This document shows positions 1 to 64,000 of a stretch of DNA of 64,000 nucleotides, piece by piece. The number at the start of each line of letters is the position of its first letter. Position 1 is the stretch's first letter. Made by a program: the position numbers and the translations under genes. The notes below the pieces were generated by a model. That model was not told the origin of the DNA and did no database searches. It saw only the letters and a program-made list of their open reading frames with translations. The DNA comes from Thermoproteus uzoniensis 768-20 (GTDB taxonomy: Archaea > Thermoproteota > Thermoprotei > Thermoproteales > Thermoproteaceae). The DNA lies in the NCBI RefSeq assembly GCF_000193375.1, contig NC_015315.1, positions 1,248,622 through 1,312,621 of the forward strand, given 5' to 3'.

Positions 1-497
1 AGGAGGCGTTAATGGGCTCTCTAAAGGTAGTCGAGGAGGTCGATGCGGAGTACGGCAAAATCTTCGGGAGGAGCTACGGGATAGTCCAGACGTACAGGAT
101 GGAGGACGCCGACTATGCCATAATAGCATATGGCGGAGCCGCCTTCGGCAACGCCCGCGAGGCCGCCGACATAGCTAGGGAGAAGGGCATAAAGGCAGGC
201 GCGATAAGGTTGCGGGTGTGGAGGCCGTTCCCCACGAGCCATCTGCTCAAGCAACTGGCCGGCGTCAAGGCGTTTGCGGTGGTCGACAGAGCCATCGCGT
301 TCGGCTCATCGGGAGGAGGGCCGGTGTTCTTGGACGTGGCCGCCGCGCTCTGGATGAACGGCATCGACATACCCGGGCTGTCCGTGATACACGGCATAGG
401 GCAACGCTCTATGTACGTCGAGGACTTCGTCAAGATATACGAGATGCTGAAGAGCGGCGAAAGGAATAAAGTGATCTACATGGGGCTGAGGCTATGA
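1..497 (+). CDS. porA: Pyruvate:ferredoxin oxidoreductase alpha subunit, C-terminal part (5' end outside window)
   Basis: The reading frame is open from base 3 through the left edge, so this is the C-terminal end of a longer gene and the ATG at base 12 is internal. The visible 160 or so residues contain the II-type core domain of 2-oxoacid oxidoreductase alpha subunits (AIIAYGGAAFGNAREAAD) and end with a conserved partner-contact region (GIGQRSMYVEDF). The subunit works with the TPP-binding beta subunit to oxidise pyruvate to acetyl-CoA and reduce ferredoxin in the cytoplasm. The stop overlaps the start of porB (ATGA), which shows translational coupling. The family assignment is supported mainly by the adjacent porB; a sister 2-oxoacid such as 2-oxoisovalerate cannot be excluded as substrate. 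Confidence 0.85.
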   Translation, partial: EALMGSLKVVEEVDAEYGKIFGRSYGIVQTYRMEDADYAIIAYGGAAFGNAREAADIAREKGIKAGAIRLRVWRPFPTSHLLKQLAGVKAFAVVDRAIAFGSSGGGPVFLDVAAALWMNGIDIPGLSVIHGIGQRSMYVEDFVKIYEMLKSGERNKVIYMGLRL

Positions 498-1441
498 AGG
501 TGGTGTACAAGTCAATCTGGGATCTGCCAGCCGAGGAGCTGTTTGCCTCCGGCCACCGCGCCTGTGCGGGTTGCGGGCCCGCCATTGCCATGAGGTGGAT
601 AACCAAGACCGCCGGGCCGAACACCATCGTGGTCAACGCCACTGGCTGTATGGAGGTCACCACCACGCAATACCCGGAGACCGCTTGGATGGTGCCCTAC
701 CTACACGTCGCCTTCGAGAACGCCGCGGCGGCCGCCGCGGGCATCGACTCGGCCATAAGGGTAATGTCCAAGAAGGGGCTCTGGAGCTCCGGCAAGACAA
801 ACGTCGTGGTCATAGCCGGCGACGGCGGGACCTACGACATAGGCCTCCAGTCCCTCAGCGGCATGCTGGAGAGGGGACACCACGTGCTCTACATACTCTA
901 CGACAACGAGGCCTACATGAACACCGGCATACAGAGGAGCGGCGGCACGCCGCGCTTCGCCTGGACTACCACGACGCCTGTGGGGAAGGCCATAAGAGGC
1001 AAGATACAGGCTAAGAAGGACATAATGGGTATCGTGATGGCGCATAGAGTGCCCTACGCCGCCACCGCCACCATATCCAACATAGTGGACATGGCCAACA
1101 AGATAAAGACAGCGCTGGAGTACACGGCGGAGGGCCCCACCTTCCTGCACATACTGGCGCCTTGCCCGCCGGGCTGGCGCTTCCCCGAAGAGCGGACTGT
1201 GGAGGCGGCTAGGCTGGCGGTGGAGACAGGCTACTTCCCGCTTTACGAGTACGACCACGGGAAGATAAGGCTGAATCCGCCCACCTCGAACATGGTGGCC
1301 GACCCGAAGCGCAGGAAGCCGCTGAGGGAGTTCTTGAAGTTCCAGGGTAGGTTCGCGCACTTGACCGACGCGGAGATAGAGGAGCTGGAGAAGGAGGTGG
1401 TCGCCAATCTGGAGTATTTGGCCAAACTGGCTTCGCTTTAA
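494..1441 (+). CDS. porB: Pyruvate:ferredoxin oxidoreductase beta subunit (TPP-binding)
   Basis: This 315-residue protein has the usual length of archaeal PorB. It carries the N-terminal cysteine pair of the [4Fe-4S] cluster (HRACAGCGPA, about residues 22-31) and further cysteines near 53 and 220 (CPPGW). The thiamine pyrophosphate/Mg motif is GDGGTYDIGLQSL followed by YDNEAYMNTG (about residues 110-142). It binds TPP, decarboxylates the 2-oxoacid and passes electrons to ferredoxin. Its ATG overlaps the porA stop by four bases. The gamma and delta subunits are not in the window and presumably lie upstream. Substrate is most likely pyruvate, by analogy with the family. Confidence 0.92.
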   Translation: MKVVYKSIWDLPAEELFASGHRACAGCGPAIAMRWITKTAGPNTIVVNATGCMEVTTTQYPETAWMVPYLHVAFENAAAAAAGIDSAIRVMSKKGLWSSGKTNVVVIAGDGGTYDIGLQSLSGMLERGHHVLYILYDNEAYMNTGIQRSGGTPRFAWTTTTPVGKAIRGKIQAKKDIMGIVMAHRVPYAATATISNIVDMANKIKTALEYTAEGPTFLHILAPCPPGWRFPEERTVEAARLAVETGYFPLYEYDHGKIRLNPPTSNMVADPKRRKPLREFLKFQGRFAHLTDAEIEELEKEVVANLEYLAKLASL

Positions 1442-1461
1442 ATAGAGCCGGTATTCCCTTT

Positions 1462-1800
1462 ATGGGTTGGGTGTTCGAGAAGCTCAACGAGTGTATCGAG
1501 AGGCGTTATATATCGGGGAGGAACCTCACGTTGGCGCAGTTCAGGATTAAGGCCGGCTGCGTCGTGCCGGCGCACAGCCACGAGAACGAGCAGATAAGCC
1601 TCATCCTCGAGGGCAGGGCCCTCTTCGTGGTCGGCGGCGTAACGCGGGAGGTGTCCGCGGGCGAGGTAGTGCACATACCGCCGGGAGTCCTCCACGAGGT
1701 GAAGGCGCTCACCGACGTGGTGGTCGTCGACGTGTTCTCGCCTAGACGCGACGACTGGGAGAAAGGCGGCGACAGCTACCTCCGCGGAGGGGCCAGATAG
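1462..1800 (+). CDS. Small single-domain cupin protein
   Basis: This 112-residue protein is one cupin barrel. Cupin motif 1 is visible as HSHENEQISLILEG (about residues 34-47) and motif 2 as PPGVLHEVKA (about 73-82). The two histidines and glutamate of motif 1 plus the motif 2 histidine would form the metal site. It follows porB by about 20 bases and could share its transcript, although nothing in the sequence ties it to pyruvate oxidation. Single cupins of this size include isomerases, dioxygenases and metal-binding proteins of unknown substrate, so no reaction is assigned. Confidence 0.8.
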   Translation: MGWVFEKLNECIERRYISGRNLTLAQFRIKAGCVVPAHSHENEQISLILEGRALFVVGGVTREVSAGEVVHIPPGVLHEVKALTDVVVVDVFSPRRDDWEKGGDSYLRGGAR

Positions 1801-1841
1801 GCGGCGTTTGCTATCCGCCGGCCGGCTAAGATCGCCGCTAG

Positions 1842-1860
1842 CCCGGCCCGCGGGGCCGGG
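1842..1860 (+). terminator. GC-rich hairpin downstream of the cupin gene
   Basis: Eight perfectly paired bases (CCCGGCCC / GGGCCGGG) enclose a three-base loop 42 bases after the cupin stop, just before an AT-rich stretch. It could end or stabilise the por-cupin transcript. Archaeal termination relies mainly on T-runs, so the role is inferred from shape and position only. Confidence 0.35.
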
Positions 1861-1962
1861 TAAATAAAGGTATTTTCCAGAAACAATATCACTTAGCTAA
1901 TATATAGATCCTACTGGTTAAAGGTGTGCATAGGTCTTATTAAATAACGGCGTCGGAGACTC

Positions 1963-3879
1963 ATGCGCCTAAAATTCCTGCCCCTAGCGTTAATAGGGCT
2001 GGCGGCTCTCGCGCTAGCCGGTCCGATAAACGTGGTCTTCCCCTACAACGCACAGATACAGTACTTGGCCTACAAAACCGTCACGTTGACCGTACAGCTA
2101 GGCCCCGGCGGCACCTACACCATATCGCCGCCCGCCGTGACTCCCGGCTCCGGCTTCGCCTACAGCGGCATGGTGATACAATTCCAAGGCGTCTACCCGT
2201 CCGTGCAAGTGGCCGCCAACGGCTTCTTCAGCAAGTCCTACAACTCGGAGGGCTTCCTGCAGGCGGTATACGTCGGCCCCGACGCCAGCAAGGTGATGTT
2301 GATAAACACGGCCAACACCAACGTACAGGTACAGGTGCAGATCACCTACCAGTTCACCTACGACCAGTACGTCCCGCTGGCCAACGGAACTGTCTTGACC
2401 GTCACGTTGCCCAACGCGAAGTTGCCGCAGGGCTTCGGGGAGAGCGCCACCGTTAGGCTGGATCCCGGCGCGCCTTACGTGATAAGCTCCGTGGAGCTCC
2501 CCGACGGATCGCCGGCGAGCGCCTACCGCGTAGAGCCCAAGGTGGTTGAGCTGACGCAGCCCGGCACCTACAAGGTGGTGATAGCCAGCGGCCCCTCGTT
2601 GCCAGCGGCGCTACTGGTCAAGAGCCTGGCCCAACAGACGGCCACCGTCGGCCCCAACTCCCAGCTGACCGTTAGCGGGTCCCAGATAGGGGTGCCGCAA
2701 GGCTGGCAGTTGCTGGGCTATGTGGTGTTCGCGTACACCGGCAACGTGAATCTAGTGGGCCAACAGGCGGGTGGCCAGATCAGCATATCTGGCGGCCTGG
2801 TCGACATAGTGAACAACAACACGCTGAACTTCATAATAAGATCCGTGAGCTACTTAATACCGCCGTTGTGGCAGGCACAGCTGACCTACAAGATAGCCAT
2901 AGTGTACGGCGACAGCTTCACCGTGACGTCGACAATGAACTCCCCCGTCAACGTGATATACATACCCATAGTCTACAAGGCCGCGCAGGTCACCTGGTTG
3001 CCCGACAGGGCGCTGGTTAACGTCACGCAAGCCGACGTGTCAGACGGCGTGTGGACCGCCGTAGTGCTCCAGCTACCCGCCCTCGCCAAGATAGTCTCGA
3101 TAAAGACGCCGAGCAACGCGGTGATAACCAACGCCACCGACGTCCAGCTAGTGTGGGGCGGCGGCGTGAGGATGGCCTCAATAAGCCCCGACGGACACGA
3201 GGCGTATATAGTGGTGCAGGAGGGCAACACTGCCGAGACCGGCGTCTACACGTTCGTGATCGACTGGAGCCCGCTGACGATAACCGTGGCTAACAAGTTC
3301 GGCGGAGCTGTAAGCGACATCACCGCCACCGCCGGCCAGTACAACGTGGCGGTCTCCAACGGCGTGGTGAGCGTCTACGTATACCAGCCCGGGCCCGTCT
3401 CCGTGCAGATAGCCTACAAGGGCGTCCCGGCGGCCAACGTCCTGGTGCAGTCGTTGGACTTCAGCCAACACGTGGTGCAGCTGGGCATATACAACGTGAA
3501 GGTGGTCGTCGTAGGCGCCTTGAACCAGCCCATACCCAACGCCCAGGTGTCGATAAACGGCTTCCCCGCCAGCGGGACTACGGACAGTAGCGGGTCTGTG
3601 ACGTTCGGCGGAGTGCTCGAGGGAGCCTACACGCTGGCTGTCAACGTGGGCAACCGCGTGCACGTGACCAGCAATCTGACCGTGGCCGGCCCGAGCCAGA
3701 CCGTGACGGCGGTAGTCAAGACGCCGATAGTGGCCATAATCAACGGAGTGCCCATAACGGTGACCGATGCCGCGGCCGCCGCGGGCGGGGTCTCCGCCGC
3801 CGGCCTAGCGCTTGCGTTGAGGAGGATGCTGAGCAAGTCGAGTGAGGACGAGGCGGTAGCCGAGGTGGAGCAGGTATAA
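1963..3879 (+). CDS. Large exported or cell-surface protein with C-terminal membrane anchor
   Basis: The 638-residue product starts with a short signal peptide (MRLKFLPLALIGLAALALA, residues 1-19) and continues as a long beta-rich, Val/Thr/Asn-rich extracellular region. Near residues 510-560 a stretch with GALNQPIPNAQVSINGFPA and TTDSSGSVTF resembles the carboxypeptidase-regulatory-like or peptidase-associated Ig-type fold common in archaeal surface proteins. An Ala/Gly-rich hydrophobic segment near 600-620 followed by RR and an acidic tail looks like a C-terminal anchor. A TATA-like TTATTAAATA lies about 20 bases upstream of the ATG. The neighbouring alpha-glucosidase might suggest a role at the sugar-exposed surface, but the exact function is unknown. 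Confidence 0.75.
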   Translation: MRLKFLPLALIGLAALALAGPINVVFPYNAQIQYLAYKTVTLTVQLGPGGTYTISPPAVTPGSGFAYSGMVIQFQGVYPSVQVAANGFFSKSYNSEGFLQAVYVGPDASKVMLINTANTNVQVQVQITYQFTYDQYVPLANGTVLTVTLPNAKLPQGFGESATVRLDPGAPYVISSVELPDGSPASAYRVEPKVVELTQPGTYKVVIASGPSLPAALLVKSLAQQTATVGPNSQLTVSGSQIGVPQGWQLLGYVVFAYTGNVNLVGQQAGGQISISGGLVDIVNNNTLNFIIRSVSYLIPPLWQAQLTYKIAIVYGDSFTVTSTMNSPVNVIYIPIVYKAAQVTWLPDRALVNVTQADVSDGVWTAVVLQLPALAKIVSIKTPSNAVITNATDVQLVWGGGVRMASISPDGHEAYIVVQEGNTAETGVYTFVIDWSPLTITVANKFGGAVSDITATAGQYNVAVSNGVVSVYVYQPGPVSVQIAYKGVPAANVLVQSLDFSQHVVQLGIYNVKVVVVGALNQPIPNAQVSINGFPASGTTDSSGSVTFGGVLEGAYTLAVNVGNRVHVTSNLTVAGPSQTVTAVVKTPIVAIINGVPITVTDAAAAAGGVSAAGLALALRRMLSKSSEDEAVAEVEQV

Positions 3880-3914
3880 ACTCTTTTTAATCGGCCTCAA
3901 CCCCCCTCCTTTTC

Positions 3915-5924
3915 GTGAAGATTCTTGCCGAGTCCGACGGAGAGGTCCTCAGGCTGAGGATCAACGACCCGGCGCCCCTTGTGGATATACCCTTCTCCGG
4001 GAAGCCGGCCGAGCTCCCTCCGGAGCTCTCAATCGCCGAGGGGAAGTTCCCGTTCCGCCTAGAGGCCTACGCCGGCTTAAAGGGGCTTGTCCTGTCGCGG
4101 CCGCTCTCGTTAGACGAGCACGTCTACGGCCTCGGCGAGAAGGCCTTCGATCTGGATAGGAGGAGGGGGTTCTTCCAGCTCTGGAATGTCGACGTCGGCT
4201 GCGTCGCGAGGTACGGGTGGTACGTGGACCCCATGTACGTCTCCGTGCCCTTCCTCATCGTCTTCGACGCGGCGAAGGCCACGGGCTATTTCATCAACTC
4301 CGCGTCGCGCATATTCGTGGACGCGGGGCTCTATAGATACGATAGGCTGACCGTATTCGTGCCGGAGGACTCCGTGGAGCTGTTCGTCATAGGAGGCCCC
4401 AAGATCGAGGACGTGTTGAGGAGGTACTTCCGCCTCACCGGCATGCCGTTCCTCATGCCGGAGTGGGCCCTCGGGTACCAGATAAGCAGATACTCGTACT
4501 ATCCCCAGGAGAGGGTCGTGGAGGTGGTCAGGAGGCATGTGGAGATGGGGATACCGGTATCCGCGGTGTATCTCGACATAGACTACATGGACGGCTATAA
4601 GGCCTTTACGTGGGATCCCCAGAAGTTCCCGAACCCCCGGCAACTCGCCGAGGAGCTCCACAAGATGGGCGCCAGGCTCGTGACTATACTGAACCCGGCG
4701 TTGAAGGTCGACCAGAGATATCCCGTCTTCCGCGAGGCGTTGGGCCTCTTCGTCGAGACCAAAAACGGGGAGATCTACACCGGGGCCATGTGGCCCGGCA
4801 AGTCGGCCTGGATCGACTTCCTCAAGCCCGAGGCCAGATCGTGGTGGGCGGAGAGGGTGAGGCGTTGGGCCGAGGAGTGGGGCGTGGACGGCATATGGCT
4901 CGACATGAACGAGCCGACCGCTCTGGGGGAGCCGCAGAGGGACTGCGCCTTGGATCCGGAGGCGCTACACGACGCGGGCGGGAGGCGCGTGAGGCACGCA
5001 GAGGCGCACAACTACTACTCTGTCTTCCAGGCGGAGGCCACTTTTAGGGGGCTCGCCGAGGCCGGCAGAGAGCCCTTCATCCTCTCGCGCGCAGGCTCGG
5101 CGGGGATACAGCGCTACGCCGCGGTGTGGACCGGCGACAACGCTCCCAGCTGGGAGGATCTGAGGCTACAGACGGCCATAGTGCTCGGCCTATCGGTCAG
5201 CGGCGTGCCGTACGCCGGCTTCGACATAGGCTCGTTCGCGGGGCATAGGCACTACAAATCGCCCTACGTCAACGATATGGATCTGCTCGTCAGGTATTAC
5301 CAGATAGCGCTGTTCTTCCCCCTCTTTAGGTCCCACAGAGCGCCCGACACTCCCGATAGGGAGATCTACGAGTTGCCGGACAGATGGCGCGAGAAGGTCG
5401 TTAGGGTCGTGAAGTTGAGGTATAGGTTCCTGCCGTACCTCTCGGCGCTATCCCTCGAGGCCCACGAGGAAGGGAGGCCCATCTTGAGGCCCCTCGCCTA
5501 CTACCACCAAGACGACGAGAACGTCCACGCCATGTACGACGAATACTACGTCGGGCCCTACATACTCTACGCCCCTCTGCTCTGGAGGGAGGCCAAGAGG
5601 CCGATATATCTGCCGAGAGGTCGCTGGGCGGATTTCTGGACCGGCGAGATCTACGAAGGGCCGGTATGGGTGGAGAACTCCGACGAGCTCCCCATATACG
5701 TGAGGGAGGGCGCCGTGGTGCCTCTGGCCTCCGACAACGGGCTCGACGTGCTGGTCTTCGGCGACGGCGGAAGGATAAAGCTAAGGGACGGCACGGTCAT
5801 CCAGCGCGACGGCGGCGTGCTGGCCCTCTCGAAGCCTAAACGCGTGGACAAGGTCGTCGAGTACAGAGGGGGCCGGATCCTCGAAATATCCGTCGGCTCG
5901 CTCACGGATAGGGTCGTCATCTGA
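3915..5924 (+). CDS. malA: Alpha-glucosidase, glycoside hydrolase family 31
   Basis: The 669-residue product is close in length to Sulfolobus MalA (about 690). It has the GH31 layout: an N-terminal beta domain, then a (beta/alpha)8 barrel. The nucleophile is D330 in GIWLDMNEPTA and the acid/base is D408 in WTGDNAPSWEDLR. Family contacts VYLDIDYMDGYKAF and the C-terminal PLFRSHRAPDTPDRE are also present. The enzyme releases glucose from maltose, malto-oligosaccharides or isomaltose ends. No signal peptide is visible, so it should act in the cytoplasm. The start is GTG after an upstream pyrimidine run. Its last eight bases overlap the end of the convergent GH36 gene. Confidence 0.93.
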   Translation: MKILAESDGEVLRLRINDPAPLVDIPFSGKPAELPPELSIAEGKFPFRLEAYAGLKGLVLSRPLSLDEHVYGLGEKAFDLDRRRGFFQLWNVDVGCVARYGWYVDPMYVSVPFLIVFDAAKATGYFINSASRIFVDAGLYRYDRLTVFVPEDSVELFVIGGPKIEDVLRRYFRLTGMPFLMPEWALGYQISRYSYYPQERVVEVVRRHVEMGIPVSAVYLDIDYMDGYKAFTWDPQKFPNPRQLAEELHKMGARLVTILNPALKVDQRYPVFREALGLFVETKNGEIYTGAMWPGKSAWIDFLKPEARSWWAERVRRWAEEWGVDGIWLDMNEPTALGEPQRDCALDPEALHDAGGRRVRHAEAHNYYSVFQAEATFRGLAEAGREPFILSRAGSAGIQRYAAVWTGDNAPSWEDLRLQTAIVLGLSVSGVPYAGFDIGSFAGHRHYKSPYVNDMDLLVRYYQIALFFPLFRSHRAPDTPDREIYELPDRWREKVVRVVKLRYRFLPYLSALSLEAHEEGRPILRPLAYYHQDDENVHAMYDEYYVGPYILYAPLLWREAKRPIYLPRGRWADFWTGEIYEGPVWVENSDELPIYVREGAVVPLASDNGLDVLVFGDGGRIKLRDGTVIQRDGGVLALSKPKRVDKVVEYRGGRILEISVGSLTDRVVI

Positions 5925-7857
5925 TCTCCACCGGCGTTCCCGGCGCTATGGGCCTCCCGTCCACTACGGGGTAGGGCGGCAGTATATATTCGGCGAGCCC
6001 TATGAGCCCCGCCCTCGACAAGATCACCACCTCGCAGTCCAGGGGCTCCAGCTCCACCTCGACGCCTCCGCTCTGCAACCTGCCGCCCTCGCGCGAGAAG
6101 ACCTTGTAGTAGACCTCGGGGACGTACTCGTAGGGCAACGACCCGACGCTCAGGAAGTCGGCCGCTCTTCTGTCCGACACGTTGCACAGGGCGACGGCCG
6201 CCTTGCCTCTCACTGTCGAGGCGAGCTTCAAGAGGCGGCGGCCTCTGTAGGGGTTGTCGAAGAGCACGTCGCGCGTCGGGACCGCGGGGAAGTCCACCCT
6301 CACGACCTCCCCGTTGGGCAAGACCGCCATCTTCAAGAGATCCGCGTTGGTCTTGGCGGGGTCTCTGTCGGTTATGTACACGGGGCCTCCGCTGAAGACT
6401 CTGAGCACTAGGTGGAGCTTCGCGTGGGGATCGTAGCTGGAGAACATGTCGAAGTCGGGCCAGACGACCTCGGAGAAGAATAGCGAGCCGTATGCGTTGG
6501 ATATGGCGTGTAGCCGCGCCCCCTCGCGCCAGTAGGGCAGATAGTCGTTGGAGGTCCTCATGACGTTGCTCAAGAAGTAGTTGCTGTAGTTCTCCGGGTT
6601 CATGGACATGCAGTTTAGCACGGACAGGCCGGACTGGTCGGCGGCTAGCTGGAGCGCCGTCTGGAGCGAGGCCGACGCCCTGCCCACCTTCTCGCGTGCG
6701 TAGCGCGCTATCAGCCTCGCGGAGCACTGGTTGTCGACCTTGACGAAGTCGAACCCTCTAAGGCTTGTGTAGAGCCGTTTGTAGAGGAGGAGGGCCTCGG
6801 GGAACGCGGGCGGCGGGGCCTTCGCCGCAACGTAGGGAATCCCGGCGACGCCCAGCTCCCCCTCGACGCTCTCGTCGAAGCCGCCCCAGTGGACGTTCAA
6901 CGTGTGCCAGAGGCCGACCCACCTCACGCCGAGCGATCTCAAGCCCTCCACGGTCTTTTCGAAGCCGCCGGGGAACTTCCCCTCGTCAGGCCTCAAAGAG
7001 GTCAACACCCTGTTGAGGCAACACGGTTGCTCCACCTTCCTCTCCCTCTGCCACCCGTCGTCTATCAACGCCCAGACCACGGACACGCCCCTCTCCCTCA
7101 GACCCCTCACAACGTCCACCACGCCGGGGCCCGAGACGTCTGCAAGGAACGCGTTCCAGCTACACCAGCCCAGGTAGTTCAGGAACTCGGGCCGCCGCTT
7201 GTCGGCCCTCAGCCTTAAATTGGCGCGGGCCGCGAGGGCCCTCCAGGCCCTCCTCAAGGCCTCGTAGGGATCGCCGGAGAGGCCGTACGCCAATATCCAA
7301 GACCGCCCTATACGTCTGGACTCGACGCCCATATAGGCCTTCGCCGTCCAGCCGCTCCAGAGATAGCCGCTGAGATCGCCCGAAGAGGCGGCGAGGAGGG
7401 CTAAGTAGCCGCCGTCTTTTAAGGAGGCCAGCAACGCTACAGTGAACGGCAAGAGGTCGGGGAAATCCTCGCCGAAGTAGGGAGTCGCCCAAGGCTGTAT
7501 CCACCACTTCGCCACGTCGAGCTCCGCCGACGGCCTCTTAGGGTAGTTGGAGGGAGACGCAGCGCACTCCTCCGGATTGCCCTTGCCCACATAGGCCTGG
7601 TTGCACTGCCAGGGCCCGTCGTAGATCTGCGCGTTTGTAAGAGCTACGAAGGCCGCCGCGTCTGCCTTGACCGATATGTCCAGAGGCCAGTCCGCGAGCT
7701 CCGCGTCGGCGTTGGCCTCAACGCCGACGGCGCCCGAGGAGCTGTCTCCGTCCACGAGAAGCCTCAGGGCCCCCCTCCCGCATAGGTTATAGCTATCCCC
7801 CTCGCGGGAGGGGATACATACGCCGTCTTTGAAATAGGCCCGGACGACCGCGAACAC
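5917..7857 (-). CDS. Alpha-galactosidase-like enzyme, glycoside hydrolase family 36 (raffinose synthase/Sip1 branch)
   Basis: The 646-residue product matches archaeal GH36 enzymes of the raffinose-synthase-like branch, known in Sulfolobus as GalS. Visible hallmarks are GWCSWNAFLADVSG (about residue 230), VWALIDDGWQ, the nucleophile D375 in FDFVKVDNQCS, and the likely acid/base D438 in RTSNDYLPYW. A supersandwich N-terminal beta domain precedes the barrel. No signal peptide is seen, so a cytoplasmic role on alpha-galactosides is expected. It starts with GTG 22 bases after a TATA palindrome shared with the divergent membrane gene. Convergence with malA groups two exo-glycosidases, suggesting oligosaccharide use. 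True substrate (galactoside or transglycosylation) is not decided by sequence. Confidence 0.87.
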   Translation of the reverse strand: MFAVVRAYFKDGVCIPSREGDSYNLCGRGALRLLVDGDSSSGAVGVEANADAELADWPLDISVKADAAAFVALTNAQIYDGPWQCNQAYVGKGNPEECAASPSNYPKRPSAELDVAKWWIQPWATPYFGEDFPDLLPFTVALLASLKDGGYLALLAASSGDLSGYLWSGWTAKAYMGVESRRIGRSWILAYGLSGDPYEALRRAWRALAARANLRLRADKRRPEFLNYLGWCSWNAFLADVSGPGVVDVVRGLRERGVSVVWALIDDGWQRERKVEQPCCLNRVLTSLRPDEGKFPGGFEKTVEGLRSLGVRWVGLWHTLNVHWGGFDESVEGELGVAGIPYVAAKAPPPAFPEALLLYKRLYTSLRGFDFVKVDNQCSARLIARYAREKVGRASASLQTALQLAADQSGLSVLNCMSMNPENYSNYFLSNVMRTSNDYLPYWREGARLHAISNAYGSLFFSEVVWPDFDMFSSYDPHAKLHLVLRVFSGGPVYITDRDPAKTNADLLKMAVLPNGEVVRVDFPAVPTRDVLFDNPYRGRRLLKLASTVRGKAAVALCNVSDRRAADFLSVGSLPYEYVPEVYYKVFSREGGRLQSGGVEVELEPLDCEVVILSRAGLIGLAEYILPPYPVVDGRPIAPGTPVEIR

Positions 7858-7875
7858 AACAACTACGTCCTCAAT

Positions 7876-7883
7876 AAATATTT
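7876..7883. promoter_or_regulatory. Single palindromic TATA box serving two divergent genes
   Basis: AAATATTT reads the same on both strands. Its centre is about 25 bases before the ATG at 7905 on the plus strand and about 22 bases before the GTG at 7857 on the minus strand. These are the spacings of leaderless transcripts, so one box can explain both starts; no second TATA-like box is available in the 47-base gap. Confidence 0.55.
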
Positions 7884-7904
7884 CACTGGAAATCGGCGTG
7901 TCGT

Positions 7905-8618
7905 ATGTTGCCCAGGGAGAGAAGCGTGTTGGGGATACTGACCTTCTCGTTCGCGCTCGCTCTGGCAGGCGCCGCGCCCAAGATAGAGCCGGCAGGGGCC
8001 CTCCTCGCCGCCGTCGCCTACGCCCTCCACTTGACGACCTTCGACCCCATATTCAATTCCATACTTAGGCCGCGGCCCAGGACCTGGGGCCTCATGGCGG
8101 CGAACTTAGTCCCCTACACTGCAGCGATCGCGTTGGGGCTCTGGAGCCCTCCGGCGTTTGCCGTAGCGGCGCTAGTGTTCGCCGTATACGTCGTCCTCGC
8201 CGCGCGCGGCCTGGCCAGGTCGGTGCCCGGCGTCGTCTTGGGCACCGCCATGCTCTCGTCGATCTTCCTCTTGGCGAAGTCCATGGTCGACCCCTCCCTC
8301 GGCGTCGTCGACTACGCCGTATATGCCCTATTCGTCGGCTACCACGTGGCCACCGCGTACTACGTCGAGTCGAGGCTCGCCTTCAGGAACGTATCGCCCT
8401 GGAGCGCGCTGGTCCCCTGGATCCCCGCGGTGATCGCGGCGGGAGCCGTCAGGCCGTTGTTGCTGGTAGCCGCCGTGGAGCCCACCGCTAAGTTCGCCGC
8501 AAATATTGCCAACAACGTCAAGTACAAAAGCGGCAGAGACATAGCGAGGATGGGCTGGCGCGAGCTGGCGAGATCTGCTCTACTTACAGCGATTTTAGCC
8601 GCGCTGTACCACGTCTAA
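7905..8618 (+). CDS. Polytopic membrane protein of unknown function
   Basis: This 237-residue protein is almost entirely hydrophobic, with about seven predicted membrane segments (for example LGILTFSFALALAGAA, FAVAALVFAVYVVLAA, AVYALFVGYHVATAYYV). Short loops carry few charged residues and no recognised enzymatic motif. A late segment, AAVEPTAKFAANIAN, has polar residues within a helix. It was compared by eye with UbiA-type and YwiC-type membrane proteins without a convincing match. It shares a TATA palindrome with the divergent GH36 gene, which hints at co-expression. A role in sugar or lipid transport would be speculation. Confidence 0.75.
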   Translation: MLPRERSVLGILTFSFALALAGAAPKIEPAGALLAAVAYALHLTTFDPIFNSILRPRPRTWGLMAANLVPYTAAIALGLWSPPAFAVAALVFAVYVVLAARGLARSVPGVVLGTAMLSSIFLLAKSMVDPSLGVVDYAVYALFVGYHVATAYYVESRLAFRNVSPWSALVPWIPAVIAAGAVRPLLLVAAVEPTAKFAANIANNVKYKSGRDIARMGWRELARSALLTAILAALYHV

Positions 8619-8624
8619 AGATAA

Positions 8625-8822
8625 CGCCCTCAACTTCTCCTCCAGCTCTTTCAGCTCCTCGGCGAGCTCGGATCAGGCTCCGCGGCGTCCCTTAAGGGCC
8701 ACGACTTATACGACGAACTCCGAGACCAACGAGAAGCCCGTCCCGGCTATCAGCTCCTCCAGCTACTGTGCAACCGATACGGCATCGACGCTGCCGTGTA
8801 TCTGCGGGCCAGCACCAGATAG
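8625..8822 (+). pseudogene. Possible gene fragment (C-terminal remnant, no start codon)
   Basis: From an in-frame TAA at 8622 to a TAG at 8820 the plus strand is open for 65 codons with the GC-rich third positions of real genes here. It ends in GHDLYDELRDQREARPG and NRYGIDAAVYLRASTR. There is no plausible start codon and no promoter, since it lies directly behind the stop of the membrane gene. The antisense strand of the first part could encode a charged helix (ELAEELKELEEKLRAL), the type seen in small antitoxins, but stops follow quickly. I read this as the remains of a gene; its family is not recognised. Confidence 0.35.
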
Positions 8823-9092
8823 GGCCTTTTAGAACATACGTAGCGCCGCCGATCCGGGACGCGGTGCGGAGCCCTTAAGAAGCCGGAGACCCCAGCGCGA
8901 GTATATTTGGGCTGTTGTCCGGGTCTAATACCATTAGCCCTACTCATAACACTCTATATACTCTATTCATCTATATATTTATATTATGATGATTTCTAAG
9001 TTTATTTATATTTTAAAAATAAAAATTTCATTTATTATATCCATTGATATAACTCATAGAAAGTTTTTTAATCCCAAAATTAAAGTTACGGC
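8823..9092. other. AT-rich gap with promoter of the acyl-CoA synthetase operon
   Basis: After a moderately GC-rich first part with no convincing frame, bases 8950-9090 are very AT-rich. The box GTTTTTTAATC (9063-9073) is centred about 25 bases before the ATG at 9093, so it is the likely promoter. The repeated TTTATATT-type tracts upstream (8970-9040) give no other recognised element. Confidence 0.5.
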
Positions 9093-10502
9093 ATGTCCTC
9101 GGGACAAGACGAGTTGACTCCTCTTATTTCGCCGAAATCCGTCGCGCTGGTCGGCGCCTCGCCGAAACAAGCGTCTGTGGGCTACGTCATATTCGAAAAC
9201 CTAGCCAATAGGTTCAGGGGCAAGGCGTATTTCGTGAACCCCAAATACGACGTGGTCGAGGCCTGGGGGAAGCAGTTCAAGTTCTACAAATCCATATCGG
9301 AGATCCCCGACGCCATAGACGTCGTCATAATTGCCGTGCCGGCCCAAGTCGTGCCGCAGGTGCTCGAGGAGGCAGGCAAGAAAGGCGCGAAGGCCGCGAT
9401 AATAATAAGTAGTGGCTTCGCCGAGGTCGGCAACAAGGAGCTTGAGGACGAGCTGAGAGCTCTCGGAAAGATGTACGGCATCAGACTGCTGGGCCCTAAC
9501 TGCCTCGGGGTCTACAACGCCTTCGACGGCTTCGACACGGTCTTTCTGCCGGCCGAGCGCGCCGGGAGGCCGCCCGCAGGCCCTCTGGCCTTGATAAGCC
9601 AGAGCGGCGCCGTGGCTGCGTCCATAATGGACTGGGCGGCCAGGAGAGGCATAGGCCTCTCGATCATGGTGAACTACGGGAATAAGGCCGATGTAGGCGA
9701 CGTGGAGCTCCTCAGATATTTCGAGAAGGACGACCGGATAAAGGTCATCACGATATATATAGAGGGCTTCAAGTACCCGGGCGAGGCCAAGAGGTTCCTA
9801 GACGCGGCGCGCGAGGTGGCCAAGAAGAAGCCCATAATAGCCTACAAGGCTGGGAGGGGCGCCGCCGCCCAGAGAGCCGTGAAGTCTCACACAGCCGCGT
9901 TGGCCGGCAGCTATGAGATGTACAGAGGCCTCTTCAGACAGGCAGGCATAATCGAGGCGGCCAACCTCAGGGATATGTTCGACATGGCTAAGGCTCTGGC
10001 CACCCAGCCGCTTCCCAGAGGCAACCGCGTCTTGGTCTTGACGGATTCGGGCGGGATGGGCATACAGGCTGTGGACGCGTTGGAGGCCTTGGGCCTGGAG
10101 GTGCCGGAGATACCGGAGTCGATAAGGCGGGATCTGAGGAGGGAGCTCCTCCCGTTCTCGGCGCTGGGCAATCCGGTGGACGTGACCGGGTCGGCGACGG
10201 ACCAACACTACAAGGTCGTCCTCGAGGCGTTGTTGCCCACGGCGTTTTTCGACATGGCCTTGGTCGTCACCTTGATGCAGGTGCCGGGCCTCACCCAGAA
10301 CTTGGCCGAGTACATAATCGACGCCAAGAGGTTCAGGAAGCCGATAGCCGTTGTGAACTTCGGAGGGAGCGAGGTTGTCCAGTCGTTCACCAAGACGTTG
10401 GAAGACGCAGAGATACCCACGTACTCGACGCCCGATAGGGCCGCCAAGGCGCTGTGGGCGCTCTACGAGTACGCAAAAATACGCGGCGTGGTCAGGCCAT
10501 GA
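9093..10502 (+). CDS. ADP-forming acyl-CoA (acetyl-CoA) synthetase, alpha subunit
   Basis: The 469 residues follow the order of the archaeal ACD alpha subunit: an N-terminal CoA-binding Rossmann domain (SVALVGASPKQASVGYVIF near residue 15), then two succinyl-CoA-ligase-like domains. The segment VKSHTAALAGSYE (about 260-272) holds the conserved histidine that is phosphorylated during catalysis. The enzyme converts acetyl-CoA (or another acyl-CoA) plus ADP and phosphate to the acid, CoA and ATP. It therefore conserves energy downstream of pyruvate:ferredoxin oxidoreductase. The stop overlaps the beta-subunit ATG (ATGA). The TATA-like box 25 bases upstream fixes the start as leaderless. Acyl specificity cannot be read from sequence. 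Confidence 0.9.
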   Translation: MSSGQDELTPLISPKSVALVGASPKQASVGYVIFENLANRFRGKAYFVNPKYDVVEAWGKQFKFYKSISEIPDAIDVVIIAVPAQVVPQVLEEAGKKGAKAAIIISSGFAEVGNKELEDELRALGKMYGIRLLGPNCLGVYNAFDGFDTVFLPAERAGRPPAGPLALISQSGAVAASIMDWAARRGIGLSIMVNYGNKADVGDVELLRYFEKDDRIKVITIYIEGFKYPGEAKRFLDAAREVAKKKPIIAYKAGRGAAAQRAVKSHTAALAGSYEMYRGLFRQAGIIEAANLRDMFDMAKALATQPLPRGNRVLVLTDSGGMGIQAVDALEALGLEVPEIPESIRRDLRRELLPFSALGNPVDVTGSATDQHYKVVLEALLPTAFFDMALVVTLMQVPGLTQNLAEYIIDAKRFRKPIAVVNFGGSEVVQSFTKTLEDAEIPTYSTPDRAAKALWALYEYAKIRGVVRP

Positions 10503-11194
10503 GCGTCGTAGATAGGGCTAGGGCCGAGGGCAGGAACAAGCTGTACGAGCACGAGGCCTTCGAGCTGTTGAGGAAATACGCCATTCCCGTGCCCGACTAC
10601 GGCATAGCGAAGGACGAGGACGAGGCCGTGTCGCTCGCCGAGAGGATCGGCTATCCTGTCGCAGTTAAGGTGATCTCGAGGCAGATAGTCCACAAGACCG
10701 ACGTGGGGGGAGTCGTCCTGGGCGTGACGAATAGAGACGAGTTGATCGCCGCGTGCAAAAAGATAAGGGAGTCGGTCAAGGCGCGGGCGCCCTACGCAGA
10801 GATAGAGGGCTGCCTCATACAGAGGATGGTGCCGCAAGGCGTCGAGCTCATAATAGGCGCCGTCTACGACGACATTTTCGGCCACGTGCTCGCGTTCGGC
10901 CTAGGCGGCATCTTGACCGAGCTGTACAGAGACGTGTCCATGAGGCTCGTGCCGATCGAGGAAGAGGACGCCTGGGAGATGTTGAGGGAGGTGAAGGCGT
11001 ATAGGCTGTTGACGGGCTACCGCGGGACTCCGCCGAGAGATCTACACGCGATAGTTGATATAATCGTCAAGTTCTCCCGTCTGTTGTCCGAGAACCCCGC
11101 CATAAGGGAGGCCGATCTGAACCCCGTCATAGCCCTCGAGGAGGGCAAGGGCGCCTACGTGGTGGACGCGCGGTTCCTGCTCGGCATCGATTGA
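10499..11194 (+). CDS. ADP-forming acyl-CoA (acetyl-CoA) synthetase, beta subunit (ATP-grasp)
   Basis: The 231-residue product is a stand-alone ATP-grasp domain of the usual ACD beta length. Key stretches are YPVAVKVISRQIVHKTDVGGV (nucleotide-binding lysine), the glycine-rich FGLGGILTELYRDV, and DLNPVIALEEG near the C-terminus. It binds ADP and takes the phosphate from the alpha-subunit histidine. I chose the ATG at 10499 that overlaps the alpha stop. A longer in-frame start at 10454 would add 15 residues lying inside the alpha gene and foreign to the family. The two genes form a translationally coupled pair. Confidence 0.9.
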   Translation: MSVVDRARAEGRNKLYEHEAFELLRKYAIPVPDYGIAKDEDEAVSLAERIGYPVAVKVISRQIVHKTDVGGVVLGVTNRDELIAACKKIRESVKARAPYAEIEGCLIQRMVPQGVELIIGAVYDDIFGHVLAFGLGGILTELYRDVSMRLVPIEEEDAWEMLREVKAYRLLTGYRGTPPRDLHAIVDIIVKFSRLLSENPAIREADLNPVIALEEGKGAYVVDARFLLGID

Positions 11195-11228
11195 TATATT
11201 TTTATAGACAGACCGATATATCGGGGCT

Positions 11229-12632
11229 ATGAGGCGCGGCCTCGCCTTCTCCATAATACTGATGTCGACCTTGATGGTCGCCCTAGACGCGACCATAGTC
11301 GTCCTGGCTCTTCCGGCAATGATGGAGGACTTGCACGCGCCCCTAGACGCCGTTGTGTGGGCCATCATATCCTACATATTGGTCGTCACCGTGTTGTCGA
11401 CGCAGGCGGGCAGGCTAGGCGATCTCGAGGGCAAGCCGAGAGTGTTCAACCTAGGCATGTTGTTGTTCGGGCTCGGGAGCGCTCTCGTAGGGGCCTCGAC
11501 CAGCGCGGCGGAGCTCGTCGCCTTTAGAGTCGTCCAGGCCATCGGCGGAGCCCTCATGTCGGCCACGTCCATGGCGTTGATCTCCGATTACTTCCCGCCC
11601 GAGCGTAGGGGGTGGGCCTTCGGCTGGTCGTCCGCAGTGTGGAACCTCGGCGCCGTCGCGGGCATATTCGCGGGCGGTCTAATCACGACGTTTTGGGGAT
11701 GGCGCTGGAACTTCTACATAAACGTGCCCATAGCGTTCGCCGGCTTCGCGCTGGGCCGCAAATATCTGGAAGACCTCGGCGAAAGGACCAGGAGGAGGTT
11801 CGACGTGGCGGGCTCCCTCCTCCTAGGGGCTTCCCTGACCCTCTACTCGCTGGCTGGGCTGGAGTACGCTGCGGCCGGCTTCTCGACGTCGGTGGTCCTA
11901 GAGGCGGCCGCGGCCACGGCGCTGTTGGCGATCTTCGCCCTGGCCGAGACGAGATCCGCCGAGCCCATAGTCCCGCCCGACCTCATAAAGACGAGGCTCT
12001 TCACGCTATCCGCCATCTCGCTCATGTCGCAGACTACCGCCAACTACGCCACCCTCTTTCTCCTGACTATGTACCTGCAGGGAGTGCGGGGGCTCGACCC
12101 GTTCACGGCGTCCCTCTGGCTGGTCCCAGGATATTTGCTGGGCAGCGTGACCGCCTCCCTCGGCGGAAGGCTGGCGGACTCTCACGACCCTAGGATAGTC
12201 GCGTCGATGGGCTTGAGCCTCCAGATCTTGGCCTATCTGCTATTTAGATCCTTGCTGGCGGTCGACACCCCGCTCTACTTGGTGACCGCCATATCTGCGC
12301 TCAACGGCATAGGCGCGGCGCTCTTCTTCTCGTCAAACGGCAAGCTCGTGATGTGGGACGTGCCGCGCCGCTGGTACGGCGCCGCGTCGGGCACGTCAAG
12401 GACTCTGGGCAATATCGGCATGGTCCTGAGCTTCTCCATAGCAATAGCGGTTTCGTCGGCCGCCGTGCCCCGCGACGTGGCTTTCCAGATCTTCGCCGGC
12501 CTGACCACGTTGAGCCCCCAGTACATGGAGCCCTTCGTGGCCAGCCTCCACGCCGCCTTCACAGCCTCCTCCATCATAATGGCGCTGGCCGCCGCGCTCT
12601 CATGGTCGAGGCTGAGGCACAAGGTCCCGTAG
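11229..12632 (+). CDS. Major facilitator superfamily transporter, DHA2 (drug:H+ antiporter, 14-TM) type
   Basis: This 467-residue protein begins with the DHA2 signature MVALDATIVVLALPAM (about residues 17-32), and motif A-like GRLGDLEGKPRVF follows the second helix. Motif C-like glycine-rich segments (WNLGAVAGIFAGGLITT) are in helix 5. Length and helix count (about 14) suit the EmrB/QacA branch that exports hydrophobic compounds using the proton gradient. A TATA-like ATATTTTTATAG lies just upstream. The gene end overlaps the start of the acetyltransferase gene by about 30 bases, so the two are probably cotranscribed. The exported compound is unknown. Confidence 0.88.
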   Translation: MRRGLAFSIILMSTLMVALDATIVVLALPAMMEDLHAPLDAVVWAIISYILVVTVLSTQAGRLGDLEGKPRVFNLGMLLFGLGSALVGASTSAAELVAFRVVQAIGGALMSATSMALISDYFPPERRGWAFGWSSAVWNLGAVAGIFAGGLITTFWGWRWNFYINVPIAFAGFALGRKYLEDLGERTRRRFDVAGSLLLGASLTLYSLAGLEYAAAGFSTSVVLEAAAATALLAIFALAETRSAEPIVPPDLIKTRLFTLSAISLMSQTTANYATLFLLTMYLQGVRGLDPFTASLWLVPGYLLGSVTASLGGRLADSHDPRIVASMGLSLQILAYLLFRSLLAVDTPLYLVTAISALNGIGAALFFSSNGKLVMWDVPRRWYGAASGTSRTLGNIGMVLSFSIAIAVSSAAVPRDVAFQIFAGLTTLSPQYMEPFVASLHAAFTASSIIMALAAALSWSRLRHKVP

Positions 12633-13174
12633 TAGAGATCGGGAGGAGGTATCTCGAAAAGGCTCTGGACATACTTGCCAGAGAATACGGCAGGGCTCTG
12701 GAATACGCCAGAGCTGTGGTGGCCGACGGCTTAGGCGACGTGGCCGTGGCCTTGCTCGGCGGCCGGCCAATAGGCGCCGAGATCTTCTACAAGATCAGGC
12801 TGGCCGTGGATCTCTGCGTGCACTACTACGTGGCGGTGCTGAGAGAGTATAGGAGACGCGGCGTGGGCAAGATCTTGATAACGACCGTCGAGAGGGCTTG
12901 CAAGTCAGACGCCTACGCCGCGACGACGACGGAGGACAACGCGGCGGCCAAGGCCCTCTTCGGGTCCCTCGGATATGTGGGGTACCGATGGCGGGAGCTC
13001 GACAAGAAGACGAGGGACGTTCTCTTGAGAGCCACATGCGGGTACGACGACGACATGATTTTCCTGAAGGGGCCCGCTCCGCGCGAGGTGGCGGCCGAGG
13101 TGGGCGACGCGGAGCGCTTCGGGCATAGGGAGTGCTACCTGGTCTGGCTCGGCGTGCGGCGCGCCGATGTGTAG
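12602..13174 (+). CDS. GNAT-family N-acetyltransferase
   Basis: The 190-residue product has the acetyl-CoA signature YRRRGVGKILITTVERA (about residues 82-98), preceded by the beta-strand VHYYVAVLREYR. The follow-on AATTTEDNAAAKALFGSLGY is the typical end of the GNAT core. I chose the ATG at 12602, which overlaps the MFS gene; the longer upstream frame is MFS sequence read out of frame. A C-terminal extension after the core (CGYDDDMIFLKGP onward) is not recognised. Its acceptor is unknown. The overlap with an efflux-type transporter would fit modification of a small molecule, as in resistance modules, but that is inference. Confidence 0.82.
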   Translation: MVEAEAQGPVVEIGRRYLEKALDILAREYGRALEYARAVVADGLGDVAVALLGGRPIGAEIFYKIRLAVDLCVHYYVAVLREYRRRGVGKILITTVERACKSDAYAATTTEDNAAAKALFGSLGYVGYRWRELDKKTRDVLLRATCGYDDDMIFLKGPAPREVAAEVGDAERFGHRECYLVWLGVRRADV

Positions 13175-13182
13175 CCTCTAAG

Positions 13183-13194
13183 CTTTTTATAAAG
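13183..13194 (+). promoter_or_regulatory. TATA box that fixes the start of the SppA-like gene
   Basis: CTTTTTATAAAG is centred about 22 bases before the ATG at 13210, the spacing of a leaderless start. It lies inside the upstream-extended reading frame, which therefore cannot be the true N-terminus. Confidence 0.55.
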
Positions 13195-13209
13195 ATCGTT
13201 GTGGTGGCC

Positions 13210-14802
13210 ATGGCCGAAGATAGAACAGCTCTGGCGGCGCTAATACTCGCCGCGATAAGCGTGGCGGCCGTGTTGGTCATAGTGGCCACCCAACAACAGC
13301 GGCCTGTCCAGCTGGCGGCGCCGCCCCAGAAAGAGCGGATAGTGGTGATACCGATCACGGCGCCGCTCACCAGTTGCTGGGTCAACCCGCTACTGCCCTA
13401 TATACTGAGGCTCAACTCAAGCGACGTGGCCGGGATCATACTCTATATAGACTCTCCAGGCGGCACGCTGGACGCCACGGAGGCCCTCTACGGCGCCCTC
13501 AAGGGCCTAGGCAAGCCCGTATACGCCGTCGTCTCCGGCCTCGACGCCTCGGGGGCCTTCTACGTCTCCATGGCCGCCGAGAAGATCTACGCGTCTCCAG
13601 GCTCCCTCGTGGGCAACATAGGCGCTTGGGCCGTAATAAACCCCGCCGTCTTCTGGACGCCGATACCTCTCGAGATCTTCCCGTCGGGATACGAGAAGCT
13701 GTTCGGCATGTCTCTGTTCGGCTACTACGACTCCGTGGACCAGGCAGCCGCCAGCTTCCTCTCCGTGGTGCTCAAGAGCAGGGGCGATAGGCTCAACGCC
13801 TCGGCCGACTTGCTCGCGACTGGGAGGCTCTTCACAGCCCAGGAGGCGTTGAGGATAGGCCTTATAGACAAGATCGGGGGGCTGGCCGACGCTGTGGCCG
13901 ATATGGCCAGATCCCTGGGGCTGACCTCTTACTCGGTCGTCTCCATATACTCCTACTACGGGATATCTCCGCCGAACTGTAGCGGACTGGCCATGACGCA
14001 GGCAAAGGTGCCTCTAGGGCTGTTGGCCAACTCTACGCTGAACCCAGTGTTCTACATCTACCCCGGCGCGGTCCAACTCGACGTGAACCAAAGCGTGCCT
14101 AAGTTCAATGTGTCGCAAGTCAAGCCTGCGGGCAGATATGTCCTCTTCGATCTCAGCCACGGAAACTTGATCCCGGAGCAGTTCGTCCAGGCGTTTGCGT
14201 CGAAGCTTGTCCTCTACAACTGCACCGTCGCGTTCGCGACCACCAGCAACGATCTCAGGAGCTTGCTCAAGAACGCCACAGGTCTCGTAATCGTCAACCC
14301 GTCGTCGCCTTACTCCTCGGCGTCTGTGGATGCCGTAGAGTCCTTCACGGCTTCCGGCGGCCGTCTGCTCGTCTTCTACGACCCGCGGCTCGCTAACTCT
14401 ATCTACATAACCTCCAGCCCTCCTTTGCCCGCATATCTAGACGAGCTGCTGACGCCTTTCGGCATGGTTGTGATGGACGGCTACCTCTACAACGCGAGCG
14501 CCGGCTTAACGGCCTTGACGGGCAACTGGCAGTTCGTGTCGACTAGATACGTCAACTCTACGGAGCTGGGCGACGGAGACTACGTCTTCTTCACGCCGGC
14601 CGCCATATCGGGCTCCGGCGTGGGCGTCTATGTCGACGCCCATCTCCTGGGCTTCGGCGCCGGCAGATACGCCGTGGTGTTGCAGAGAGGCAACGTGACC
14701 GTCGTGGGCACCGTGACCTCGTTCCTCCCCGATTTCGTGAGGCTGGGCAATAACCAGGCGCTGTTGGGCGATCTGGCCAGATGGGTCTGCGGCGGTAGAT
14801 AA
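13210..14802 (+). CDS. SppA-type (S49) membrane serine protease with an additional C-terminal domain
   Basis: An N-terminal membrane anchor (residues 8-27) is followed by a ClpP/crotonase-fold protease domain. The glycine-rich IDSPGGTLDATEAL forms the oxyanion region, S114 in LDASGAFYVSMA is the nucleophile, and K163 in FPSGYEKLFG is the expected base; the 49-residue spacing is close to that of bacterial SppA. It should cut signal peptides or membrane-protein fragments outside the membrane. After about residue 280 a second domain of some 250 residues (VVFATTSNDLRSLLKN, GGRLLVFYDPR) resembles the GATase-like DUF4350 fold of membrane operons. I use ATG 13210, about 22 bases after CTTTTTATAAAG, rather than the longer frame at 13132. 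Confidence 0.83.
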   Translation: MAEDRTALAALILAAISVAAVLVIVATQQQRPVQLAAPPQKERIVVIPITAPLTSCWVNPLLPYILRLNSSDVAGIILYIDSPGGTLDATEALYGALKGLGKPVYAVVSGLDASGAFYVSMAAEKIYASPGSLVGNIGAWAVINPAVFWTPIPLEIFPSGYEKLFGMSLFGYYDSVDQAAASFLSVVLKSRGDRLNASADLLATGRLFTAQEALRIGLIDKIGGLADAVADMARSLGLTSYSVVSIYSYYGISPPNCSGLAMTQAKVPLGLLANSTLNPVFYIYPGAVQLDVNQSVPKFNVSQVKPAGRYVLFDLSHGNLIPEQFVQAFASKLVLYNCTVAFATTSNDLRSLLKNATGLVIVNPSSPYSSASVDAVESFTASGGRLLVFYDPRLANSIYITSSPPLPAYLDELLTPFGMVVMDGYLYNASAGLTALTGNWQFVSTRYVNSTELGDGDYVFFTPAAISGSGVGVYVDAHLLGFGAGRYAVVLQRGNVTVVGTVTSFLPDFVRLGNNQALLGDLARWVCGGR

Positions 14803-14953
14803 CCAACGCTGTTTTCTACACTATATCACACATTCTATATATGTCTAGAATAATTTCTTTATGCTAAACATATTAATTGGTATTATATATCAATTAAATT
14901 GATTTTATATACATTTTAAAAATTAATTTAAGTAGAATTGGCGTCTGACAACT

Positions 14954-16171
14954 GTGGTATATAGCCGCTATAATACGGCCCAGTGTGGCGGCAAAGTTTA
15001 TATAGCCCGACGTTTCGTCGGATATGCCTTCGGGGACAATAACGAAGTCGTCCTGAAGTGCGTCGTCTGCGGGGCCGAATACGGCCCCGATTTCAGGCTG
15101 TTCAGATGCCCCAGATGCGGCGGCCTCCTGGACGTGGTCGTCAAGGGAAAGTACTGGGCGCCTAAGGGCTCGGGGATATGGCGCTACGCCACTATGTTGC
15201 CCATGAAGGCCGGCGTCACTATGGGCGAGGGGAGAACTCCATTGGTGGAGTCCCGGCTTAAGAGGAATCTCTGGGTCAAATTCGAGGGAGCAAACCCAAC
15301 TGGCAGCTTCAAGGACAGGGGGATGGCGCTCGGCGTGACGGTGGCTAGAGAGGCGGGGGCAAACAAGGTCATCGTCGCGTCGACCGGCAACACCGCAGCC
15401 TCTGCCGCCGCCTACGCGGCTAGGGCCGGCCTCAAGGCCTACGTCGTTCTGCCCAGGGGAAATGTGGCCAGAGGAAAGCTCGTGCAGGCGGCCCTACACG
15501 GCGCCGAGATCCTCGCCGTCGAGGGGTATTTCGACAAGGCGCTTAGCCTAGTCGTTGAGTACGGCACCAGGTACGCGTACCCCCTCAACAGCTTCAACCC
15601 GTGGAGGCTGGAGGGCCAGAAGACGCTCGCCTACGAGGTGTACGAGGAGCTGGGGTGCCCCGACAATATAGTGGTCCCTGTGGGGAACGCTGGAAATATA
15701 TATGCTATATGGAAAGGCTTTAGGGAGCTCGGAGAGCTCGGGCTCTGCAACAAGTTGCCGAGGATGATCGGGGTCCAGGCGGCCGGCGCGGCGCCGCTGG
15801 CCCGCGCTTGGCGCGAGGGGTCGCAAAGCCCGTTGTTCGTCGAGTCGCCCAGCACTATCGCGTCGGCCATAAGAATCGGGAAGCCCGTCAATTGGGTTAA
15901 GGCTTTTATAGCCGTGAGGGAATCCGGCGGGATGTTCGTGGAGGTCGACGACGCGGACATCTTGAGGGCCCAGCTAGCCCTCGCCAGAGTGGACGGGGTC
16001 GGCGCGGAGCCTGCCGGAGCCGCCTCGGTGGCCGGCGCCCTAGCGTTGGACCTCCCCGGGATCTCCGTCGCGGTAGTCACAGGCCACGCCCTCAAGGATC
16101 CCGACGTCGTCGAGGTGAGGACAACCCCCGTTGCGTCTCAAGAAGAGCTGGTCTCCGTGTTGAGCCGATGA
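14954..16171 (+). CDS. thrC: Threonine synthase
   Basis: The protein begins, in its conserved part, with a zinc-ribbon-like CVVCGAEYG...CPRCGGLLDV, typical of archaeal threonine synthases. It then has the PLP lysine in GANPTGSFKDRGMALG and the phosphate-binding ASTGNTAASAAAY. It converts O-phosphohomoserine to threonine and phosphate in the cytoplasm. Its stop overlaps the aspartokinase start by four bases. The GTG at 14954 gives 405 residues, about 30 more than the family usually has before the zinc ribbon. A strong TATA-like box inside the gene (14998-15005) raises the possibility that translation really begins near 15030-15055, although only a CTG is available in frame there. Confidence 0.88.
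   Translation: MVYSRYNTAQCGGKVYIARRFVGYAFGDNNEVVLKCVVCGAEYGPDFRLFRCPRCGGLLDVVVKGKYWAPKGSGIWRYATMLPMKAGVTMGEGRTPLVESRLKRNLWVKFEGANPTGSFKDRGMALGVTVAREAGANKVIVASTGNTAASAAAYAARAGLKAYVVLPRGNVARGKLVQAALHGAEILAVEGYFDKALSLVVEYGTRYAYPLNSFNPWRLEGQKTLAYEVYEELGCPDNIVVPVGNAGNIYAIWKGFRELGELGLCNKLPRMIGVQAAGAAPLARAWREGSQSPLFVESPSTIASAIRIGKPVNWVKAFIAVRESGGMFVEVDDADILRAQLALARVDGVGAEPAGAASVAGALALDLPGISVAVVTGHALKDPDVVEVRTTPVASQEELVSVLSR
14998..15005 (+). promoter_or_regulatory. TATA-like box inside the annotated 5' end of threonine synthase
   Basis: TTTATATA sits in otherwise GC-rich sequence. If used, RNA would start near 15028, downstream of the GTG chosen for thrC. It competes with AT-rich boxes near 14900-14915 that lie about 45 bases before the GTG. 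Confidence 0.35.
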
Positions 16172-17160
16172 GGGCCGTCGTAAAGATAGGGGGGTCTCTG
16201 CTCAGAAGCGCCCAGCATTTCGTGGAGGCCGCCAAGTTCCTCTCGTCCTACGAGTCGCCTGTCGTGGTCGTCTCGGCGGTGAAGGGCGTGACGGACATGT
16301 TGATAGAGCTCTACAAGACCAGGTACGAGAGCCTCTACGAGGCGATCCGGGACATACATGTGGAGATAGCGAAGAGGCTGGGCGTATCCGGCGTGGAGCC
16401 CCTCCTCAAGGAGCTGAGAGCCGCCCTGGAGCTCCCCGAGGGCCCGGACGTGCTGGACTACTTCATGTCGTTCGGGGAGCGGCTATCCGCGACGATAATG
16501 AACGGGCTGCTCAAGAGGATGGGCTTCGACAGCAAGCTCTTCGTTGCGCCGATAGTTACCGACGACTCGTTCGGCAACGCGAGGCCTCTGGAGGACCGCA
16601 GCCTGGCGTCTGAGATAGACGGGCACGAGGGCATAGCGGTTGTGACGGGGTTTATAGGCAGAACCAAGGACGGCAGGTTCACGACCGTGGGTAGGGGCGG
16701 GAGCGACTACACGGCGACGTTCCTCGCCAAGCTCCTCGGATATAGGCAAGTGGTGCTCGTAACGGACTCGCCCGGCGTGATGACCGCCAATCCGCAGGAA
16801 GTGCCCGAGGCAAAAATCCTCCCCATGATGTCCGTCGAGGAGGCCGTGGAGGCCGCGAGACTCGGCGCCAAGAACTTCCACCCCAGAACCTTCGAGCCGG
16901 TCTCGGGAGGCATGTACGTCGAGGTGCGGAACTACTGGAGCAGGGGCACCGTCATAGGCAACTTCTACGCGCCGCCGCCCTATAAGGTCGTCCTCAGATG
17001 CGGCGAGGGCTCCTGCGTCGTGGGGCTGGAGGCCGAGGAGATTGTGAAGCTCGGGGGCGAATACGTGAGCAGATTCGCCGCCCAGGTGCCCATGCCTCCC
17101 AAGTGGGCACACGACCTCTTCGTCAAGCCCTACTTCGAGAAGTTGGTATGGATAAACTGA
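16168..17160 (+). CDS. lysC: Aspartate kinase lacking most of the regulatory ACT region
   Basis: The N-terminal KIGGSLL, the ATP/aspartate-binding GRGGSDYTATFLAKLLG and the DSPGVMTANPQ segment identify the amino-acid kinase fold of aspartokinase, which makes 4-phospho-aspartate. The protein is 330 residues, whereas common aspartokinases have about 400-460 with two ACT domains. Here only about 70 residues follow the kinase core, and they contain no recognisable ACT pair. Feedback inhibition by lysine or threonine may therefore be weak or absent. It overlaps thrC by four bases and asd by 13, so the three are translated as one unit. Confidence 0.88.
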   Translation: MRAVVKIGGSLLRSAQHFVEAAKFLSSYESPVVVVSAVKGVTDMLIELYKTRYESLYEAIRDIHVEIAKRLGVSGVEPLLKELRAALELPEGPDVLDYFMSFGERLSATIMNGLLKRMGFDSKLFVAPIVTDDSFGNARPLEDRSLASEIDGHEGIAVVTGFIGRTKDGRFTTVGRGGSDYTATFLAKLLGYRQVVLVTDSPGVMTANPQEVPEAKILPMMSVEEAVEAARLGAKNFHPRTFEPVSGGMYVEVRNYWSRGTVIGNFYAPPPYKVVLRCGEGSCVVGLEAEEIVKLGGEYVSRFAAQVPMPPKWAHDLFVKPYFEKLVWIN

Positions 17161-18173
17161 GGGCGTACGTCGTCGGCGCCACGGGGCTGGTCGGGCAACG
17201 TTACGTGCAGTTGCTGGCGGACCACCCCTGGTTCGAGCTGGTGGGCGTCGCCGCTTCCGAGAGGAGCGCGGGGAGGAGATACGGCGAGATAAACTGGGTG
17301 CTCGAGACCCCCATGCCTAGTAAGGCCGCCGAGCTGAAGATAGACAAGCTCGACGTCGACTCCCTCCCTAAGGTCGACGTGATATTCTCGGCGCTTCCCT
17401 CCGAGGTGGCCGCCAGGGTCGAGCCGGAGATGGCGAGGCGGGGCTATGTCGTAGTCAGCAACTCCAGCAACATGAGGCTCGAGCCCGACGTCCCCCTCCT
17501 GATACCGGAGGTGAACCCCGACGATCTGTCCCTCGTCAAGGAGCAGAGGGCGCGGCGCGGCTGGAGCGGCCTCATCATAAAGAAGCCGAACTGCAGCACG
17601 ACCATATTGGACCTCCCGCTCAAGCCCGTCCTCGACGAGTTAGGAGTGTCCAAGATACACGTGGTGACCATGCAGGCGGTCACCGGCGCGGGCTACGCCG
17701 GCGTACCCTCGGTGGCTATCCTCGACAACTTGATACCATATATCAAGGGGGAAGAGGAGAAGATAGTCAACGAGACCAGGAAGATCTTCAAGGCAGATCT
17801 GGAGATCTACGCCACGACGACCCGCGTCCCGGTCCTAGACGGGCATACGGAGGCGATCTACGTAGATACCGTGAAGGACTTCGACGTGGAGGCCGTGGTC
17901 GAGCTCATGGCCAGATTCAGAAGCGTTCCTCAAGAGCTCGGCCTCCCCACGGCGCCTCCCCAGCCCGTGATCCCCACAAGAGCCATAGATAGGCCCCAGC
18001 CCCGGCTCGACAGAATGGCCGGCAGAGGGATGTCGGTAGTCGTCGGCCGTATCAGGAAGCTCGCGCCTAGAAAGCTGGCGTTCGTCGCGTTGGGCCACAA
18101 CACGATAAGGGGCGCCGCCGGCAACGCGATATTGGCGGCGGAGCTGTTGGTGAAATCGGGGCTCTGGGCCTAG
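17148..18173 (+). CDS. asd: Aspartate-semialdehyde dehydrogenase
   Basis: The 341 residues carry the NADP-binding VVGATGLVGQRYVQLL at the N-terminus. The catalytic cysteine is in KKPNCSTTILDLPLKPVL (about residues 142-159), and VTGAGYAGVPS completes the archaeal/fungal-type active-site region. It reduces aspartyl phosphate to the semialdehyde, the branch point to lysine/diaminopimelate, methionine and threonine. I chose ATG 17148, which overlaps the end of aspartokinase by 13 bases; the longer frame starts within that gene and shows no family similarity. It converges on the antiporter gene with a two-base gap. Confidence 0.93.
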   Translation: MDKLRAYVVGATGLVGQRYVQLLADHPWFELVGVAASERSAGRRYGEINWVLETPMPSKAAELKIDKLDVDSLPKVDVIFSALPSEVAARVEPEMARRGYVVVSNSSNMRLEPDVPLLIPEVNPDDLSLVKEQRARRGWSGLIIKKPNCSTTILDLPLKPVLDELGVSKIHVVTMQAVTGAGYAGVPSVAILDNLIPYIKGEEEKIVNETRKIFKADLEIYATTTRVPVLDGHTEAIYVDTVKDFDVEAVVELMARFRSVPQELGLPTAPPQPVIPTRAIDRPQPRLDRMAGRGMSVVVGRIRKLAPRKLAFVALGHNTIRGAAGNAILAAELLVKSGLWA

Positions 18174-18175
18174 TC

Positions 18176-19348
18176 CTAGAGCCAGCTCTGCGCTCTGGAG
18201 AACGCCACGGCGCCTATCACGGTCGTCAAAAGCCCCATCAGGACCACCGCCGTGAACTCCCCGCCGGTCAAGATGCCCGCTTCCAGCCCCAGAGCGGCTA
18301 TGGCTAGCCCAGTCTCTCCCCTAGGGACCATCCCGAGCGAGACGGCGACTGACGCCTTTACGTCGCGCGTGTAGAGATAGGCGAACGGAAACACGCCGAC
18401 TATCTTGAAGACTACGGCTATGGCGGTTAGGGCTAGGCCCATGACGAGGCCGCCGAGGCCTATGTCCGACAGATCGCTCTCGGCGCCCACCACGACGAAG
18501 AATATGGGGCCGAAGACCTCTAGCAGCGCGTCTGTCAACCTCTTTATATTCTCCTTGCTGAGGCCCTCGGCCACGGCCACCCCGGCGATGAATGCCGCTA
18601 TTATCGGCGAAAAGCCCAAGACCACCATGATGGCGGTCAGCCCGAATATCACGAGCAGAGAGAACTCGTAGGAGTACTCGTCCCTAATCCTCCTCCCCAC
18701 AAGTTTGAGTATGGCCAGCGAGGACGCCAATATGACTATCCACGCGGCTACGTATACCGCTACTGTGCCCAACAGCTCGGCGACCGACAGATGTCCGGCA
18801 ACTATCAACACGTTGACGACCGAGAGCAGGAGGAAGGCCACGACGTCGTCTATCGCCGCGGCGGCCGTGAGGAAATAAGCGCCCCTGCCCTTAACTCCCC
18901 GTTCTAACAATATCGCCGAGGCGGCGGCCAGGCTGGTCGCGCCGAGGCTTACGCCCATATATAGCGCTACGTCCCTGCCTACGTATCCGCTGTAGGCCGC
19001 GTAGCCCGCGATAAACGGCAACAAGGCGCCGAACACGGCGCCCGCGGCGCCGAGCGCGCCGGCCGACCTAAGCGGCGCCAGCCCTTCCTCGAGGCCCGCC
19101 GCGAATATTATCAAGATCACCGAGAAGTCCGCCATAAACCTTATGTAGTCGTTCAGTTGGAAGATAGGCGCGCCTATAATGCCGTTTAGGAGGCCGCCCA
19201 GCAACGTCGGGCTTAGGACCATCCCGGCCGCGATCCCCGCGACGAGCCCTGGTATCCTGAGCCTCCGCAAGAGATACCTCAAGACCGCCGCCAGGAACAG
19301 CAATAGGGATAGGTAGAGGAAGGCGGAATACACCGCGCCTATCTCCAT
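18176..19348 (-). CDS. Cation/proton antiporter, CPA2/KefB family
   Basis: The 390-residue product has about 11-12 membrane segments and the repeated inverted architecture of Na+(K+)/H+ exchangers. The segment AAAIDDVVAFLLLSVV holds the paired aspartates expected in the ion-binding helix, and GVAVAEGLSKENI with VPRGETGLAIAALGL matches the CPA2 C-terminal half. No RCK/TrkA nucleotide-binding tail follows. It overlaps the end of the homoserine dehydrogenase gene by ten bases, so it is probably translated from that mRNA. The link to threonine synthesis is not obvious and may be only operon packing. Confidence 0.87.
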   Translation of the reverse strand: MEIGAVYSAFLYLSLLLFLAAVLRYLLRRLRIPGLVAGIAAGMVLSPTLLGGLLNGIIGAPIFQLNDYIRFMADFSVILIIFAAGLEEGLAPLRSAGALGAAGAVFGALLPFIAGYAAYSGYVGRDVALYMGVSLGATSLAAASAILLERGVKGRGAYFLTAAAAIDDVVAFLLLSVVNVLIVAGHLSVAELLGTVAVYVAAWIVILASSLAILKLVGRRIRDEYSYEFSLLVIFGLTAIMVVLGFSPIIAAFIAGVAVAEGLSKENIKRLTDALLEVFGPIFFVVVGAESDLSDIGLGGLVMGLALTAIAVVFKIVGVFPFAYLYTRDVKASVAVSLGMVPRGETGLAIAALGLEAGILTGGEFTAVVLMGLLTTVIGAVAFSRAQSWL

Positions 19349-20268
19349 CTCCGCTCCCTCGCGGCCCTCAACACGTCGTTTAGTAGGGCTAGGCTGGTCT
19401 CCAGTCTGCCGGCCCCCTTGCCGTACACCCTCACCTCGTTGACCTCAGTGGCTATCTCAACGGCGTTGGTCGTGTAGCGGGCTAGGAGGAGGGGGTCGTC
19501 TGGCTTTAGCTGGACCGGGGCCACTCTGGCAGTCCCGGCCTCCAGATCGGCCTCGGCCACGTATTTTGTTCGAGGCCCTAGATGTCTTAGAGGCTCGCGG
19601 CGCACTTGGCCGAGGGAAAGCCTAGCGCCCAGAGTGTTGGCCAGAATGACCAGCTTCGCGGCCGCGTCTACCCCCTCTAGGTCTATGGCGGGGTCAGGCT
19701 CGACGTATCCCTTCGCCTTCGCCTCCTCTAAGGCCTCGGCGAAGCTGAGGCCGTCGAGGTCGACTCTGCTGAGGATGTAGTTGGTGGTCCCATTCAATAT
19801 GCCGCGTATCCTCAGCGCCTTCTGTCCCCGGAGGCCCAGCGCCAGATCCACCACCGGCGTGCCGGCCATCACCGTAGCCTTGTAGTAGACCGGCCTCTCC
19901 TCGAACTCCGCAAAGCGGAGGGCCAGCGGGGCCTTGTTGGCAGTGACTATCGAGAGGCCGGCCCCTAGGGCGGAGCGGTACACGGACAGCGCGGGTTCCC
20001 CGTCCACGTAGTTGGGCGGGCTGACGTCCACTAATATCTCGGCGCATTTGAAGGCCTCCTCGAGGGAGGCCGGCTTGCCCACGCCTGATCTGGACACGCC
20101 GCCCCTCGGCGCTCTCAACAAGGCCTCTATCTCGGGCCGCTCGAAGCCCCCGCACTTAACTACGCCGCCTCTGCTGTCGAATACCGCAGATATCTTGAGC
20201 TCGGTCCTGGATCGAACCACGTCGACGAAGGTCCTGCCGACTCCGCCGAAGCCGTACAGCAACAACAC
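19339..20268 (-). CDS. hom: Homoserine dehydrogenase
   Basis: The Rossmann motif LYGFGGVGRTFVDVV is at residues 3-17. It is followed by VTANKAPLA with the catalytic-region lysine, and GILNGTTNYIL, all hallmarks of homoserine dehydrogenase. EEAKAKGYVEPDPAIDLEGVDAAAKLVILA is the usual substrate-binding helix region. The protein ends at 309 residues without an ACT domain. It reduces aspartate semialdehyde to homoserine and complements the thrC-lysC-asd unit that converges from the other strand. Only homoserine kinase is missing for a full threonine branch in the window. The start codon sits at the edge of the decayed-transporter gap. Confidence 0.91.
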   Translation of the reverse strand: MLLLYGFGGVGRTFVDVVRSRTELKISAVFDSRGGVVKCGGFERPEIEALLRAPRGGVSRSGVGKPASLEEAFKCAEILVDVSPPNYVDGEPALSVYRSALGAGLSIVTANKAPLALRFAEFEERPVYYKATVMAGTPVVDLALGLRGQKALRIRGILNGTTNYILSRVDLDGLSFAEALEEAKAKGYVEPDPAIDLEGVDAAAKLVILANTLGARLSLGQVRREPLRHLGPRTKYVAEADLEAGTARVAPVQLKPDDPLLLARYTTNAVEIATEVNEVRVYGKGAGRLETSLALLNDVLRAARERRWR

Positions 20269-20309
20269 GTGACGCGCCTATCTCCTCTTTAAAACGATTA
20301 GCCTACGTG

Positions 20310-20760
20310 ATAAGCGAGAGCGCGGCGGCCACCGAGATTGACGCTTGCGTTAATAGGGGCGTGCAAGCGTCCGCGAGGAGGCCGACAGATATGCGACTAC
20401 GGCCATGCTCGGCGGCTGGAGCCTCGCCGCAACAGCCGCCGACGACGCCGTGGTGCCTCGGCTCGACAGAGCTCACTACCGCGTTCGCCTTGGGCTATAC
20501 GAAAAGGGCGAGGGCCGAGCCCGGGAGGGCCAACCCGAAGACGCATAACGTTGTCGAAGACGCCGTAAATGAGTGTTAAGGCTACTGACGCCGTCCTTAT
20601 GCCAGCGGAGGTAGGCGCAGATACGGCCATCAATAGAGGCCGGGGCAACAGGGGTAGGCCGGCATACGACTGCGGGATGACTTGATTTTTGCAGGTAGAG
20701 GCCCAACAGATAAGGCGAAGGCGGCCGCGTAGTTCAATACAGCCGCCGTAGCGGTGATAG
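20310..20760 (-). pseudogene. Decayed membrane transporter gene (MFS-like)
   Basis: No intact frame fills this 570-base gap, but the minus strand shows pieces of a hydrophobic protein spread over all three frames. In order they are VLNYAAAFALSVGPL, LYLQKSSHPAVV, LLMAVSAPTSAGIRT with SVALTLIYGVFDNV, FGLALPGSALALF and SISVAAALSLIT. Stops and frame changes separate them. The first pieces resemble the first helix and loop of major facilitator proteins. Codon-like GC bias persists, so decay is fairly recent. It lies upstream of homoserine dehydrogenase on the same strand. The family call is tentative. Confidence 0.5.
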
Positions 20761-20837
20761 TAAAGGGTGAGTCGGGGGAGGTGCTTGATCGGGAAGCGTG
20801 ATATACGGCGCCTGTGCCGAACGGGCGTTGCGATAAG

Positions 20838-21212
20838 TTAAGTAACGTTAATCCCCGCTTCTCTAAGCTTAATTTTGAGGTCTTGGCACTGCCCCACTGA
20901 GAGGTACAGTAGCTCGTCGTAGTAGTCCGAGTCGGCGGCCACCACGACGCCCCGCGTTAAGGCCTCGGCCACCAAGCAAGGCGGCGCTAGCCCGGCGGGC
21001 ACCACGTCGGCGGGGACGCCCAGGGCCTCCTCTATCTCAGCCGAGAGGCGGAGAGCCTCCCCCAGATCCGAGCCGTCGATAAGGACGTCGAGGTCGTGCA
21101 CTACCTCCGACTCCACGGCGGAGCCGAAGAGCACAGCCAGCCTTCTGTCGCCAGCCGCCCTCCTCAACGCCTCAATGACTTTGTCCAGCCTAACTTGATA
21201 GACAGGGCGCAT
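20838..21212 (-). CDS. MNT-type nucleotidyltransferase (antitoxin of a HEPN/MNT pair)
   Basis: This 124-residue protein is a minimal nucleotidyltransferase. G30-S31 in LFGSAVES and D40/D42 in HDLDVLID form the GS...DxD metal and nucleotide site. In the HepT/MntA systems this enzyme adds AMP to the HEPN toxin and so blocks it. It follows the HEPN gene with a 23-base overlap, the usual arrangement for such pairs. A further hydrophobic stretch near VVAADSDYYDELLYLSV forms the C-terminal half. Function here is inferred from motifs and pairing. Confidence 0.85.
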   Translation of the reverse strand: MRPVYQVRLDKVIEALRRAAGDRRLAVLFGSAVESEVVHDLDVLIDGSDLGEALRLSAEIEEALGVPADVVPAGLAPPCLVAEALTRGVVVAADSDYYDELLYLSVGQCQDLKIKLREAGINVT

Positions 21213-21606
21213 TTTCCTCCACTCTCTTGATAAATTCGAGGACGCACTTGAAGTCGCTCTTCACTGCGTCGTACACCTCTCTGTCGTCTACTGCGAAGTA
21301 TCTATGGACGAGGAGGTTGCGGAGACCCACTAAGGCGGCTAGGACCTCTCCACAGCCAGCCCCCAGCCTCTTATCCACCTCCCTTAGACACTCGCGATAG
21401 GAGGAGAACACGCGGCCCCACGCCGCCCTCGCGAACTTCATACACATAGAGGCGAGGGCCTCCACGAGCACAATTAGCTGGTACCGCAGAGCCCATATCT
21501 CCTCGTCGCTGAGCTCTTCAAATCTGCGACTGGCAATCCTCAAGGCGTCGTTTATGGCCCCCCGCGCCTCCGAAGCCCTCTGCAGAATAGAGAGGCAGGT
21601 CCCCAT
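21190..21606 (-). CDS. HEPN-domain protein (HepT-like toxin, DUF86 type)
   Basis: The 138-residue helical protein carries the HEPN ribonuclease motif R-x4-H with following tyrosine (R96, H101, Y103 in LRNLLVHRYF). In related systems this motif cuts RNA, including tRNA ends, unless the partner nucleotidyltransferase adenylylates the tyrosine. Its ATG overlaps the stop of an upstream small gene by one base (TAATG), and its end overlaps the MNT gene by 23 bases, so three genes form one coupled operon. The intact catalytic residues imply that the toxin is potentially active. Confidence 0.86.
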   Translation of the reverse strand: MGTCLSILQRASEARGAINDALRIASRRFEELSDEEIWALRYQLIVLVEALASMCMKFARAAWGRVFSSYRECLREVDKRLGAGCGEVLAALVGLRNLLVHRYFAVDDREVYDAVKSDFKCVLEFIKRVEENAPCLSS

Positions 21607-21905
21607 TATGCGAGGGCCTCCGGGATGGAGATCCCCAGCCTGACCCGCGCCGGATCTAGGCCGAAGCCCGTGTCCTCCATAATAGTCTGGTCTTTTTGTC
21701 CTAATCCCCCAGCCGCCTTAACCCCCGATCCGTATTCCCTCTCCCTGACGTATCTAGTAATAGCCGCCGCCCTCCCTGGCGTTGAGCAGGTGGAGTTGCC
21801 CAGCTGCCTGGCGTAGGTCCCCTCGGCGAAGCCGGTGGAGCTTTCTACAAGGCGGGCTCCGGCCACTATGTCGTGCTCGAGAAGGGCGTAGTCCGCCAAC
21901 TGCAC
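21606..21905 (-). CDS. Unknown small protein leading the HepT/MNT operon
   Basis: About 99 residues, starting MQLADYALLEHDIVAGARL and ending DPARVRLGISIPEALA. No known domain is recognised; it is soluble, mixed in charge, with one cysteine. I chose GTG 21905, which lies about 23 bases after CTTTTATAAG; the longer GTG at 21923 would sit too close to that box. It is translationally coupled to the HEPN gene (TAATG). HEPN/MNT modules usually have two genes, so this could be an accessory factor, a regulator, or merely an unrelated passenger. Confidence 0.6.
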   Translation of the reverse strand: MQLADYALLEHDIVAGARLVESSTGFAEGTYARQLGNSTCSTPGRAAAITRYVREREYGSGVKAAGGLGQKDQTIMEDTGFGLDPARVRLGISIPEALA

Positions 21906-21922
21906 GGTGAGGACGCGCCACA

Positions 21923-21932
21923 CTTATAAAAG
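21923..21932 (-). promoter_or_regulatory. Promoter of the three-gene HEPN/MNT operon
   Basis: On the minus strand the sequence reads CTTTTATAAG. Its centre lies 23 bases before the GTG at 21905, consistent with a leaderless transcript. It is the only TATA-like box ahead of the three genes. Confidence 0.5.
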
Positions 21933-22084
21933 CATTCCCCCACAAACTGGCACGGAAACGGCCAGAGCCCACGTCCGTGTAAGGGAAAGGTCCAGGCCGA
22001 CTTCTTCCGGCGGACTATGAAAGACGCGACGTCAAGGGCCGGGTTAGAGACATACGACAAAAATAATAACTCGTCCCTTTTCAC

Positions 22085-23002
22085 GTGGAGTCGCTGTGGC
22101 TCAAGATGGCCGCCGCAGGCGCGCTCGCGGTGCTCGCCGAGTTCCTAGTAACCTACATCATAATGTCGGTACTGGCGCTACCGTTGTGGACCCTCGCCGT
22201 GGGGCTTCCCCTCTTCTGGCTTTTCCAGTGGCTCATATCGCCGGTGTTAATAAGCAGAGGGGCGCGCGACGTGACTGACGACCCGGCGTTCTCGTGGCTT
22301 AAGAACATGGTGCACAAGATAGCCGAGAGCTCCGGGGTCAAGCCTCCGAGGGTCTACGTGACTGACGACCCGTTCCCCAACGCCTTCGCCTTCGGCAACT
22401 TGGTCCAGGGGAGAGGCGTCGCCGTCACGAGGCCGCTCCTCGACATACTGGACGAGAACGAGCTCTACGCCGTGTTGGCCCACGAGGTGGGTCACGTGAG
22501 GCATTTCGACATGGAGCTTGTCCTAGCCCTTGGCCTTATACCGTCCGCTCTGGGATCCATAGGCGGATTCATGCTCTATACGGGCCAGATGTTGCTCTTC
22601 GCCGCCCTAGATGAGGCCGCCATGTTGCTGGGCCTCGTGATGCTCGCCGTGGGTTTCTTGCTGACCGCCGCCACCTTCTTCATCCAGATATTCGTGCTGT
22701 GGTTTAACAGACTGCGCGAGACCTACGCCGACCTCCACGCGGCGCGCCTTCTAGGCCCCTCTGCGGTGTATCTGGCGCGGGCCCTCGCCAAGATCCAGAT
22801 ATATATGAGCAACGTGAGGGTGGACCCCTTCAGAGGCATAGTGTTGACGGTTCCGCCCATGCGGATCAAGGAGACGAACCCGGACGACCTCCTGCAGAAG
22901 TGGTCCAGAGAGCGCGTATCCCCGCTGGCCGATCTCCTGTCCACTCACCCGCATCCGGCGAAGAGAGTGAAGAGCATACTTAGGTGGGCTGGCCGCATAT
23001 AG
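22085..23002 (+). CDS. htpX: HtpX-like membrane zinc metalloprotease (M48)
   Basis: Two N-terminal membrane segments precede the M48 domain. The zinc site is HEVGH (H133, E134, H137) and the third ligand is E212 in RETYADLHAARL. Two more hydrophobic segments (about residues 155-205) lie between them, as in bacterial HtpX. The 305-residue length is typical. It degrades misfolded membrane proteins with its active site on the cytoplasmic face. The GTG start is about 22 bases after ACAAAAATAATAAC, so it is likely leaderless. It stands alone, converging on the Nudix gene. Confidence 0.92.
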   Translation: MESLWLKMAAAGALAVLAEFLVTYIIMSVLALPLWTLAVGLPLFWLFQWLISPVLISRGARDVTDDPAFSWLKNMVHKIAESSGVKPPRVYVTDDPFPNAFAFGNLVQGRGVAVTRPLLDILDENELYAVLAHEVGHVRHFDMELVLALGLIPSALGSIGGFMLYTGQMLLFAALDEAAMLLGLVMLAVGFLLTAATFFIQIFVLWFNRLRETYADLHAARLLGPSAVYLARALAKIQIYMSNVRVDPFRGIVLTVPPMRIKETNPDDLLQKWSRERVSPLADLLSTHPHPAKRVKSILRWAGRI

Positions 23003-23026
23003 CCCGAGGCCGGCCGTCGCGGGGCG

Positions 23027-23506
23027 CTATATAATGCCGCAGGCTATCGCCCGCTTTATGAAGCGGTAGGTCAAGCCCCAGACGATCCAGCCGCCGACCT
23101 CGAAGGCGGGGCGGCCGCGCCACTCGACCTCCTTGAGCTCGTCCTTCGTGGTCCATCTGTAGCCCGCCACCTCGTCGCTGAGGCGTATCTCGCCTATCTT
23201 CGCCGGCTGGAAGACGAAGGGATACACCCTCAGACTGGGGGCGTTCATGGGCGAGTCGGGCTCCATCACGCCTCTCCAATAGGAGTCGAGGAGCTTGAGG
23301 CCGACCTCCTCCTCCACCTCCCTCTTGGCGGTGCCCAGGAGATCCTCGCCGGGCTTCCAGCGGCCGCCGGGGAAGCCGACCTGCCCGGACCACGGATCGC
23401 CCGGCCTCTCGGCCCTCTTTATGAGGAGGAAGCTCTTCCCGTTGAGAATAAGGGCTACGGCGGCTGTGTCGGGACCCCCGGCAGGCACGCGGAGATCAAT
23501 ACACAT
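23027..23506 (-). CDS. Nudix hydrolase
   Basis: The 159-residue protein contains a complete Nudix box, from GGRWKPGEDLLGTA through KREVEEEVGLKLL, matching Gx5Ex7REUxEExGU. It should hydrolyse a nucleoside diphosphate linked to another group; the preceding VGFPGG and the later RVYPFVFQPA recall the CoA-pyrophosphatase-like branch, but this is not certain. I start at ATG 23506, about 24 bases after a minus-strand AATTTTTAAAC box, instead of the longer frame at 23572 that extends past that box. The gene faces HtpX, 24 bases beyond its stop. Confidence 0.86.
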   Translation of the reverse strand: MCIDLRVPAGGPDTAAVALILNGKSFLLIKRAERPGDPWSGQVGFPGGRWKPGEDLLGTAKREVEEEVGLKLLDSYWRGVMEPDSPMNAPSLRVYPFVFQPAKIGEIRLSDEVAGYRWTTKDELKEVEWRGRPAFEVGGWIVWGLTYRFIKRAIACGII

Positions 23507-23659
23507 GTACGAAATCCTAAATATGTTTAAAAATTCGGCACGCCCAGTCTCCTCACGGCTCAGCCCTTGCAAGCCTCCTCACGCCTCCGCTTGTGCGCAG
23601 GCTAAAACACTATCTTCGGCGTCTTGAAGTATTTAAATACCCTAGGGGTCTAGGGACGT

Positions 23660-23974
23660 ATGTCCGCCGAAATTTCCCTCCTACACGGAAGGGTCAAGGA
23701 GGCGTTCGATAAGGAGCCTTGCGTCGCCGATAGCCCGGGCCAGCTCGGCGACTGCGCCAAGAGTAGGCTGGCGTCCGCGGGCTTCGAGGCCAGGGAACTG
23801 GCGTATCTCGACGCCAACGTGGATCCCGCCGACTCGCCCGAAAGGGCCCGGTTCTTGAGGATAGAGGCTAAATACGGCGAAAGTCCCGACAAGCACATCT
23901 TCACCTTCGCCATTCTGAAGAGCGCGGGCAAGTATAAGCTCTTGTGGCTCCAGAGCGCGGTGGCCACTAAATGA
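23660..23974 (+). CDS. Conserved-looking hypothetical protein
   Basis: This 104-residue protein has two cysteines (CVADSPGQLGDC near residues 21-32) and no membrane segment. It starts 25 bases after the palindromic GTATTTAAATAC, a good leaderless promoter. It overlaps the following HTH/zinc-ribbon gene by four bases (ATGA), and that gene likewise overlaps a ferredoxin gene. The tight coupling suggests that the three proteins are made together. No family was recognised. Confidence 0.7.
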   Translation: MSAEISLLHGRVKEAFDKEPCVADSPGQLGDCAKSRLASAGFEARELAYLDANVDPADSPERARFLRIEAKYGESPDKHIFTFAILKSAGKYKLLWLQSAVATK

Positions 23975-24276
23975 CTGAGTTCTTGACCGATAGAGAGCGG
24001 ATAATAAGAGTCCTCCTGTCCTCCCAGGAGCCCCTCGACGTGTACCAAATAAGGGACGCCGCAGGTCTCGACCTACCGCCGTCGGAGATATACGACGAGC
24101 TGGAACACGTGGCGAAGACCCTCAAGAGGCAAGGCCTCAAGTTGGCCGTGGTGCCCGCGAGGTGCAGAAACTGCGGCTACGAGTTCAGGGATAGGGAGAG
24201 GCTTAAGAGACCCTCAAAATGCCCCAGATGCCACAGCGAAAGGATAGAGCCGCCTAGGTTCTACGTGCGTAGATGA
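23971..24276 (+). CDS. HTH and zinc-ribbon protein, predicted transcription regulator
   Basis: Residues 1-45 form a winged-helix-like segment (TDRERIIRVLLSSQEPLDVYQIRD). A zinc ribbon, CRNCGYEFRD...KCPRCHSERI, occupies about residues 50-90. This order is that of a small archaeal family of predicted regulators with an HTH and a Zn-ribbon domain. It overlaps the preceding unknown gene and the following ferredoxin gene by four bases each. DNA binding is inferred. The target could be its own operon, but no operator was identified. Confidence 0.78.
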   Translation: MTEFLTDRERIIRVLLSSQEPLDVYQIRDAAGLDLPPSEIYDELEHVAKTLKRQGLKLAVVPARCRNCGYEFRDRERLKRPSKCPRCHSERIEPPRFYVRR

Positions 24277-24506
24277 CGGCGCGGGTCTCCATAAACAGCT
24301 CCGAGTGCTTCGCCTGCGGGCTCTGCTACGTCCTCGCGCCGGACGTATTCGTAGAGGGGCCCGAGGGGAAGGCAGAGCTGAACCCCCGATACAGGTCTGG
24401 GTCGCCCTACGAGGGCCTCGTGCCGGACGAGCTGGTGCCGGAGGCCGTGCGCGGCATGATGACTTGTCCCGTCAAGGCCATCGACGTGGTTGAGGAGGGC
24501 GCGTAG
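24273..24506 (+). CDS. Single-cluster ferredoxin
   Basis: The 77 residues show C12-x2-C15-x2-C18 (SECFACGLC) and a fourth cysteine C65 followed by proline (TCPVKAI). This spacing fits one [4Fe-4S] cluster, with the second cluster site lost. The loop between residues 28 and 55 is acidic. It would carry electrons in the cytoplasm, perhaps for a partner oxidoreductase such as POR. It is the last gene of the three-gene overlapping unit; the L40e gene behind it has its own promoter. Confidence 0.88.
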   Translation: MTARVSINSSECFACGLCYVLAPDVFVEGPEGKAELNPRYRSGSPYEGLVPDELVPEAVRGMMTCPVKAIDVVEEGA

Positions 24507-24543
24507 CGGGGAAAAGCTTAAAAAAGCCGCGTAGGGCGGTGGC

Positions 24544-24705
24544 ATGCCCATCACTTTAGATCCCGAGAAGTTGAGGATAGTGCTGGAGCACCGCTTCAAC
24601 TACAAAGTATGCAGGAACTGCGGCGCCAAGAACCCGCCGGAGGCCGTCAAGTGCAGGCGTTGCGGCAGCCGCAACTTACGCCTCAAGAAGTTCAAGAGCA
24701 AGTAA
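24544..24705 (+). CDS. rpl40e: Ribosomal protein L40e
   Basis: This 53-residue zinc-ribbon protein reads [18 protein letters not shown] and then [19 protein letters not shown], ending in a lysine-rich tail. Four cysteines bind zinc. Length and basic tail are those of archaeal L40e in the large ribosomal subunit. It has its own palindromic TATA-like box, GCTTAAAAAAGC (24516-24527), about 23 bases before the ATG, so the transcript is probably leaderless. Confidence 0.92.
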
Positions 24706-24939
24706 TCCATCTCCCTCTCCCGCGCTCTCCGCGAACCCGCCGACCGCCTTCGCTTCCTCAAGGGCGAGGCCGACGCGGCTATACGGGGCAAGGGCCGGCG
24801 AGGACATAGCTCCATCCCGGCTAAGGGCCTGGGCGGAGGGCTTGCTCATCGCGGCTACAGGCCCCGCCCGCAGATAGGCGAAGGCCGTTGAGGTTTCGCA
24901 ATAATTGCGCCGCAACGAACGTAGGGATCTCAAGGCCGT

Positions 24940-25653
24940 CTAGGGCTCCACAAGCCTCACCTCGACCTCCCAGTTCTCCCCCGGCGTTATGTAGACTAGG
25001 GCCGGCCTCAGCCCCAGCGCTCCGAGGACCTTCTGCCTCGCCTCCAACACCATCTGTTTGCGCCTCAGCTTTGAGGGCTTGAAGCGGAGGCCCGTCTTCA
25101 CCTCGACGTGGTAGAGCTGTCCGTCTTTCTCGAACAGCAGGTCGACTTGCCTCAGAGTTTCCAATATCTCTACTTGCTCCTCCTCCGGCAACCCGTCCAC
25201 AAGCTTGTGGAGCTTGCGGGCGACGAGGCGCTCCTCCTCGGAGAAGTCGGCCCCGACGACGTGCTCCGGCGGCGTCCCCCGCTCCACGTAGCGCGCGAGC
25301 TCTCCGAGGCCTGCCCTCAATATGCCGAGGAACCTCCCGTCGTCTCTGCCCACGTATCTGACAAGGCCCCTAGGGGGGTCTAGGAATAGCCTATATCCGT
25401 CGGGGCCCAGCGATGGGACGAACCAGCTCTTGTGCAGGGGCCATCTGCCCTCTATAAACGCCGAGATGTAGCCCCGGCCCGAGTGGCTGGTTGCGCGGGG
25501 CTCGGCGGCGGGGAGCCTCTCGTACGAGAGGAGGCCCTCGACGAGCATGGCGACGGCCTCGCCGCGGGCAGCGCCCGGCAGTATGCGCGCGGCGGCGATC
25601 TCGCCGAGGAGGCCGATGTCGGAGCCCAACACGGCGAGGAGGTTGACCCTCAT
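24940..25653 (-). CDS. Putative PD-(D/E)XK-type nuclease domain protein
   Basis: The C-terminal half contains QVDLLFEKDGQLYHVEVKTGLRF, where D, then E-x-K, have the order and spacing of the PD-(D/E)XK nuclease core. The N-terminal half (SDIGLLGEIAAARIL) is helical and unrecognised. The match is to the fold motif only, so the substrate could be DNA or RNA, or the domain could have lost activity. I prefer ATG 25653, which has GGTGAGG about 10 bases upstream; an alternative GTG at 25704 adds 17 residues with CRCGG. It is divergent from nnr across a short promoter region. Confidence 0.6.
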   Translation of the reverse strand: MRVNLLAVLGSDIGLLGEIAAARILPGAARGEAVAMLVEGLLSYERLPAAEPRATSHSGRGYISAFIEGRWPLHKSWFVPSLGPDGYRLFLDPPRGLVRYVGRDDGRFLGILRAGLGELARYVERGTPPEHVVGADFSEEERLVARKLHKLVDGLPEEEQVEILETLRQVDLLFEKDGQLYHVEVKTGLRFKPSKLRRKQMVLEARQKVLGALGLRPALVYITPGENWEVEVRLVEP

Positions 25654-25743
25654 CTCCACGGCCTCACCCCCGCATCTACATTTATCAACGTCGGATAAAA
25701 ACACAGGGACGTCTATGTTTAAAGAGTCTGCCGATCGCGTGTC

Positions 25744-27246
25744 GTGGAGTCCATAACCTCAGTCGAGATGTACATCGCCGATAGAAACGCCGAGTGGCTC
25801 GGCGTGCCCCGCCTGGCGTTGATGGAGAACGCCGGCGCGGCGGTGGCGCGGATCGCCCTCTCCGAGTTCCCCACTGCCGAGAGAATCCTCGTCGTGGCTG
25901 GCACAGGCGATAACGGCGGCGACGGCATGGTCGCGGCCCGCCACCTCCACGGGGCGGGGAAGGAGGTCAGGGTTATCGTCTTGGGGGAGCCGAGGGAGGA
26001 GCTCGCCAAGGTGAACTTCGAGGCGTTGAGGAGGACGCGCGTGGGCATCGCCGTGGCGGCCACCCCCGAGGAGCTTCTGGCTCTCCAGAGCTGGTTTACC
26101 TGGGCGCAGCTCATAATCGATGCCGTGTTGGGCACCGGCATCAGAGGAAAGTTGAGGGAGCCGCACTCGACCGCCATAGATTTGATGAATCTGGCCCCGG
26201 CCCCCAAGATAGCCGTCGACGTGCCCTCAGGCCTCGATCCCGACACGGGCGAGGTGAGGGACAAGGCTGTTAAGGCGTCCGTCACGGTGACCTTCCACAA
26301 GGCCAAGAGAGGCCTCCTGCAACCGCAGGCGGCGACCTACGTGGGGAGGCTCGTGGTGGAGAGGATAGGCATACCTCCCGAGGCTGAGCTCTACGTGGGT
26401 CCCGGCGATTTCCGCCTGCTCAACCTCGCGAGGAGGGCCGACTCCAAGAAAGGCGACCACGGCCGCGTGGTCGTAGTGGGGGGCTCCGCCGAATATTCGG
26501 GGGCCCCCATGTACGTGGCGCTCGCGGCGTTGAGGACCGGGGTGGATCTAGCCATTCTGGTAGAGCCGGAGCCCGCCGCGGCGGCGGCCAAGGCATATTC
26601 GCCGGATCTCATAGCGATCCCCCTGCCGGGCGATAGGTTGAGGCCGGCCCACGTGGATAAGGTGCTCGATCTAGCGCGGAAGGCGGACGTCTTGGCGATA
26701 GGGCCCGGTCTAGGGACGGAGCCGGAGACCCAGGAGGCCGTGCGGGCCATATTTTCGAAGCTATCGGGGAAGGTGCCTATGGTGATAGACGCCGACGCCA
26801 TCAAGGCCCTCTCCGGCCTAAAGGCCGCCGGCCTCGTCGTGTTTACGCCGCACGCGGGGGAGTTCAAGGCGTTGACGGGGGTCGAGCCTCCGGCAGAGCT
26901 CGACAAGAGGATAGGCGTCGTGAAGGGGGAGGCGGCGAGGATAAACGCCGTGATTTTGCTGAAGGGCAGGTACGACGTGATCAGCGACGGGGTTCGGGTC
27001 AAGGTCAACATAACCGGGACGCCGGCAATGACGGTCGGGGGCACCGGCGACGTGCTCACGGGGCTCGTGGCCGGCTTGGCCACTAAGGCCAGAGACCTCA
27101 TGGCGGCGGCCTCGATAGCCGCGTTCGTCAACGGCCTAGCCGGCGAAGAGGCGGCGAGGGAGCTCGGCTTTCACATAACGGCGTCCGATCTCCTTAAGTA
27201 TATACCGTCTATTATAAGGAGATATTCCGACGAGTCTGTTAGATAG
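25744..27246 (+). CDS. nnr: Bifunctional NAD(P)HX epimerase/dehydratase
   Basis: At 500 residues this is the usual Nnr fusion. The N-terminal YjeF_N epimerase has GTGDNGGDGMVAARHL (about residues 55-70) and VDVPSGLDPDTGEV. The C-terminal ribokinase-like dehydratase has DHGRVVVVGGSAEYSGAP, GPGLGTEPETQ and the catalytic GTGDVLTGLVAG. The enzyme repairs hydrated NADH and NADPH, damage that forms fast at high temperature. Start is GTG about 24 bases after GTTTAAAG in the gap shared with the divergent nuclease-like gene. Confidence 0.94.
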   Translation: MESITSVEMYIADRNAEWLGVPRLALMENAGAAVARIALSEFPTAERILVVAGTGDNGGDGMVAARHLHGAGKEVRVIVLGEPREELAKVNFEALRRTRVGIAVAATPEELLALQSWFTWAQLIIDAVLGTGIRGKLREPHSTAIDLMNLAPAPKIAVDVPSGLDPDTGEVRDKAVKASVTVTFHKAKRGLLQPQAATYVGRLVVERIGIPPEAELYVGPGDFRLLNLARRADSKKGDHGRVVVVGGSAEYSGAPMYVALAALRTGVDLAILVEPEPAAAAAKAYSPDLIAIPLPGDRLRPAHVDKVLDLARKADVLAIGPGLGTEPETQEAVRAIFSKLSGKVPMVIDADAIKALSGLKAAGLVVFTPHAGEFKALTGVEPPAELDKRIGVVKGEAARINAVILLKGRYDVISDGVRVKVNITGTPAMTVGGTGDVLTGLVAGLATKARDLMAAASIAAFVNGLAGEEAARELGFHITASDLLKYIPSIIRRYSDESVR

Positions 27247-27383
27247 GCCGAGTTGCCGCAAAGATTCCGCAGATACCGCATCTGTTGATGTGCGCAAGCT
27301 AATTTTTAATAGGCGAGGTTTAGCTACTTAGTGTTGCCTCGGCTTTATGTAGATAACCCACTCGACACGTTGCGGGCAGAGAT

Positions 27384-28550
27384 ATGAGGAGCTCCCTCAG
27401 AGAGGAGAGGCTAAACAATGGGGTGACCCTGCTTGTGGATCCCTACCCTTCGGCTCTGGCGGCTGTAGTGATCGGGATCGGGGTGGGCCCCCTCTATGAG
27501 CCTGAGGACCGGAGCGGCTATTCCCATCTGCTCGAACATATGCTCTTCAACGTGCCGGAGTTCGACGTGGATAGGGCCGTCGAGGCGCTGGGCGGCGAGA
27601 CCAACGCCTACACCCATAGATCGTCCGTCGTGCTCACCTTCCAGTCGCTGGCCGACGGGCTGGGCGGCCTCATCGAGGTCGCGGTGAGGGTGATATCCAA
27701 CCGGCGCTACGAGGAGGCCCGTTTCGAGAACGAGAGGCGGGTCGTCCTCTCCGAGTTGAGGATGTCGAGGGAGAACCCCAGCGAGAGGATTGGGGATTTA
27801 GGCCTCCGCGCCCTTTTCGGCGACGGCGTCTGGGGGAGGCCGATAGGCGGATCCCCCGAGATCGTGTCGGCGGCTACGTTGGAGGAGCTGTTGGAGTTTA
27901 AGGAGCGGTGGATGACCCCCGACAACATGGTGGTGGCTCTGGCGGGCAACGTGGGCGAGGCCGACGTGGCTAAGGCGAGGGCGGAGTTCTCCAAGCTGGA
28001 GGGGACGGCGCCGCCTAGACGCGTGCCCGAGATGACCCGCGGCCCTCTCCTAGCCAAGGAGGTGAGCAGTGAGGTGGACGGGGCGTACTACTCGTTCGCG
28101 GCCAAGGTAAGCCTCGACGACGCCTACTATAGACTGAACGCCGCCGCCTTCCACCTCGCCTCCGGCACGAAATCCCTCCTCTTCGACTCCCTGCGCAACA
28201 AGGGCCTGGCCTACTCCTACTACGTCGACTTCGACAGCGTCGGCCGCGACGGCTTCCTCCAGATCGTTGTGGAATCGGCCAGCGATCTCGAAGCCGTGCG
28301 CTCAGTCGTGAAGGGGCTTCTGTCAAGGGCGTGGACCCCACCTGCCTACAGGCTCAGGTATTTCGCCTACGAGTGGAACAAGAGCATGGAGGTTCCTCTG
28401 AACAGGGCCTATGCATACGTGGAGGCCAAGATGAGGGGGCTGGATCCCTTCTCGATAGAGGCGAGCGTGGAGAGGGCCGTGGCAGAGGGACTGTCGGCGT
28501 TGCCCCAAGCCGTGGAGTACAGCGCAGAGGCGTTCATACTCCCCGAATAG
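27384..28550 (+). CDS. M16-family zinc peptidase (insulinase-like)
   Basis: The inverted zinc motif is H48-L-L-E51-H52 (SHLLEHMLFN), and RRVVLSELRMSRENP about 75 residues later holds the distal glutamate. The 388-residue length corresponds to one half of a classical M16 dimer, so it may pair with itself or with a partner. It has no signal peptide and should act on peptides in the cytoplasm. The start is uncertain by a few codons, since the best TATA-like sequences lie 40-80 bases upstream. Confidence 0.87.
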   Translation: MRSSLREERLNNGVTLLVDPYPSALAAVVIGIGVGPLYEPEDRSGYSHLLEHMLFNVPEFDVDRAVEALGGETNAYTHRSSVVLTFQSLADGLGGLIEVAVRVISNRRYEEARFENERRVVLSELRMSRENPSERIGDLGLRALFGDGVWGRPIGGSPEIVSAATLEELLEFKERWMTPDNMVVALAGNVGEADVAKARAEFSKLEGTAPPRRVPEMTRGPLLAKEVSSEVDGAYYSFAAKVSLDDAYYRLNAAAFHLASGTKSLLFDSLRNKGLAYSYYVDFDSVGRDGFLQIVVESASDLEAVRSVVKGLLSRAWTPPAYRLRYFAYEWNKSMEVPLNRAYAYVEAKMRGLDPFSIEASVERAVAEGLSALPQAVEYSAEAFILPE

Positions 28551-28640
28551 CGATAACACGCCGCGCATTTCTAAACCAGCGAGCAAACACGCAACATTAC
28601 GTGTATATCCACAATCCACCCCATCAGGTCTATGCTGGCC

Positions 28641-29561
28641 CTATTTCGGCGTTACGAAGTTTTTTCCGTCTCTTTTCTCGACGGTTGCTAGGCCTGTCTG
28701 TTCTAGTCTTCTGACTGACTTAAACACGGTGGTTCTCGGCAAGCCGAGCGCTCTGGCTATATCCGACTCGTAGGCGCCGCCCGTCTTCCTCAAATACGAG
28801 AGGACAAGCCTATCCGTGTCGTTGAGCTGAGGAACACGCCTCCTAGAAGCCAACACGGCAACCGCAACCGCGACGGCTACAGCCAACAGAACCCAAACAA
28901 ACGGCAAGCCGCCGTTACTAGGCGACATCCCCGGAGATGTAGCTGATTCCGACGTACGGCCCGCAGACTCCGTACTGCCCGAGCCGCCAGCTGATGTAGT
29001 TGCCGGGGCGCTTGTCGCAGTCTGCGAGGCTTGGGGCGTGGATGTCTGGGCTGTGGATACTGCCGCCGTAGTGTTGGCCGCCGACGTGGTCGTCTTCGCC
29101 GTCTGCGTCGCGGTCGTCGACGCGGTCGTATTGGGGGCAACCACTGTTGCGTTTATCGCGCGTCTGCCTTGTATTGTGTAGGCTATGGTGCCGGGCCCTT
29201 CTGCTATTAGGAGTACTGTCCCGTTCGCTTTCGTGTAGTTGAGTATTTTGACTGTGGGGAGGAGGAGTACTCCTCCTTGGGCCCATATGAGGTATAGGCC
29301 CTTGCTTACGTTGAAGCTTATCACCCCTCCAGACGCCGATACTCTGGGCACGTACTCGACTGTTATTAAGGCCTTGCCTAAAACCGGCACTTCCAGCGTC
29401 GACCCGTTCAAGACTGCGGGGACTGGAGTGCCGTTGTTCAAGACGAGCGGCGCCGATAGGGGAGGAGACGGCAGAGGCAGGCCGTATATCGAGCCGGCCA
29501 AAGTCTGGTTAAACACCAGCAAGACGCTCCCGTTAGCGAACAGGAGAACTACCCAGATCAC
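28641..29561 (-). CDS. Membrane-anchored winged-helix protein with extracellular Thr/Ser-rich domain
   Basis: Residues 1-20 form a signal or anchor, followed by a beta-rich outer domain of about 120 residues. Next is a long Thr/Ser/Ala stalk (TASTTATQTAKTTTSA), likely O-glycosylated. A membrane segment (VWVLLAVAVAVAVAVLAS) lies near residue 225, and the cytoplasmic C-terminus is a winged helix (DIARALGLPRTTVFKSVRRLEQTGL). Known relatives in Thermoproteales and other archaea are transmembrane regulators with MarR/TrmB-like tails. It could sense something outside and act on DNA inside. No neighbour suggests the regulon. Confidence 0.82.
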   Translation of the reverse strand: MIWVVLLFANGSVLLVFNQTLAGSIYGLPLPSPPLSAPLVLNNGTPVPAVLNGSTLEVPVLGKALITVEYVPRVSASGGVISFNVSKGLYLIWAQGGVLLLPTVKILNYTKANGTVLLIAEGPGTIAYTIQGRRAINATVVAPNTTASTTATQTAKTTTSAANTTAAVSTAQTSTPQASQTATSAPATTSAGGSGSTESAGRTSESATSPGMSPSNGGLPFVWVLLAVAVAVAVAVLASRRRVPQLNDTDRLVLSYLRKTGGAYESDIARALGLPRTTVFKSVRRLEQTGLATVEKRDGKNFVTPK

Positions 29562-29654
29562 GAAAGGCGGAAGGAAAAAAGCTATATTTGTTTCGTTATT
29601 ACGAGGTAGAAAAAACTTCTAATTTCAGCGGTTAGGAGGTCGCCAGATTTCCTG

Positions 29655-29681
29655 GGCGGAGCGGCGTTGTCTGGCTCCGCC
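29655..29681. other. Inverted repeat in the gap before taw1
   Basis: GGCGGAGC and GCTCCGCC pair perfectly across an 11-base loop, 50 bases upstream of the taw1 promoter. It may end a transcript or be part of a small RNA; nothing decides between these. Confidence 0.3.
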
Positions 29682-29733
29682 TCTTCCTACGGCGCGGGGA
29701 GCTGAGTTTTTAAAGTGGAGTTGACGATGTCTT

Positions 29734-30795
29734 GTGTCTTGCGAGGAGGAGCCTATAGGGAGGCATCATGCCCTTATTGGGCCGCGGCTAGTCATTAGGG
29801 CTGGAACCGCCAGAAGGCTGGTCGAGGCCCATTACGGCGTTGCCGGCCACGCCACTGTGGAGCTCTGTAAGTGGACCAAGGACGCCCTCGACGGTAAGGG
29901 CTCTTGTTACAAGGTCAAGTTCTACAACGCGCCTGCGGGAGGCTCCCACAGATGCGTGGAGATGAGCCCAGTCGGGATGGTCTGCAGCAATAGATGCGTG
30001 TACTGTTGGCGCCCTACCCAAGAGTTCGACACGTTCACGCCGGAGGATTGGTGGGTCATGGAGCCCGACGAGATAGTGAAGGGCGTGTTGAAGGAGAGGG
30101 AGAGGCTCCTCTCCGGCTATTGGGGCCACGAGAAGGCCAGGGAGAGGGTCAAGGAGGCGCTCGCCCCCACGCACTGGGCCATATCGCTCTCGGGAGAGCC
30201 CACCCTCTACCCCAAACTACCCGAATTGGTCAAGTTAATCAAGTCGCTGCCCCACACGAAATCAGTCTTCATAGTCACCAACGGACAGCACCCGGAGATG
30301 TTGGAAAGGCTCATAAAGGAGGACGCCTTGCCGACCCAGCTGTACCTATCCATGAACGCCCCCAACAAGGAGCTCTACTACCTCATAAACGTCCCGGTAA
30401 TGTACAGAGAGGACGCTTGGGAGAGATGGCTGAGGAGCCTCGACCTCCTGGCCTCGATGCCTACCAGGACCGTGGTGCGCATCACCCTCATCAGAAGCCT
30501 CAACTACGACGAGAGGTACATACCTCTATTCGCACAGCTGGTCAAGAGAGGGAACCCGCACTTCGTCGAGGTGAAGAGCTACATGCATCTAGGATACTCA
30601 ACCCACCGTCTGAAGAGGGAGGACATGCTCGCCCACGAGGAAGTCGTCGAGTGGGCCAGGAAGCTGAGGGACGAGCTGGAGCGTATAGGCGCGAGATTCG
30701 CCTATATGGACGACGACGAGAGGAGCAGAATAGCCGTACTGCAGAACTTAGATAGATACGTAGATCGTTGGATAGTCCCTCCTGGCAATAATTAA
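29734..30795 (+). CDS. taw1: tRNA 4-demethylwyosine synthase (radical SAM)
   Basis: The radical SAM cysteines are C84, C88 and C91 in GMVCSNRCVYCWRP, the characteristic TYW1/Taw1 form. The residues HCVEMSP-like lead-in (SHRCVEMSPVG) and LSGEPTLYPKLPELV with YLSMNAPNKELY are also typical. It converts m1G37 of tRNA-Phe to the tricyclic imG-14 using pyruvate, the first committed step of wyosine synthesis. The 353-residue length fits archaeal Taw1, without the flavodoxin domain of eukaryotes. GTG lies about 23 bases after GTTTTTAAAG, so it is leaderless. Confidence 0.93.
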   Translation: MSCEEEPIGRHHALIGPRLVIRAGTARRLVEAHYGVAGHATVELCKWTKDALDGKGSCYKVKFYNAPAGGSHRCVEMSPVGMVCSNRCVYCWRPTQEFDTFTPEDWWVMEPDEIVKGVLKERERLLSGYWGHEKARERVKEALAPTHWAISLSGEPTLYPKLPELVKLIKSLPHTKSVFIVTNGQHPEMLERLIKEDALPTQLYLSMNAPNKELYYLINVPVMYREDAWERWLRSLDLLASMPTRTVVRITLIRSLNYDERYIPLFAQLVKRGNPHFVEVKSYMHLGYSTHRLKREDMLAHEEVVEWARKLRDELERIGARFAYMDDDERSRIAVLQNLDRYVDRWIVPPGNN

Positions 30796-30972
30796 CTAGC
30801 CAGTGTTGGCCGCAAGTCGTTATTATAATCAGTATTTTAATAGTTAATTATATTAATAAATAGATTTACTTAATATATAGTTTCTACTTATTATTTTTAG
30901 ATTAGAAGTTTTAGGCTGGTGCGCTTCGGGAAAATAAACGAGGCCCTTAAATTGCGCCGAGGTTGCGCCAAT

Positions 30973-31182
30973 ATGCGTGGCATATTGTTTGTCGGCAAGG
31001 AATCGCCTCTGGCCTCCCGCGCCGACGCGCTCAGGAGGGCGGGGGTCAAGGTCGTGCTGGTGCCTGGAACCGACATAGTCCTATATACGTACGACGAGAG
31101 GAGGGGAGGCTCCATAGAGGTTGAGGGCGAGGAGGCCCTCAAATACCTCTACGATCTGAGGGTCTTGAGCTCCCCCTCGTAG
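30973..31182 (+). CDS. Small unknown protein converging on the 31149-32333 gene
   Basis: From ATG 30973 it has 69 residues, MRGILFVGKESPLASRADALRRAG and onward as alternating strand and helix, with a Rossmann-like beginning. A GTG at 30919 would add 18 residues; neither start is clearly favoured by the upstream AT-rich DNA. The last 34 bases overlap the 3' end of the opposite-strand gene. Small single beta-alpha-beta units like this are not assigned to a family here. Confidence 0.5.
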   Translation: MRGILFVGKESPLASRADALRRAGVKVVLVPGTDIVLYTYDERRGGSIEVEGEEALKYLYDLRVLSSPS

Positions 31183-32333
31183 GCCTCGAGGTCGGCCACA
31201 AGCTTGTCGAGGTCCTGCTCGATCACGCCCAGCGAGGGGTCGAACGGCGACTCCATCCCGGGCTCCCAGTCCTCCTTAGGCCAATATATGAACACCCTTT
31301 TGTGCGCCGTGTTGAGCGCGTAGTTTATCTCGGCGAACATCCCCCTGCTCAACGTCCTCCCCATGAACGGCCTGTAGGCAGCAACGGCGTCCGACTGCTG
31401 GATGTAGCGGTAGTCCTTGTACCGGATTATGTTGTCGAGATCGCGCAGAACCTCCTCGACCTGATCCCTCGGTATTCTTATTGGGTAGAGGCCCGCCTCG
31501 TCCCTACAAGCCGGCTCGATGCCGGCAGGCACGTTCCAGACATCTTCGGCCCTCACCTCCACCACGTCGCCTTTCGAGCTCGCCAGCGCCGTCCTCAAGG
31601 CCCTCTCGTCGACCATGAGGGGGTCGAACGCCGCGAAGCGGCCGTGCATACGCCTCCTGAAGCCGTCGATTTCGGCCCTCGCCTCCTTCCTATCCCTAAC
31701 TGCGGTTATCGGAAAGGATAGGTAGACCTTCAAGGCCCCCCTCTCGAAGAGCAGTCTGTAGAAGGTCGAGGCCGGGTGCTTAACGGCAACGACGTGGTTA
31801 TCGACGCCTAGCTCCCGCGATATTATGTCGGCGAGGAGTATGGTCGTGTTGCGCCAGGCCACTATATCCTTGAGCCTAAACTCCGCCCCAGTGCGCCTCC
31901 CGCTCTCCTCCCTCATCTGCACCCTCCTCCACATGACGTGCTCCTCCTCTATCAACGTGATGACGATGTCGGGCCTCAGCTCTCTGAACGGGGAGAGATC
32001 GAAGGCGGGGAAGAAGCGGCTTCTGTTGAAGAAGGGCAGATTCATCCCAACGACGATGTTCTCAGCCGCCTCGTCGTGTATCCGCCTCAACATTCTGCCG
32101 AAGGCCGACCTCCACTCCTCCTCCTGCCATCTATAGTCGTCGCTTGAGAGGAAGGCGACCCAGTCGACCCGGGCCCTCAGGAAATCCTCCAAGAAATACA
32201 CGGCGAGGGCCTTCCTGGCCTCTCTGTCCTCAAGCTCCTCGGGCAGTCCCCTAGACTTATAGAAATACTTCGCAACGGCGGCTACGGCCTCCCTCATGTT
32301 GACGCCGGTAGGCCCCAAGAACAACGCCCTCAC
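31149..32333 (-). CDS. Unknown two-part protein: kinase-like N-terminal half, nucleoside deoxyribosyltransferase-like C-terminal half
   Basis: This 394-residue protein starts MRALFLGPTGVNMREAV, which has the position of a P-loop but lacks the lysine. The following 190 residues have the helix-rich feel of an adenylate-kinase-like fold (VVGMNLPFF, VITLIEEEHVMWRRV). The second half begins LKVYLSFPITAVRDRKEA and ends SDAVAAYRPFMGRTLSRG then MFAEINYALNTAHKRVFIYW, the order of strands and motif residues of the nucleoside 2-deoxyribosyltransferase fold (SDavva...S.G...E..yA). A box AATATTTTTTAGC lies 25 bases before the ATG. A nucleotide-handling role is inferred. Both domain calls rest on motif reading by eye. 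Confidence 0.55.
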   Translation of the reverse strand: MRALFLGPTGVNMREAVAAVAKYFYKSRGLPEELEDREARKALAVYFLEDFLRARVDWVAFLSSDDYRWQEEEWRSAFGRMLRRIHDEAAENIVVGMNLPFFNRSRFFPAFDLSPFRELRPDIVITLIEEEHVMWRRVQMREESGRRTGAEFRLKDIVAWRNTTILLADIISRELGVDNHVVAVKHPASTFYRLLFERGALKVYLSFPITAVRDRKEARAEIDGFRRRMHGRFAAFDPLMVDERALRTALASSKGDVVEVRAEDVWNVPAGIEPACRDEAGLYPIRIPRDQVEEVLRDLDNIIRYKDYRYIQQSDAVAAYRPFMGRTLSRGMFAEINYALNTAHKRVFIYWPKEDWEPGMESPFDPSLGVIEQDLDKLVADLEAYEGELKTLRS

Positions 32334-32378
32334 GTAGTGCCGCCAATACTTTGCTAAAAAATATTGGAGCCGCGGCCT

Positions 32379-32570
32379 CTACGCGGGCAGGACCGCGCGG
32401 GCCAGCTCGTCCTTGAGGAACTCTATAAATTTCGATATCTCCTCATCGGACATATAGGCCGCGCCCAGCCTCTCCGCCAGCTCCCGATCCCCCACGACGA
32501 CCACGATCTTGTCGTCAATAGGAGGGAGGTTGTCCGCAGTAGCCACCTCGATGCCTGGTAGGTCAGGCAT
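32379..32570 (-). CDS. Small unknown protein
   Basis: This has 63 residues from the ATG at 32570, which lies about 24 bases after a minus-strand GTTTTTAAGAG box; the longer frame to 32672 runs through that box. Sequence features are an acidic, soluble protein (DKIVVVVGDRELAERLGA, then FIEFLKDELARAVLPA). The V/I-rich strand followed by helix is reminiscent of V-type ATPase F subunits, which are short acidic proteins with a similar opening, but it is too short to be confident. It lies upstream of the kinase/deoxyribosyltransferase-like gene on the same strand with a 45-base gap and separate promoter. Confidence 0.6.
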   Translation of the reverse strand: MPDLPGIEVATADNLPPIDDKIVVVVGDRELAERLGAAYMSDEEISKFIEFLKDELARAVLPA

Positions 32571-32751
32571 CTTAGGCACTTCCCCGCTCTTAAAAACGAA
32601 CAAAATCACGATATCGATATACTTTAGAGTTTTATATCTATTGATTCGCCGATTTCGGCGAAATCTACTCAAATTGTTCTTATATAACTTACATTACTTA
32701 TCGCCTTGTATCAGGTATGTAATAATTAACGGAAGATTTAAATAGACAGAT

Positions 32752-32965
32752 TAAGTTAAGCCGCGAAACTTGGCGAAGGACGCCGGGCGGCCGTGTAAAA
32801 CCTATCCACCGTAGATGCTTCGCGCCGCCGCCCAAGAACGCCATCGCCAGCGAGACAAATACAAGGCGTTCGAGGGACTAAAGGATACAACGGCCTCCCT
32901 CCGACGAGGCTCACGCCATTATATATCGCACAGAGCACTTGTGCAACAACTGCAATGCCGATAGC
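32752..32965 (+). pseudogene. Decayed second copy of the ribosomal protein L34e gene
   Basis: No frame is open, yet the DNA aligns along nearly the full length of the intact L34e gene at 34553-34807. GGACGCCGGGCGGCCG (32778-32793) is identical in both. TTCGCGCCGCCGCCCAAGAA matches TTCGCCTCGCCGCCTAAAGA, and ACAAGGCGTT recurs 42 bases after the start of that block in both. A looser match continues to TCGCACAGAGCACTTG against TCGCATAAAGTCCTCG. A TATA-like GATTTAAATAG (32734-32744) stands where the L34e promoter would be, and the ATG position now reads TAA/AAG. Early deletions of about 25 bases and many substitutions have destroyed the frame. Confidence 0.65.
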
Positions 32966-33040
32966 GCTCTATCTCTAATGCTATATCAACATAGTTTTAA
33001 TTAAGATATTTATTAAATTTTAAAGATATCTTTATAATTT

Positions 33041-34465
33041 CTAAGTAGTACCCTCTCCCACATATATATCTATAAACATAGAGGGTGTAGGATAATATAC
33101 ATCATAGTACTCATACTTGGTCGCCGGTATGTAATACTTCCCAACTAAAAAGTACTGTGAAGAAACGCCGTAGATAAACGCCGCGGTGGTATATCCAAGA
33201 TATACGCCACTTATGTCGGCGCCTAAGCCAGCGGCTAAGTTGAGATTCTGCTTTAATAGTCTAGTCTCAACTATTGGTATTGCTAAACTAAGTATAGGTA
33301 TACCTTGTCGATCCTGAACAAGCGTCCATGAATCTGCCCAGAGAGAGGATCCGGTGCCGTATACATATTCGGGCGTCCAATAAGCAGACACTTGGCTCAT
33401 CAAGTTATTGAGCCACGAGTTGCTGAAGGAGGTACCCGCATCAACCTCGCTATAGTCCACTATTCCTCCCCTGCCGGTTGGCCTTATGACGTAGAGTATT
33501 GCCGAGTAGCCGGTCGGCGAGATCCTGCCGTCGGGATACACCTCATATTCTGTGTAGTTGGCTATGGCGTAATCGCCGTAGAAGCCGACCGCGGCTACGC
33601 CGGGACCTTGATTGCTTGGGTAGTAAGTCGCCGTCGCCCATACAGTCTGACCATTCTGATTAATACTGAAAGAATATATATCTGATTCAAAACCTTGTAT
33701 AATTCCATTATACACAACCTCGGCACCCCCGTTGAAATAGATCTCGGTACTTTGCGACGTGGATACCTCGAACTTCATAACCACACAGCATATCATCGAA
33801 GCCGAGAATGGATCTGCCACCCTCACGACTATCACGGGCACAGGCACGTCCGCGGCTTCGGCGTATACTGTGTTGAGGTACCAGACATAGTATCCCGTAT
33901 CTATGGTGGGAGGGGGCCAGCTCTGGAACTGCGTCGACGCAAGCGCCGTAGCGGTCGAGGTAGGGCCGAAGTGGAAATCTACGGGGAGGTTCGGCGGTTT
34001 GCCCCTCACGTATATCGTCGCCGTCAAGGATTGCCCGGCCAGCACCCTTTTGGGATCTATCAGGAACCCTTTCACCGCCCTCCCCAGCGTATAGCTCCCT
34101 CCCTTGGTTCCGTTGACATATGTGAGAAAGACGAAGACGCCGATCTGGCCGGCCGCGCCGCGCCAATACTCGGCGTATCTCCTCAACGCCGTCTTGTTAA
34201 GCTCCACGGAGCCGAGCCCGCACTTTACGTCGAGGAGCATGAAGGATTCGTTGGGGAGCCAGCCGTATATAGAGGCGCAGAAGTAGGTAGGGTACCCGCT
34301 CCAGTTGGCGACCTTAAGCACTATGCGTTGGACCAAATTGTTTTGATACGAGGCGGAGAAGAAAGGCGTCACGAACGTCGTGGGCCAAGTGAGATAGGCC
34401 AGCGAGGCGGCCAGGCCGAGGGCCGCGACGGTTATCAAGACGTAGACTCTAAGGCCCATGTACAT
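33041..34465 (-). CDS. Exported or membrane-anchored surface protein of unknown function
   Basis: The 474-residue product has one N-terminal hydrophobic helix (VYVLITVAALGLAASLAYL, residues 7-25). A long Tyr/Ser/Asn-rich, beta-type outer region follows, with no second membrane segment. Three cysteine sites (CASIYG, DVKCGLG, SMICCVV) could form disulfides. ATGs at 34465 and 34459 are both possible. Base composition is lower in GC toward the 3' end (33041-33700) than in neighbouring genes. No domain was recognised. It may be a cell-surface or pilus-related component. Confidence 0.68.
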   Translation of the reverse strand: MYMGLRVYVLITVAALGLAASLAYLTWPTTFVTPFFSASYQNNLVQRIVLKVANWSGYPTYFCASIYGWLPNESFMLLDVKCGLGSVELNKTALRRYAEYWRGAAGQIGVFVFLTYVNGTKGGSYTLGRAVKGFLIDPKRVLAGQSLTATIYVRGKPPNLPVDFHFGPTSTATALASTQFQSWPPPTIDTGYYVWYLNTVYAEAADVPVPVIVVRVADPFSASMICCVVMKFEVSTSQSTEIYFNGGAEVVYNGIIQGFESDIYSFSINQNGQTVWATATYYPSNQGPGVAAVGFYGDYAIANYTEYEVYPDGRISPTGYSAILYVIRPTGRGGIVDYSEVDAGTSFSNSWLNNLMSQVSAYWTPEYVYGTGSSLWADSWTLVQDRQGIPILSLAIPIVETRLLKQNLNLAAGLGADISGVYLGYTTAAFIYGVSSQYFLVGKYYIPATKYEYYDVYYPTPSMFIDIYVGEGTT

Positions 34466-34552
34466 ATTGCCACCTCTAGATAAGCCCTCTAGTTCTGGCG
34501 ACTAACGGATCTGACCGCAGTAATGTTTTTAACCGCCTTAACCCAGCCTCCT

Positions 34553-34807
34553 ATGGTTAGGCCAGCTCTGCGTTCTAGATCCCTCCGGAGGGTCCAGAGG
34601 AGGACGCCGGGCGGCCGCACGGTGGTCCATTACTACAAGAGATTCGCCTCGCCGCCTAAAGACGCCGTAACCGGGGAGCCCATACAAGGCGTTGGCAAGA
34701 GGGTGAAGACGGAACGAGGGGGGTTCAGGCCGCCGTCTAGGCCCTACGGCGGCTACGTCTCGCATAAAGTCCTCGAACGGGCTCTGCGGCTCGCGGTCAG
34801 ATCGTAA
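34553..34807 (+). CDS. rpl34e: Ribosomal protein L34e
   Basis: The 84-residue basic protein reads MVRPALRSRSLRRVQRRTPG and continues with the L34e core HYYKRFASPPKDAVTG and SHKVLERALRLAV. The start was set to ATG 34553 because GTTTTTAAC (34525-34533) lies 24 bases upstream; the frame beginning at 34523 includes the promoter. The stop overlaps the cytidylate kinase start (TAATG), the conserved archaeal L34e-cmk arrangement. A damaged second copy lies 1.8 kb upstream. Confidence 0.93.
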   Translation: MVRPALRSRSLRRVQRRTPGGRTVVHYYKRFASPPKDAVTGEPIQGVGKRVKTERGGFRPPSRPYGGYVSHKVLERALRLAVRS

Positions 34808-35376
34808 TGGTGGTTATAGCCATTTCGGGCCAGCCCGGCTCGGGCAAGACCACGGTCGCTAAGGAGATCGCAAGGGTTTTGGGGCTTAGGCTAAGATCGT
34901 CAGGCGTCCTTTTCAGAGAACTGGCCAAGAGATACGGGATGGAGTTGATAGAGTTCCACAAATACGCCGAGGCGCATCCGGAGATAGATAGAGAGGTGGA
35001 CGCAATGGCTGTGGAGGAGGCCAAGATGGGGGACGCCGTTCTGGAGGGGCATCTGACCGCCTGGGTTGTTAGGCCCTATGCAGATATCTGTATATACTTA
35101 AAGGGGGCTCCGGAGGTCAGAGCCAGGCGGGTGGCCTTGAGAGACGGACGGACCTTCGAGGAGGCTTTGAGGGAGATAATCGAGCGGGAGGAGTTGAACA
35201 GGCGACGGTATAAACAGATCTATAATATCGATATAGCCGATCTCGCCCCCTTCGATCTGGTTATAGACACCACCTATCTGTCTCAAGCCGACGTTGTGAG
35301 GATAACCCTCGACTTCGTGTGCACGGCGCTTTCGGCTAAATTTTCCAAGAATTTATGTGCCTCGGGACGTAGGTAA
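34807..35376 (+). CDS. cmk: Cytidylate kinase (archaeal type)
   Basis: The P-loop GQPGSGKTT (about residues 8-16) opens a 189-residue NMP-kinase fold. The LID-region DGRTFEEALREIIEREELNRRR and the YNIDIADLAPFDLVIDT segment are those of archaeal CMP kinase. It phosphorylates CMP and dCMP for CDP pools. It is coupled to L34e by a TAATG overlap. The last 20 residues (VCTALSAKFSKNL) extend past the usual end and are basic. Confidence 0.91.
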   Translation: MVVIAISGQPGSGKTTVAKEIARVLGLRLRSSGVLFRELAKRYGMELIEFHKYAEAHPEIDREVDAMAVEEAKMGDAVLEGHLTAWVVRPYADICIYLKGAPEVRARRVALRDGRTFEEALREIIEREELNRRRYKQIYNIDIADLAPFDLVIDTTYLSQADVVRITLDFVCTALSAKFSKNLCASGRR

Positions 35377-35407
35377 AAGATATTAACGGCCCGATTCCGC
35401 TTTAAAT

Positions 35408-36484
35408 ATGAAGTTCCTGTTGCGGTGCAAGCCCAACACAATAAAGCCGCCTACCGGGAAGAGGGTTGCCATAATAGGGGCGGGACCCGCCGGCCTCGGC
35501 GCCGCTGGACAGATAAGGTGTCTGGGCCACGAGGTGCACGTCTACGACGCCTTGCCGGAGCCCGGAGGCCTCCTCATATTCGGCATACCCGGCTTCCGCG
35601 TCTCTAAGGAAGGCGTGAGGGAGGGCGTCGAGGAGCTGAGGCAGGTCGGAGTTAAATTCTTCACCTCTACTTTTGTCTACTGCGGAGGGGAGAAGCCCAA
35701 GGAGCACGACGCTTTGTTGCTCGCCAAGCAATTCGCAGATCTCAACGAGATAATCAACAGCTACGACGCGGTGGTCATAGCGACCGGCACTTGGCGGAGC
35801 CGCCGCATGGGCGTCCCCGGAGAGGAGCTGCCGGGCGTCTACCAGGCGCTGGACTTCCTTTTCAGGCTCTACTCACACGAGTTGGGCTATCTGCCCAAAG
35901 AGAAGACGTATCCTCTAGGCTCCAAAGTCCTCGTGGTGGGAGGGGGTCTGACCGCCATAGATGCGGCGGTCGAGGCTCTGATGCACGGGGCTAAGAAGGT
36001 CGTCGTGTCATACAGACGCACCATAAAGGAGGCTCCGGCCGGCGAGTCAAACATAAAGAAAGAGCTCATAGATAGGGGGATAGAGTTCAGAGAGTTGATA
36101 AACCCCGTACGCTTCGAGGGATCGGGCAAATTAGAGAGGGTTGTGTTTGTCAAGATGAGGCTAGGCGCGCCGGATAGATCGGGAAGGCCGAGGCCTGAGC
36201 CGGTGCCGGGCAGCGAGTTCGCCGAGGAGTTCGACACGGTCCTTCTAGCGCTCGGCGAGGAGCCGACCCCACCGTTCCCCGACGGCTGCGCCGGCATCAA
36301 GCTGAACCCGGACGGCACCATCAACGTCGACGAGGCGTTCAGGACCACGAGGAGGGGCGTGTTCGCCGCCGGCGATGTGGTGCACGGGCCCTCACTGATA
36401 GGCAAGGCTCTGGGCGCCGGAATGAGGGTCGTGCCGTATCTCGACGACTATCTGAAAGGCGTCTTGGGCTGGCGCTCCGCTTGA
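35408..36484 (+). CDS. GltD-like FAD/NAD(P)H oxidoreductase next to EtfBA
   Basis: Two dinucleotide-binding motifs are present: GAGPAGLGAAGQIRCLG (FAD, about residues 23-39) and GGGLTAIDAAVEAL (NAD(P)H, about 178-191). The C-terminal GVFAAGDVVHGPSLIGKALG binds FAD. The layout equals the small subunit of glutamate synthase, but the N-terminal cysteine-rich Fe-S domain is missing (358 residues instead of about 470) and no large subunit is nearby. It lies 63 bases before etfB on the same strand. It may feed electrons from NAD(P)H to the Etf pair or act on its own. Confidence 0.82.
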   Translation: MKFLLRCKPNTIKPPTGKRVAIIGAGPAGLGAAGQIRCLGHEVHVYDALPEPGGLLIFGIPGFRVSKEGVREGVEELRQVGVKFFTSTFVYCGGEKPKEHDALLLAKQFADLNEIINSYDAVVIATGTWRSRRMGVPGEELPGVYQALDFLFRLYSHELGYLPKEKTYPLGSKVLVVGGGLTAIDAAVEALMHGAKKVVVSYRRTIKEAPAGESNIKKELIDRGIEFRELINPVRFEGSGKLERVVFVKMRLGAPDRSGRPRPEPVPGSEFAEEFDTVLLALGEEPTPPFPDGCAGIKLNPDGTINVDEAFRTTRRGVFAAGDVVHGPSLIGKALGAGMRVVPYLDDYLKGVLGWRSA

Positions 36485-36546
36485 CGGGCGTAATAGACAT
36501 CTCGCCAAGTCGAGGGATATAATTAAATATCGGAGTCATATCGGCC

Positions 36547-37326
36547 TTGATGAAAATAGCTGTATTGGTAAAGCCCGCGCTCGACACAAGCCAACTCAGA
36601 GTCAGAGAGGGGCGGGTCGTGGTCGAGGAAACTCCTCTGAAGATCAACGACATAGACCGAAACGCCATAGAGGAGGCCCTCAAGCTGAAGGGAGGCGACA
36701 AGGCGTATGCGGTCTCGGTTCTGAAGTGGCCTCCCCTACAGAGGAGGACGCAGGAGGCCGAGAACTTGCTACGCGAGGCGTTGGCCATGGGGCTGGACGA
36801 GGCGTATCTGGTTACTGACGAAGGCCTTATAAATGCCGACCAGACTACCACCGCCAAGGCCATAGCCGCAGTGGTTAAGAAGGTGGGGGCCGATCTAGTC
36901 CTCGCGGCGGAGGCCTCTATAGATAACTACACCGGCGAGGTGCCGCCGCGGGTAGCGGCGGAGCTGGGCTGGCCCCTCTTAACATATGTAAGGGAGATAA
37001 AGGCCGAGGGCGGGAGGATAATAGCCAGGAGGGATCTCGAGGATTCCGTGGAGATCGCCGAGGTCCAGCCGCCGGCCGTGATCTCGGTGACGCGCGAAAT
37101 AAACCAGCCCCGTATACCGACCCTACTGGCCATTAGAGCCGCCATGAAGAAGCCGGTGAACAAGCTCGGCCTAGCCGATCTGGGGCTGAAGCCGGAGCCG
37201 AGAGCCGAGCTCGTGGAGTATAGGCCCGTGGTGATCCAGCGCAAGAGGGTGATAATCAAGGACGGGACGCCCGAGGAGAAGGCAGACAAACTACTTCAAT
37301 ACCTAAGGCAGGAGGGGGTGATATGA
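36547..37326 (+). CDS. etfB: Electron transfer flavoprotein beta subunit
   Basis: The 259 residues start MKIAVLVKPALDTSQLRVREG. They contain the family core VLAAEASIDNYTGEVPPRVAAEL and the ETF-beta signature region VEIAEVQPPAVISVTREINQPR. The beta subunit binds AMP or, in bifurcating ETFs, a second FAD. Its stop overlaps etfA by four bases. A preceding GltD-like flavoprotein suggests NAD(P)H as donor or acceptor. Whether the complex bifurcates cannot be told by eye. Confidence 0.92.
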   Translation: MMKIAVLVKPALDTSQLRVREGRVVVEETPLKINDIDRNAIEEALKLKGGDKAYAVSVLKWPPLQRRTQEAENLLREALAMGLDEAYLVTDEGLINADQTTTAKAIAAVVKKVGADLVLAAEASIDNYTGEVPPRVAAELGWPLLTYVREIKAEGGRIIARRDLEDSVEIAEVQPPAVISVTREINQPRIPTLLAIRAAMKKPVNKLGLADLGLKPEPRAELVEYRPVVIQRKRVIIKDGTPEEKADKLLQYLRQEGVI

Positions 37327-38213
37327 AGGCGCTAGTCGTATACCCAAACAGAGAGGCGCTCTACGCAGCCTCAGCCATTGGCGAGTACGCGGCCCTCGCC
37401 GTAGGCGACGCCGAGCTGAAAAGCGCCGAGGGAACCCCAGTAGTGTACTTCGTCAAGGGCGATCCGAGGGATCTGGGCTTGAGAGCCTCCGCCGTCCTCC
37501 AGCTCGCGAAGGACTACGACGTAGTCGTGATGCCCTCCCATAAGGACTCCAAGACTCTGGGCGGGTACATAGCGCAGAGGCTAGGCGCCCCCTTTGCGAC
37601 CGACGTGACGTCGCTTAAGCAAGAAGGCGACAAGCTCGTGGTTGAGAGGTACGTGTTCGGCAACAAGGCTGTGGCGGTTCTGCGGCTATCCGTCCCGGCG
37701 ATCTTGACAATAGCCCCCGGCAAGTTCATGGGGGAGCCGCCCAAGGCCCAGTCTAAGGTCGTCGAGCTCTCGCCCCAGCTGGCACAGCTTTTCAAGATAT
37801 CGGGCGTGGAGCCTAAGGCGTCGGGCGGCGTCAAGATAGAGGAGGCCGAAATAATAGTATCCGCCGGCAGGGGCTTCAAGAAGAAGGAGGATTTAGCGCT
37901 TGCGTTCGATTTGGCCAAGGCGCTCGGCGGCCAGGTGGGCTGTTCGAGGCCTATAGCGGCAGATCTCAAGTGGCTGTCGGAGGACCACTGGGTGGGCTTG
38001 TCGGGCCATAAGGTGAGGCCGAAGCTCTACCTAGCGATAGGCATATCAGGCCAGCCCCAACACATAGCGGGCATACTCGACTCGCGCATAATCGCGGCGA
38101 TAAACAGCGATCCGAGCGCCCCGATATTCCAATACGCCGACTACGGCGTGGTGGAGGACCTCTACAAGATTGTCCCGATATTGATAAAGAAAGTGAGCGA
38201 GCTCAAGAGATAG
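37323..38213 (+). CDS. etfA: Electron transfer flavoprotein alpha subunit
   Basis: The C-terminal FAD domain is clear: CSRPIAADLKWLSEDHWVGLSG, then PKLYLAIGISGQPQH and the closing NSDPSAPIFQYADYGVVEDL. The N-terminal domain starts MKALVVYPNREALYAA. At 296 residues it is typical. With EtfB it forms a soluble heterodimer passing electrons between a dehydrogenase and a quinone- or ferredoxin-linked partner. The membrane partner (FixC/X type) is not in the window. Confidence 0.93.
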   Translation: MKALVVYPNREALYAASAIGEYAALAVGDAELKSAEGTPVVYFVKGDPRDLGLRASAVLQLAKDYDVVVMPSHKDSKTLGGYIAQRLGAPFATDVTSLKQEGDKLVVERYVFGNKAVAVLRLSVPAILTIAPGKFMGEPPKAQSKVVELSPQLAQLFKISGVEPKASGGVKIEEAEIIVSAGRGFKKKEDLALAFDLAKALGGQVGCSRPIAADLKWLSEDHWVGLSGHKVRPKLYLAIGISGQPQHIAGILDSRIIAAINSDPSAPIFQYADYGVVEDLYKIVPILIKKVSELKR

Positions 38214-38241
38214 ATCCCTTTTTATACCCGCAATTATCTCA

Positions 38242-41200
38242 GTGGACTTCCGCGTTCTTCCTGCTCTGTACCTACATAGCTGTCCCAACTGCGGAGGCGC
38301 CGTAGAGTCGTACAGACTCGCCGAAGGGCTTCCCTGCTCTGAGTGCCTTCCGGAGGAAGTCGCCGGAAGCGACATCAGACGGGTCATAGAAAATCTAAGG
38401 CGGCGGAACGCGTTGCGGGGTCTGGCGCCTCTGGCCGACGTCTTGAGGAGGTACGAGGAGATCGCGAACCTTTTCGAGAAGGTGGTGGGATTCCGCATGT
38501 GGGGAGCGCAGAGGCTGTGGGCTAGGCGTCTGGCCGCCGGCAAGAGCTTCGCCGTAGTTGCGCCGACCGGCTCCGGCAAGACTACTTTCCTCCTCATATC
38601 GGCGCTGTACATGACAAGCCGAGGCAAGGCGTTGCTGGTGTTCCCCACATCGGCGCTGGCCTATCAAGCCTACAAAAAGCTACTAGACTATTCCTCCCGC
38701 GCCGGCCTCGCCCCGAGGATAGTGACGTACAACACGATGCTTAAGCCCCAGGAGAGGGAGGAGGCGCTCAAGAGAATCGAGGCGGGGGATTTCGATATAC
38801 TGGTCATAACCTCCGCGTTTCTTCCCAAGTACTTCGAGCTGTTGGCGAGGCACAAATTCGCCTTCGTAGCCACCGACGACGTGGACAGCGTATTGAGGGC
38901 CACCAGCAAGAACATAGAGCGGTTGCTCAAGCTACTGGGCGCCACCGACGAGGTGCTCGGCAAGGCCTTCGAGCTCATAGAACTGGGCAAGAAGAGGGGC
39001 AAGGCCGTGCTGGCCGGCGATGAGAAAGAGGCCGAGAGGATAGAACGGGAGATCGAGAAGGCCAGAGAGGAGTTGAGGAGGATTAAGGCGGAGTTGAGGC
39101 TTGGAGTCTTCGTGGCGTCGGGCGCCCTCGCCAAGGCCAGACGCACGGCGCGGTTGCTCCTGTTCAGAGAGATCTTGGGGTTCGACGTAGGGGGGAGGGC
39201 CGAGGGTCTGAGGAACGTATACGACCTCTACGTGAAGATGGCCGAGGATCCCAAGACGCAGGTGGCGGAGCTCGTCAAGAGGCTGGGAGGAGGGGGCATA
39301 ATCTACGTGCTCGACAAGGACTTCGGCAAGGATCTTGTCCAGCATCTCCAAGCCTCCGGCATCAAGGCGGAGCACTTCTTCAGGCCGAGGAGAAAGGTCT
39401 TAGAGGCCTTCGAGCAAGGCCAGCTCTCTGTCTTGGTGGGGCTGGCGTCGCCTAGATCTGCGCTGGTCAGAGGCATAGATCTGCCCCACGTGATAAGGTA
39501 CGTCGTGTTCGTGGGGATACCCAAGTATAAGTTCAGGGTCAAGCTGGACGAGTTCTCCGTGCCGGCTTTCTTGAGCTTCCTCTACAACGTCAGGGCTATC
39601 CTGCCGCAAGATCTGAGGTTCAGGGCCGACAGACTCATAGCGCAACTGAGGCGCATAGCGCCCTATTCGGCCAGACTCGACAAAATTTTGAAAGAGGGAG
39701 CCTCAAACTCCTTCGAGGAGTACGTCCTAGGCGTCGCCAAATCGGCTGTGGAGTTCGTCGCCAGTCTCCTGAGCAGGGACGATATCAGGAAGGCCATAGA
39801 GGCCTCCACGGAGATAAAACTGACCTATATAGGAGAGCAACTATATGTCCTTCTGCCAGACGTCACGACATATATACAGGGAAGCGGGAGGACCTCGCGC
39901 CTCTACGCCGGAGGCCTCTCGAGAGGCCTCAGCGTGGTCCTCGTCGACGACGAGAAGGTGCTTAACGCGTTGATCAGAGAGATGGAGCTGAGATTTGACG
40001 ACGTGCGGTTCGAGGAACTCTCGAAGGCCGACCTAGACGGCATCTTGAAGAGCGTCGATGAGGACCGGGAGAACATAAGGCGCATACTATCGGGGATGTT
40101 GAAGCCCGAGGAGCTCGCGTCTAGGGATCTCATGAAAAGCATATTGCTGGTGGTCGAGTCCCCAACTAAGGCTAGGACGATAGCCTCGTTCTTCGGAAGG
40201 CCCAACATGTTGATAATAGGCGGCATGCCGGCCTACGAGGTGTCCACAGGGGATTCCATGTTGACCGTCATAGCCACTATGGGCCACATATACGAGTTGC
40301 CCACAAACCTACAGAGAGTGGCCGAAGACGAACGTAGGAAGATTTGGAGGCTCGTGAAGCCTGTGGCGGCAGGTCCCTACAGCCCGATGGACTACTCCGT
40401 GGTCAAGACAGAGGCGGGGTACGTGCCCATATACAACAGGATATATAAATGCCCCGGAAGCTCCTACGTCGACGACCTCGACGTGCCGGAGGGCTGTAAA
40501 CCCCTCGACATGATCTCCACGTTGAGGGAACTCGCGTCCGAAGTAGACGCAGTCTACCTAGGCACCGACCCCGACTCCGAAGGCGAGAAGATAGCCTACG
40601 ACGTATATCTAATATTGCGGCCCTACGTAGGGCTCATCAAGAGGATAGAGTTCCACGAGGTGACCAGAAGGGCTATTATGAACGCCTTGGCGTCGCCGAG
40701 AGACGTCAACCTCTCGATGGTCGCCGCCCAGATCGTTAGGAGGATAGAGGATAGATGGCTCGGCTTCGGCTTAAGCAGGAAGGTGCAGGAGGCCCACGGC
40801 CTCGCATTCCTCTCGGCAGGCAGAGTCCAGACGCCTGTGCTCGGCTGGATAGTAGAACGCTACGAGAACTCCAAGGCGGAGCGCAAGTTCGACGTAGTGC
40901 TCAAGATAGGCGATGGACAGATCAGGCTGGCCCTCCCCGAGGACGTCTATAAAGCGCTTAAGGAAAACAGAAAGGCGAGGATATCTCTGCTGGAGGAGAA
41001 GACCGAGACCATACAGCCCCCGCCGCCGTACACCACCGACGAATATATGCGCGACGCGGTGAACAAGCTGGGCATAAGCGCTGAGGAGGCCATGAGCATA
41101 GCGCAGGATCTGTTCGAGAGCGGGTTCATCACATACCACCGCACCGACAGCACCAGGATCTCGACGACCGGCATAGGCGTGGCTAGGGAGTACGTCGCGC

Positions 41201-41916
41201 GGCGCCACGGCGCCGATGCCTTTAGGCCGAGGACTTGGAGCGCCGGCGAGGAGGGGGCGCACGAGGCGATTAGGCCCACCAGGCCCATAGACGCCGAGGA
41301 GCTTAGAGGCCTCGTGGCGGCTGGCGTGATACAGCCGACTATAAGACTCACGAGGAACCACTACGCCGCTTACGATCTCATATTCAGGAGGTTCATGGCG
41401 AGCCAAATGCGCGAGGCTGAGGTGGTTGTGGCTAGATATGCGCTCTTGCTCGACGGCTTTAACGCCGAGGTGAGGCGGGTCGTAGAGGTTAAGAACGAGG
41501 GATTCTTGGCCGAGTACAGATCGGTGGAGCTGGAGCCGCGCCTGCCGACGGGCGAGGTCGACGTAGAGATAGCATACGCCAAGAGGCTCGTAGAGCTCCT
41601 CTCGCAAGCCGACGTCCTCAGAATGATGAGGGAGAGAGGGATCGGCAGGCCCAGCACCTACGCCAAGATACTCGAGGTGCTGTCGCGGAGAGGCTACGTG
41701 GTGGTTAGAGGGAGGAGGAAGTTCATGATCCCTACCAAGAGGGGTATAGAGATCTATAGATACCTAAGGGAGAACTACGGCAAGCTGGTCAGCGAGGAGA
41801 GGACTAGGCTAATAGAGAAGTATATGGACGATGTGGAGAACGGGAGGAAGAACTACGTCGCCGTCCTAGACGAGCTGTTCACCGAGTTCCTACAGGAGGT
41901 GTTAACGCGGCAGTAG
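38242..41916 (+). CDS. rgy: Reverse gyrase
   Basis: This 1224-residue fusion has an N-terminal zinc finger (CPNCGGAV...CSEC, residues 14-33) and a helicase-like half with Walker A K113 in APTGSGKTTFLL and the DEAD-like TDDVDSVL. The type IA topoisomerase half contains VVESPTKARTIASFFG, TDPDSEGEKIAYDV, a second CPG...EGC zinc segment near 735-755, and the catalytic Y965 in TYHRTDSTRIS. It introduces positive supercoils and is the hallmark of hyperthermophiles. The latch region lies between the two halves. GTG lies about 20 bases after CTTTTTATACC. Confidence 0.97.
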   Translation: MDFRVLPALYLHSCPNCGGAVESYRLAEGLPCSECLPEEVAGSDIRRVIENLRRRNALRGLAPLADVLRRYEEIANLFEKVVGFRMWGAQRLWARRLAAGKSFAVVAPTGSGKTTFLLISALYMTSRGKALLVFPTSALAYQAYKKLLDYSSRAGLAPRIVTYNTMLKPQEREEALKRIEAGDFDILVITSAFLPKYFELLARHKFAFVATDDVDSVLRATSKNIERLLKLLGATDEVLGKAFELIELGKKRGKAVLAGDEKEAERIEREIEKAREELRRIKAELRLGVFVASGALAKARRTARLLLFREILGFDVGGRAEGLRNVYDLYVKMAEDPKTQVAELVKRLGGGGIIYVLDKDFGKDLVQHLQASGIKAEHFFRPRRKVLEAFEQGQLSVLVGLASPRSALVRGIDLPHVIRYVVFVGIPKYKFRVKLDEFSVPAFLSFLYNVRAILPQDLRFRADRLIAQLRRIAPYSARLDKILKEGASNSFEEYVLGVAKSAVEFVASLLSRDDIRKAIEASTEIKLTYIGEQLYVLLPDVTTYIQGSGRTSRLYAGGLSRGLSVVLVDDEKVLNALIREMELRFDDVRFEELSKADLDGILKSVDEDRENIRRILSGMLKPEELASRDLMKSILLVVESPTKARTIASFFGRPNMLIIGGMPAYEVSTGDSMLTVIATMGHIYELPTNLQRVAEDERRKIWRLVKPVAAGPYSPMDYSVVKTEAGYVPIYNRIYKCPGSSYVDDLDVPEGCKPLDMISTLRELASEVDAVYLGTDPDSEGEKIAYDVYLILRPYVGLIKRIEFHEVTRRAIMNALASPRDVNLSMVAAQIVRRIEDRWLGFGLSRKVQEAHGLAFLSAGRVQTPVLGWIVERYENSKAERKFDVVLKIGDGQIRLALPEDVYKALKENRKARISLLEEKTETIQPPPPYTTDEYMRDAVNKLGISAEEAMSIAQDLFESGFITYHRTDSTRISTTGIGVAREYVARRHGADAFRPRTWSAGEEGAHEAIRPTRPIDAEELRGLVAAGVIQPTIRLTRNHYAAYDLIFRRFMASQMREAEVVVARYALLLDGFNAEVRRVVEVKNEGFLAEYRSVELEPRLPTGEVDVEIAYAKRLVELLSQADVLRMMRERGIGRPSTYAKILEVLSRRGYVVVRGRRKFMIPTKRGIEIYRYLRENYGKLVSEERTRLIEKYMDDVENGRKNYVAVLDELFTEFLQEVLTRQ

Positions 41917-41938
41917 CTTAAAAATATCAGAATATTAC

Positions 41939-42028
41939 GTGAGCTACATAGAGCTGAGACGGCTTATACTTGAGATCTTAGACAGGAAATTTTCCGCCAA
42001 GCCGCAGGAGACTTCGACGGAGCCATAG
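41939..42028 (+). CDS. Possible 29-residue ORF after reverse gyrase
   Basis: GTG at 41939 opens MSYIELRRLILEILDRKF and ends at TAG 42026. A TATA-like GCTTAAAAAT (41916-41925) lies about 20 bases upstream. The peptide is amphipathic and charged. It could be a micro-protein or the first codons of a lost gene, since the DNA behind it encodes nothing else before the convergent ABC permease. Confidence 0.3.
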   Translation: MSYIELRRLILEILDRKFSAKPQETSTEP

Positions 42029-42064
42029 CCCAACCGGCCTCTATCGGCACCGGCAGACGCTGAG

Positions 42065-42799
42065 CTAGACTTGCCTCCACCGGGCCACCTTGGCTAGTAG
42101 AATCAGCGAAATTACGGCGTATATAACGAGCGAGATCCAAGACGCGACGATCACATAGGCGCCGTAGCGGACCATGCCCAGAGCCGATTGGCCTATTATG
42201 CCCGCCGCGCCCGTCGGCAACAGGACGCCGAGAAGCTCGTTGGGCAACACGGTGGCCGGCCAATAGACAGGCGCCATGGCCGACAACACCGCGCTCAGTA
42301 TACCCGGCACGGCCCAGGCGTACCGCATCTGTTTGATGAGGGTCGATATGGCGAAGCCCAAGCCCGCCGTGGACACCCACAGCAGTATCATGGAGATTGC
42401 CAGCGCGGCGGCTCCCATGATCGTGAACGCGCCGAGCACTGCAAGGTAGCCTGCGTAGAAGGCTATGGCGGGCGCCGCGAATATGAACGAGCTCAGCGCA
42501 AGGCCGAGCGCGTAGGCGATTGGGCTCACCGGTGCAGCCACCAACATTTGCTGAAATTTTATCTCCAGCCTGTAGAAGGTGGCGTCGCCTATTAAGGATA
42601 TGCCGTTAGACGCGACGGTCCATATCAAGCCTCCCAGCAAACCCCATCTAAGGCCGGCCTCGCCCGCGTAAATGGCCAGAACTATCAAGAAGCTGAGGGG
42701 CGTCACGGAGTTTGCCACAAGCCAGATCCAGCTACGCACTAGCGGGACCCAGCCGTTGAGCCAACCAATCACCAGTATGTCCCTCAAGAGCTTCTTCAT
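42065..42799 (-). CDS. ABC-2 type exporter permease
   Basis: The 244-residue protein has six predicted membrane segments (for example LIVLAIYAGEAGL, ISMILLWVSTAGLGFAIS). It carries the ABC-2 family pattern PVSPIAYALGLALSSF after an amphipathic LEIKFQQMLVAAP. It forms a dimeric channel driven by the ATPase encoded just upstream, with which it overlaps by four bases. Substrates of this group include drugs, polysaccharides and lipids. None is indicated here. Confidence 0.86.
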   Translation of the reverse strand: MKKLLRDILVIGWLNGWVPLVRSWIWLVANSVTPLSFLIVLAIYAGEAGLRWGLLGGLIWTVASNGISLIGDATFYRLEIKFQQMLVAAPVSPIAYALGLALSSFIFAAPAIAFYAGYLAVLGAFTIMGAAALAISMILLWVSTAGLGFAISTLIKQMRYAWAVPGILSAVLSAMAPVYWPATVLPNELLGVLLPTGAAGIIGQSALGMVRYGAYVIVASWISLVIYAVISLILLAKVARWRQV

Positions 42800-43677
42800 G
42801 ACTCCTCCGATATGGCTCCTATCCTATACAACACGTAGTCCTCGAGAGATCTCTGCCGTATACTCACTTTAGCCCCGGCTCTGATCAAGCTGTCGGCGAT
42901 CTCGCCGGGGTCGTCGACGAAGTATATCCCCCTATCGCCTATGGCCATATGAGGCTTCCTATCTATCGAGTTAGGGATCCCGTATGCCTCGACCACGTAT
43001 TTGCCCGGCACCTTCTCTATCAAGGCCCCGGGAGAGCCCACGTCCACCACCCTGCCCTTGTTTATCAAAACGACGTAGTCGCTCAACGACTGGGCCTCCT
43101 CCACGTAGTGAGTGGTCAGGAGAACCGTGACGCCGTTCCGCCTCATCGACGACACTGCGTTCCACACAATCCTGCGCGAGAATACGTCCAAGCCTGTGGT
43201 CGGCTCGTCGAGGAACACCACGTCCACGTCGGCGGCTAGGACGGCCGCGAGGAGCACGCGCCTCTTAGTGCCGCCCGACAAGGTCTGTATCTCCCTCCCC
43301 TTCACGTCGGAGAGCTGGAGCTCCGCCAACGCCTGCTCGGCCCTTCGCCGCGCCTCTCGTCGGGGGTATCCCCTCAAGAGGAGGTAGGCGTACACGAACT
43401 CGTAGGGGGTGAGGAACCCTATGGGCGAGCCCTCCTGCGGAACTGCGGCTATCCTACGCCTTATTTTCTCGGCTTCCTTGACCACGTCGTGGCCCGCGAC
43501 GTAGGCCCTACCCTTCGTGGGCAACAGCTCCGTTATCAGTATCCTCACCAGAGTAGTCTTGCCAGCGCCGTTAGGGCCTAAGATGGACACAACGCGCCCG
43601 GCGTCGGCCGAGAACGTGACGTCTTGTAGCGCCCACACGTCTCCGAACCTCTTGCCGAGCCCCTCAGCGGCGATCAT
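42796..43677 (-). CDS. ABC exporter ATP-binding protein (DrrA-like)
   Basis: Walker A is GPNGAGKTTLVR (about residues 35-46), the signature TLSGGTKRRVLLAA, and Walker B VVFLDEPTTGLD. Downstream, a C-terminal segment of about 70 residues after GSPGALIEKVPGKYVVEA matches the DrrA-type extension. It hydrolyses ATP for the ABC-2 permease encoded four bases overlapping. The pair is a two-gene exporter unit; QueF-L lies 20 bases upstream on the same strand and could be cotranscribed. Confidence 0.91.
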   Translation of the reverse strand: MIAAEGLGKRFGDVWALQDVTFSADAGRVVSILGPNGAGKTTLVRILITELLPTKGRAYVAGHDVVKEAEKIRRRIAAVPQEGSPIGFLTPYEFVYAYLLLRGYPRREARRRAEQALAELQLSDVKGREIQTLSGGTKRRVLLAAVLAADVDVVFLDEPTTGLDVFSRRIVWNAVSSMRRNGVTVLLTTHYVEEAQSLSDYVVLINKGRVVDVGSPGALIEKVPGKYVVEAYGIPNSIDRKPHMAIGDRGIYFVDDPGEIADSLIRAGAKVSIRQRSLEDYVLYRIGAISEES

Positions 43678-43697
43678 GAGAGCGACTAGCGGAGCGC

Positions 43698-44030
43698 CTA
43701 AATATATATAGTGGGCTGGCCGCCGATCTCGGCCGTCACTTCGACCTCCACGCCTCTGTAGGTCGACCTCGCAACGACCTTGACGTATGCAGGCGATATG
43801 GCGTTTCTTATCCTCTCGGCTATATCCACCGCCAACTCCTCGTGGAATATCTCTCTGCCCCTATAGCTCTCCAAGATCTTCTCGAATTCCTCTATCAACA
43901 AGGCGTGTTCCCTCGGCACGTACTCGACCTCGACCACGTACTCGTCGACTGTCTTGCTCACGGGGCATACCGCCTCGGCCCGTCCCCTGAGCTTTACCCT
44001 ACTGGGTCTTTTGGAGAGGCGTATCGACAC
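43698..44030 (-). CDS. QueF-like archaeosine synthase (QueF-L)
   Basis: At 110 residues this equals the short crenarchaeal QueF-L. C22 in AEAVCPVSKTVDEY is the thioimide-forming cysteine of the QueF/GCH-I fold, and FHEELAVDIAERI supplies the base-binding glutamate. In Pyrobaculum QueF-L turns preQ0 at tRNA position 15 into archaeosine by adding ammonia, in place of ArcS. It overlaps a short TGT-like gene by 32 bases, so the two are made together. The family assignment is by motif and length. Confidence 0.85.
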   Translation of the reverse strand: MSIRLSKRPSRVKLRGRAEAVCPVSKTVDEYVVEVEYVPREHALLIEEFEKILESYRGREIFHEELAVDIAERIRNAISPAYVKVVARSTYRGVEVEVTAEIGGQPTIYI

Positions 44031-44952
44031 GGAGGAGGCTTAACGACTGTTGATAAAGCTTCTGGAAGATCTTCGACCGCGGAGGCTCGCGGCTCCTCAA
44101 CACTATCCAAGCGTTGACGAGGGCGCGGTACTCGAAACTGGCCTTGAGACGGGCTATATAGTCCTCGAACCCGTCGAGGACGGGGAAGCCGGAGCTTTTC
44201 AGGAACCGATAGAGCTCAACCAGCTCGTCGTCTCTGGCCTTCTTCTTGCCGAAGTTCACCTGGCGATCGGTCACGTGCCGCTCGCCCCCTCCAGGCAGAA
44301 GCACCTTGCCGTAAGCGGCCTTGAGCCTCCACGTAGCGCTGTCGGTCGAGTCTATACGAAGCGCCTCAAGAGCCGCCGAGATGGACGGGCTGCCGAGCCC
44401 AAGCGCGTGGAGTCTGCCGCCGAACTCGCGCCTGGCCATCGCAATCAGCCTTAAGGCAACTGAGCGCGAGCCGCGGGGCACTCCGCGGGAGATCAGTATA
44501 TACGGCACGGCGCCGCCCACAGCCAGCTCCTCGGCCCCGTCGTAGCGCTTGATCCATTTCAAGAAGAGCCCCTCGTCAGGATATACGTGGACCACCGGCA
44601 CTATCCTGGCCCCCGGCAATTCCGATTTGAGGACCAGCCAGTTCCTGTAGGAGGCCTCGGCCTTTCTATCGGCCACGTCCGGCGGATCCGAAGGGGTCGG
44701 CGGTATGTCGAGGGATAGGCAGACGTCGCATCCGATGCTCCGATAACGTTTAGCCAGTGTGTAGGGCGATATGGAGAGGCCCCTCTTGAGTATCTGGTAG
44801 CCTCCCGAGTCGACCCACAGCTCGCCCTCAAACCCCAAGAGCTCTCTGGCCCTCCCGTCGGCATCCAAGGCGTTTATCATCACCGCGTCTACGCCGAAAT
44901 AGAGCCAGGGCTTGGGTTCCGTCCTAACTGGCGTGCCCAGAATTACCCTCAC
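43999..44952 (-). CDS. Short tRNA-guanine transglycosylase-like protein without PUA domains
   Basis: The TIM-barrel residues include D48 in WVDSGGYQILKRG, the general acid/base motif of TGT enzymes. LSLDIPPTPSDPPDVADRKAEA is the archaeal-TGT-type barrel loop, and AVGGAVPYI is the glycine loop. In place of the canonical nucleophile segment it reads RIDSTDSATWRLKAAYGKV. It is 317 residues, far shorter than archaeal TgtA with its PUA part, and the zinc cysteine cluster is not visible. Overlap with QueF-L implies 7-deazaguanine handling. It may insert preQ0 into tRNA with a separate RNA-binding partner, or be a relative of the DNA-modifying DpdA/TgtA5 group. Confidence 0.7.
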   Translation of the reverse strand: MRVILGTPVRTEPKPWLYFGVDAVMINALDADGRARELLGFEGELWVDSGGYQILKRGLSISPYTLAKRYRSIGCDVCLSLDIPPTPSDPPDVADRKAEASYRNWLVLKSELPGARIVPVVHVYPDEGLFLKWIKRYDGAEELAVGGAVPYILISRGVPRGSRSVALRLIAMARREFGGRLHALGLGSPSISAALEALRIDSTDSATWRLKAAYGKVLLPGGGERHVTDRQVNFGKKKARDDELVELYRFLKSSGFPVLDGFEDYIARLKASFEYRALVNAWIVLRSREPPRSKIFQKLYQQSLSLLRVDTPLQKTQ

Positions 44953-45058
44953 GGCTAAATTAACTGTAGGGTTTATATAGTAGAGTAGGCTGAAAGTTTT
45001 AGTCAGCTGTTGAGCGCTTGGCCGGCGTCGATTTGTATTACCCTAGAGGGAGAGGCGT

Positions 45059-46690
45059 CTAGGCCGCGTATATGGCCTCCTCCACTACGTACTTCTTCTG
45101 GGCCAGATCCATCAACCTTCTAGTGAAGAATATCGCGAACAACACGACCACCACGCCGAAGATCAAGGAAGCCCACGCGGCGAGCGCTATGTTGCCCTCG
45201 GCCGTGGATATCACTATGAGCTTCATCAAGCCGTTCCCAACGGCTAGGTCGTGACCGTCGTATATGCCGGGCCAATACTCGCCTATGGCTAGGCCGCCCC
45301 AGGCGCTGTCGATAGTCGACGAGATCCCGGCTACTAGGTACGGCATAGCGGCCGGGAGCAGAATCAGCCTTAACCTCCCCCAGTAGGATAGGTTCAGATT
45401 ATCCATGAGCTCCCAGATCTCGTGCGGCATGGCCTTAAGGCCCATCCAAAAGCTGTAGAAGACGTAGTAGAACGTAGATATGAAGCCCAGGAGTATGGCG
45501 TAGAGCTCGTTGCCGTAGTACCCCAGCACGCCGTAGATCACGGGGTACGTCGCCGCGAAGATCAGGGGGAAATATACGGGGGCGGGGTAGGCCGCGAAGA
45601 CCTGTATCGCCGGCACGACGACGCGCTCGACCTCGTGATGCGTTGCGAGGTAGTAGCCGAGGGTCACGGCCAAGGCCATAGACAGCAACGTTATGGCGAA
45701 AACCCTGCCGTAGTCCAGCGCCAGGGCCAACAAGATCTGGCCGGTCTGGTCCAGAAGACCGCGCCACAGGGAGGCCGGCGTCGACGTGATCACGGATATG
45801 GCGCCGTAGATGACGACGCCGAGCATGGCGAGGCCTACAGCCGCGCCTATTACCTTAAACAGATGCTCGTGGCCTTTCTCCTCCTCGTACCACACGGGCT
45901 CCCGCGTCGCCCTTCTCTGGACCGCCGCTGTGATCCTGGCAATCCTCGCCAGAGGCCCTCCCACGCCTCTGGCCAGCCACGGAGGTATCAGCCTGATCCT
46001 CCTAACGGGCATGGAGCTGTCTATGGCGTATTTCCCGGCCACATAGTTGGCGAGCTCCCTGAAGCCGTAGATCACGGAGCCCACCGCAAGCGCCAGCATG
46101 CCCAGAGCGAACAGGTAGCGGTGCACGAAGGCGGGATTTCCCCAATTCCCCTCGGCGGTCAGCTCCGCTATGACTGAGCCTATCCCGAAAACGCTGTACT
46201 GCGAGGAGCCCACGGAGAAGACCTCGCTCACGGTTATGTAGAAAAATCCGTCCGAGAAGCTGGGCATTAGGTTGGCCGCTATCCGCGGCATGGAATAGGG
46301 TATGTAGAGGTGCCTCATCCTGCTCAAGAAGCCCAGCCTCACGTTTTCGGCCACCTCCACCATCTCCCTCGGGACCGTCTTGAAGGCTTGGTATATGCCT
46401 ATCCAGATGTTCCACACAACGGCCGTGAACACCAAGAAATCCGCCGCGAGCTCCGCCCCGAGATATCCGCCGATGCCGCTCACGAAGAAGACTAGGACCA
46501 CCGGGAAGAAGCTGAAGACCGGGACGGACTCGAAAACCCCTATAAGCGACGTGTAGACGTTCTCGAAAACCTTGCTCTTGATGGCTATATAGCCCAGGAG
46601 CCAGCCAGTGACTATGGAGGCCCCTATTAACGCCAGGACTCTAGCCGTCGAGACCGCCGTCGCGAGGGCTATCTCGAGATAGCCGATCAT
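45059..46690 (-). CDS. Duplicated ABC permease of the nitrate/sulfonate/taurine type
   Basis: This 543-residue membrane protein contains two copies of the BPD permease domain. Each has the EAA-like cytoplasmic loop: AENVRLGFLSRMRHLYIPYSM in the first half and DNLNLSYWGRLRLILLPAAM in the second. About 12 membrane segments are predicted, with a long hydrophilic linker near 240-285. Archaeal duplicated permeases of this group move inorganic or organic anions. It overlaps the ATPase gene by four bases. No substrate-binding protein is found next to it. Confidence 0.88.
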   Translation of the reverse strand: MIGYLEIALATAVSTARVLALIGASIVTGWLLGYIAIKSKVFENVYTSLIGVFESVPVFSFFPVVLVFFVSGIGGYLGAELAADFLVFTAVVWNIWIGIYQAFKTVPREMVEVAENVRLGFLSRMRHLYIPYSMPRIAANLMPSFSDGFFYITVSEVFSVGSSQYSVFGIGSVIAELTAEGNWGNPAFVHRYLFALGMLALAVGSVIYGFRELANYVAGKYAIDSSMPVRRIRLIPPWLARGVGGPLARIARITAAVQRRATREPVWYEEEKGHEHLFKVIGAAVGLAMLGVVIYGAISVITSTPASLWRGLLDQTGQILLALALDYGRVFAITLLSMALAVTLGYYLATHHEVERVVVPAIQVFAAYPAPVYFPLIFAATYPVIYGVLGYYGNELYAILLGFISTFYYVFYSFWMGLKAMPHEIWELMDNLNLSYWGRLRLILLPAAMPYLVAGISSTIDSAWGGLAIGEYWPGIYDGHDLAVGNGLMKLIVISTAEGNIALAAWASLIFGVVVVLFAIFFTRRLMDLAQKKYVVEEAIYAA

Positions 46691-47469
46691 ATCTCACCCT
46701 CTTTCTGCTCCCTGGGCGAGGTCAAGCTCGTGTAGAGCATGTCCACGTACTTCGTTATTGAGGGGTCCTTTAGGCTTCTGGGGCGGGGAAGGTCTATGTT
46801 GACTATGTCGACCACGTGGGCGGGGCGGCCGTTCAGGACGTAGACGACGTCCGAGAGCTCCACCACCTCGTAGAGGTTGTGCGAGACGAGGACGACCCCT
46901 TTCAGCGAGGTGGACTCGTTAAAAAGTATGTCGTAGATCTCGCGTCTGAGGTTCTCGGCGGTCAGCTCGTCGAGGTGGCTGAAGGGCTCGTCCATAAGCA
47001 ACACCGAGGGTCTGGCGGCCAGAGCTCTCGCTATGGCCACCCTCTGCCTCATGCCTCCCGACATCTCCTTGGGGTAAAAGCTCTCGAAGCCCCTAAGCCC
47101 CACCAGCTCCAAGATCCGGCGTGCCTCCTCCTCGGCCTCCCTCCGATCCATCTTCATATACTGGAGCCCCAACATGACGTTCTCCAGGGCGGTCATCCAA
47201 GGGAACGTGACAATTGATTGATGCACCAGCATTATCTGAGGCGTCGGCCTAACCACGGGCTTGCCGAAAAGGAGGACGGAGCCGGTCAACGGCTTGAGGA
47301 ACCCGCCGAGAATTCTCAGAAGGGTGGACTTCCCTATGCCCGACGGGCCCACTATAGCGACGATCTGCCCCTCGTCAACCGCGATATTTATGTCCTCGAA
47401 TACTCTGAAATTGCCGTAGCCAAAGCTGAGGTCTTTCCCCTCAAGCACATTCCCCTCGCATGGCGCCAC
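46687..47469 (-). CDS. ABC importer ATP-binding protein, NitT/TauT family
   Basis: Walker A is GPSGIGKSTLLR and the signature is EMSGGMRQRVAIARALAA; Walker B is VLLMDEPFSHLDEL. The Q-loop region MLVHQSIVTFPW and the H-loop VLVSHNLYEVVEL are typical for TauB/SsuB-type proteins. Length is 260 residues. It powers the duplicated permease encoded directly downstream. The GTG at 47469 is not ideally spaced to the CCTTTTATACT box, so a start a few codons later is possible. Confidence 0.91.
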   Translation of the reverse strand: MAPCEGNVLEGKDLSFGYGNFRVFEDINIAVDEGQIVAIVGPSGIGKSTLLRILGGFLKPLTGSVLLFGKPVVRPTPQIMLVHQSIVTFPWMTALENVMLGLQYMKMDRREAEEEARRILELVGLRGFESFYPKEMSGGMRQRVAIARALAARPSVLLMDEPFSHLDELTAENLRREIYDILFNESTSLKGVVLVSHNLYEVVELSDVVYVLNGRPAHVVDIVNIDLPRPRSLKDPSITKYVDMLYTSLTSPREQKEGEI

Positions 47470-47581
47470 CTTTTCGCCAGTATAAAAGGCTTGTAGCCAG
47501 GCCGCGGCCGATCTGCTTAGGTTTTAAGAGGCGGAGTCGCCTCCGCGGGAAAAATTAATAAAGGGCCGCCATCTTGACGGC

Positions 47582-47815
47582 ATGGCTCAAGAGGTCAAGT
47601 TTTCGCCCTACGAAGACGCCGTCGCCGCTATAGTGGTCCAGATACTAGGGCGGACTGGCGTGGCCGGCGAGGTGACGCAGGTCAAGGTGAGGGTGCTGGA
47701 GGGCCGAGATAAGGGCAGAGTGCTGACGCGCAATGTCAAGGGGCCTGTGAGGTTGGGCGATATCGTAATGCTTAGGGAGACCGAAAGAGAGGCCAGGAAG
47801 ATCTCGGCGAGATGA
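47582..47815 (+). CDS. rps28e: Ribosomal protein S28e
   Basis: The 77 residues contain the S28e core [20 protein letters not shown] and end with the conserved [15 protein letters not shown]. It is a small-subunit protein near the mRNA exit site, present in archaea and eukaryotes only. It overlaps L24e by four bases, the usual archaeal S28e-L24e pair. A box AAAAATTAATAAAG is centred 25 bases before the ATG. Confidence 0.95.
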
Positions 47816-48003
47816 GGGTCTATAGGTGTAGCTTCTGCGGGGCGCCGATAAATCCCGGCTTCGGTATAATGTATGTAAAGGCAGACGGCACCGTCTTGAG
47901 GTTCTGTAGCCACAGATGCTTCGTCAACGCGACCAAATACGGCAGAGATCCAAGGGATTTGGCTTGGGTTAGAAAGGCCAGGAAGGCCCAGAAGGCCAAG
48001 TAG
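47812..48003 (+). CDS. rpl24e: Ribosomal protein L24e
   Basis: This 63-residue zinc-finger protein has [13 protein letters not shown] and later FCSHRCFVN, supplying four cysteines. The central [11 protein letters not shown] matches the family. The C-terminus is lysine-rich ([10 protein letters not shown]). It is translated from the S28e mRNA via an ATGA overlap. It binds the large subunit at the intersubunit face. Confidence 0.95.
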
Positions 48004-48053
48004 GAAAGCCGAGCCGCTCGAAAATATTTATATCCGACCTAATTTGCAAGGCC

Positions 48054-48506
48054 ATGGCAACCACCGTAGACCCCAAGACATTTTACGCGAACTCGGTGCA
48101 GGGTAAGCCATTCTACGTGAGGTTCGAGGTGCCCGCCGAGCTCGCAGAGAAGGCGTACGAGATCCTAAACACCGCGAGGCAGACAGGCAAGATAAAGAAA
48201 GGCACAAACGAGGTCACTAAAGCCGTCGAGAGAGGGCTGGCTAAGCTCGTGCTGATAGCCGAGGACGTCGACCCGCCGGAGGTCGTGGCGCACCTCCCAA
48301 TTCTGTGCGAAGAGAAGAAGGTGCCCTATATCTACGTGCCGTCCAAGGAGAAGCTCGGCAAGGCTGCCGGCATAAATGTCTCGGCGGCCGCCGCGGTGGT
48401 GATAGACCCTGGACAGGCCGCAGGCGAGCTCGAGGGCCTCGTGGCGAGGATAAACGAGGCGAGGAGCAAGTACGGGCTAGGCCCTATAGCTCCGGCCAGG
48501 AAGTAG
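48054..48506 (+). CDS. rpl7ae: Ribosomal and C/D-box RNP protein L7Ae
   Basis: The kink-turn-binding signature is [21 protein letters not shown], and [22 protein letters not shown] follows. At 150 residues it is somewhat longer than the 120-130 of most archaeal L7Ae, because of extra residues at the N-terminus. It is part of the ribosome, of C/D- and H/ACA-box guide RNPs, and of RNase P. AAAATATTTATATCC is centred 26 bases before the ATG. It follows S28e-L24e but has this separate promoter. Confidence 0.95.
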
Positions 48507-48620
48507 GTCTTTTAACTGTATTTTACCGCGAATTTTCGTCCGAGCCTCTTGGGTATCCGTACAGAACTTAACCGCTCCTCAAAGGGCGAAGTTTTTATAA
48601 GCCGTTGGGTAGGCCGCTAA

Positions 48621-50510
48621 GTGGATCCGCTACAGCCTGTGTTGTCGGAGTTCGACGGCTTGCTCGCGAGGATTTCGGCGACCCTCTCGCTTCAGGGGAA
48701 GCCGGACGTCGACTTCCCATCTAAATTTGCGTTCATATCAGCTCGCCTTCATAAATTTAAAGTAGATCCGTCGAAGGTGGCCGATATACTCTCGACCTAT
48801 ACGTTCAAATATCTAACGAATGTCAGGTTAGAGAACCTCTACATAAACGCAGATGTCGACCCGGCGAGGCTCGCCGAGGAGCTCTTCAAGGCCGTCTACG
48901 CAATGGGCGATAGGTACGGCTATTCAGACAGATGCGTGCACGGCAGATATCTGGTGGAGCACACGTCCGCCAACCCTCTGCATCCGCTACACGTGGGCCA
49001 CGGGCGCAACGCCGTGTTGGGCGACGCGCTGGTTAGGCTCCTCCGCTTCTGCGGTAGCGAGGTCGAGGTCCACTTCTACGTCGACGACTGCGGGTCGCAG
49101 GTCATGTACGCCGCGTTGGGGTACGAGGCGGCGCGGCGGGAGGTCGACGAGCTGATCGGGAGAGGCGTTAAGCCCGATCTGGCGGTCGGCTATGTCTACT
49201 CTGTGGCGACGGCGATAGCGGAGATAAACAGGCTGAAGAAGCTGGCGGAGGGCCAGCCCGACGAGAAGAGGCGGGAGATCTTGGCCGAGATCGACGAGTG
49301 GCTGGGCGTCATCAAGCGCCACCTCGACGTGGAGCCGGATCTGGTGAACGCCTTGACCGAGAGGCTGGGCCAACGCGACCTCTCGGCGGAGGCCGCGGAG
49401 CTCAACAGGCTCTACGAGAGGGGGGACGAGGAGGTCAAGAGAAAGGTGAGGGCAGTCGTGGGGCTTGTGCTCAGAGGCCAGCAAGAGACGTTGAGGCGTC
49501 TCGGAATATCCGTGGACAGCTGGGACTACGAGAGCGAGCTCGCCGTCTGGAACAACGCGGCGGCCCAGCTGGTCGAGGATCTGAGGAGGAGGTGGCCCGC
49601 CTATATAGAGTACAAGGAGGGGGCCGTGGTGTTTAGGGCCGACAAGTTCGCGGAGGACCTCAAGCTTAGGGAGGAGCTGGATCTGCCCAAGTTCATCCCG
49701 CCGGTGACGCTTACGCGCTCCGACGGCACCACGCTATACGTGACCAGAGACGTCGCCTACGCCCTCTGGCAGAGCCGCCGGCCCGTCGACAAGGTGATCC
49801 GCGTCATCTCGTCCGAACAGACGCACGAACAAGCCCACGTGAGGATCATACTCTACGCCTTGGGCTACCGCGAGGAGGCGAAGAAGCTGGTCCACTACAC
49901 CTACGAGATGGTTAACATGCCCGGCATGAAGATGTCGGCGAGGAGGGGGCAGTACGTGGCGCTGGACGAGATACTCGACGAGGCCGCCGAGAGGTCGGCC
50001 GATGTGGTCAAGGAGAAGGACAGAGAGGTAGCCTCGGTGGTGGGGGAGAAGGTCGGCGCAGGCGCCATCCGCTTCTTCTACCTATCGGCCTCCCCGCGGA
50101 AGCCCATAGACTTCAAGTGGGACGTGGTCCTCAACATGAGGAGCAACTCCGGGCCGTTTCTGCAATATACCTACGTCAGGGCGTCCTCGATCCTGGAGAA
50201 GGCGGGCTCTGCGCCGGGCTCCCCGCCCCAGATACCGCCCCAGATTCAGCCAGAGGAGGCAGAGCTGGTGGAGAGGCTGGCCATGTGGCCGTGGACTGTG
50301 GCCTCGGCGGCCCGCGACCTGAGGCCCGACTACATATCGGAGTACCTCAACTCCCTCTCCCTTCTGTTCAACAGCTACTACGAGAAGTATCCCGTCATAA
50401 AGTCGGAGGAGCCGGTGAGGAGCTTCAGGCTGGCGTTGGTACACGCCGTGAGGACGGTCATGAGGAACGGGCTCAACATCTTGGGGATCCCGATACTACA
50501 GAGGATGTAG
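48621..50510 (+). CDS. argS: Arginyl-tRNA synthetase
   Basis: The 629-residue class I enzyme has the HIGH-like HPLHVGHGRNAVLGDALVRL (about residues 124-143). The anticodon-binding all-helical domain lies at the C-terminus (SGPFLQYTYVRASSILEKA). The KMSKS loop is replaced by MKMSARRGQYV, as in other ArgRS. GTG start lies about 25 bases behind GTTTTTATAAGCC. Its 3' end overlaps the convergent unknown gene by 15 bases. Confidence 0.95.
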   Translation: MDPLQPVLSEFDGLLARISATLSLQGKPDVDFPSKFAFISARLHKFKVDPSKVADILSTYTFKYLTNVRLENLYINADVDPARLAEELFKAVYAMGDRYGYSDRCVHGRYLVEHTSANPLHPLHVGHGRNAVLGDALVRLLRFCGSEVEVHFYVDDCGSQVMYAALGYEAARREVDELIGRGVKPDLAVGYVYSVATAIAEINRLKKLAEGQPDEKRREILAEIDEWLGVIKRHLDVEPDLVNALTERLGQRDLSAEAAELNRLYERGDEEVKRKVRAVVGLVLRGQQETLRRLGISVDSWDYESELAVWNNAAAQLVEDLRRRWPAYIEYKEGAVVFRADKFAEDLKLREELDLPKFIPPVTLTRSDGTTLYVTRDVAYALWQSRRPVDKVIRVISSEQTHEQAHVRIILYALGYREEAKKLVHYTYEMVNMPGMKMSARRGQYVALDEILDEAAERSADVVKEKDREVASVVGEKVGAGAIRFFYLSASPRKPIDFKWDVVLNMRSNSGPFLQYTYVRASSILEKAGSAPGSPPQIPPQIQPEEAELVERLAMWPWTVASAARDLRPDYISEYLNSLSLLFNSYYEKYPVIKSEEPVRSFRLALVHAVRTVMRNGLNILGIPILQRM

Positions 50511-50786
50511 ACCCAACAGTTGCTTGACCTTATCTATACATACGGCTAAATCCCTCGCCAGGAATTCCCTCCCCGACTCCGTCAATAGGCTATATATTCT
50601 GTCGTTGGTCAAGGCGTATGCGGCCGCCAGAAACTTCAAGATTACATATTCTCTCGTCCTCTCGGCCAGCTCGGACGCCTTGGCCCATGCCTCGTCCCAA
50701 TCCGAGGAGTCCAGTGCCTTGAGGCATAGGAGCGCCAAGCCTCTGTAGTCGCCGCTCTCGGCAAGCCTCCGGGCCTCCTCAGACAT
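50496..50786 (-). CDS. Small helical unknown protein after aIF1
   Basis: This 96-residue protein is mostly helical, opening [20 protein letters not shown], like the repeat of a helical hairpin, and ending CIDKVKQLLGLHPL. ATG 50786 overlaps the aIF1 stop by one base (TGATG), so it is translated from that mRNA. The TTG three bases earlier is a weaker start. Its 3' end runs 15 bases into argS on the other strand. No function is recognised; cotranscription with an initiation factor may hint at a translation role. Confidence 0.72.
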   Translation of the reverse strand: MSEEARRLAESGDYRGLALLCLKALDSSDWDEAWAKASELAERTREYVILKFLAAAYALTNDRIYSLLTESGREFLARDLAVCIDKVKQLLGLHPL

Positions 50787-51148
50787 CAAACCTCCTTGAC
50801 CTCCTCGTCGACGAGTATGTTCTCCTCCTTGAAGCCCATGTCGATCAACATCTTCTTTATCTTCTGGCGGTGGTCCCCCTGTATTTCGATCCAGCTGTCC
50901 CTTATGGTGCCTCCGGCCGCCAGCTTCTTCTTGAGCTCCCTCGCCAGGTCCTTTATGCCCAGCTGTTTCGCGTCGTCCGAGTTGCCGAAGTCCACTATGG
51001 TGACGAGGTGGCTCTTCCTTTTCTCAAGCCGTATATGTATCAGGGCCTTCTCCTTGGTTATGGATTGGATAATCTCGTTCTCCTCGCCGCCGCCCAACAA
51101 TTGGCTGACTATGTCCTCGGCGTCCTTTTCTGGGAACTCAACGCCCAT
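50786..51148 (-). CDS. Translation initiation factor aIF1 (SUI1 family)
   Basis: The 120-residue product has the SUI1 core: [16 protein letters not shown], then [22 protein letters not shown]. It monitors start-codon selection on the small ribosomal subunit. I start at ATG 51148, about 25 bases after the minus-strand GTTTAAAAGG box; the TTG at 51160 adds four residues and sits too near. The N-terminal [15 protein letters not shown] is longer than in many homologues. Confidence 0.9.
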
Positions 51149-51174
51149 TCTAATACCCAACGCACTATCTCCTT

Positions 51175-51666
51175 TTAAACATTTCGTCGGCTTTCCCTCA
51201 ACCGCGCGTTGCTTAGATCGACCCGCAACGAGTTCAGGACGTACACCGTCGAGGGGAGCACGGCGATGGCCTTGGCCTCGAGAGGCCTATCGACGCACTC
51301 AACGGCGTCGGAGTCCGAGAGGACCAGCTCCACCGGCCTTACCCTGATGTGCTGGGGGAGCCTCACGCCGTAAGGCGCCGCGTACTGCCTCCTTATACAT
51401 CTGAAGAGCCGCCTCCTCCGAGCCAGGACGAGGCCGAACCCCACCTCCCAGTTCGTCAATACGACGTACACCTCGCCGGGGCCCTCCCAGCTCACGTCCA
51501 CGCCCTCCACTATATATGTCGAGCCGGCGCTCAAAAACGCCGAGAGGGGCCGGGAGAAGGTCCACGGGGCGTTCTGCAGAGGGACCTCGTACACGTCGTC
51601 CTTTTTGACTGCGCCGTACTTTTTGACCAGATCGGCGTACGACGCGTTGAGGAAATCCGACAACAC
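51175..51666 (-). CDS. Unknown protein upstream of aIF1
   Basis: This 163-residue protein starts [20 protein letters not shown] and is rich in beta-strand ([22 protein letters not shown]). No catalytic motif is seen. GTG 51666 lies about 25 bases after ATATTTTTAAC, so the start is leaderless. It is followed on the same strand by the aIF1 promoter 26 bases later, so cotranscription is possible but not required. A dense patch of arginines near residue 85 could bind nucleic acid. Confidence 0.65.
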
Positions 51667-51741
51667 GTGACAGAGTTGGACGCGAGTTAAAAATATGGCC
51701 CGGGCGCGCGAAGTTTAATTAGCCGTCCTATTCCGACCTCC

Positions 51742-52590
51742 ATGAAGGTAGTGAAGGTGACGTCCACGCCTGTCGCGGCCAAGGACCTAGGCATCGACGA
51801 GCTCCCGGCGGTTGCCATAATAGGCGGTAGCGGGCTCTACGACCCCGGCATATTCGAGTCGCCTGTAGAGGTGCAGATGCACACGCCCTACGGCCTCCCC
51901 AGCGACAACGTCATAGTGGGGCGGGTGGGCGGGAGGTGGGTCGCGTTCCTCCCGAGGCACGGCAGAGGCCACAAGTACCCGCCGCACCGCATACCGTATA
52001 GGGCTAACATATACGCGCTCCACGCGCTGGGCGTGAGGCACGTGATAGCGGTCAGCGCCGTGGGCTCTCTCCGGCAGGACTACGCCCCAGGCGACTTCGT
52101 GGTGCCTGACCAGTTCGTCGACATGACGAAGAGCCGCGAGTACACCTTCTACGACGGGCCGAGGACCTGCCACGTCCAGATAGGGCTGGAGCCCTTCACT
52201 GAGGAGCTCAGGAAGGCGCTGATCGAGGCCGCCTCGAAGTACAACAAGGTACACACGTCGGGCTGTTACGTCTGTATCGAAGGGCCCCGGTTCAGCACGA
52301 AGGCAGAGTCCAGGATCTGGCGCGACGTGTACGGCTGCGACATAATAGGCATGACTCTGGTCCCCGAGATAAACCTGGCGCGGGAGCTGGGCATGTGCTA
52401 CGCGCTACTGGCGCTCGTGACGGACTACGACATCTGGGTCCCCCACCAGCCGGTCACAGCCGAGGCCGTCGAGAAGATGATGTCGGAGAAGATGGACATC
52501 GTCAGGCGCGTCGTGGCGGAGGTGGTGCCCAAGATACCCAGCGGCGTCGAGGCCAAGTGCAAGGCCGTCCTAGAGAACGCTTGCGTCTAG
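51742..52590 (+). CDS. mtnP: S-methyl-5'-thioadenosine phosphorylase
   Basis: [11 protein letters not shown] opens the phosphate-binding loop, and [21 protein letters not shown] is the purine-nucleoside-phosphorylase MTAP signature. [16 protein letters not shown] and [15 protein letters not shown] follow as expected. It has 282 residues, with C-terminal and internal cysteines that form stabilising disulfides in Sulfolobus and Pyrococcus enzymes (CYVC near 174-177). The enzyme splits methylthioadenosine into adenine and methylthioribose-1-phosphate. A TATA-like AGTTTAATTAG lies 25 bases upstream. Confidence 0.93.
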
Positions 52591-52610
52591 CCGCCCGGCC
52601 TGGCCCGAGG

Positions 52611-52620
52611 CTTTTTAATT
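52611..52620 (+). promoter_or_regulatory. TATA box fixing the nurA start
   Basis: CTTTTTAATT is centred about 25 bases before GTG 52640 and only about 12 before the alternative TTG at 52628, which favours the former. Confidence 0.5.
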
Positions 52621-52639
52621 ATCATGGTTGCGTAGCTAC

Positions 52640-53803
52640 GTGGAGGACATAGAGTACTGGCTGGAGCCCGATCTACTGAACGCCGTGAAGTACGACGTGG
52701 AGAAAAGCGCCGAGAGGCTCGGGAGGCTGGAGAAGCTGGCCGAGAGCATATTGTCGATAAGGGACAAGGCCGCGATAGGGCAGATACCTAGGCCAGCCGG
52801 CGAGCACTACGCCTATGCCGTCGATTCCTCCTACGGGAGCCCCCCTCTGGAGCTCGTGGGCGGCGTCTTCACAGTCATAGCCTACGGCTACGTGGGGCGG
52901 TCGAGGCAGGGGGTGGACAAATTCCTGGGCGGCGCCGTCTATTTCGAGGACAGGGACGAACAAGACCTCTCGCGCCACGCCGCGTTGCTGGAGCGCAAGC
53001 TGGCGGCGCGCCTGCTCAGGCGGAAGGCCAGAGGGCTCAAGGACTTCGACATCCTCCTCCTGGACGGCGAGCTCGCCCTCCACCCGTTGCCCTTCAACCT
53101 GGCCGTGCCTGGAGGAAAGTACGAGGAGGCGAACAAGGCCGTCGAGTCCCTCCTCGCCGCCGCCGAGGAGGCGCGCGCCACCTTGGTAGGGCTCGCCAAG
53201 AGGGTCAGATCGCGCTACCTCTCAGTGCTCTACGGCGGCTGCCTGCCTGTGAACGATAGGGCGGCCGCCTCTCTGGTGTTGAGGCCCGGCGAGTACATGG
53301 TCCTGGGCCGTCTCAAGGACGTGCTCCCGCGGTGGGCCGAGATACACTACGCCGAGTGCGAAGGAGGCCGGCTGAGGGACGAGGTGATCAGGTGTGCCCG
53401 GGAAGGCGCCGCGGCTGGGTCGGCCAAAGCCGCGAGGCTCTGCGAGAGGCTGAAGGAGTTCGGAGAGAACTTCGCGTCGGTCCTCTCGTCGGGCCAGTAC
53501 CCCCACCTACGCCTGCTAGGCGACGTGGCCGTCGCGTACTACATGCCGCCGGGATCCCAGACCGCCGTGAGGGTCGAGGTGCTGGACTTGGGGCCCGGCC
53601 TCGAGGAGACGCTGGCCTTTCTGGCCGCCACTTCGTCGACTGTCACGGGCTATCCCCAGATCCTCGACGAGGTGGACCGCTACGTAAGGGTGACGCCGGA
53701 GTTCGTAGAGGCGGTCTTGATGATGTTGATCAAGAAGGCGCCCCAGAAGGTGGCCGGCATGTTGCTCCCCAACAACCTGCAGAAGTTCAGAAGGCTGTTC
53801 TAA
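52640..53803 (+). CDS. nurA: NurA 5'-3' nuclease
   Basis: The NurA core has D62 in YAVDSSYG and the second metal ligand region LLLDGELALHP; both lie in the RNase H-like fold. The last metal-site aspartate is probably in PHLRLLGDVAVAYY or EVDRYVR. With HerA helicase it resects DNA ends for recombination, but herA is not next to it. I start at GTG 52640, about 25 bases after CTTTTTAATT (52611-52620); the TTG at 52628 is too close. It is coupled to a radical SAM gene by a TAATG overlap. Confidence 0.88.
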   Translation: MEDIEYWLEPDLLNAVKYDVEKSAERLGRLEKLAESILSIRDKAAIGQIPRPAGEHYAYAVDSSYGSPPLELVGGVFTVIAYGYVGRSRQGVDKFLGGAVYFEDRDEQDLSRHAALLERKLAARLLRRKARGLKDFDILLLDGELALHPLPFNLAVPGGKYEEANKAVESLLAAAEEARATLVGLAKRVRSRYLSVLYGGCLPVNDRAAASLVLRPGEYMVLGRLKDVLPRWAEIHYAECEGGRLRDEVIRCAREGAAAGSAKAARLCERLKEFGENFASVLSSGQYPHLRLLGDVAVAYYMPPGSQTAVRVEVLDLGPGLEETLAFLAATSSTVTGYPQILDEVDRYVRVTPEFVEAVLMMLIKKAPQKVAGMLLPNNLQKFRRLF

Positions 53804-54564
53804 TGCTCACCAGAATCTACCACGTTACGTACTACCTCGACATAAGATCCGCCTACTTCCAATTCGCCGGATGCAACTTCTCGTGCCCCTGGTGCATTAG
53901 GAGGCTGACGCCGTGGGACCACCATCTGGACAGCCGAACCTTGGCCTCGCTGAGGGCTGGCGGCTTCTTGAGCCTGCGGGCCTTCCAGGAGGTCGCGGAC
54001 AAGCTGGTCTCAGACGGAATGGAGGAGGCCGTGTTGGGCGGCGAGGAGCCCACGGTGGACGACGCCTTGCCGGCCGTGATACGACATCTGGCGGGCAGAG
54101 CCAGGGTGAGGCTACTGACTAACGCCTATAGGTTGACGGCGGAACTGCTCGACGAGTTGCGCAGATGCGCCACATGCGAAGTGGTCGTAAGCATAAAGAC
54201 GCTCGATGCGGAGAAGCACAGAGAATACACGGGCAAGCCGCTGGAGCCGGTGCTACGCAATATCTCGGCGCTGGTGGAGGCAGGCGTCAGGACCTTGTTC
54301 GAGACGGTCCTCATACCGGGGCTCAACGGCCCAGAGGGCGTGGAGAGGATAGCGAAATATCTGAGAGAGAACGTGGGCGATGCGGTCCTCATAATCGATC
54401 CCCTAATACCGGTGCCCGGGACCGGCTGGCGGAGGCCGACCGAGGAGGAGCTACGCGACGCCGTTGAGAGAGCGCAGAGGTATGTGGCCGTGAGGATGCA
54501 CGGCGAGGGCAGACGGAGCAGATCGGTGGTGGTATATCCCTCTCAGCTGTTGCACAAAGCTTAA
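53803..54564 (+). CDS. Radical SAM protein coupled to nurA
   Basis: The 253-residue protein has the three Fe-S cysteines C24, C28 and C31 in GCNFSCPWCIRRL and the SAM-binding GGEEPTVDDA. It further shows NAYRLTAELLDEL and ETVLIPGLNG, as in pyruvate-formate-lyase-activase-like radical SAM enzymes. It has no extra Fe-S domain. The start ATG overlaps the nurA stop (TAATG), so the two are coupled. Substrate unknown; a glycyl-radical or nucleic-acid substrate could be considered. Confidence 0.82.
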   Translation: MLTRIYHVTYYLDIRSAYFQFAGCNFSCPWCIRRLTPWDHHLDSRTLASLRAGGFLSLRAFQEVADKLVSDGMEEAVLGGEEPTVDDALPAVIRHLAGRARVRLLTNAYRLTAELLDELRRCATCEVVVSIKTLDAEKHREYTGKPLEPVLRNISALVEAGVRTLFETVLIPGLNGPEGVERIAKYLRENVGDAVLIIDPLIPVPGTGWRRPTEEELRDAVERAQRYVAVRMHGEGRRSRSVVVYPSQLLHKA

Positions 54565-54586
54565 ATGCGGGATATTTCTCCCTTAT

Positions 54587-55711
54587 ATGGTCTCGAAAGT
54601 CTGGATAGCCGCCGTGGCGATCATCGCCATAGTTGTCGGGTGGCTCGCCGGCTATTACTCGAAAGCCCCGGCGGTCCAAACCACCTCGGTAACCTACTCG
54701 ACGACGGTCACGACAACCGCGACAATAACCACTACCGTTACAGCCACGACGACGGCCACCGTCACCACGACGGTCACCAGCCGGTACTACCCCATAACGG
54801 TCGTCGACGCGCTCAACAGGACCGTCCAAATATCGGCGGAGCCAGCCAGGATCGTGTCTCTGGCCCCTAGCATAACTCAGATGCTCGTGGCTCTGGGCCT
54901 CTGCAACAGAATCGTGGGGCTTGATCAGTTCAGCTACCAGCTACTCCAGGAGCTCAACTACACGTCTTGTCTCCCCTCAAACGCCGAGGTGATAGGGATA
55001 AGCGCCATGAGCCCCACAGGATTTAACGGAGACGCCATAATCTTGCTGAAGCCGGACTTAGTCCTCGTCGACAGCGGCTTCGAGGCGCTGTGGGCCAAGG
55101 ACATACAGAAGATAGGCGTGCCCGTCTACTTCCTCTACGGAACGCGCGCCTCCTCGTTCGCCGATATAGAGAGGGATATAAAGGCCCTCGGCGAGATTTT
55201 CGATAGGGCCCAGAAGGCGGCCGCCGTAGTGAGCTGGATGGAGGCCGAGCTTGCGAAATACCGCGTGCAGACCAACGTCACCGTTGCGCAAATAGCCTGG
55301 ATAAACCCAGACGGGTCCTTCTACGCGGCCGGCAACAACACCTTCATAGCGGCCGAGATAAGAGCTGCGGGCGGCGTAAACGCCATAGGCCAAGGCGGCT
55401 GGGGGCCCTTCGAGCCGTCGCTCCTCATAGCGGCTAACCCGAGCGTGATAGTGCTGGGCAGTATGGGCGCAAACTGCACGTACGCCCTAAAGGCGCTGGA
55501 CGAAATACCCCACGTGTCAAGCGTCGCGGCCTACAAGAGCGGGAGGGTCTACGTGCTCACGGGCCTCGCCGAGGATGCGGTCGACCAGCCGTCGCTTATG
55601 TCGGTCTACGCGGTGGCCATATTCAACAAGATAATAACGGGGAACGCCCCGCAGTGCATCGGCACGAGGTGGTTCTTGCAACAGTTCCCCAGCCCCATAC
55701 CGACGGGATGA
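54587..55711 (+). CDS. Iron/cobalamin-type ABC importer, substrate-binding lipoprotein-like
   Basis: An N-terminal anchor (VWIAAVAIIAIVVGWLAGYY, residues 5-24) is followed by a Thr-rich stalk (TTVTTTATITTTVTATTTAT), typical for archaeal binding proteins and likely glycosylated. The binding domain begins ITVVDALNRTVQISAEPARIVSLAPS, the FhuD/BtuF-like start, and has DLVLVDSG and GGVNAIGQGGWGPF. It captures a corrin or iron chelate outside and hands it to the permease. Four-base overlap with the permease gene shows one operon. Confidence 0.91.
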   Translation: MVSKVWIAAVAIIAIVVGWLAGYYSKAPAVQTTSVTYSTTVTTTATITTTVTATTTATVTTTVTSRYYPITVVDALNRTVQISAEPARIVSLAPSITQMLVALGLCNRIVGLDQFSYQLLQELNYTSCLPSNAEVIGISAMSPTGFNGDAIILLKPDLVLVDSGFEALWAKDIQKIGVPVYFLYGTRASSFADIERDIKALGEIFDRAQKAAAVVSWMEAELAKYRVQTNVTVAQIAWINPDGSFYAAGNNTFIAAEIRAAGGVNAIGQGGWGPFEPSLLIAANPSVIVLGSMGANCTYALKALDEIPHVSSVAAYKSGRVYVLTGLAEDAVDQPSLMSVYAVAIFNKIITGNAPQCIGTRWFLQQFPSPIPTG

Positions 55712-56691
55712 GGACAAGAACCCTCATCTCTTTGTCGCTGATATCCCTCCCCCCTCTGCTTATCCTCTTCCTCTCCACGGGCGCCGTCTTGCTGGCCCCC
55801 GACAAGCTGTTCGCGGGAGGGCCCTACTCGGTGATAGTGTACGGCATTAGGCTCCCCGCCGCCATAGCGGCGGCCCTCATAGGGTCCACCCTCGCCGTGT
55901 CGGGCGCCGTCATGCAGACGCTCTACAGAAACCCCCTTCTGGACCCCTACATAACGGGCACCGCGTCGGGGGCCGCCTTCGGGGCCCTCCTGGCGTACGT
56001 GTTGGTGATCGCCGGCCTCTCCCCGGCCTACATGTTGCTCTACCAGGTCCCCCTCGCGTTTCTATTGGCGATGGCGGCCAGCGTAGCCACGCTCGCGGTC
56101 GGCAGAGGCAACGTGTACGCCACCGTCATAGGCGGCGTCGCCGTCTCGTACATATTCTCGGCCGCCACGACGATAGGCCTCTCGTACCTCTCGTCCCGAC
56201 TGCCGCAGATACCTCCCCTCGCCTTCTGGCTCTTCGGCTACATAGACTACGTCAGCTATAAGGCCGACGCGTTGTTGGCCATCGCCGCGACGGGGCTAAT
56301 AGCCGCGGCCGTCAGAGAGGCGCGCAGAATGGACCTCGTCGCCATAAGCGACGAGCTGGCGCACGTCAGGAGGATAAGGCCCGACAGATATAGGCTCCTC
56401 TGGATATCCGCCATATCCCTATCCACAGCGCTGATAGTGTCGCAGGTCGGCGTCGTGGGCTTCCTGGGGCTCATGGTGCCCCACATGGCCAGGATGGCGT
56501 TGAGGAACGGGTCGGCGACGGCCGTGGTCCCCGCAAGCGCGGCGCTGGGGGCGCCCGTATTGCTCGCCTCAGACGCCTTGGCCCGCGGCCTCCTCGGCTT
56601 CTCGATCCCCGTCACCGCGATAACCTCGGTGCTGTCCGCGCCCGTGATCATACTCGCGCTGGCCCATGCGGGTAAGAGGCTTGACCGTTAG
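55708..56691 (+). CDS. Iron/cobalamin-type ABC importer, permease (FecCD/BtuC)
   Basis: This 327-residue permease has about ten membrane segments. Family motifs are IRLPAAIAAALIGSTLAVSGAVMQ, then NPLLDPYITGTASGAAFGA, and the cytoplasmic coupling loop GFLGLMVPHMARMA. I start at ATG 55708 overlapping the binding-protein stop (ATGA); the longer frame begins within that gene. The last 26 bases overlap the ATPase gene. Confidence 0.92.
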   Translation: MRTRTLISLSLISLPPLLILFLSTGAVLLAPDKLFAGGPYSVIVYGIRLPAAIAAALIGSTLAVSGAVMQTLYRNPLLDPYITGTASGAAFGALLAYVLVIAGLSPAYMLLYQVPLAFLLAMAASVATLAVGRGNVYATVIGGVAVSYIFSAATTIGLSYLSSRLPQIPPLAFWLFGYIDYVSYKADALLAIAATGLIAAAVREARRMDLVAISDELAHVRRIRPDRYRLLWISAISLSTALIVSQVGVVGFLGLMVPHMARMALRNGSATAVVPASAALGAPVLLASDALARGLLGFSIPVTAITSVLSAPVIILALAHAGKRLDR

Positions 56692-57361
56692 CCTCGGCGG
56701 CGTCCCCATACTCGTAGACGTCTCGTTCGATATAGTCGAGGGGCTGAACTTGGTGTTGGGCCCCAACGGGTCGGGGAAGACCACTCTGCTGAGGGCCATA
56801 GCCGGCATATACAGACCGCAGAGGGGCTTCGTGGAGGTCGACGGCGATATAGGCTACATGCCCGCCGAGTTCGCCGACGCCTACATGACGGTCATGGACG
56901 TGTTGTTGGCGGGCGGCGGGAGGGCGCCGGGCAGATACCTGGCGTGGCTGGCCGCCGTCGGCCTAGGCGGCTACGAGCGGCGCATATTCTCGGAGCTCAG
57001 CACCGGGCAGAAGAGGCTCGTGTTGCTGGCCAAGGCCCTCGCAGAGGGCAGGCTGGTGTTGCTGGACGAGCCCACGGCGAACTTGGACCCGGCCCACAAG
57101 GCCGCCATAATGGGCGTCCTGCAGAGGCTGAAGAGGCTCAAGACATTCGTTGTGGCCTCCCACGACCTCGACCTCATAAACATAGCCGACTCGGTGGTCT
57201 TGCTGAGGGGAGGAAGGGCGACGCAGCTCAAGCCCGAGGAGGTGGACGGCGAGGTGCTGTCGGAGACCTACGGAGTCCCCATAGAGGTCGTCCGGTCGGG
57301 AGGCCGCAAGCTGTTTCTGCCGAGATACGATTTTTATAGGCAGGGCGAGGAGGGCATATGA
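56666..57361 (+). CDS. Iron/cobalamin-type ABC importer, ATPase
   Basis: Walker A GPNGSGKTTLLRAIAG, signature SELSTGQKRLVLLAKAL, Walker B LVLLDEPTANLD and switch histidine in VASHDLDLI are present. At 231 residues the protein is shorter than BtuD/FepC. It energises the upstream permease, with 26 bases of overlap. The final codons overlap the following DUF131-type gene by four bases. Confidence 0.91.
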   Translation: MRVRGLTVSLGGVPILVDVSFDIVEGLNLVLGPNGSGKTTLLRAIAGIYRPQRGFVEVDGDIGYMPAEFADAYMTVMDVLLAGGGRAPGRYLAWLAAVGLGGYERRIFSELSTGQKRLVLLAKALAEGRLVLLDEPTANLDPAHKAAIMGVLQRLKRLKTFVVASHDLDLINIADSVVLLRGGRATQLKPEEVDGEVLSETYGVPIEVVRSGGRKLFLPRYDFYRQGEEGI

Positions 57362-57621
57362 ACAAGCTGTTCGTGGCGGGGCTCGCCCTAGTCCTTATAG
57401 GGTTCTTCATCATGGCGGCGGCCCCCCTGCTACAGATGGGGGGAGGCGCCCAGACCGCCGTGGCGGGCTGCGTCTTCCTATTCTTCATCCCCGTGTGCTT
57501 CGGAGCCGGGCAACCCCAGCTCGCCGGCCTAGCCGTGTTGGTCACAGCCGCGATACTGGCCGCGCTCTTCTTGATCTCGCTGTTGTTGCTAGTACCAATA
57601 AAGAAGCAGGTACAGAGCTAG
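57358..57621 (+). CDS. Small membrane protein resembling the DUF131 family
   Basis: The 87 residues have three hydrophobic segments: LFVAGLALVLIGFFIMAAA, VFLFFIPVCFGAG and AAILAALFLISLLLLVPI. The middle one has the position of the DUF131/TIGR00304 motif GG(V/I)IxIGPxPIVFGS, here degenerate. It is translated from the ABC importer mRNA (ATGA overlap). Its last 33 bases overlap the 3' end of an opposite-strand gene that encodes a clear DUF131 protein. No function is known for the family. Confidence 0.68.
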   Translation: MNKLFVAGLALVLIGFFIMAAAPLLQMGGGAQTAVAGCVFLFFIPVCFGAGQPQLAGLAVLVTAAILAALFLISLLLLVPIKKQVQS

Positions 57622-57852
57622 GACCAAGACCGTCAAGGCAATCGCCAAGATCAACACGGCCTTCGTAATTCTCTGGCTGGACCCGAAGACTATGGGGACA
57701 GGCCCAATTATCACGACGCCCCCAGCCTCCGCCCTCTCCCCGCCGCCCCCCTCCCCCCTCCTCGCCATCTCCAGGAAAAACGCGAGGAACATGAGGAAGA
57801 CGCCGAGGAGGAAGAGGCCCATCCCCAAGGCAATCCAATCCCCGACGGACAT
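57589..57852 (-). CDS. DUF131-family small membrane protein
   Basis: The 87-residue protein has the diagnostic GGVVIIGPVPIVFGS between two hydrophobic helices (LGMGLFLLGVFLMFLAFFL and VLILAIALTVLVLALYLLL), separated by a glycine/glutamate-rich loop. ATG 57852 lies about 25 bases after the minus-strand GTTTTTATTG box. It converges with a second, degenerate member of the same family, overlapping it by 33 bases. The family is widespread in archaea without known function. Confidence 0.82.
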   Translation of the reverse strand: MSVGDWIALGMGLFLLGVFLMFLAFFLEMARRGEGGGGERAEAGGVVIIGPVPIVFGSSQRITKAVLILAIALTVLVLALYLLLYWY

Positions 57853-57900
57853 AGACCGATAGGCCTCACACAATAAAAACCTTAACGTCGGGCCTCTCCC

Positions 57901-58323
57901 ATGGCCTGGGGCGGGAACTACGAGGAGATCCTGGCCGCGATCAACAAGAGGATCTCGGAGGTGGGCATACTCTCGTTCATCGGATACAAGCTGGTCGAGC
58001 TCGGCGACGGGTATGCCAAGGCGGTGTTTCAGCACGACAAGAGGCTGGAGAGGGTAGGCGGGATAATACACGGCGGCGTGATCATGACGGCGCTCGACAC
58101 GACTATGGGGTTCGCCGCCATGGCCTCAGCCAAGGGCGAGAACAACGTCACGCTGGAGCTCAAGGTGAACTTCCTCGAGCCCCTCGACGGCGGGATCTAC
58201 GAGGTGACGGGCAGAGTGCTGAGGAGAGGCCTCCACACGATAGTGGTCGACGGAGAGCTGAGGAAGAGAGGCGGAGTGCTCGCCGCCAAGGCCCTAGGCA
58301 CCTACTTTATAGTGAGGACGTAG
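57901..58323 (+). CDS. Hotdog-fold thioesterase (PaaI-like)
   Basis: The 140 residues contain the hotdog helix GGIIHGGVIMTALDTTMGFAA with the active-site region HGG and D. Strands LELKVNFLEP and VDGELRKRGG follow. It should hydrolyse an acyl-CoA thioester. The substrate is unknown; small archaeal PaaI-like enzymes work on fatty or aromatic acyl-CoAs. It is divergent from the DUF131 gene across a 48-base gap holding both promoters. Confidence 0.86.
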   Translation: MAWGGNYEEILAAINKRISEVGILSFIGYKLVELGDGYAKAVFQHDKRLERVGGIIHGGVIMTALDTTMGFAAMASAKGENNVTLELKVNFLEPLDGGIYEVTGRVLRRGLHTIVVDGELRKRGGVLAAKALGTYFIVRT

Positions 58324-58413
58324 CGCACGCGGTATCCATAAGAGGCGGAAGCACCACAAGGAGCGCCGGAGCTTGATCTCGGAGGATGTCTGTCCGGTAG
58401 CCGCAATGAAAAA

Positions 58414-58421
58414 AATTTATA
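58414..58421 (+). promoter_or_regulatory. Promoter of tRNA-His
   Basis: AATTTATA is centred about 26 bases before the first base of the tRNA. Confidence 0.5.
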
Positions 58422-58443
58422 GTAGTGGTGTCGTAGGGTCCAA

Positions 58444-58533
58444 GCCGCCGTAGTCTAGCGGCTAGGATAGGGAAGCCCCTAACGGTGGGCTGTGGCCCCA
58501 TTGACCCGGGTTCAAATCCCGGCGGCGGCCCCA
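58444..58533 (+). tRNA. tRNA-His (anticodon GTG) with a 15-base non-canonical intron
   Basis: The acceptor GCCGCCG pairs with CGGCGGC (58523-58529). The T arm is CCGGG-TTCAAAT-CCCGG. C73 (58530) is the tRNA-His discriminator and CCA is encoded (58531-58533). The anticodon loop is CTGTGGC (58490-58496) with stem GTGGG/CCCAT. Only removal of 15 bases, 58468-58482 or 58469-58483, gives a normal 72-base body. The intron thus sits at the end of the D stem (position 24-26), not in the anticodon loop. The intron can form a small hairpin (TAGGG/CCCTA). The base before position 1 is A, so G-1 must be added after transcription. Confidence 0.85.
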
Positions 58534-58615
58534 TTTTTCTTTACGGAACCAACGGCAAGATCCCCATACTGTCTGTTTTTGACGGAGAGGATCTTTAGGC
58601 ACCCGTCATGAAACT

Positions 58616-58738
58616 TGGTGCGGCGGCCGGGATTCGAACCCTATCCCAGCCCCCTTGTGGGGGCCTGACGGGATCAACGGCTCTCTTCGCGCTGGGCGTG
58701 GAAGGCCGCCATCCTAAACCAGGCTAGACTACCGCCGC
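58616..58738 (-). tRNA. tRNA-Gly (anticodon TCC) with two introns
   Basis: Acceptor GCGGCGG (58738-58732) pairs with CCGCCGC (58626-58620); A73 and CCA are encoded. The anticodon loop begins CTTCCA at 58704-58699. A 16-base canonical intron (58698-58683) follows position 37. A second, 28-base intron (58668-58641) interrupts the 5' strand of the T stem between CCG and GG. With both removed, the body is 76 bases and every stem pairs. TTATAAAAAG on the minus strand lies about 25 bases upstream. Confidence 0.85.
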
Positions 58739-58740
58739 AG

Positions 58741-59076
58741 TTCAGCTGTAGAACAGCTTTTTATAAGGTTTTAGGCCGTAAGTCACGGCGGCGCTCGCCG
58801 AGAGGCGAAAAACGGGAAAGAGGCGGCTGTGATCGCGCCTGCTCCAGCCCCTTGAGGGTTGCCGAACTGCCTCGACGCGCGGCTCGGGTCCGACATCTTC
58901 TCGGCTCCAGATATCTCCCACGGCAGATCGACACACCGTTTTGTGTCCGGGGACAGCCAGCTTTCTGCCCAACAGCGCCCCTTACTGTCGCGTTTTCCGA
59001 AACAGCCTTCTACTGGCCTCCGCCGTAGAGGGTTGGAGGCATCGCCGGCGTTTTTCCACGAAATTAGACTGATGTT
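58741..59076. other. Gap between tRNA-Gly and the DUF1286-type gene
   Basis: The first 30 bases hold the tRNA-Gly promoter (58757-58768). In the rest I see no gene with start, promoter and family features. Two minus-strand frames stay open for 60-75 codons without recognisable sequence, which may be remains of a gene or a structured RNA. No RNase P or SRP consensus was found by eye. Confidence 0.3.
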
Positions 59077-59538
59077 TTAGGAAAGGGAGGGTTGGAGGAG
59101 GACGGCGACGATTATGAGGATCGAGAACGCCGCAGTCAGCCCGTTGGCTGTCGGGTCGTTGTATCTGAGGTGTGCGAACGCAAATCTCTTGTACCTCCCG
59201 TTGCGCCTCACGTATATTCCGTGCTCAGTGAAGGCGTCCAGGAAGAGGTGGGAGAGGGCCTCAACGGCCCCCGCCGCGGCGGCCCAAGGCGCGGCGTAGG
59301 GGATCGCCAGCCCCAGAACTCCGCCTACGGCTGCCCCCAGGACGGCCGCGTGTAGGGGCTCGTGGGTGCGGGGACTGCGCCTGCCGTGTTCGTGGCCGAG
59401 GAAGTCCACTATGGGGTTCACGGCCAGCGAAATGGCCGCGGCCGCCGCCAGCGCCGCCGCGGGCGGGACGGCCAGCAGATACCTCAGCGCCAGGAAGCCC
59501 GCCGCGATCGCGAAAACCACGTGGGTCCTCAACAACAT
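59077..59538 (-). CDS. DUF1286-like membrane protein
   Basis: This 153-residue protein has four to five hydrophobic segments. It has conserved polar residues LRTHVVFAIAAG, NPIVDFLGHEH, EALSHLFLDAFTEHGIYV and FAFAHLRYNDPTANG, matching crenarchaeal DUF1286 proteins. These residues (H, D, H, D, H) resemble the metal site of YdjM/LexA-regulated membrane hydrolases. Start ATG 59538 is about 22-25 bases after a minus-strand TTCTTTAATT box. A palindrome lies just upstream of that box. Confidence 0.75.
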   Translation of the reverse strand: MLLRTHVVFAIAAGFLALRYLLAVPPAAALAAAAAISLAVNPIVDFLGHEHGRRSPRTHEPLHAAVLGAAVGGVLGLAIPYAAPWAAAAGAVEALSHLFLDAFTEHGIYVRRNGRYKRFAFAHLRYNDPTANGLTAAFSILIIVAVLLQPSLS

Positions 59539-59572
59539 GGCAAGAAAAGAGGAGGAATTAAAGAAGGAGTTT

Positions 59573-59590
59573 AACGGCGGCGCCGCCGTT
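59573..59590. promoter_or_regulatory. Perfect 18-base palindrome upstream of the DUF1286 gene promoter
   Basis: AACGGCGGCGCCGCCGTT reads the same on both strands. It lies about 20 bases upstream of the TATA-like box of the minus-strand gene and about 60 bases beyond the 3' end of tRNA-Arg. It could be an operator or a hairpin. Confidence 0.35.
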
Positions 59591-59650
59591 TCTTAGACTC
59601 GTCGAACGATCTGTAGCGGTGTGTCGGGCTTGAAGGCCATATTGTTGCTA

Positions 59651-59746
59651 TGGCGGGCCCGGCGGGATTTGAACCCGCGACCTACGGCTTAGAAGGCTCG
59701 GCGGATCTGGTCCTCCGCCGCTCTATCCATGCTGAGCTACGGGCCC
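59651..59746 (-). tRNA. tRNA-Arg (anticodon TCT) with an 18-base non-canonical intron
   Basis: Acceptor GGGCCCG (59746-59740) pairs with CGGGCCC; G73 (59654) and CCA are encoded. The D arm is GCTC-AGCATGGATA-GAGC and the T arm GCGGG-TTCAAAT-CCCGC. Anticodon loop CTTCTAA follows the stem. The 5' strand of the anticodon stem (GCGG plus C) is interrupted by 18 bases, 59714-59697, between positions 30 and 31. Without it the body is 75 bases. TTTTTAAGC (59768-59776) is about 26 bases upstream. Confidence 0.85.
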
Positions 59747-59939
59747 CTTTACATATATTTCAATATATTTTTAAGCTTTTTCTCCGATCTACGCGCGGGC
59801 GATCCCGGCACGACGCCGGCGCTGAGGGCAACGCCCGTAGATCTGCCGGGGCGCCTGGGATCTCCGGAGGGGCGCCGCCGCGGGCCCTAGAGGCCGCCTC
59901 CGCGTTGTAACGGTTTTATAGATATGTCCTGGCACCTCC

Positions 59940-60641
59940 GTGGACTGCATCGCGGCGTCTGGCTTGGTCAAGAGCTATGGAGATCTGAGGGCCCTCGACG
60001 GCGTGACTTTCGGGGTGCCTTGCGGCGGGGCGGCGGCGCTTCTGGGCCCCAACGGCGCTGGGAAGTCCACCACGTTGAAAATCCTGGCGGGGCTCCTCAA
60101 GCCGGACGGGGGGAGGGCGTCGGTGGGGGGCTTCGAGGCCGGCTCCGAGGACGCCAGGCGCATCTCGGGCTATCTCCCCGAGGATCCCGAGCCGTATCTG
60201 GCCTTGACGGTGAGGGAGAATCTGGAGTACATGGCGGCCTTGAGGGGCGTCGAGGACTGGGGCTGGGTGGACGAGCTCGTGGAGGCGCTGGAGCTTAGGC
60301 GTTACCTGCGCTACAAGGCCTCCTCGATCTCTAGGGGCATTAGGCAGAGGCTCGCCGTGGCTATGGCCCTTGTCCACAAGCCGCAGGTGGCCCTCCTAGA
60401 CGAGCCGCTCAACTATCTGGACGTGCCTTCCCAAGAGGCCGTGGTGTCTCTCCTCGAATCTCTGAGGCCCACGGTCCTGGTCTCGACGCACATACTCTCG
60501 GTGGCCGGGCGCCTTGCCGACGAGGTGTTGATCATGTCGGGCGGCAAGATCGTCTGGCGGGGCCCTCTGGCCGAGGTGCCGGGCGCGCGGGAGAGAGGCC
60601 TCGAGGCCGCCGTGGCCGAGATCATCAGGAGGGGGCCATGA
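59940..60641 (+). CDS. ABC exporter ATP-binding protein
   Basis: Walker A GPNGAGKSTTLKILAG, signature SSISRGIRQRLAVAMAL and Walker B VALLDEPLNYLD are present in 233 residues; the signature serine-glycine reads SRG instead of SGG. The preceding LTVRENLEYMAALRGV is typical of ABC-2 exporters. GTG 59940 lies about 24 bases after TTTTATA (59914-59920), so it is leaderless. It overlaps the membrane partner gene by four bases. Confidence 0.89.
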   Translation: MDCIAASGLVKSYGDLRALDGVTFGVPCGGAAALLGPNGAGKSTTLKILAGLLKPDGGRASVGGFEAGSEDARRISGYLPEDPEPYLALTVRENLEYMAALRGVEDWGWVDELVEALELRRYLRYKASSISRGIRQRLAVAMALVHKPQVALLDEPLNYLDVPSQEAVVSLLESLRPTVLVSTHILSVAGRLADEVLIMSGGKIVWRGPLAEVPGARERGLEAAVAEIIRRGP

Positions 60642-61993
60642 GCCTTCTGGGGCTCGTCGTCAAGTCGCGCTTCACGGGCCCCTACGTGGTCCTTCTGGGG
60701 GTCAGCACCGCCTACATCACCCTCCAGGCTCTGTTAATGCCCAAGCTAGATCTGGCCCCTTTCGCGTTGATGGCGGTCTCGCTCGACGCGTTGATCACCG
60801 CGTTGGCGGTGCTGGGCGGAGGGCCCCTCGTGTTGAGGGCGGACCTCGACTTCCTGCTCCAGACGCCGGTGGGCAGATGGGCCCTCGCGGCCTCCCTCTA
60901 CGCCGCGCAGTTGCTCCTCTACTGGCCGTTCTTCCTCTACGTGGTCAGCATGTCTCTGCTAGTGCCCTACCTCGGCCTGGCCGAATCGCTGGCGGCTTCC
61001 CTCGCGCTGACGGCGCTGGCGGTCTCGGCCTCGGTCTCCTTCTACCGGCTCCCCCTCAAGCTCCGGGCCCTCGCCGCCGGCGTCCTCGGAGCCTGGCTAA
61101 TCTCGCCGGCTTTGGGCTGGCCCTACGCCCCCACCTCGGCCCTTCTGGGATCGCCCGCCGGCCTGGCCTTGGCCGCCGCGGCGGCTTCCGCCCTCTCCGC
61201 GCTGGCCCTCTCAGAGCTGAGGAGGCTGGAGTCCTACGTCTATCCCCACGGCGGCGCCGAGCTGGCGGGGCGCGAGGTCTCCTTCAGAGGCGCGGGCCCC
61301 GTCAAGGCGGTCTATCTGCTTAAGCTACACAACGTGAGCGTCGTGGGGCGCGGCGCGTGGGGCGGCGTCCAGTACAGGACCGGCAGGGTGGGCATGGGCA
61401 GGCTGGTGCTGGCGGTCTCCGCCGCATCTGCCGCGTACCTCGCGGCCTCTATGGCCTACGGCGGCCCCATCCCGGCCATAGTGGCGGTGTTTGCGGCCTC
61501 GGCGGCGTCGGCCTCGCTCATGGGGGCCGGCGCCGTTGCCAACGAGAGGCTCTGGATCTCCGCGGCGTCTCTGGGAGTCCGCTACATGAGGCATATGTTG
61601 TTCGCGATAGCCGCGTCCACGGCCGTCTTCCTCTCGCCGCTGGCCGCGGCCGGGGCGGCCGCCTGGCTGCTCGGCTCCCGCTACGGGCTGGGGGTCGCGA
61701 TCGCGGCGCTGGGCCAGATACCTCCCTTCGCGTCCCTCTACGCATATATATTCTCCCTCGTGTCCCCCTACCAGATCAAGGGAGAACACACTTGGCCTCT
61801 CAGGGTAGGCCTGAGGACGTTTCTCCTGAGCCTCTCCGCCTTCGCCTCGTTCGCCGCCGGCGCGGCCGCCGTAGCCTCCCCGATCGCCGGGCTCTACGCC
61901 TCTGCCATCCTGTACGCGTCCCTCCTGGCAATATCTCTGAGAAAGCCCCTCGAGAAGTCGCTGGAGAGCTTGGTCCTCAACGGGTTCGTCTAG
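60638..61993 (+). CDS. Membrane partner of the ABC exporter
   Basis: The 451-residue protein has about 12 hydrophobic segments and few charges, with a central soluble stretch near residues 190-250 (LRRLESYVYPHGGAELAGRE). No standard ABC-2 motif is evident, but coupling to the ATPase gene through ATGA and the size of similar crenarchaeal exporter partners support the role. A short charged loop (SPYQIKGEHTWPLRVGLR) could be a coupling helix. Substrate unknown. Confidence 0.72.
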   Translation: MSLLGLVVKSRFTGPYVVLLGVSTAYITLQALLMPKLDLAPFALMAVSLDALITALAVLGGGPLVLRADLDFLLQTPVGRWALAASLYAAQLLLYWPFFLYVVSMSLLVPYLGLAESLAASLALTALAVSASVSFYRLPLKLRALAAGVLGAWLISPALGWPYAPTSALLGSPAGLALAAAAASALSALALSELRRLESYVYPHGGAELAGREVSFRGAGPVKAVYLLKLHNVSVVGRGAWGGVQYRTGRVGMGRLVLAVSAASAAYLAASMAYGGPIPAIVAVFAASAASASLMGAGAVANERLWISAASLGVRYMRHMLFAIAASTAVFLSPLAAAGAAAWLLGSRYGLGVAIAALGQIPPFASLYAYIFSLVSPYQIKGEHTWPLRVGLRTFLLSLSAFASFAAGAAAVASPIAGLYASAILYASLLAISLRKPLEKSLESLVLNGFV

Positions 61994-62024
61994 ATAACTT
62001 AAAAAGGCGCACTATCCAGATGGC

Positions 62025-62444
62025 ATGAAGTATAGGCTGATGGACGTTCTGGCGTGCCCCTATGACAAGACATTTCCCCTCCGCCTGATAGTGATCAAGA
62101 GGACGGAGCACCCCGAGAGGCAGTACACTTGGCCCAGGAAGCCCTTCTGCGAGGAGTACTGCTCCTACCGCGATCTGAAGATCAAGGAGCACCCCAAGCC
62201 GGACACGCTCCCCTGCGAGGAGTGCCACAGATGGGAGATCGAGACCGGCGTGATATACTGCCCGACTTGCGGCAGGTGGTACCCGATAATAGAGGAGATA
62301 CCGCGCATGCTCCCCGACGAGTTGCGCAACGAGAAGGACGAGGTGGAGTTCTTGAAGTCCATAAAGGACGACTTGGAGAAGGTCGCCCCCGATCTCGCCA
62401 AGAAGATACTCTACGAGGGCAAGCCCTTCAAGCTCAAGCAGTAG
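62025..62444 (+). CDS. Trm112-like zinc protein
   Basis: It opens MKYRLMDVLACPYDKTFPLRL, the Trm112 start, and ends the conserved part with YCPTCGRWYPIIEEIPRMLPDEL. Extra cysteines (FCEEYCSY, LPCEECH) in the middle make it 139 residues instead of about 60. Trm112 activates methyltransferases acting on tRNA, rRNA and release factors. Which partner it serves is unknown. Confidence 0.82.
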   Translation: MKYRLMDVLACPYDKTFPLRLIVIKRTEHPERQYTWPRKPFCEEYCSYRDLKIKEHPKPDTLPCEECHRWEIETGVIYCPTCGRWYPIIEEIPRMLPDELRNEKDEVEFLKSIKDDLEKVAPDLAKKILYEGKPFKLKQ

Positions 62445-62518
62445 CCGGCAGACCGCAGACGCCCATCTGTTAACCTCTAGGCGCCGAACCGTTAAATTTA
62501 GCAAGGGGACGATCCCCC

Positions 62519-64000
62519 ATGGCAGGTAGGAGGGAGGTCTTCAAGTTATTGGGCGCGTTGGGCTTAGGACTAGCGGGGGGCCTCATAGCGGGCGGCCTGG
62601 CGCGCGGGCCTCCTCAGACCGTTGAGGCGTCGGGCGTTCCGCCCGCCTACTCAGTCGTGGTCCAGCCGCCGGGAGAGGCTAGACCTATGGTGGTCGCGGC
62701 CGATGGCGAGGTCGTTGTCGACTCGAGCGGCAGAATCGTCAGCGATTTAGGAGTATACCCGTCGGAAGGCGTCAACGAGTTGGGCGGGTATACCCAGACG
62801 GCCGGCATACAGGAGGCCGTGGCCTACCTGCTCAACACGGGAGGCGGCTTGGCTTTCATAAGGAGGGGCGACTACTACCCCAATAGGATAATACACATAG
62901 GAGTTATCAAGAGGGAGGTCCAAGTGATACTCGAGGGCGAGGGGCTCGCCACGAGGATACACCTATACGACAACAAGGGCAAGAGCCAGGCCTGGGCCTT
63001 CACTATAGGGACTCCCGGCGACTCGCCGACCGCCGACCAGGCTCCGCCCCCCGTCCTCCGCCGCCTGGCCTTCGTCAACGACATGAATAGGGGACCTCCC
63101 GTGGGTCCCATAGTGACTGGAGGGTACTACTCGGGAGGCGGCGCTGTCGGTAACGGCGTAATCCTCGAGGACATAACGGTGGTCGATCCGCCGACTTTAG
63201 CCGACGGCTCGGGGGCGCCTTCGCCCATAGGCTGGATCTGGTTCAACAACTCCTACGGGGTTAGAGTTAGGGGCTTCACGTACCTTGGAGCCAACCCCAA
63301 CAGCAAGAGCTCGACGGTAATAGTCAGCGACGGCGTCACGTTCACCGAGATCGACGAGTCCTACTTCATAAGCACAGCCAGGGCAGGTGTCGCAATATCC
63401 TCTGGGACGGGCACGATACAGATAGCGAACACCCAGATACTGGGCTTCAACATTGGGATAAACTATGGCAACACAGACGGTAGGAGTAAACTAATGATTA
63501 GTAACACAGTGATAGGCACGGATAGGGGTGGCGTCGAGAGCTACGGCGCCCAGCTATTTGTCAACACGCCAATATATGTCGACTACGGGTTCGTGGACGC
63601 CCTAATATGCTGTAGCCGCCTAGGTGGCGTAATTAGCCTACTGGACTCCGTGGCCAGGATAACCGTAATGGACTCAGAGGTACACTCATTAACCATAAGG
63701 GTGGAGACTAGGAATAGGCCTCAGAGCGACTTACTGCTAACGATTGAGGGGAGCAGGATTTTTGGTTCGGGCAACGGCCCATTAATAAACATACCCAGCA
63801 AATCCGCAGAGGGCTCTGTAGTTAGAGTCAGGCTATTGGATAATGAAATAGATAAGAGGGCCTCATCCGGCGAGTGGGCGTTGATAACCATACCCAATAA
63901 CGTGGTCTTCGAGGCTAGGGGCAATTACATAACCATGAACCAGGGCTTTGACACTATAATAGGCCTAAGCCAAGACCTAACCAACGGCTTCTACGAGCTC
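62519..64000 (+). CDS. Tat-type exported beta-helix (pectate-lyase-like) protein, 3' end outside window
   Basis: ATG 62519 opens a frame that stays open to the right edge (494 codons). MAGRREVFKLLGALGLG resembles a twin-arginine signal, with hydrophobic stretch to about residue 28. The remainder has repeated short beta-strands with Asn/Gly turns (IANTQILGFNIGINYG, LMISNTVIGT, LLLTIEGSRIFGSG), like right-handed beta-helix enzymes and viral spikes. From about 63400 on, GC falls from roughly 70% to below 50% and codons shift to TTA, CTA, ATA and ACT. The gene may thus be a mosaic. No catalytic residues are identified. Confidence 0.7.
   Translation, partial: MAGRREVFKLLGALGLGLAGGLIAGGLARGPPQTVEASGVPPAYSVVVQPPGEARPMVVAADGEVVVDSSGRIVSDLGVYPSEGVNELGGYTQTAGIQEAVAYLLNTGGGLAFIRRGDYYPNRIIHIGVIKREVQVILEGEGLATRIHLYDNKGKSQAWAFTIGTPGDSPTADQAPPPVLRRLAFVNDMNRGPPVGPIVTGGYYSGGGAVGNGVILEDITVVDPPTLADGSGAPSPIGWIWFNNSYGVRVRGFTYLGANPNSKSSTVIVSDGVTFTEIDESYFISTARAGVAISSGTGTIQIANTQILGFNIGINYGNTDGRSKLMISNTVIGTDRGGVESYGAQLFVNTPIYVDYGFVDALICCSRLGGVISLLDSVARITVMDSEVHSLTIRVETRNRPQSDLLLTIEGSRIFGSGNGPLINIPSKSAEGSVVRVRLLDNEIDKRASSGEWALITIPNNVVFEARGNYITMNQGFDTIIGLSQDLTNGFYEL

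What the first reader, a model, noticed from the sequence alone, without database searches (positions are those of the whole stretch)
43698..44952. QueF-L overlapping a short TGT-like protein without PUA domains
QueF-L completes archaeosine synthesis in tRNA, so a coupled transglycosylase is logical. The partner, however, is only 317 residues, lacks the usual RNA-binding part and visible zinc cysteines, and has an altered nucleophile segment (DSTDSATWRLKAA). It may be a split TgtA needing a separate PUA protein, or a relative of the DpdA/TgtA5 enzymes that modify DNA.
Basis: partly seen in the sequence, partly recalled or inferred. Interest (0 to 1): 0.6.

Follow-up and report, generated by a model that had tools for sequence, protein, structure and literature searches.

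The report
Archaeal DpdA-like transglycosylase with archaeosine partner
Next to the gene for an archaeosine-making enzyme, this heat-loving archaeon carries a second, virus-type base-swapping enzyme whose relatives in phages put modified guanines into DNA, suggesting that these archaea may mark DNA, not only tRNA, with archaeosine-type bases.

Summary
The two genes are real: a 317-codon TGT-like gene (43999-44952, -) overlaps QueF-L (43698-44030, -) by 32 nt. It is not a split TgtA. The genome has a canonical TgtA elsewhere, and the stand-alone PUA protein near it is that enzyme's own detached C-terminus. The window protein belongs to a separate family of short, zinc-less, PUA-less TGT-like proteins, found in 42 of 45 genomes of the order, in other archaea, and in STSV/SIRV viruses. 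The catalytic aspartates (D48, D82, D204) are intact. The TGT glutamine is replaced by His122 in all 56 short proteins, including experimentally tested phage DpdAs, and in none of 12 TGTs. AU tests reject placement with TgtA. QueF-L overlap is a Thermoproteus trait. In Sulfolobaceae and STSV viruses the partner is instead a stand-alone ArcS-core (DUF5591) protein: all 18 Sulfolobaceae genomes with the TGT-like gene have it. Some relatives add HerA, NurA or PCNA-like genes. Most likely a DpdA-type enzyme inserts preQ0, probably into DNA, and an adjacent synthase makes archaeosine. The DNA substrate is inferred; RNA remains a serious rival.

The parts
43999..44952 (-). Short TGT-like (DpdA-like) transglycosylase gene, 317 aa, GTG start
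   Evidence: order-wide orthologues; phrog_887 E 1.6e-17; AF2 pLDDT 94.1; tree
43698..44030 (-). QueF-L archaeosine synthase gene, 110 aa, GTG start
   Evidence: 5jyx E 4.7e-39; PF14489
43999..44030 (-). 32-nt overlap of the two coding regions, consistent with translational coupling (inferred)
   Evidence: Coordinates; G040 overlaps by 20 nt, G042 by 56 nt, G041 has a 42-nt gap
44809..44811 (-). Codon of D48 (DSGG motif, catalytic Asp)
   Evidence: Asp in 68/68 sequences
44707..44709 (-). Codon of D82 (aligned with the guanine-recognising Asp of TGTs)
   Evidence: Asp in 68/68
44587..44589 (-). Codon of H122, which replaces the TGT Gln; diagnostic of the short/DpdA-like family
   Evidence: His in 56/56 short TGT-like proteins, Gln in 12/12 TgtA/Tgt
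44341..44343 (-). Codon of D204 (nucleophile Asp in STDSATW)
   Evidence: Asp in 68/68
44972..44979 (-). TATATAAA sequence about 20-27 nt upstream of the GTG start; possible TATA box of a leaderless transcript (inferred)
   Evidence: Read directly; not tested
42796..43677 (-). ABC transporter ATPase gene directly downstream; also near QueF-L in Pyrobaculum; involvement unknown
   Evidence: PF00005; conserved neighbour
42065..42799 (-). Putative ABC permease gene paired with it; involvement unknown
   Evidence: No Pfam hit; conserved neighbour

Best explanation
The gene encodes a chromosomal DpdA-like transglycosylase. It exchanges guanine for preQ0 in a nucleic acid other than the usual tRNA G15 site, most likely DNA, by the TGT double-displacement mechanism (D48 acid/base, D204 covalent nucleophile, D82 reading the guanine edge, H122 in place of the TGT Gln). 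QueF-L, made from the overlapping gene (or Gat-QueC before insertion), would turn the cyano group into the archaeosine formamidine, so that the polymer carries archaeosine or preQ0. Shown: intact catalytic residues, DpdA-type active-site substitutions, separation from TgtA, conservation across the order, and recurrent pairing of relatives with archaeosine-synthase genes. Inferred: the transglycosylase activity, the DNA substrate, and the order of the steps.
For: (1) Catalytic Asp residues in 68/68; H122, P119 and S202 shared with phage DpdAs (CAjan-identical protein, 9g, Rosebush type) and absent from TgtA/Tgt. [quoted passage not shown] (2) AU tests reject grouping with TgtA (p 0.0009 and 0.0002); the TgtA+Tgt branch has 100/99 support. 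(3) The phage/virus profile phrog_887 finds the family in Thermoproteota and in none of 14 control genomes that all have ordinary TGTs. (4) The genome has its own TgtA for tRNA G15. (5) Partners are archaeosine-synthase genes of two unrelated kinds: QueF-L in Thermoproteus, and a stand-alone DUF5591 protein with PCx3KPYx2Sx2H in Sulfolobaceae (18/18 with the TGT-like gene, 1/13 without; Fisher 9e-8) and in STSV1/2/4. (6) DNA-processing genes adjoin relatives: HerA-like ATPases, NurA, a PCNA-like clamp; phage DpdA genes adjoin DNA polymerase and clamp genes.
Against: Overall similarity of the window protein to phage DpdA and to TgtA is about equal (38.0 against 36.5 bits; hhalign 123.8 against 125.2), so the grouping rests on the tree split and a few residues; the tree has one bacterial Tgt and long branches. 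Within Thermoproteales the neighbours are mixed: Trm112p-like in Pyrobaculum (an RNA/protein methylation cofactor), HerA in other genera, QueF-L only in Thermoproteaceae. Near-universal presence in the order looks like housekeeping, unlike patchy DNA-modification islands. The TGT-linked HerA of Thermoproteales is a different paralogue from the Sulfolobus one. No modified base has been measured.
Confidence: 0.52

Rival explanations
1. It is a second RNA transglycosylase: it inserts preQ0 at another tRNA position or in rRNA, and QueF-L completes archaeosine there.
For: Order-wide conservation suits a housekeeping RNA modification. QueF-L acts on preQ0-tRNA (PMC5485725). In Pyrobaculum the gene sits beside a Trm112p-like gene and near QueF-L. 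[quoted passage not shown] The fold is closest in the PDB to ArcTGT.
Against: It shares active-site changes with phage DpdAs, not with TgtA. Relatives are carried by DNA viruses and lie beside PCNA-like, HerA and NurA genes. A canonical TgtA already serves tRNA G15.
Confidence: 0.3
2. It is an accessory or regulatory subunit that pairs with TgtA or QueF-L, like the non-catalytic subunit QTRT2 of eukaryotic TGT.
For: Overlapping gene with QueF-L; co-occurs with TgtA in almost all genomes of the order.
Against: All three catalytic Asp residues are invariant in 56 sequences. Viruses carry it without TgtA. It has its own partners in Sulfolobaceae.
Confidence: 0.1
3. It is a domesticated viral gene that protects against or interferes with viruses, with no base-exchange activity today.
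For: Homologues in STSV and SIRV viruses.
Against: Catalytic residues are strongly conserved. The cellular clade is deep and the virus copies branch inside it, next to Sulfolobaceae copies, so transfer more likely went from cell to virus.
Confidence: 0.05
4. It is a split TgtA catalytic domain that needs a stand-alone PUA protein.
For: Short length, no PUA; a stand-alone PUA protein that matches ArcTGT residues 461-582 exists in the genome.
Against: That PUA gene lies about 2.9 kb from a complete canonical TgtA catalytic gene. Tree and AU tests exclude the window protein from TgtA. The zinc site is absent.
Confidence: 0.03

Closest known systems
Phage DpdA (9g, CAjan/Seurat, Rosebush type) and archaeal-virus DpdA homologues (STSV, SIRV; Hutinet 2019, PMC6884629)
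   Same: About 280-390 aa, no PUA, no zinc Cys motif, D48/D82/D204, H122, P119 and S202 conserved; archaeal-virus proteins are the nearest non-cellular relatives.
   Different: Cellular, conserved across a whole order, gene overlaps QueF-L here; no preQ0 operon beside it; overall similarity to phage DpdA is low (38 bits).
ArcTGT / TgtA (TIGR00432)
   Same: TGT fold, catalytic Asp residues, His182.
   Different: No zinc site, no C-terminal domains, Gln replaced by His122, 35 bits against a cut-off of 350; a true TgtA is present in the same genome.
Bacterial Dpd system and DpdA (NF041059)
   Same: TGT-derived enzyme that puts 7-deazaguanines in DNA.
   Different: Window protein has no NF041059 hit even at E 10; no other dpd genes seen beside it. 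Bacterial DpdA sequences were not in my tree.
BREX-related capture (BRC) systems (PMC12839542)
   Same: TGT together with a HerA/FtsK ATPase and a large P-loop ATPase, as in operons of Sulfolobus and deeper relatives of the window protein.
   Different: The window locus has none of these next door. The Sulfolobus operon has an ArcS core and NurA; no PglZ or GNAT among the genes I examined.
QueF-Like archaeosine synthase (P. calidifontis, 5jyx)
   Same: Near full-length match, E 4.7e-39, same cysteine region.
   Different: Here its gene overlaps a DpdA-like gene, and the genome also has Gat-QueC.

Membership tests
TgtA (archaeosine tRNA-guanine transglycosylase) | Score above the curated TIGR00432 cut-off (350 bits) | tested here: not met
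   35.3 bits
TgtA (archaeosine tRNA-guanine transglycosylase) | CxCxxC zinc site | tested here: not met
   0/12 Thermoproteales short proteins, 10/12 TgtA/Tgt
TgtA (archaeosine tRNA-guanine transglycosylase) | Branches with TgtA | tested here: not met
   AU p 0.0009
TgtA (archaeosine tRNA-guanine transglycosylase) | C-terminal domains with PUA (fused or as a separate protein) | tested here: not met
   No PUA in the 317-aa protein; the separate PUA protein lies by the canonical TgtA
DpdA (phage and viral type) | TGT fold with catalytic Asp residues | tested here: met
DpdA (phage and viral type) | His in place of the TGT Gln, with P..H and S.D active-site pattern | tested here: met
   56/56 short proteins including 10 from phages or a plasmid; 0/12 TGTs
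DpdA (phage and viral type) | Matches the phage/viral family profile | tested here: met
   phrog_887 E 1.6e-17
DpdA (phage and viral type) | Nested within bacteriophage DpdA in a tree | tested here: not met
   Phage DpdAs are their own clade (100/99); the window is in a separate archaeal clade (98/95)
DpdA (phage and viral type) | Puts a 7-deazaguanine into DNA | not testable with these tools
   Needs LC-MS/MS or an in vitro assay
Bacterial DpdA (NF041059) | Score above the curated cut-off (200 bits) | tested here: not met
   No hit at E 10
QueF-L (P0002) | Near full-length match to a proven QueF-L with the active-site Cys | tested here: met
   5jyx, residues 3-110, E 4.7e-39
QueF-L (P0002) | Converts preQ0 in a polymer to archaeosine | not testable with these tools
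   Shown for the P. calidifontis enzyme (PMC5485725), not for this one
BRC / Dpd-like defence locus | TGT gene beside HerA and effector/ATPase genes | tested here: not met
   Not at the window; met only in relatives such as L171 and L173

The most novel reading that the evidence does not exclude
A whole order of archaea (Thermoproteales) carries archaeosine-type bases in its own chromosomal DNA as a housekeeping mark, put there by a chromosomal DpdA-like enzyme. The same short enzyme family has been paired independently with two unrelated archaeosine synthases (QueF-L, and a PUA-less ArcS core) and, in Sulfolobaceae and others, with HerA/NurA machinery that could read the mark.
Probability: 0.35. 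Interest if true: 0.85.

Novelty: new variant of a known kind. Interest (0 to 1): 0.62.

Why it matters
Archaeosine is known as a tRNA base and as a DNA base of a few phages. A chromosomal, order-wide DpdA-like enzyme paired with archaeosine synthases would mean that cellular archaea mark their own DNA (or a second RNA target) with it, which can be tested directly by mass spectrometry on cultivable species. It would also give a function to the genes annotated 'queuine tRNA-ribosyltransferase' in Sulfolobus viruses, and explain why PUA-less ArcS cores exist.

Tried and rejected
Split TgtA: rejected (canonical TgtA plus its own detached PUA protein are present). Decayed paralogue: rejected (invariant catalytic residues). 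Strict QueF-L dependence: rejected (g3, g5, g6 and G001 keep the TGT-like gene without a QueF-L match). PADLOC scan of the two window proteins: no hit. A viral-contig scan with the single protein found nothing; the alignment scan found 26 loci. One HerA family linked to the TGT everywhere: rejected, there are at least two HerA groups; further canonical HerA genes fetched for that tree were missed by my motif filter, so canonical HerA is represented by one sequence. Net charge did not separate DNA from RNA enzymes. ArcS signature motif and reported modification of STSV1 DNA: not found in the open library; the motif is from my own knowledge of Phillips 2010.

Full report
Observation. The window lies at 1248622-1312621 of a complete 1.936 Mb archaeal genome; named relatives are Thermoproteus, Pyrobaculum, Vulcanisaeta and Caldivirga, so the host is a Thermoproteus-like member of the Thermoproteales (the species guess, T. 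uzoniensis, is from my memory of its genome size). A 317-codon TGT-like ORF (43999-44952, -) overlaps QueF-L (43698-44030, -) by 32 nt. QueF-L matches the solved P. calidifontis QueF-Like over residues 3-110 at E 4.7e-39. The TGT-like protein is barely seen by TGT models (Pfam 0.4; TIGR00432 35 bits of 350) but hits the phage/virus profile phrog_887 at 1.6e-17.

Not a split TgtA. The genome has one canonical TgtA (508 aa, TIGR00432 521 bits). It has no PUA in its own frame, but a 148-aa protein about 2.9 kb away on the same strand matches residues 461-582 of P. horikoshii ArcTGT. DUF5591 occurs in this genome only inside TgtA. The genome also has a Gat-QueC (496 aa, QueC 2.8e-54, GATase_7 4.3e-15), so it has two archaeosine-forming enzymes.

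Distribution. Full or partial copies of the short gene, distinct from TgtA, were found in 42 of 45 genomes of the order; the three without one (G011, G022, G039) are 54-82% complete. Outside the order it is scattered: 70 of 398 genomes of the phylum have a phrog_887 match (39 of them from this order), and none of 14 control genomes does. A collection scan adds Pyrodictiaceae, Acidilobaceae, Ignisphaera, Sulfolobus and Njordarchaeota. Viral relatives are STSV1/2/4 (E 3e-37) and rudiviruses; Hutinet 2019 counts Ligamenvirales and Bicaudaviridae among viruses with DpdA/7-deazaguanine genes (PMC6884629).

Active site. In a 68-sequence alignment D48, D82 and D204 are present in all. H122 is His in 56/56 short proteins (archaeal, viral, phage) and Gln in 12/12 TgtA/Tgt; P119 is 56/56 against 0/12; S202 is 55/56 against 0/12. 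CxCxxC is absent from all Thermoproteales and phage members but present in two deep-branching relatives, L173 and L174, which look like intermediates. The model (pLDDT 94.1) matches ArcTGT best in the PDB (E 4.3e-14) and the SBRV1 protein best among viruses (E 2.7e-17); nt-1 DpdA2 is also matched.

Phylogeny. IQ-TREE separates TgtA plus E. coli Tgt from all short proteins (100/99). Phage DpdAs form a clade (100/99), and most archaeal short proteins with their viruses another (98/95). AU tests reject Thermoproteales short proteins with TgtA (p 0.0009) and archaeal short plus TgtA against phage DpdA plus Tgt (p 0.0002). Caveats: one bacterial Tgt, long branches, no bacterial DpdA, and overall profile scores that do not separate DpdA from TgtA. 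I therefore call it DpdA-like, a sister family, not a proven DpdA.

Partners. In Thermoproteus QueF-L overlaps or adjoins the gene (G000, G040, G041, G042), and in G038 it adjoins in the opposite orientation. In Pyrobaculum genomes with both genes on one contig the distance is 4-33 kb, with the same ABC ATPase/permease pair beside QueF-L. These genomes share ancestry and are not independent. Other genera keep the short TGT without this QueF-L. In Sulfolobaceae 18 of 31 genomes have the short TGT; all 18 have a stand-alone DUF5591 protein carrying PCx3KPYx2Sx2H (which I recall as the ArcS signature), and 1 of the other 13 does (Fisher 9e-8, not corrected for relatedness). In 16 of 18 the gap is under 200 bp. 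STSV1/2/4 carry the same pair, overlapping. So the same short enzyme family sits with two unrelated archaeosine-synthase genes.

DNA link. In L126, L164 and L171 the Sulfolobus operon continues with a HerA-like ATPase, a roughly 1015-aa protein (weak BrxC/D match, 4.9e-4, below cut-off), a 235-aa protein and, in L171, a NurA gene (5e-14). L174 has a PCNA-like gene (PCNA_N 5e-7) next to its TGT-like gene; L173 has DUF5591, HerA and a large protein related to those in L130 and L125. HerA-like genes adjoin the TGT in Vulcanisaeta, g3 and T11 (upstream, same strand) and in Caldivirga (convergent), but this HerA is a different paralogue from the Sulfolobus one, and in Thermoproteus and Pyrobaculum it is elsewhere. 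Phage DpdA genes adjoin clamp and polymerase genes. A published BRC system also joins TGT and HerA (PMC12839542). Against: the Trm112p-like neighbour in Pyrobaculum and housekeeping-like conservation.

Mechanism. Proposed: D204 attacks C1' of a target deoxyguanosine (or guanosine), guanine leaves, preQ0 enters with help from D48 and D82, and QueF-L (or Gat-QueC before insertion) makes the formamidine. Every chemical step is inferred from the TGT and QueF-L families. I put DNA at about 0.55-0.6 and RNA at about 0.3.

Noticed in passing
G000 C1 about 1350810-1351256 (-), L221:1486-1932; TgtA at C1 1354138-1355664: The genome's canonical TgtA appears split: the catalytic part and a 148-aa protein that matches the C-terminal PUA region of ArcTGT are separate genes about 2.9 kb apart.
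   Followed up: yes
L126, L164, L171 (Sulfolobaceae): Possible modification/restriction-like operon: short TGT, ArcS-core DUF5591, HerA-like ATPase, ~1015-aa protein, 235-aa protein, NurA-like nuclease. Apart from generic HerA/DndH-type ATPase models, PADLOC matched nothing strongly.
   Followed up: partly
L173 and L174 (deep Thermoproteota): TGT-like proteins that keep a CxCxxC motif; L174 sits beside a PCNA-like gene and L173 beside an unassigned gene that looked clamp-like by eye (no Pfam hit). Possible intermediates between TGT and DpdA-like enzymes.
   Followed up: partly
G000 C1 684856-686346 (L210:857-2347): Gat-QueC is present together with QueF-L, so two archaeosine-forming enzymes coexist in this genome; Pyrobaculum has only shorter QueC frames.
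   Followed up: partly
L034:10297-10725: A Trm112p-like gene (PF03966) sits beside the short TGT in several Pyrobaculum genomes.
   Followed up: partly
G001 C6:52597-52875 and G392 C13:5651-6061: Second, weaker phrog_887 matches in two genomes that may be extra DpdA-like copies.
   Followed up: no
window 58444-58533 (+) and 59651-59746 (-): ARAGORN reports two tRNA-like calls with four-base anticodons and undetermined identity; possibly intron-containing tRNAs read poorly with the bacterial setting, or false calls.
   Followed up: no
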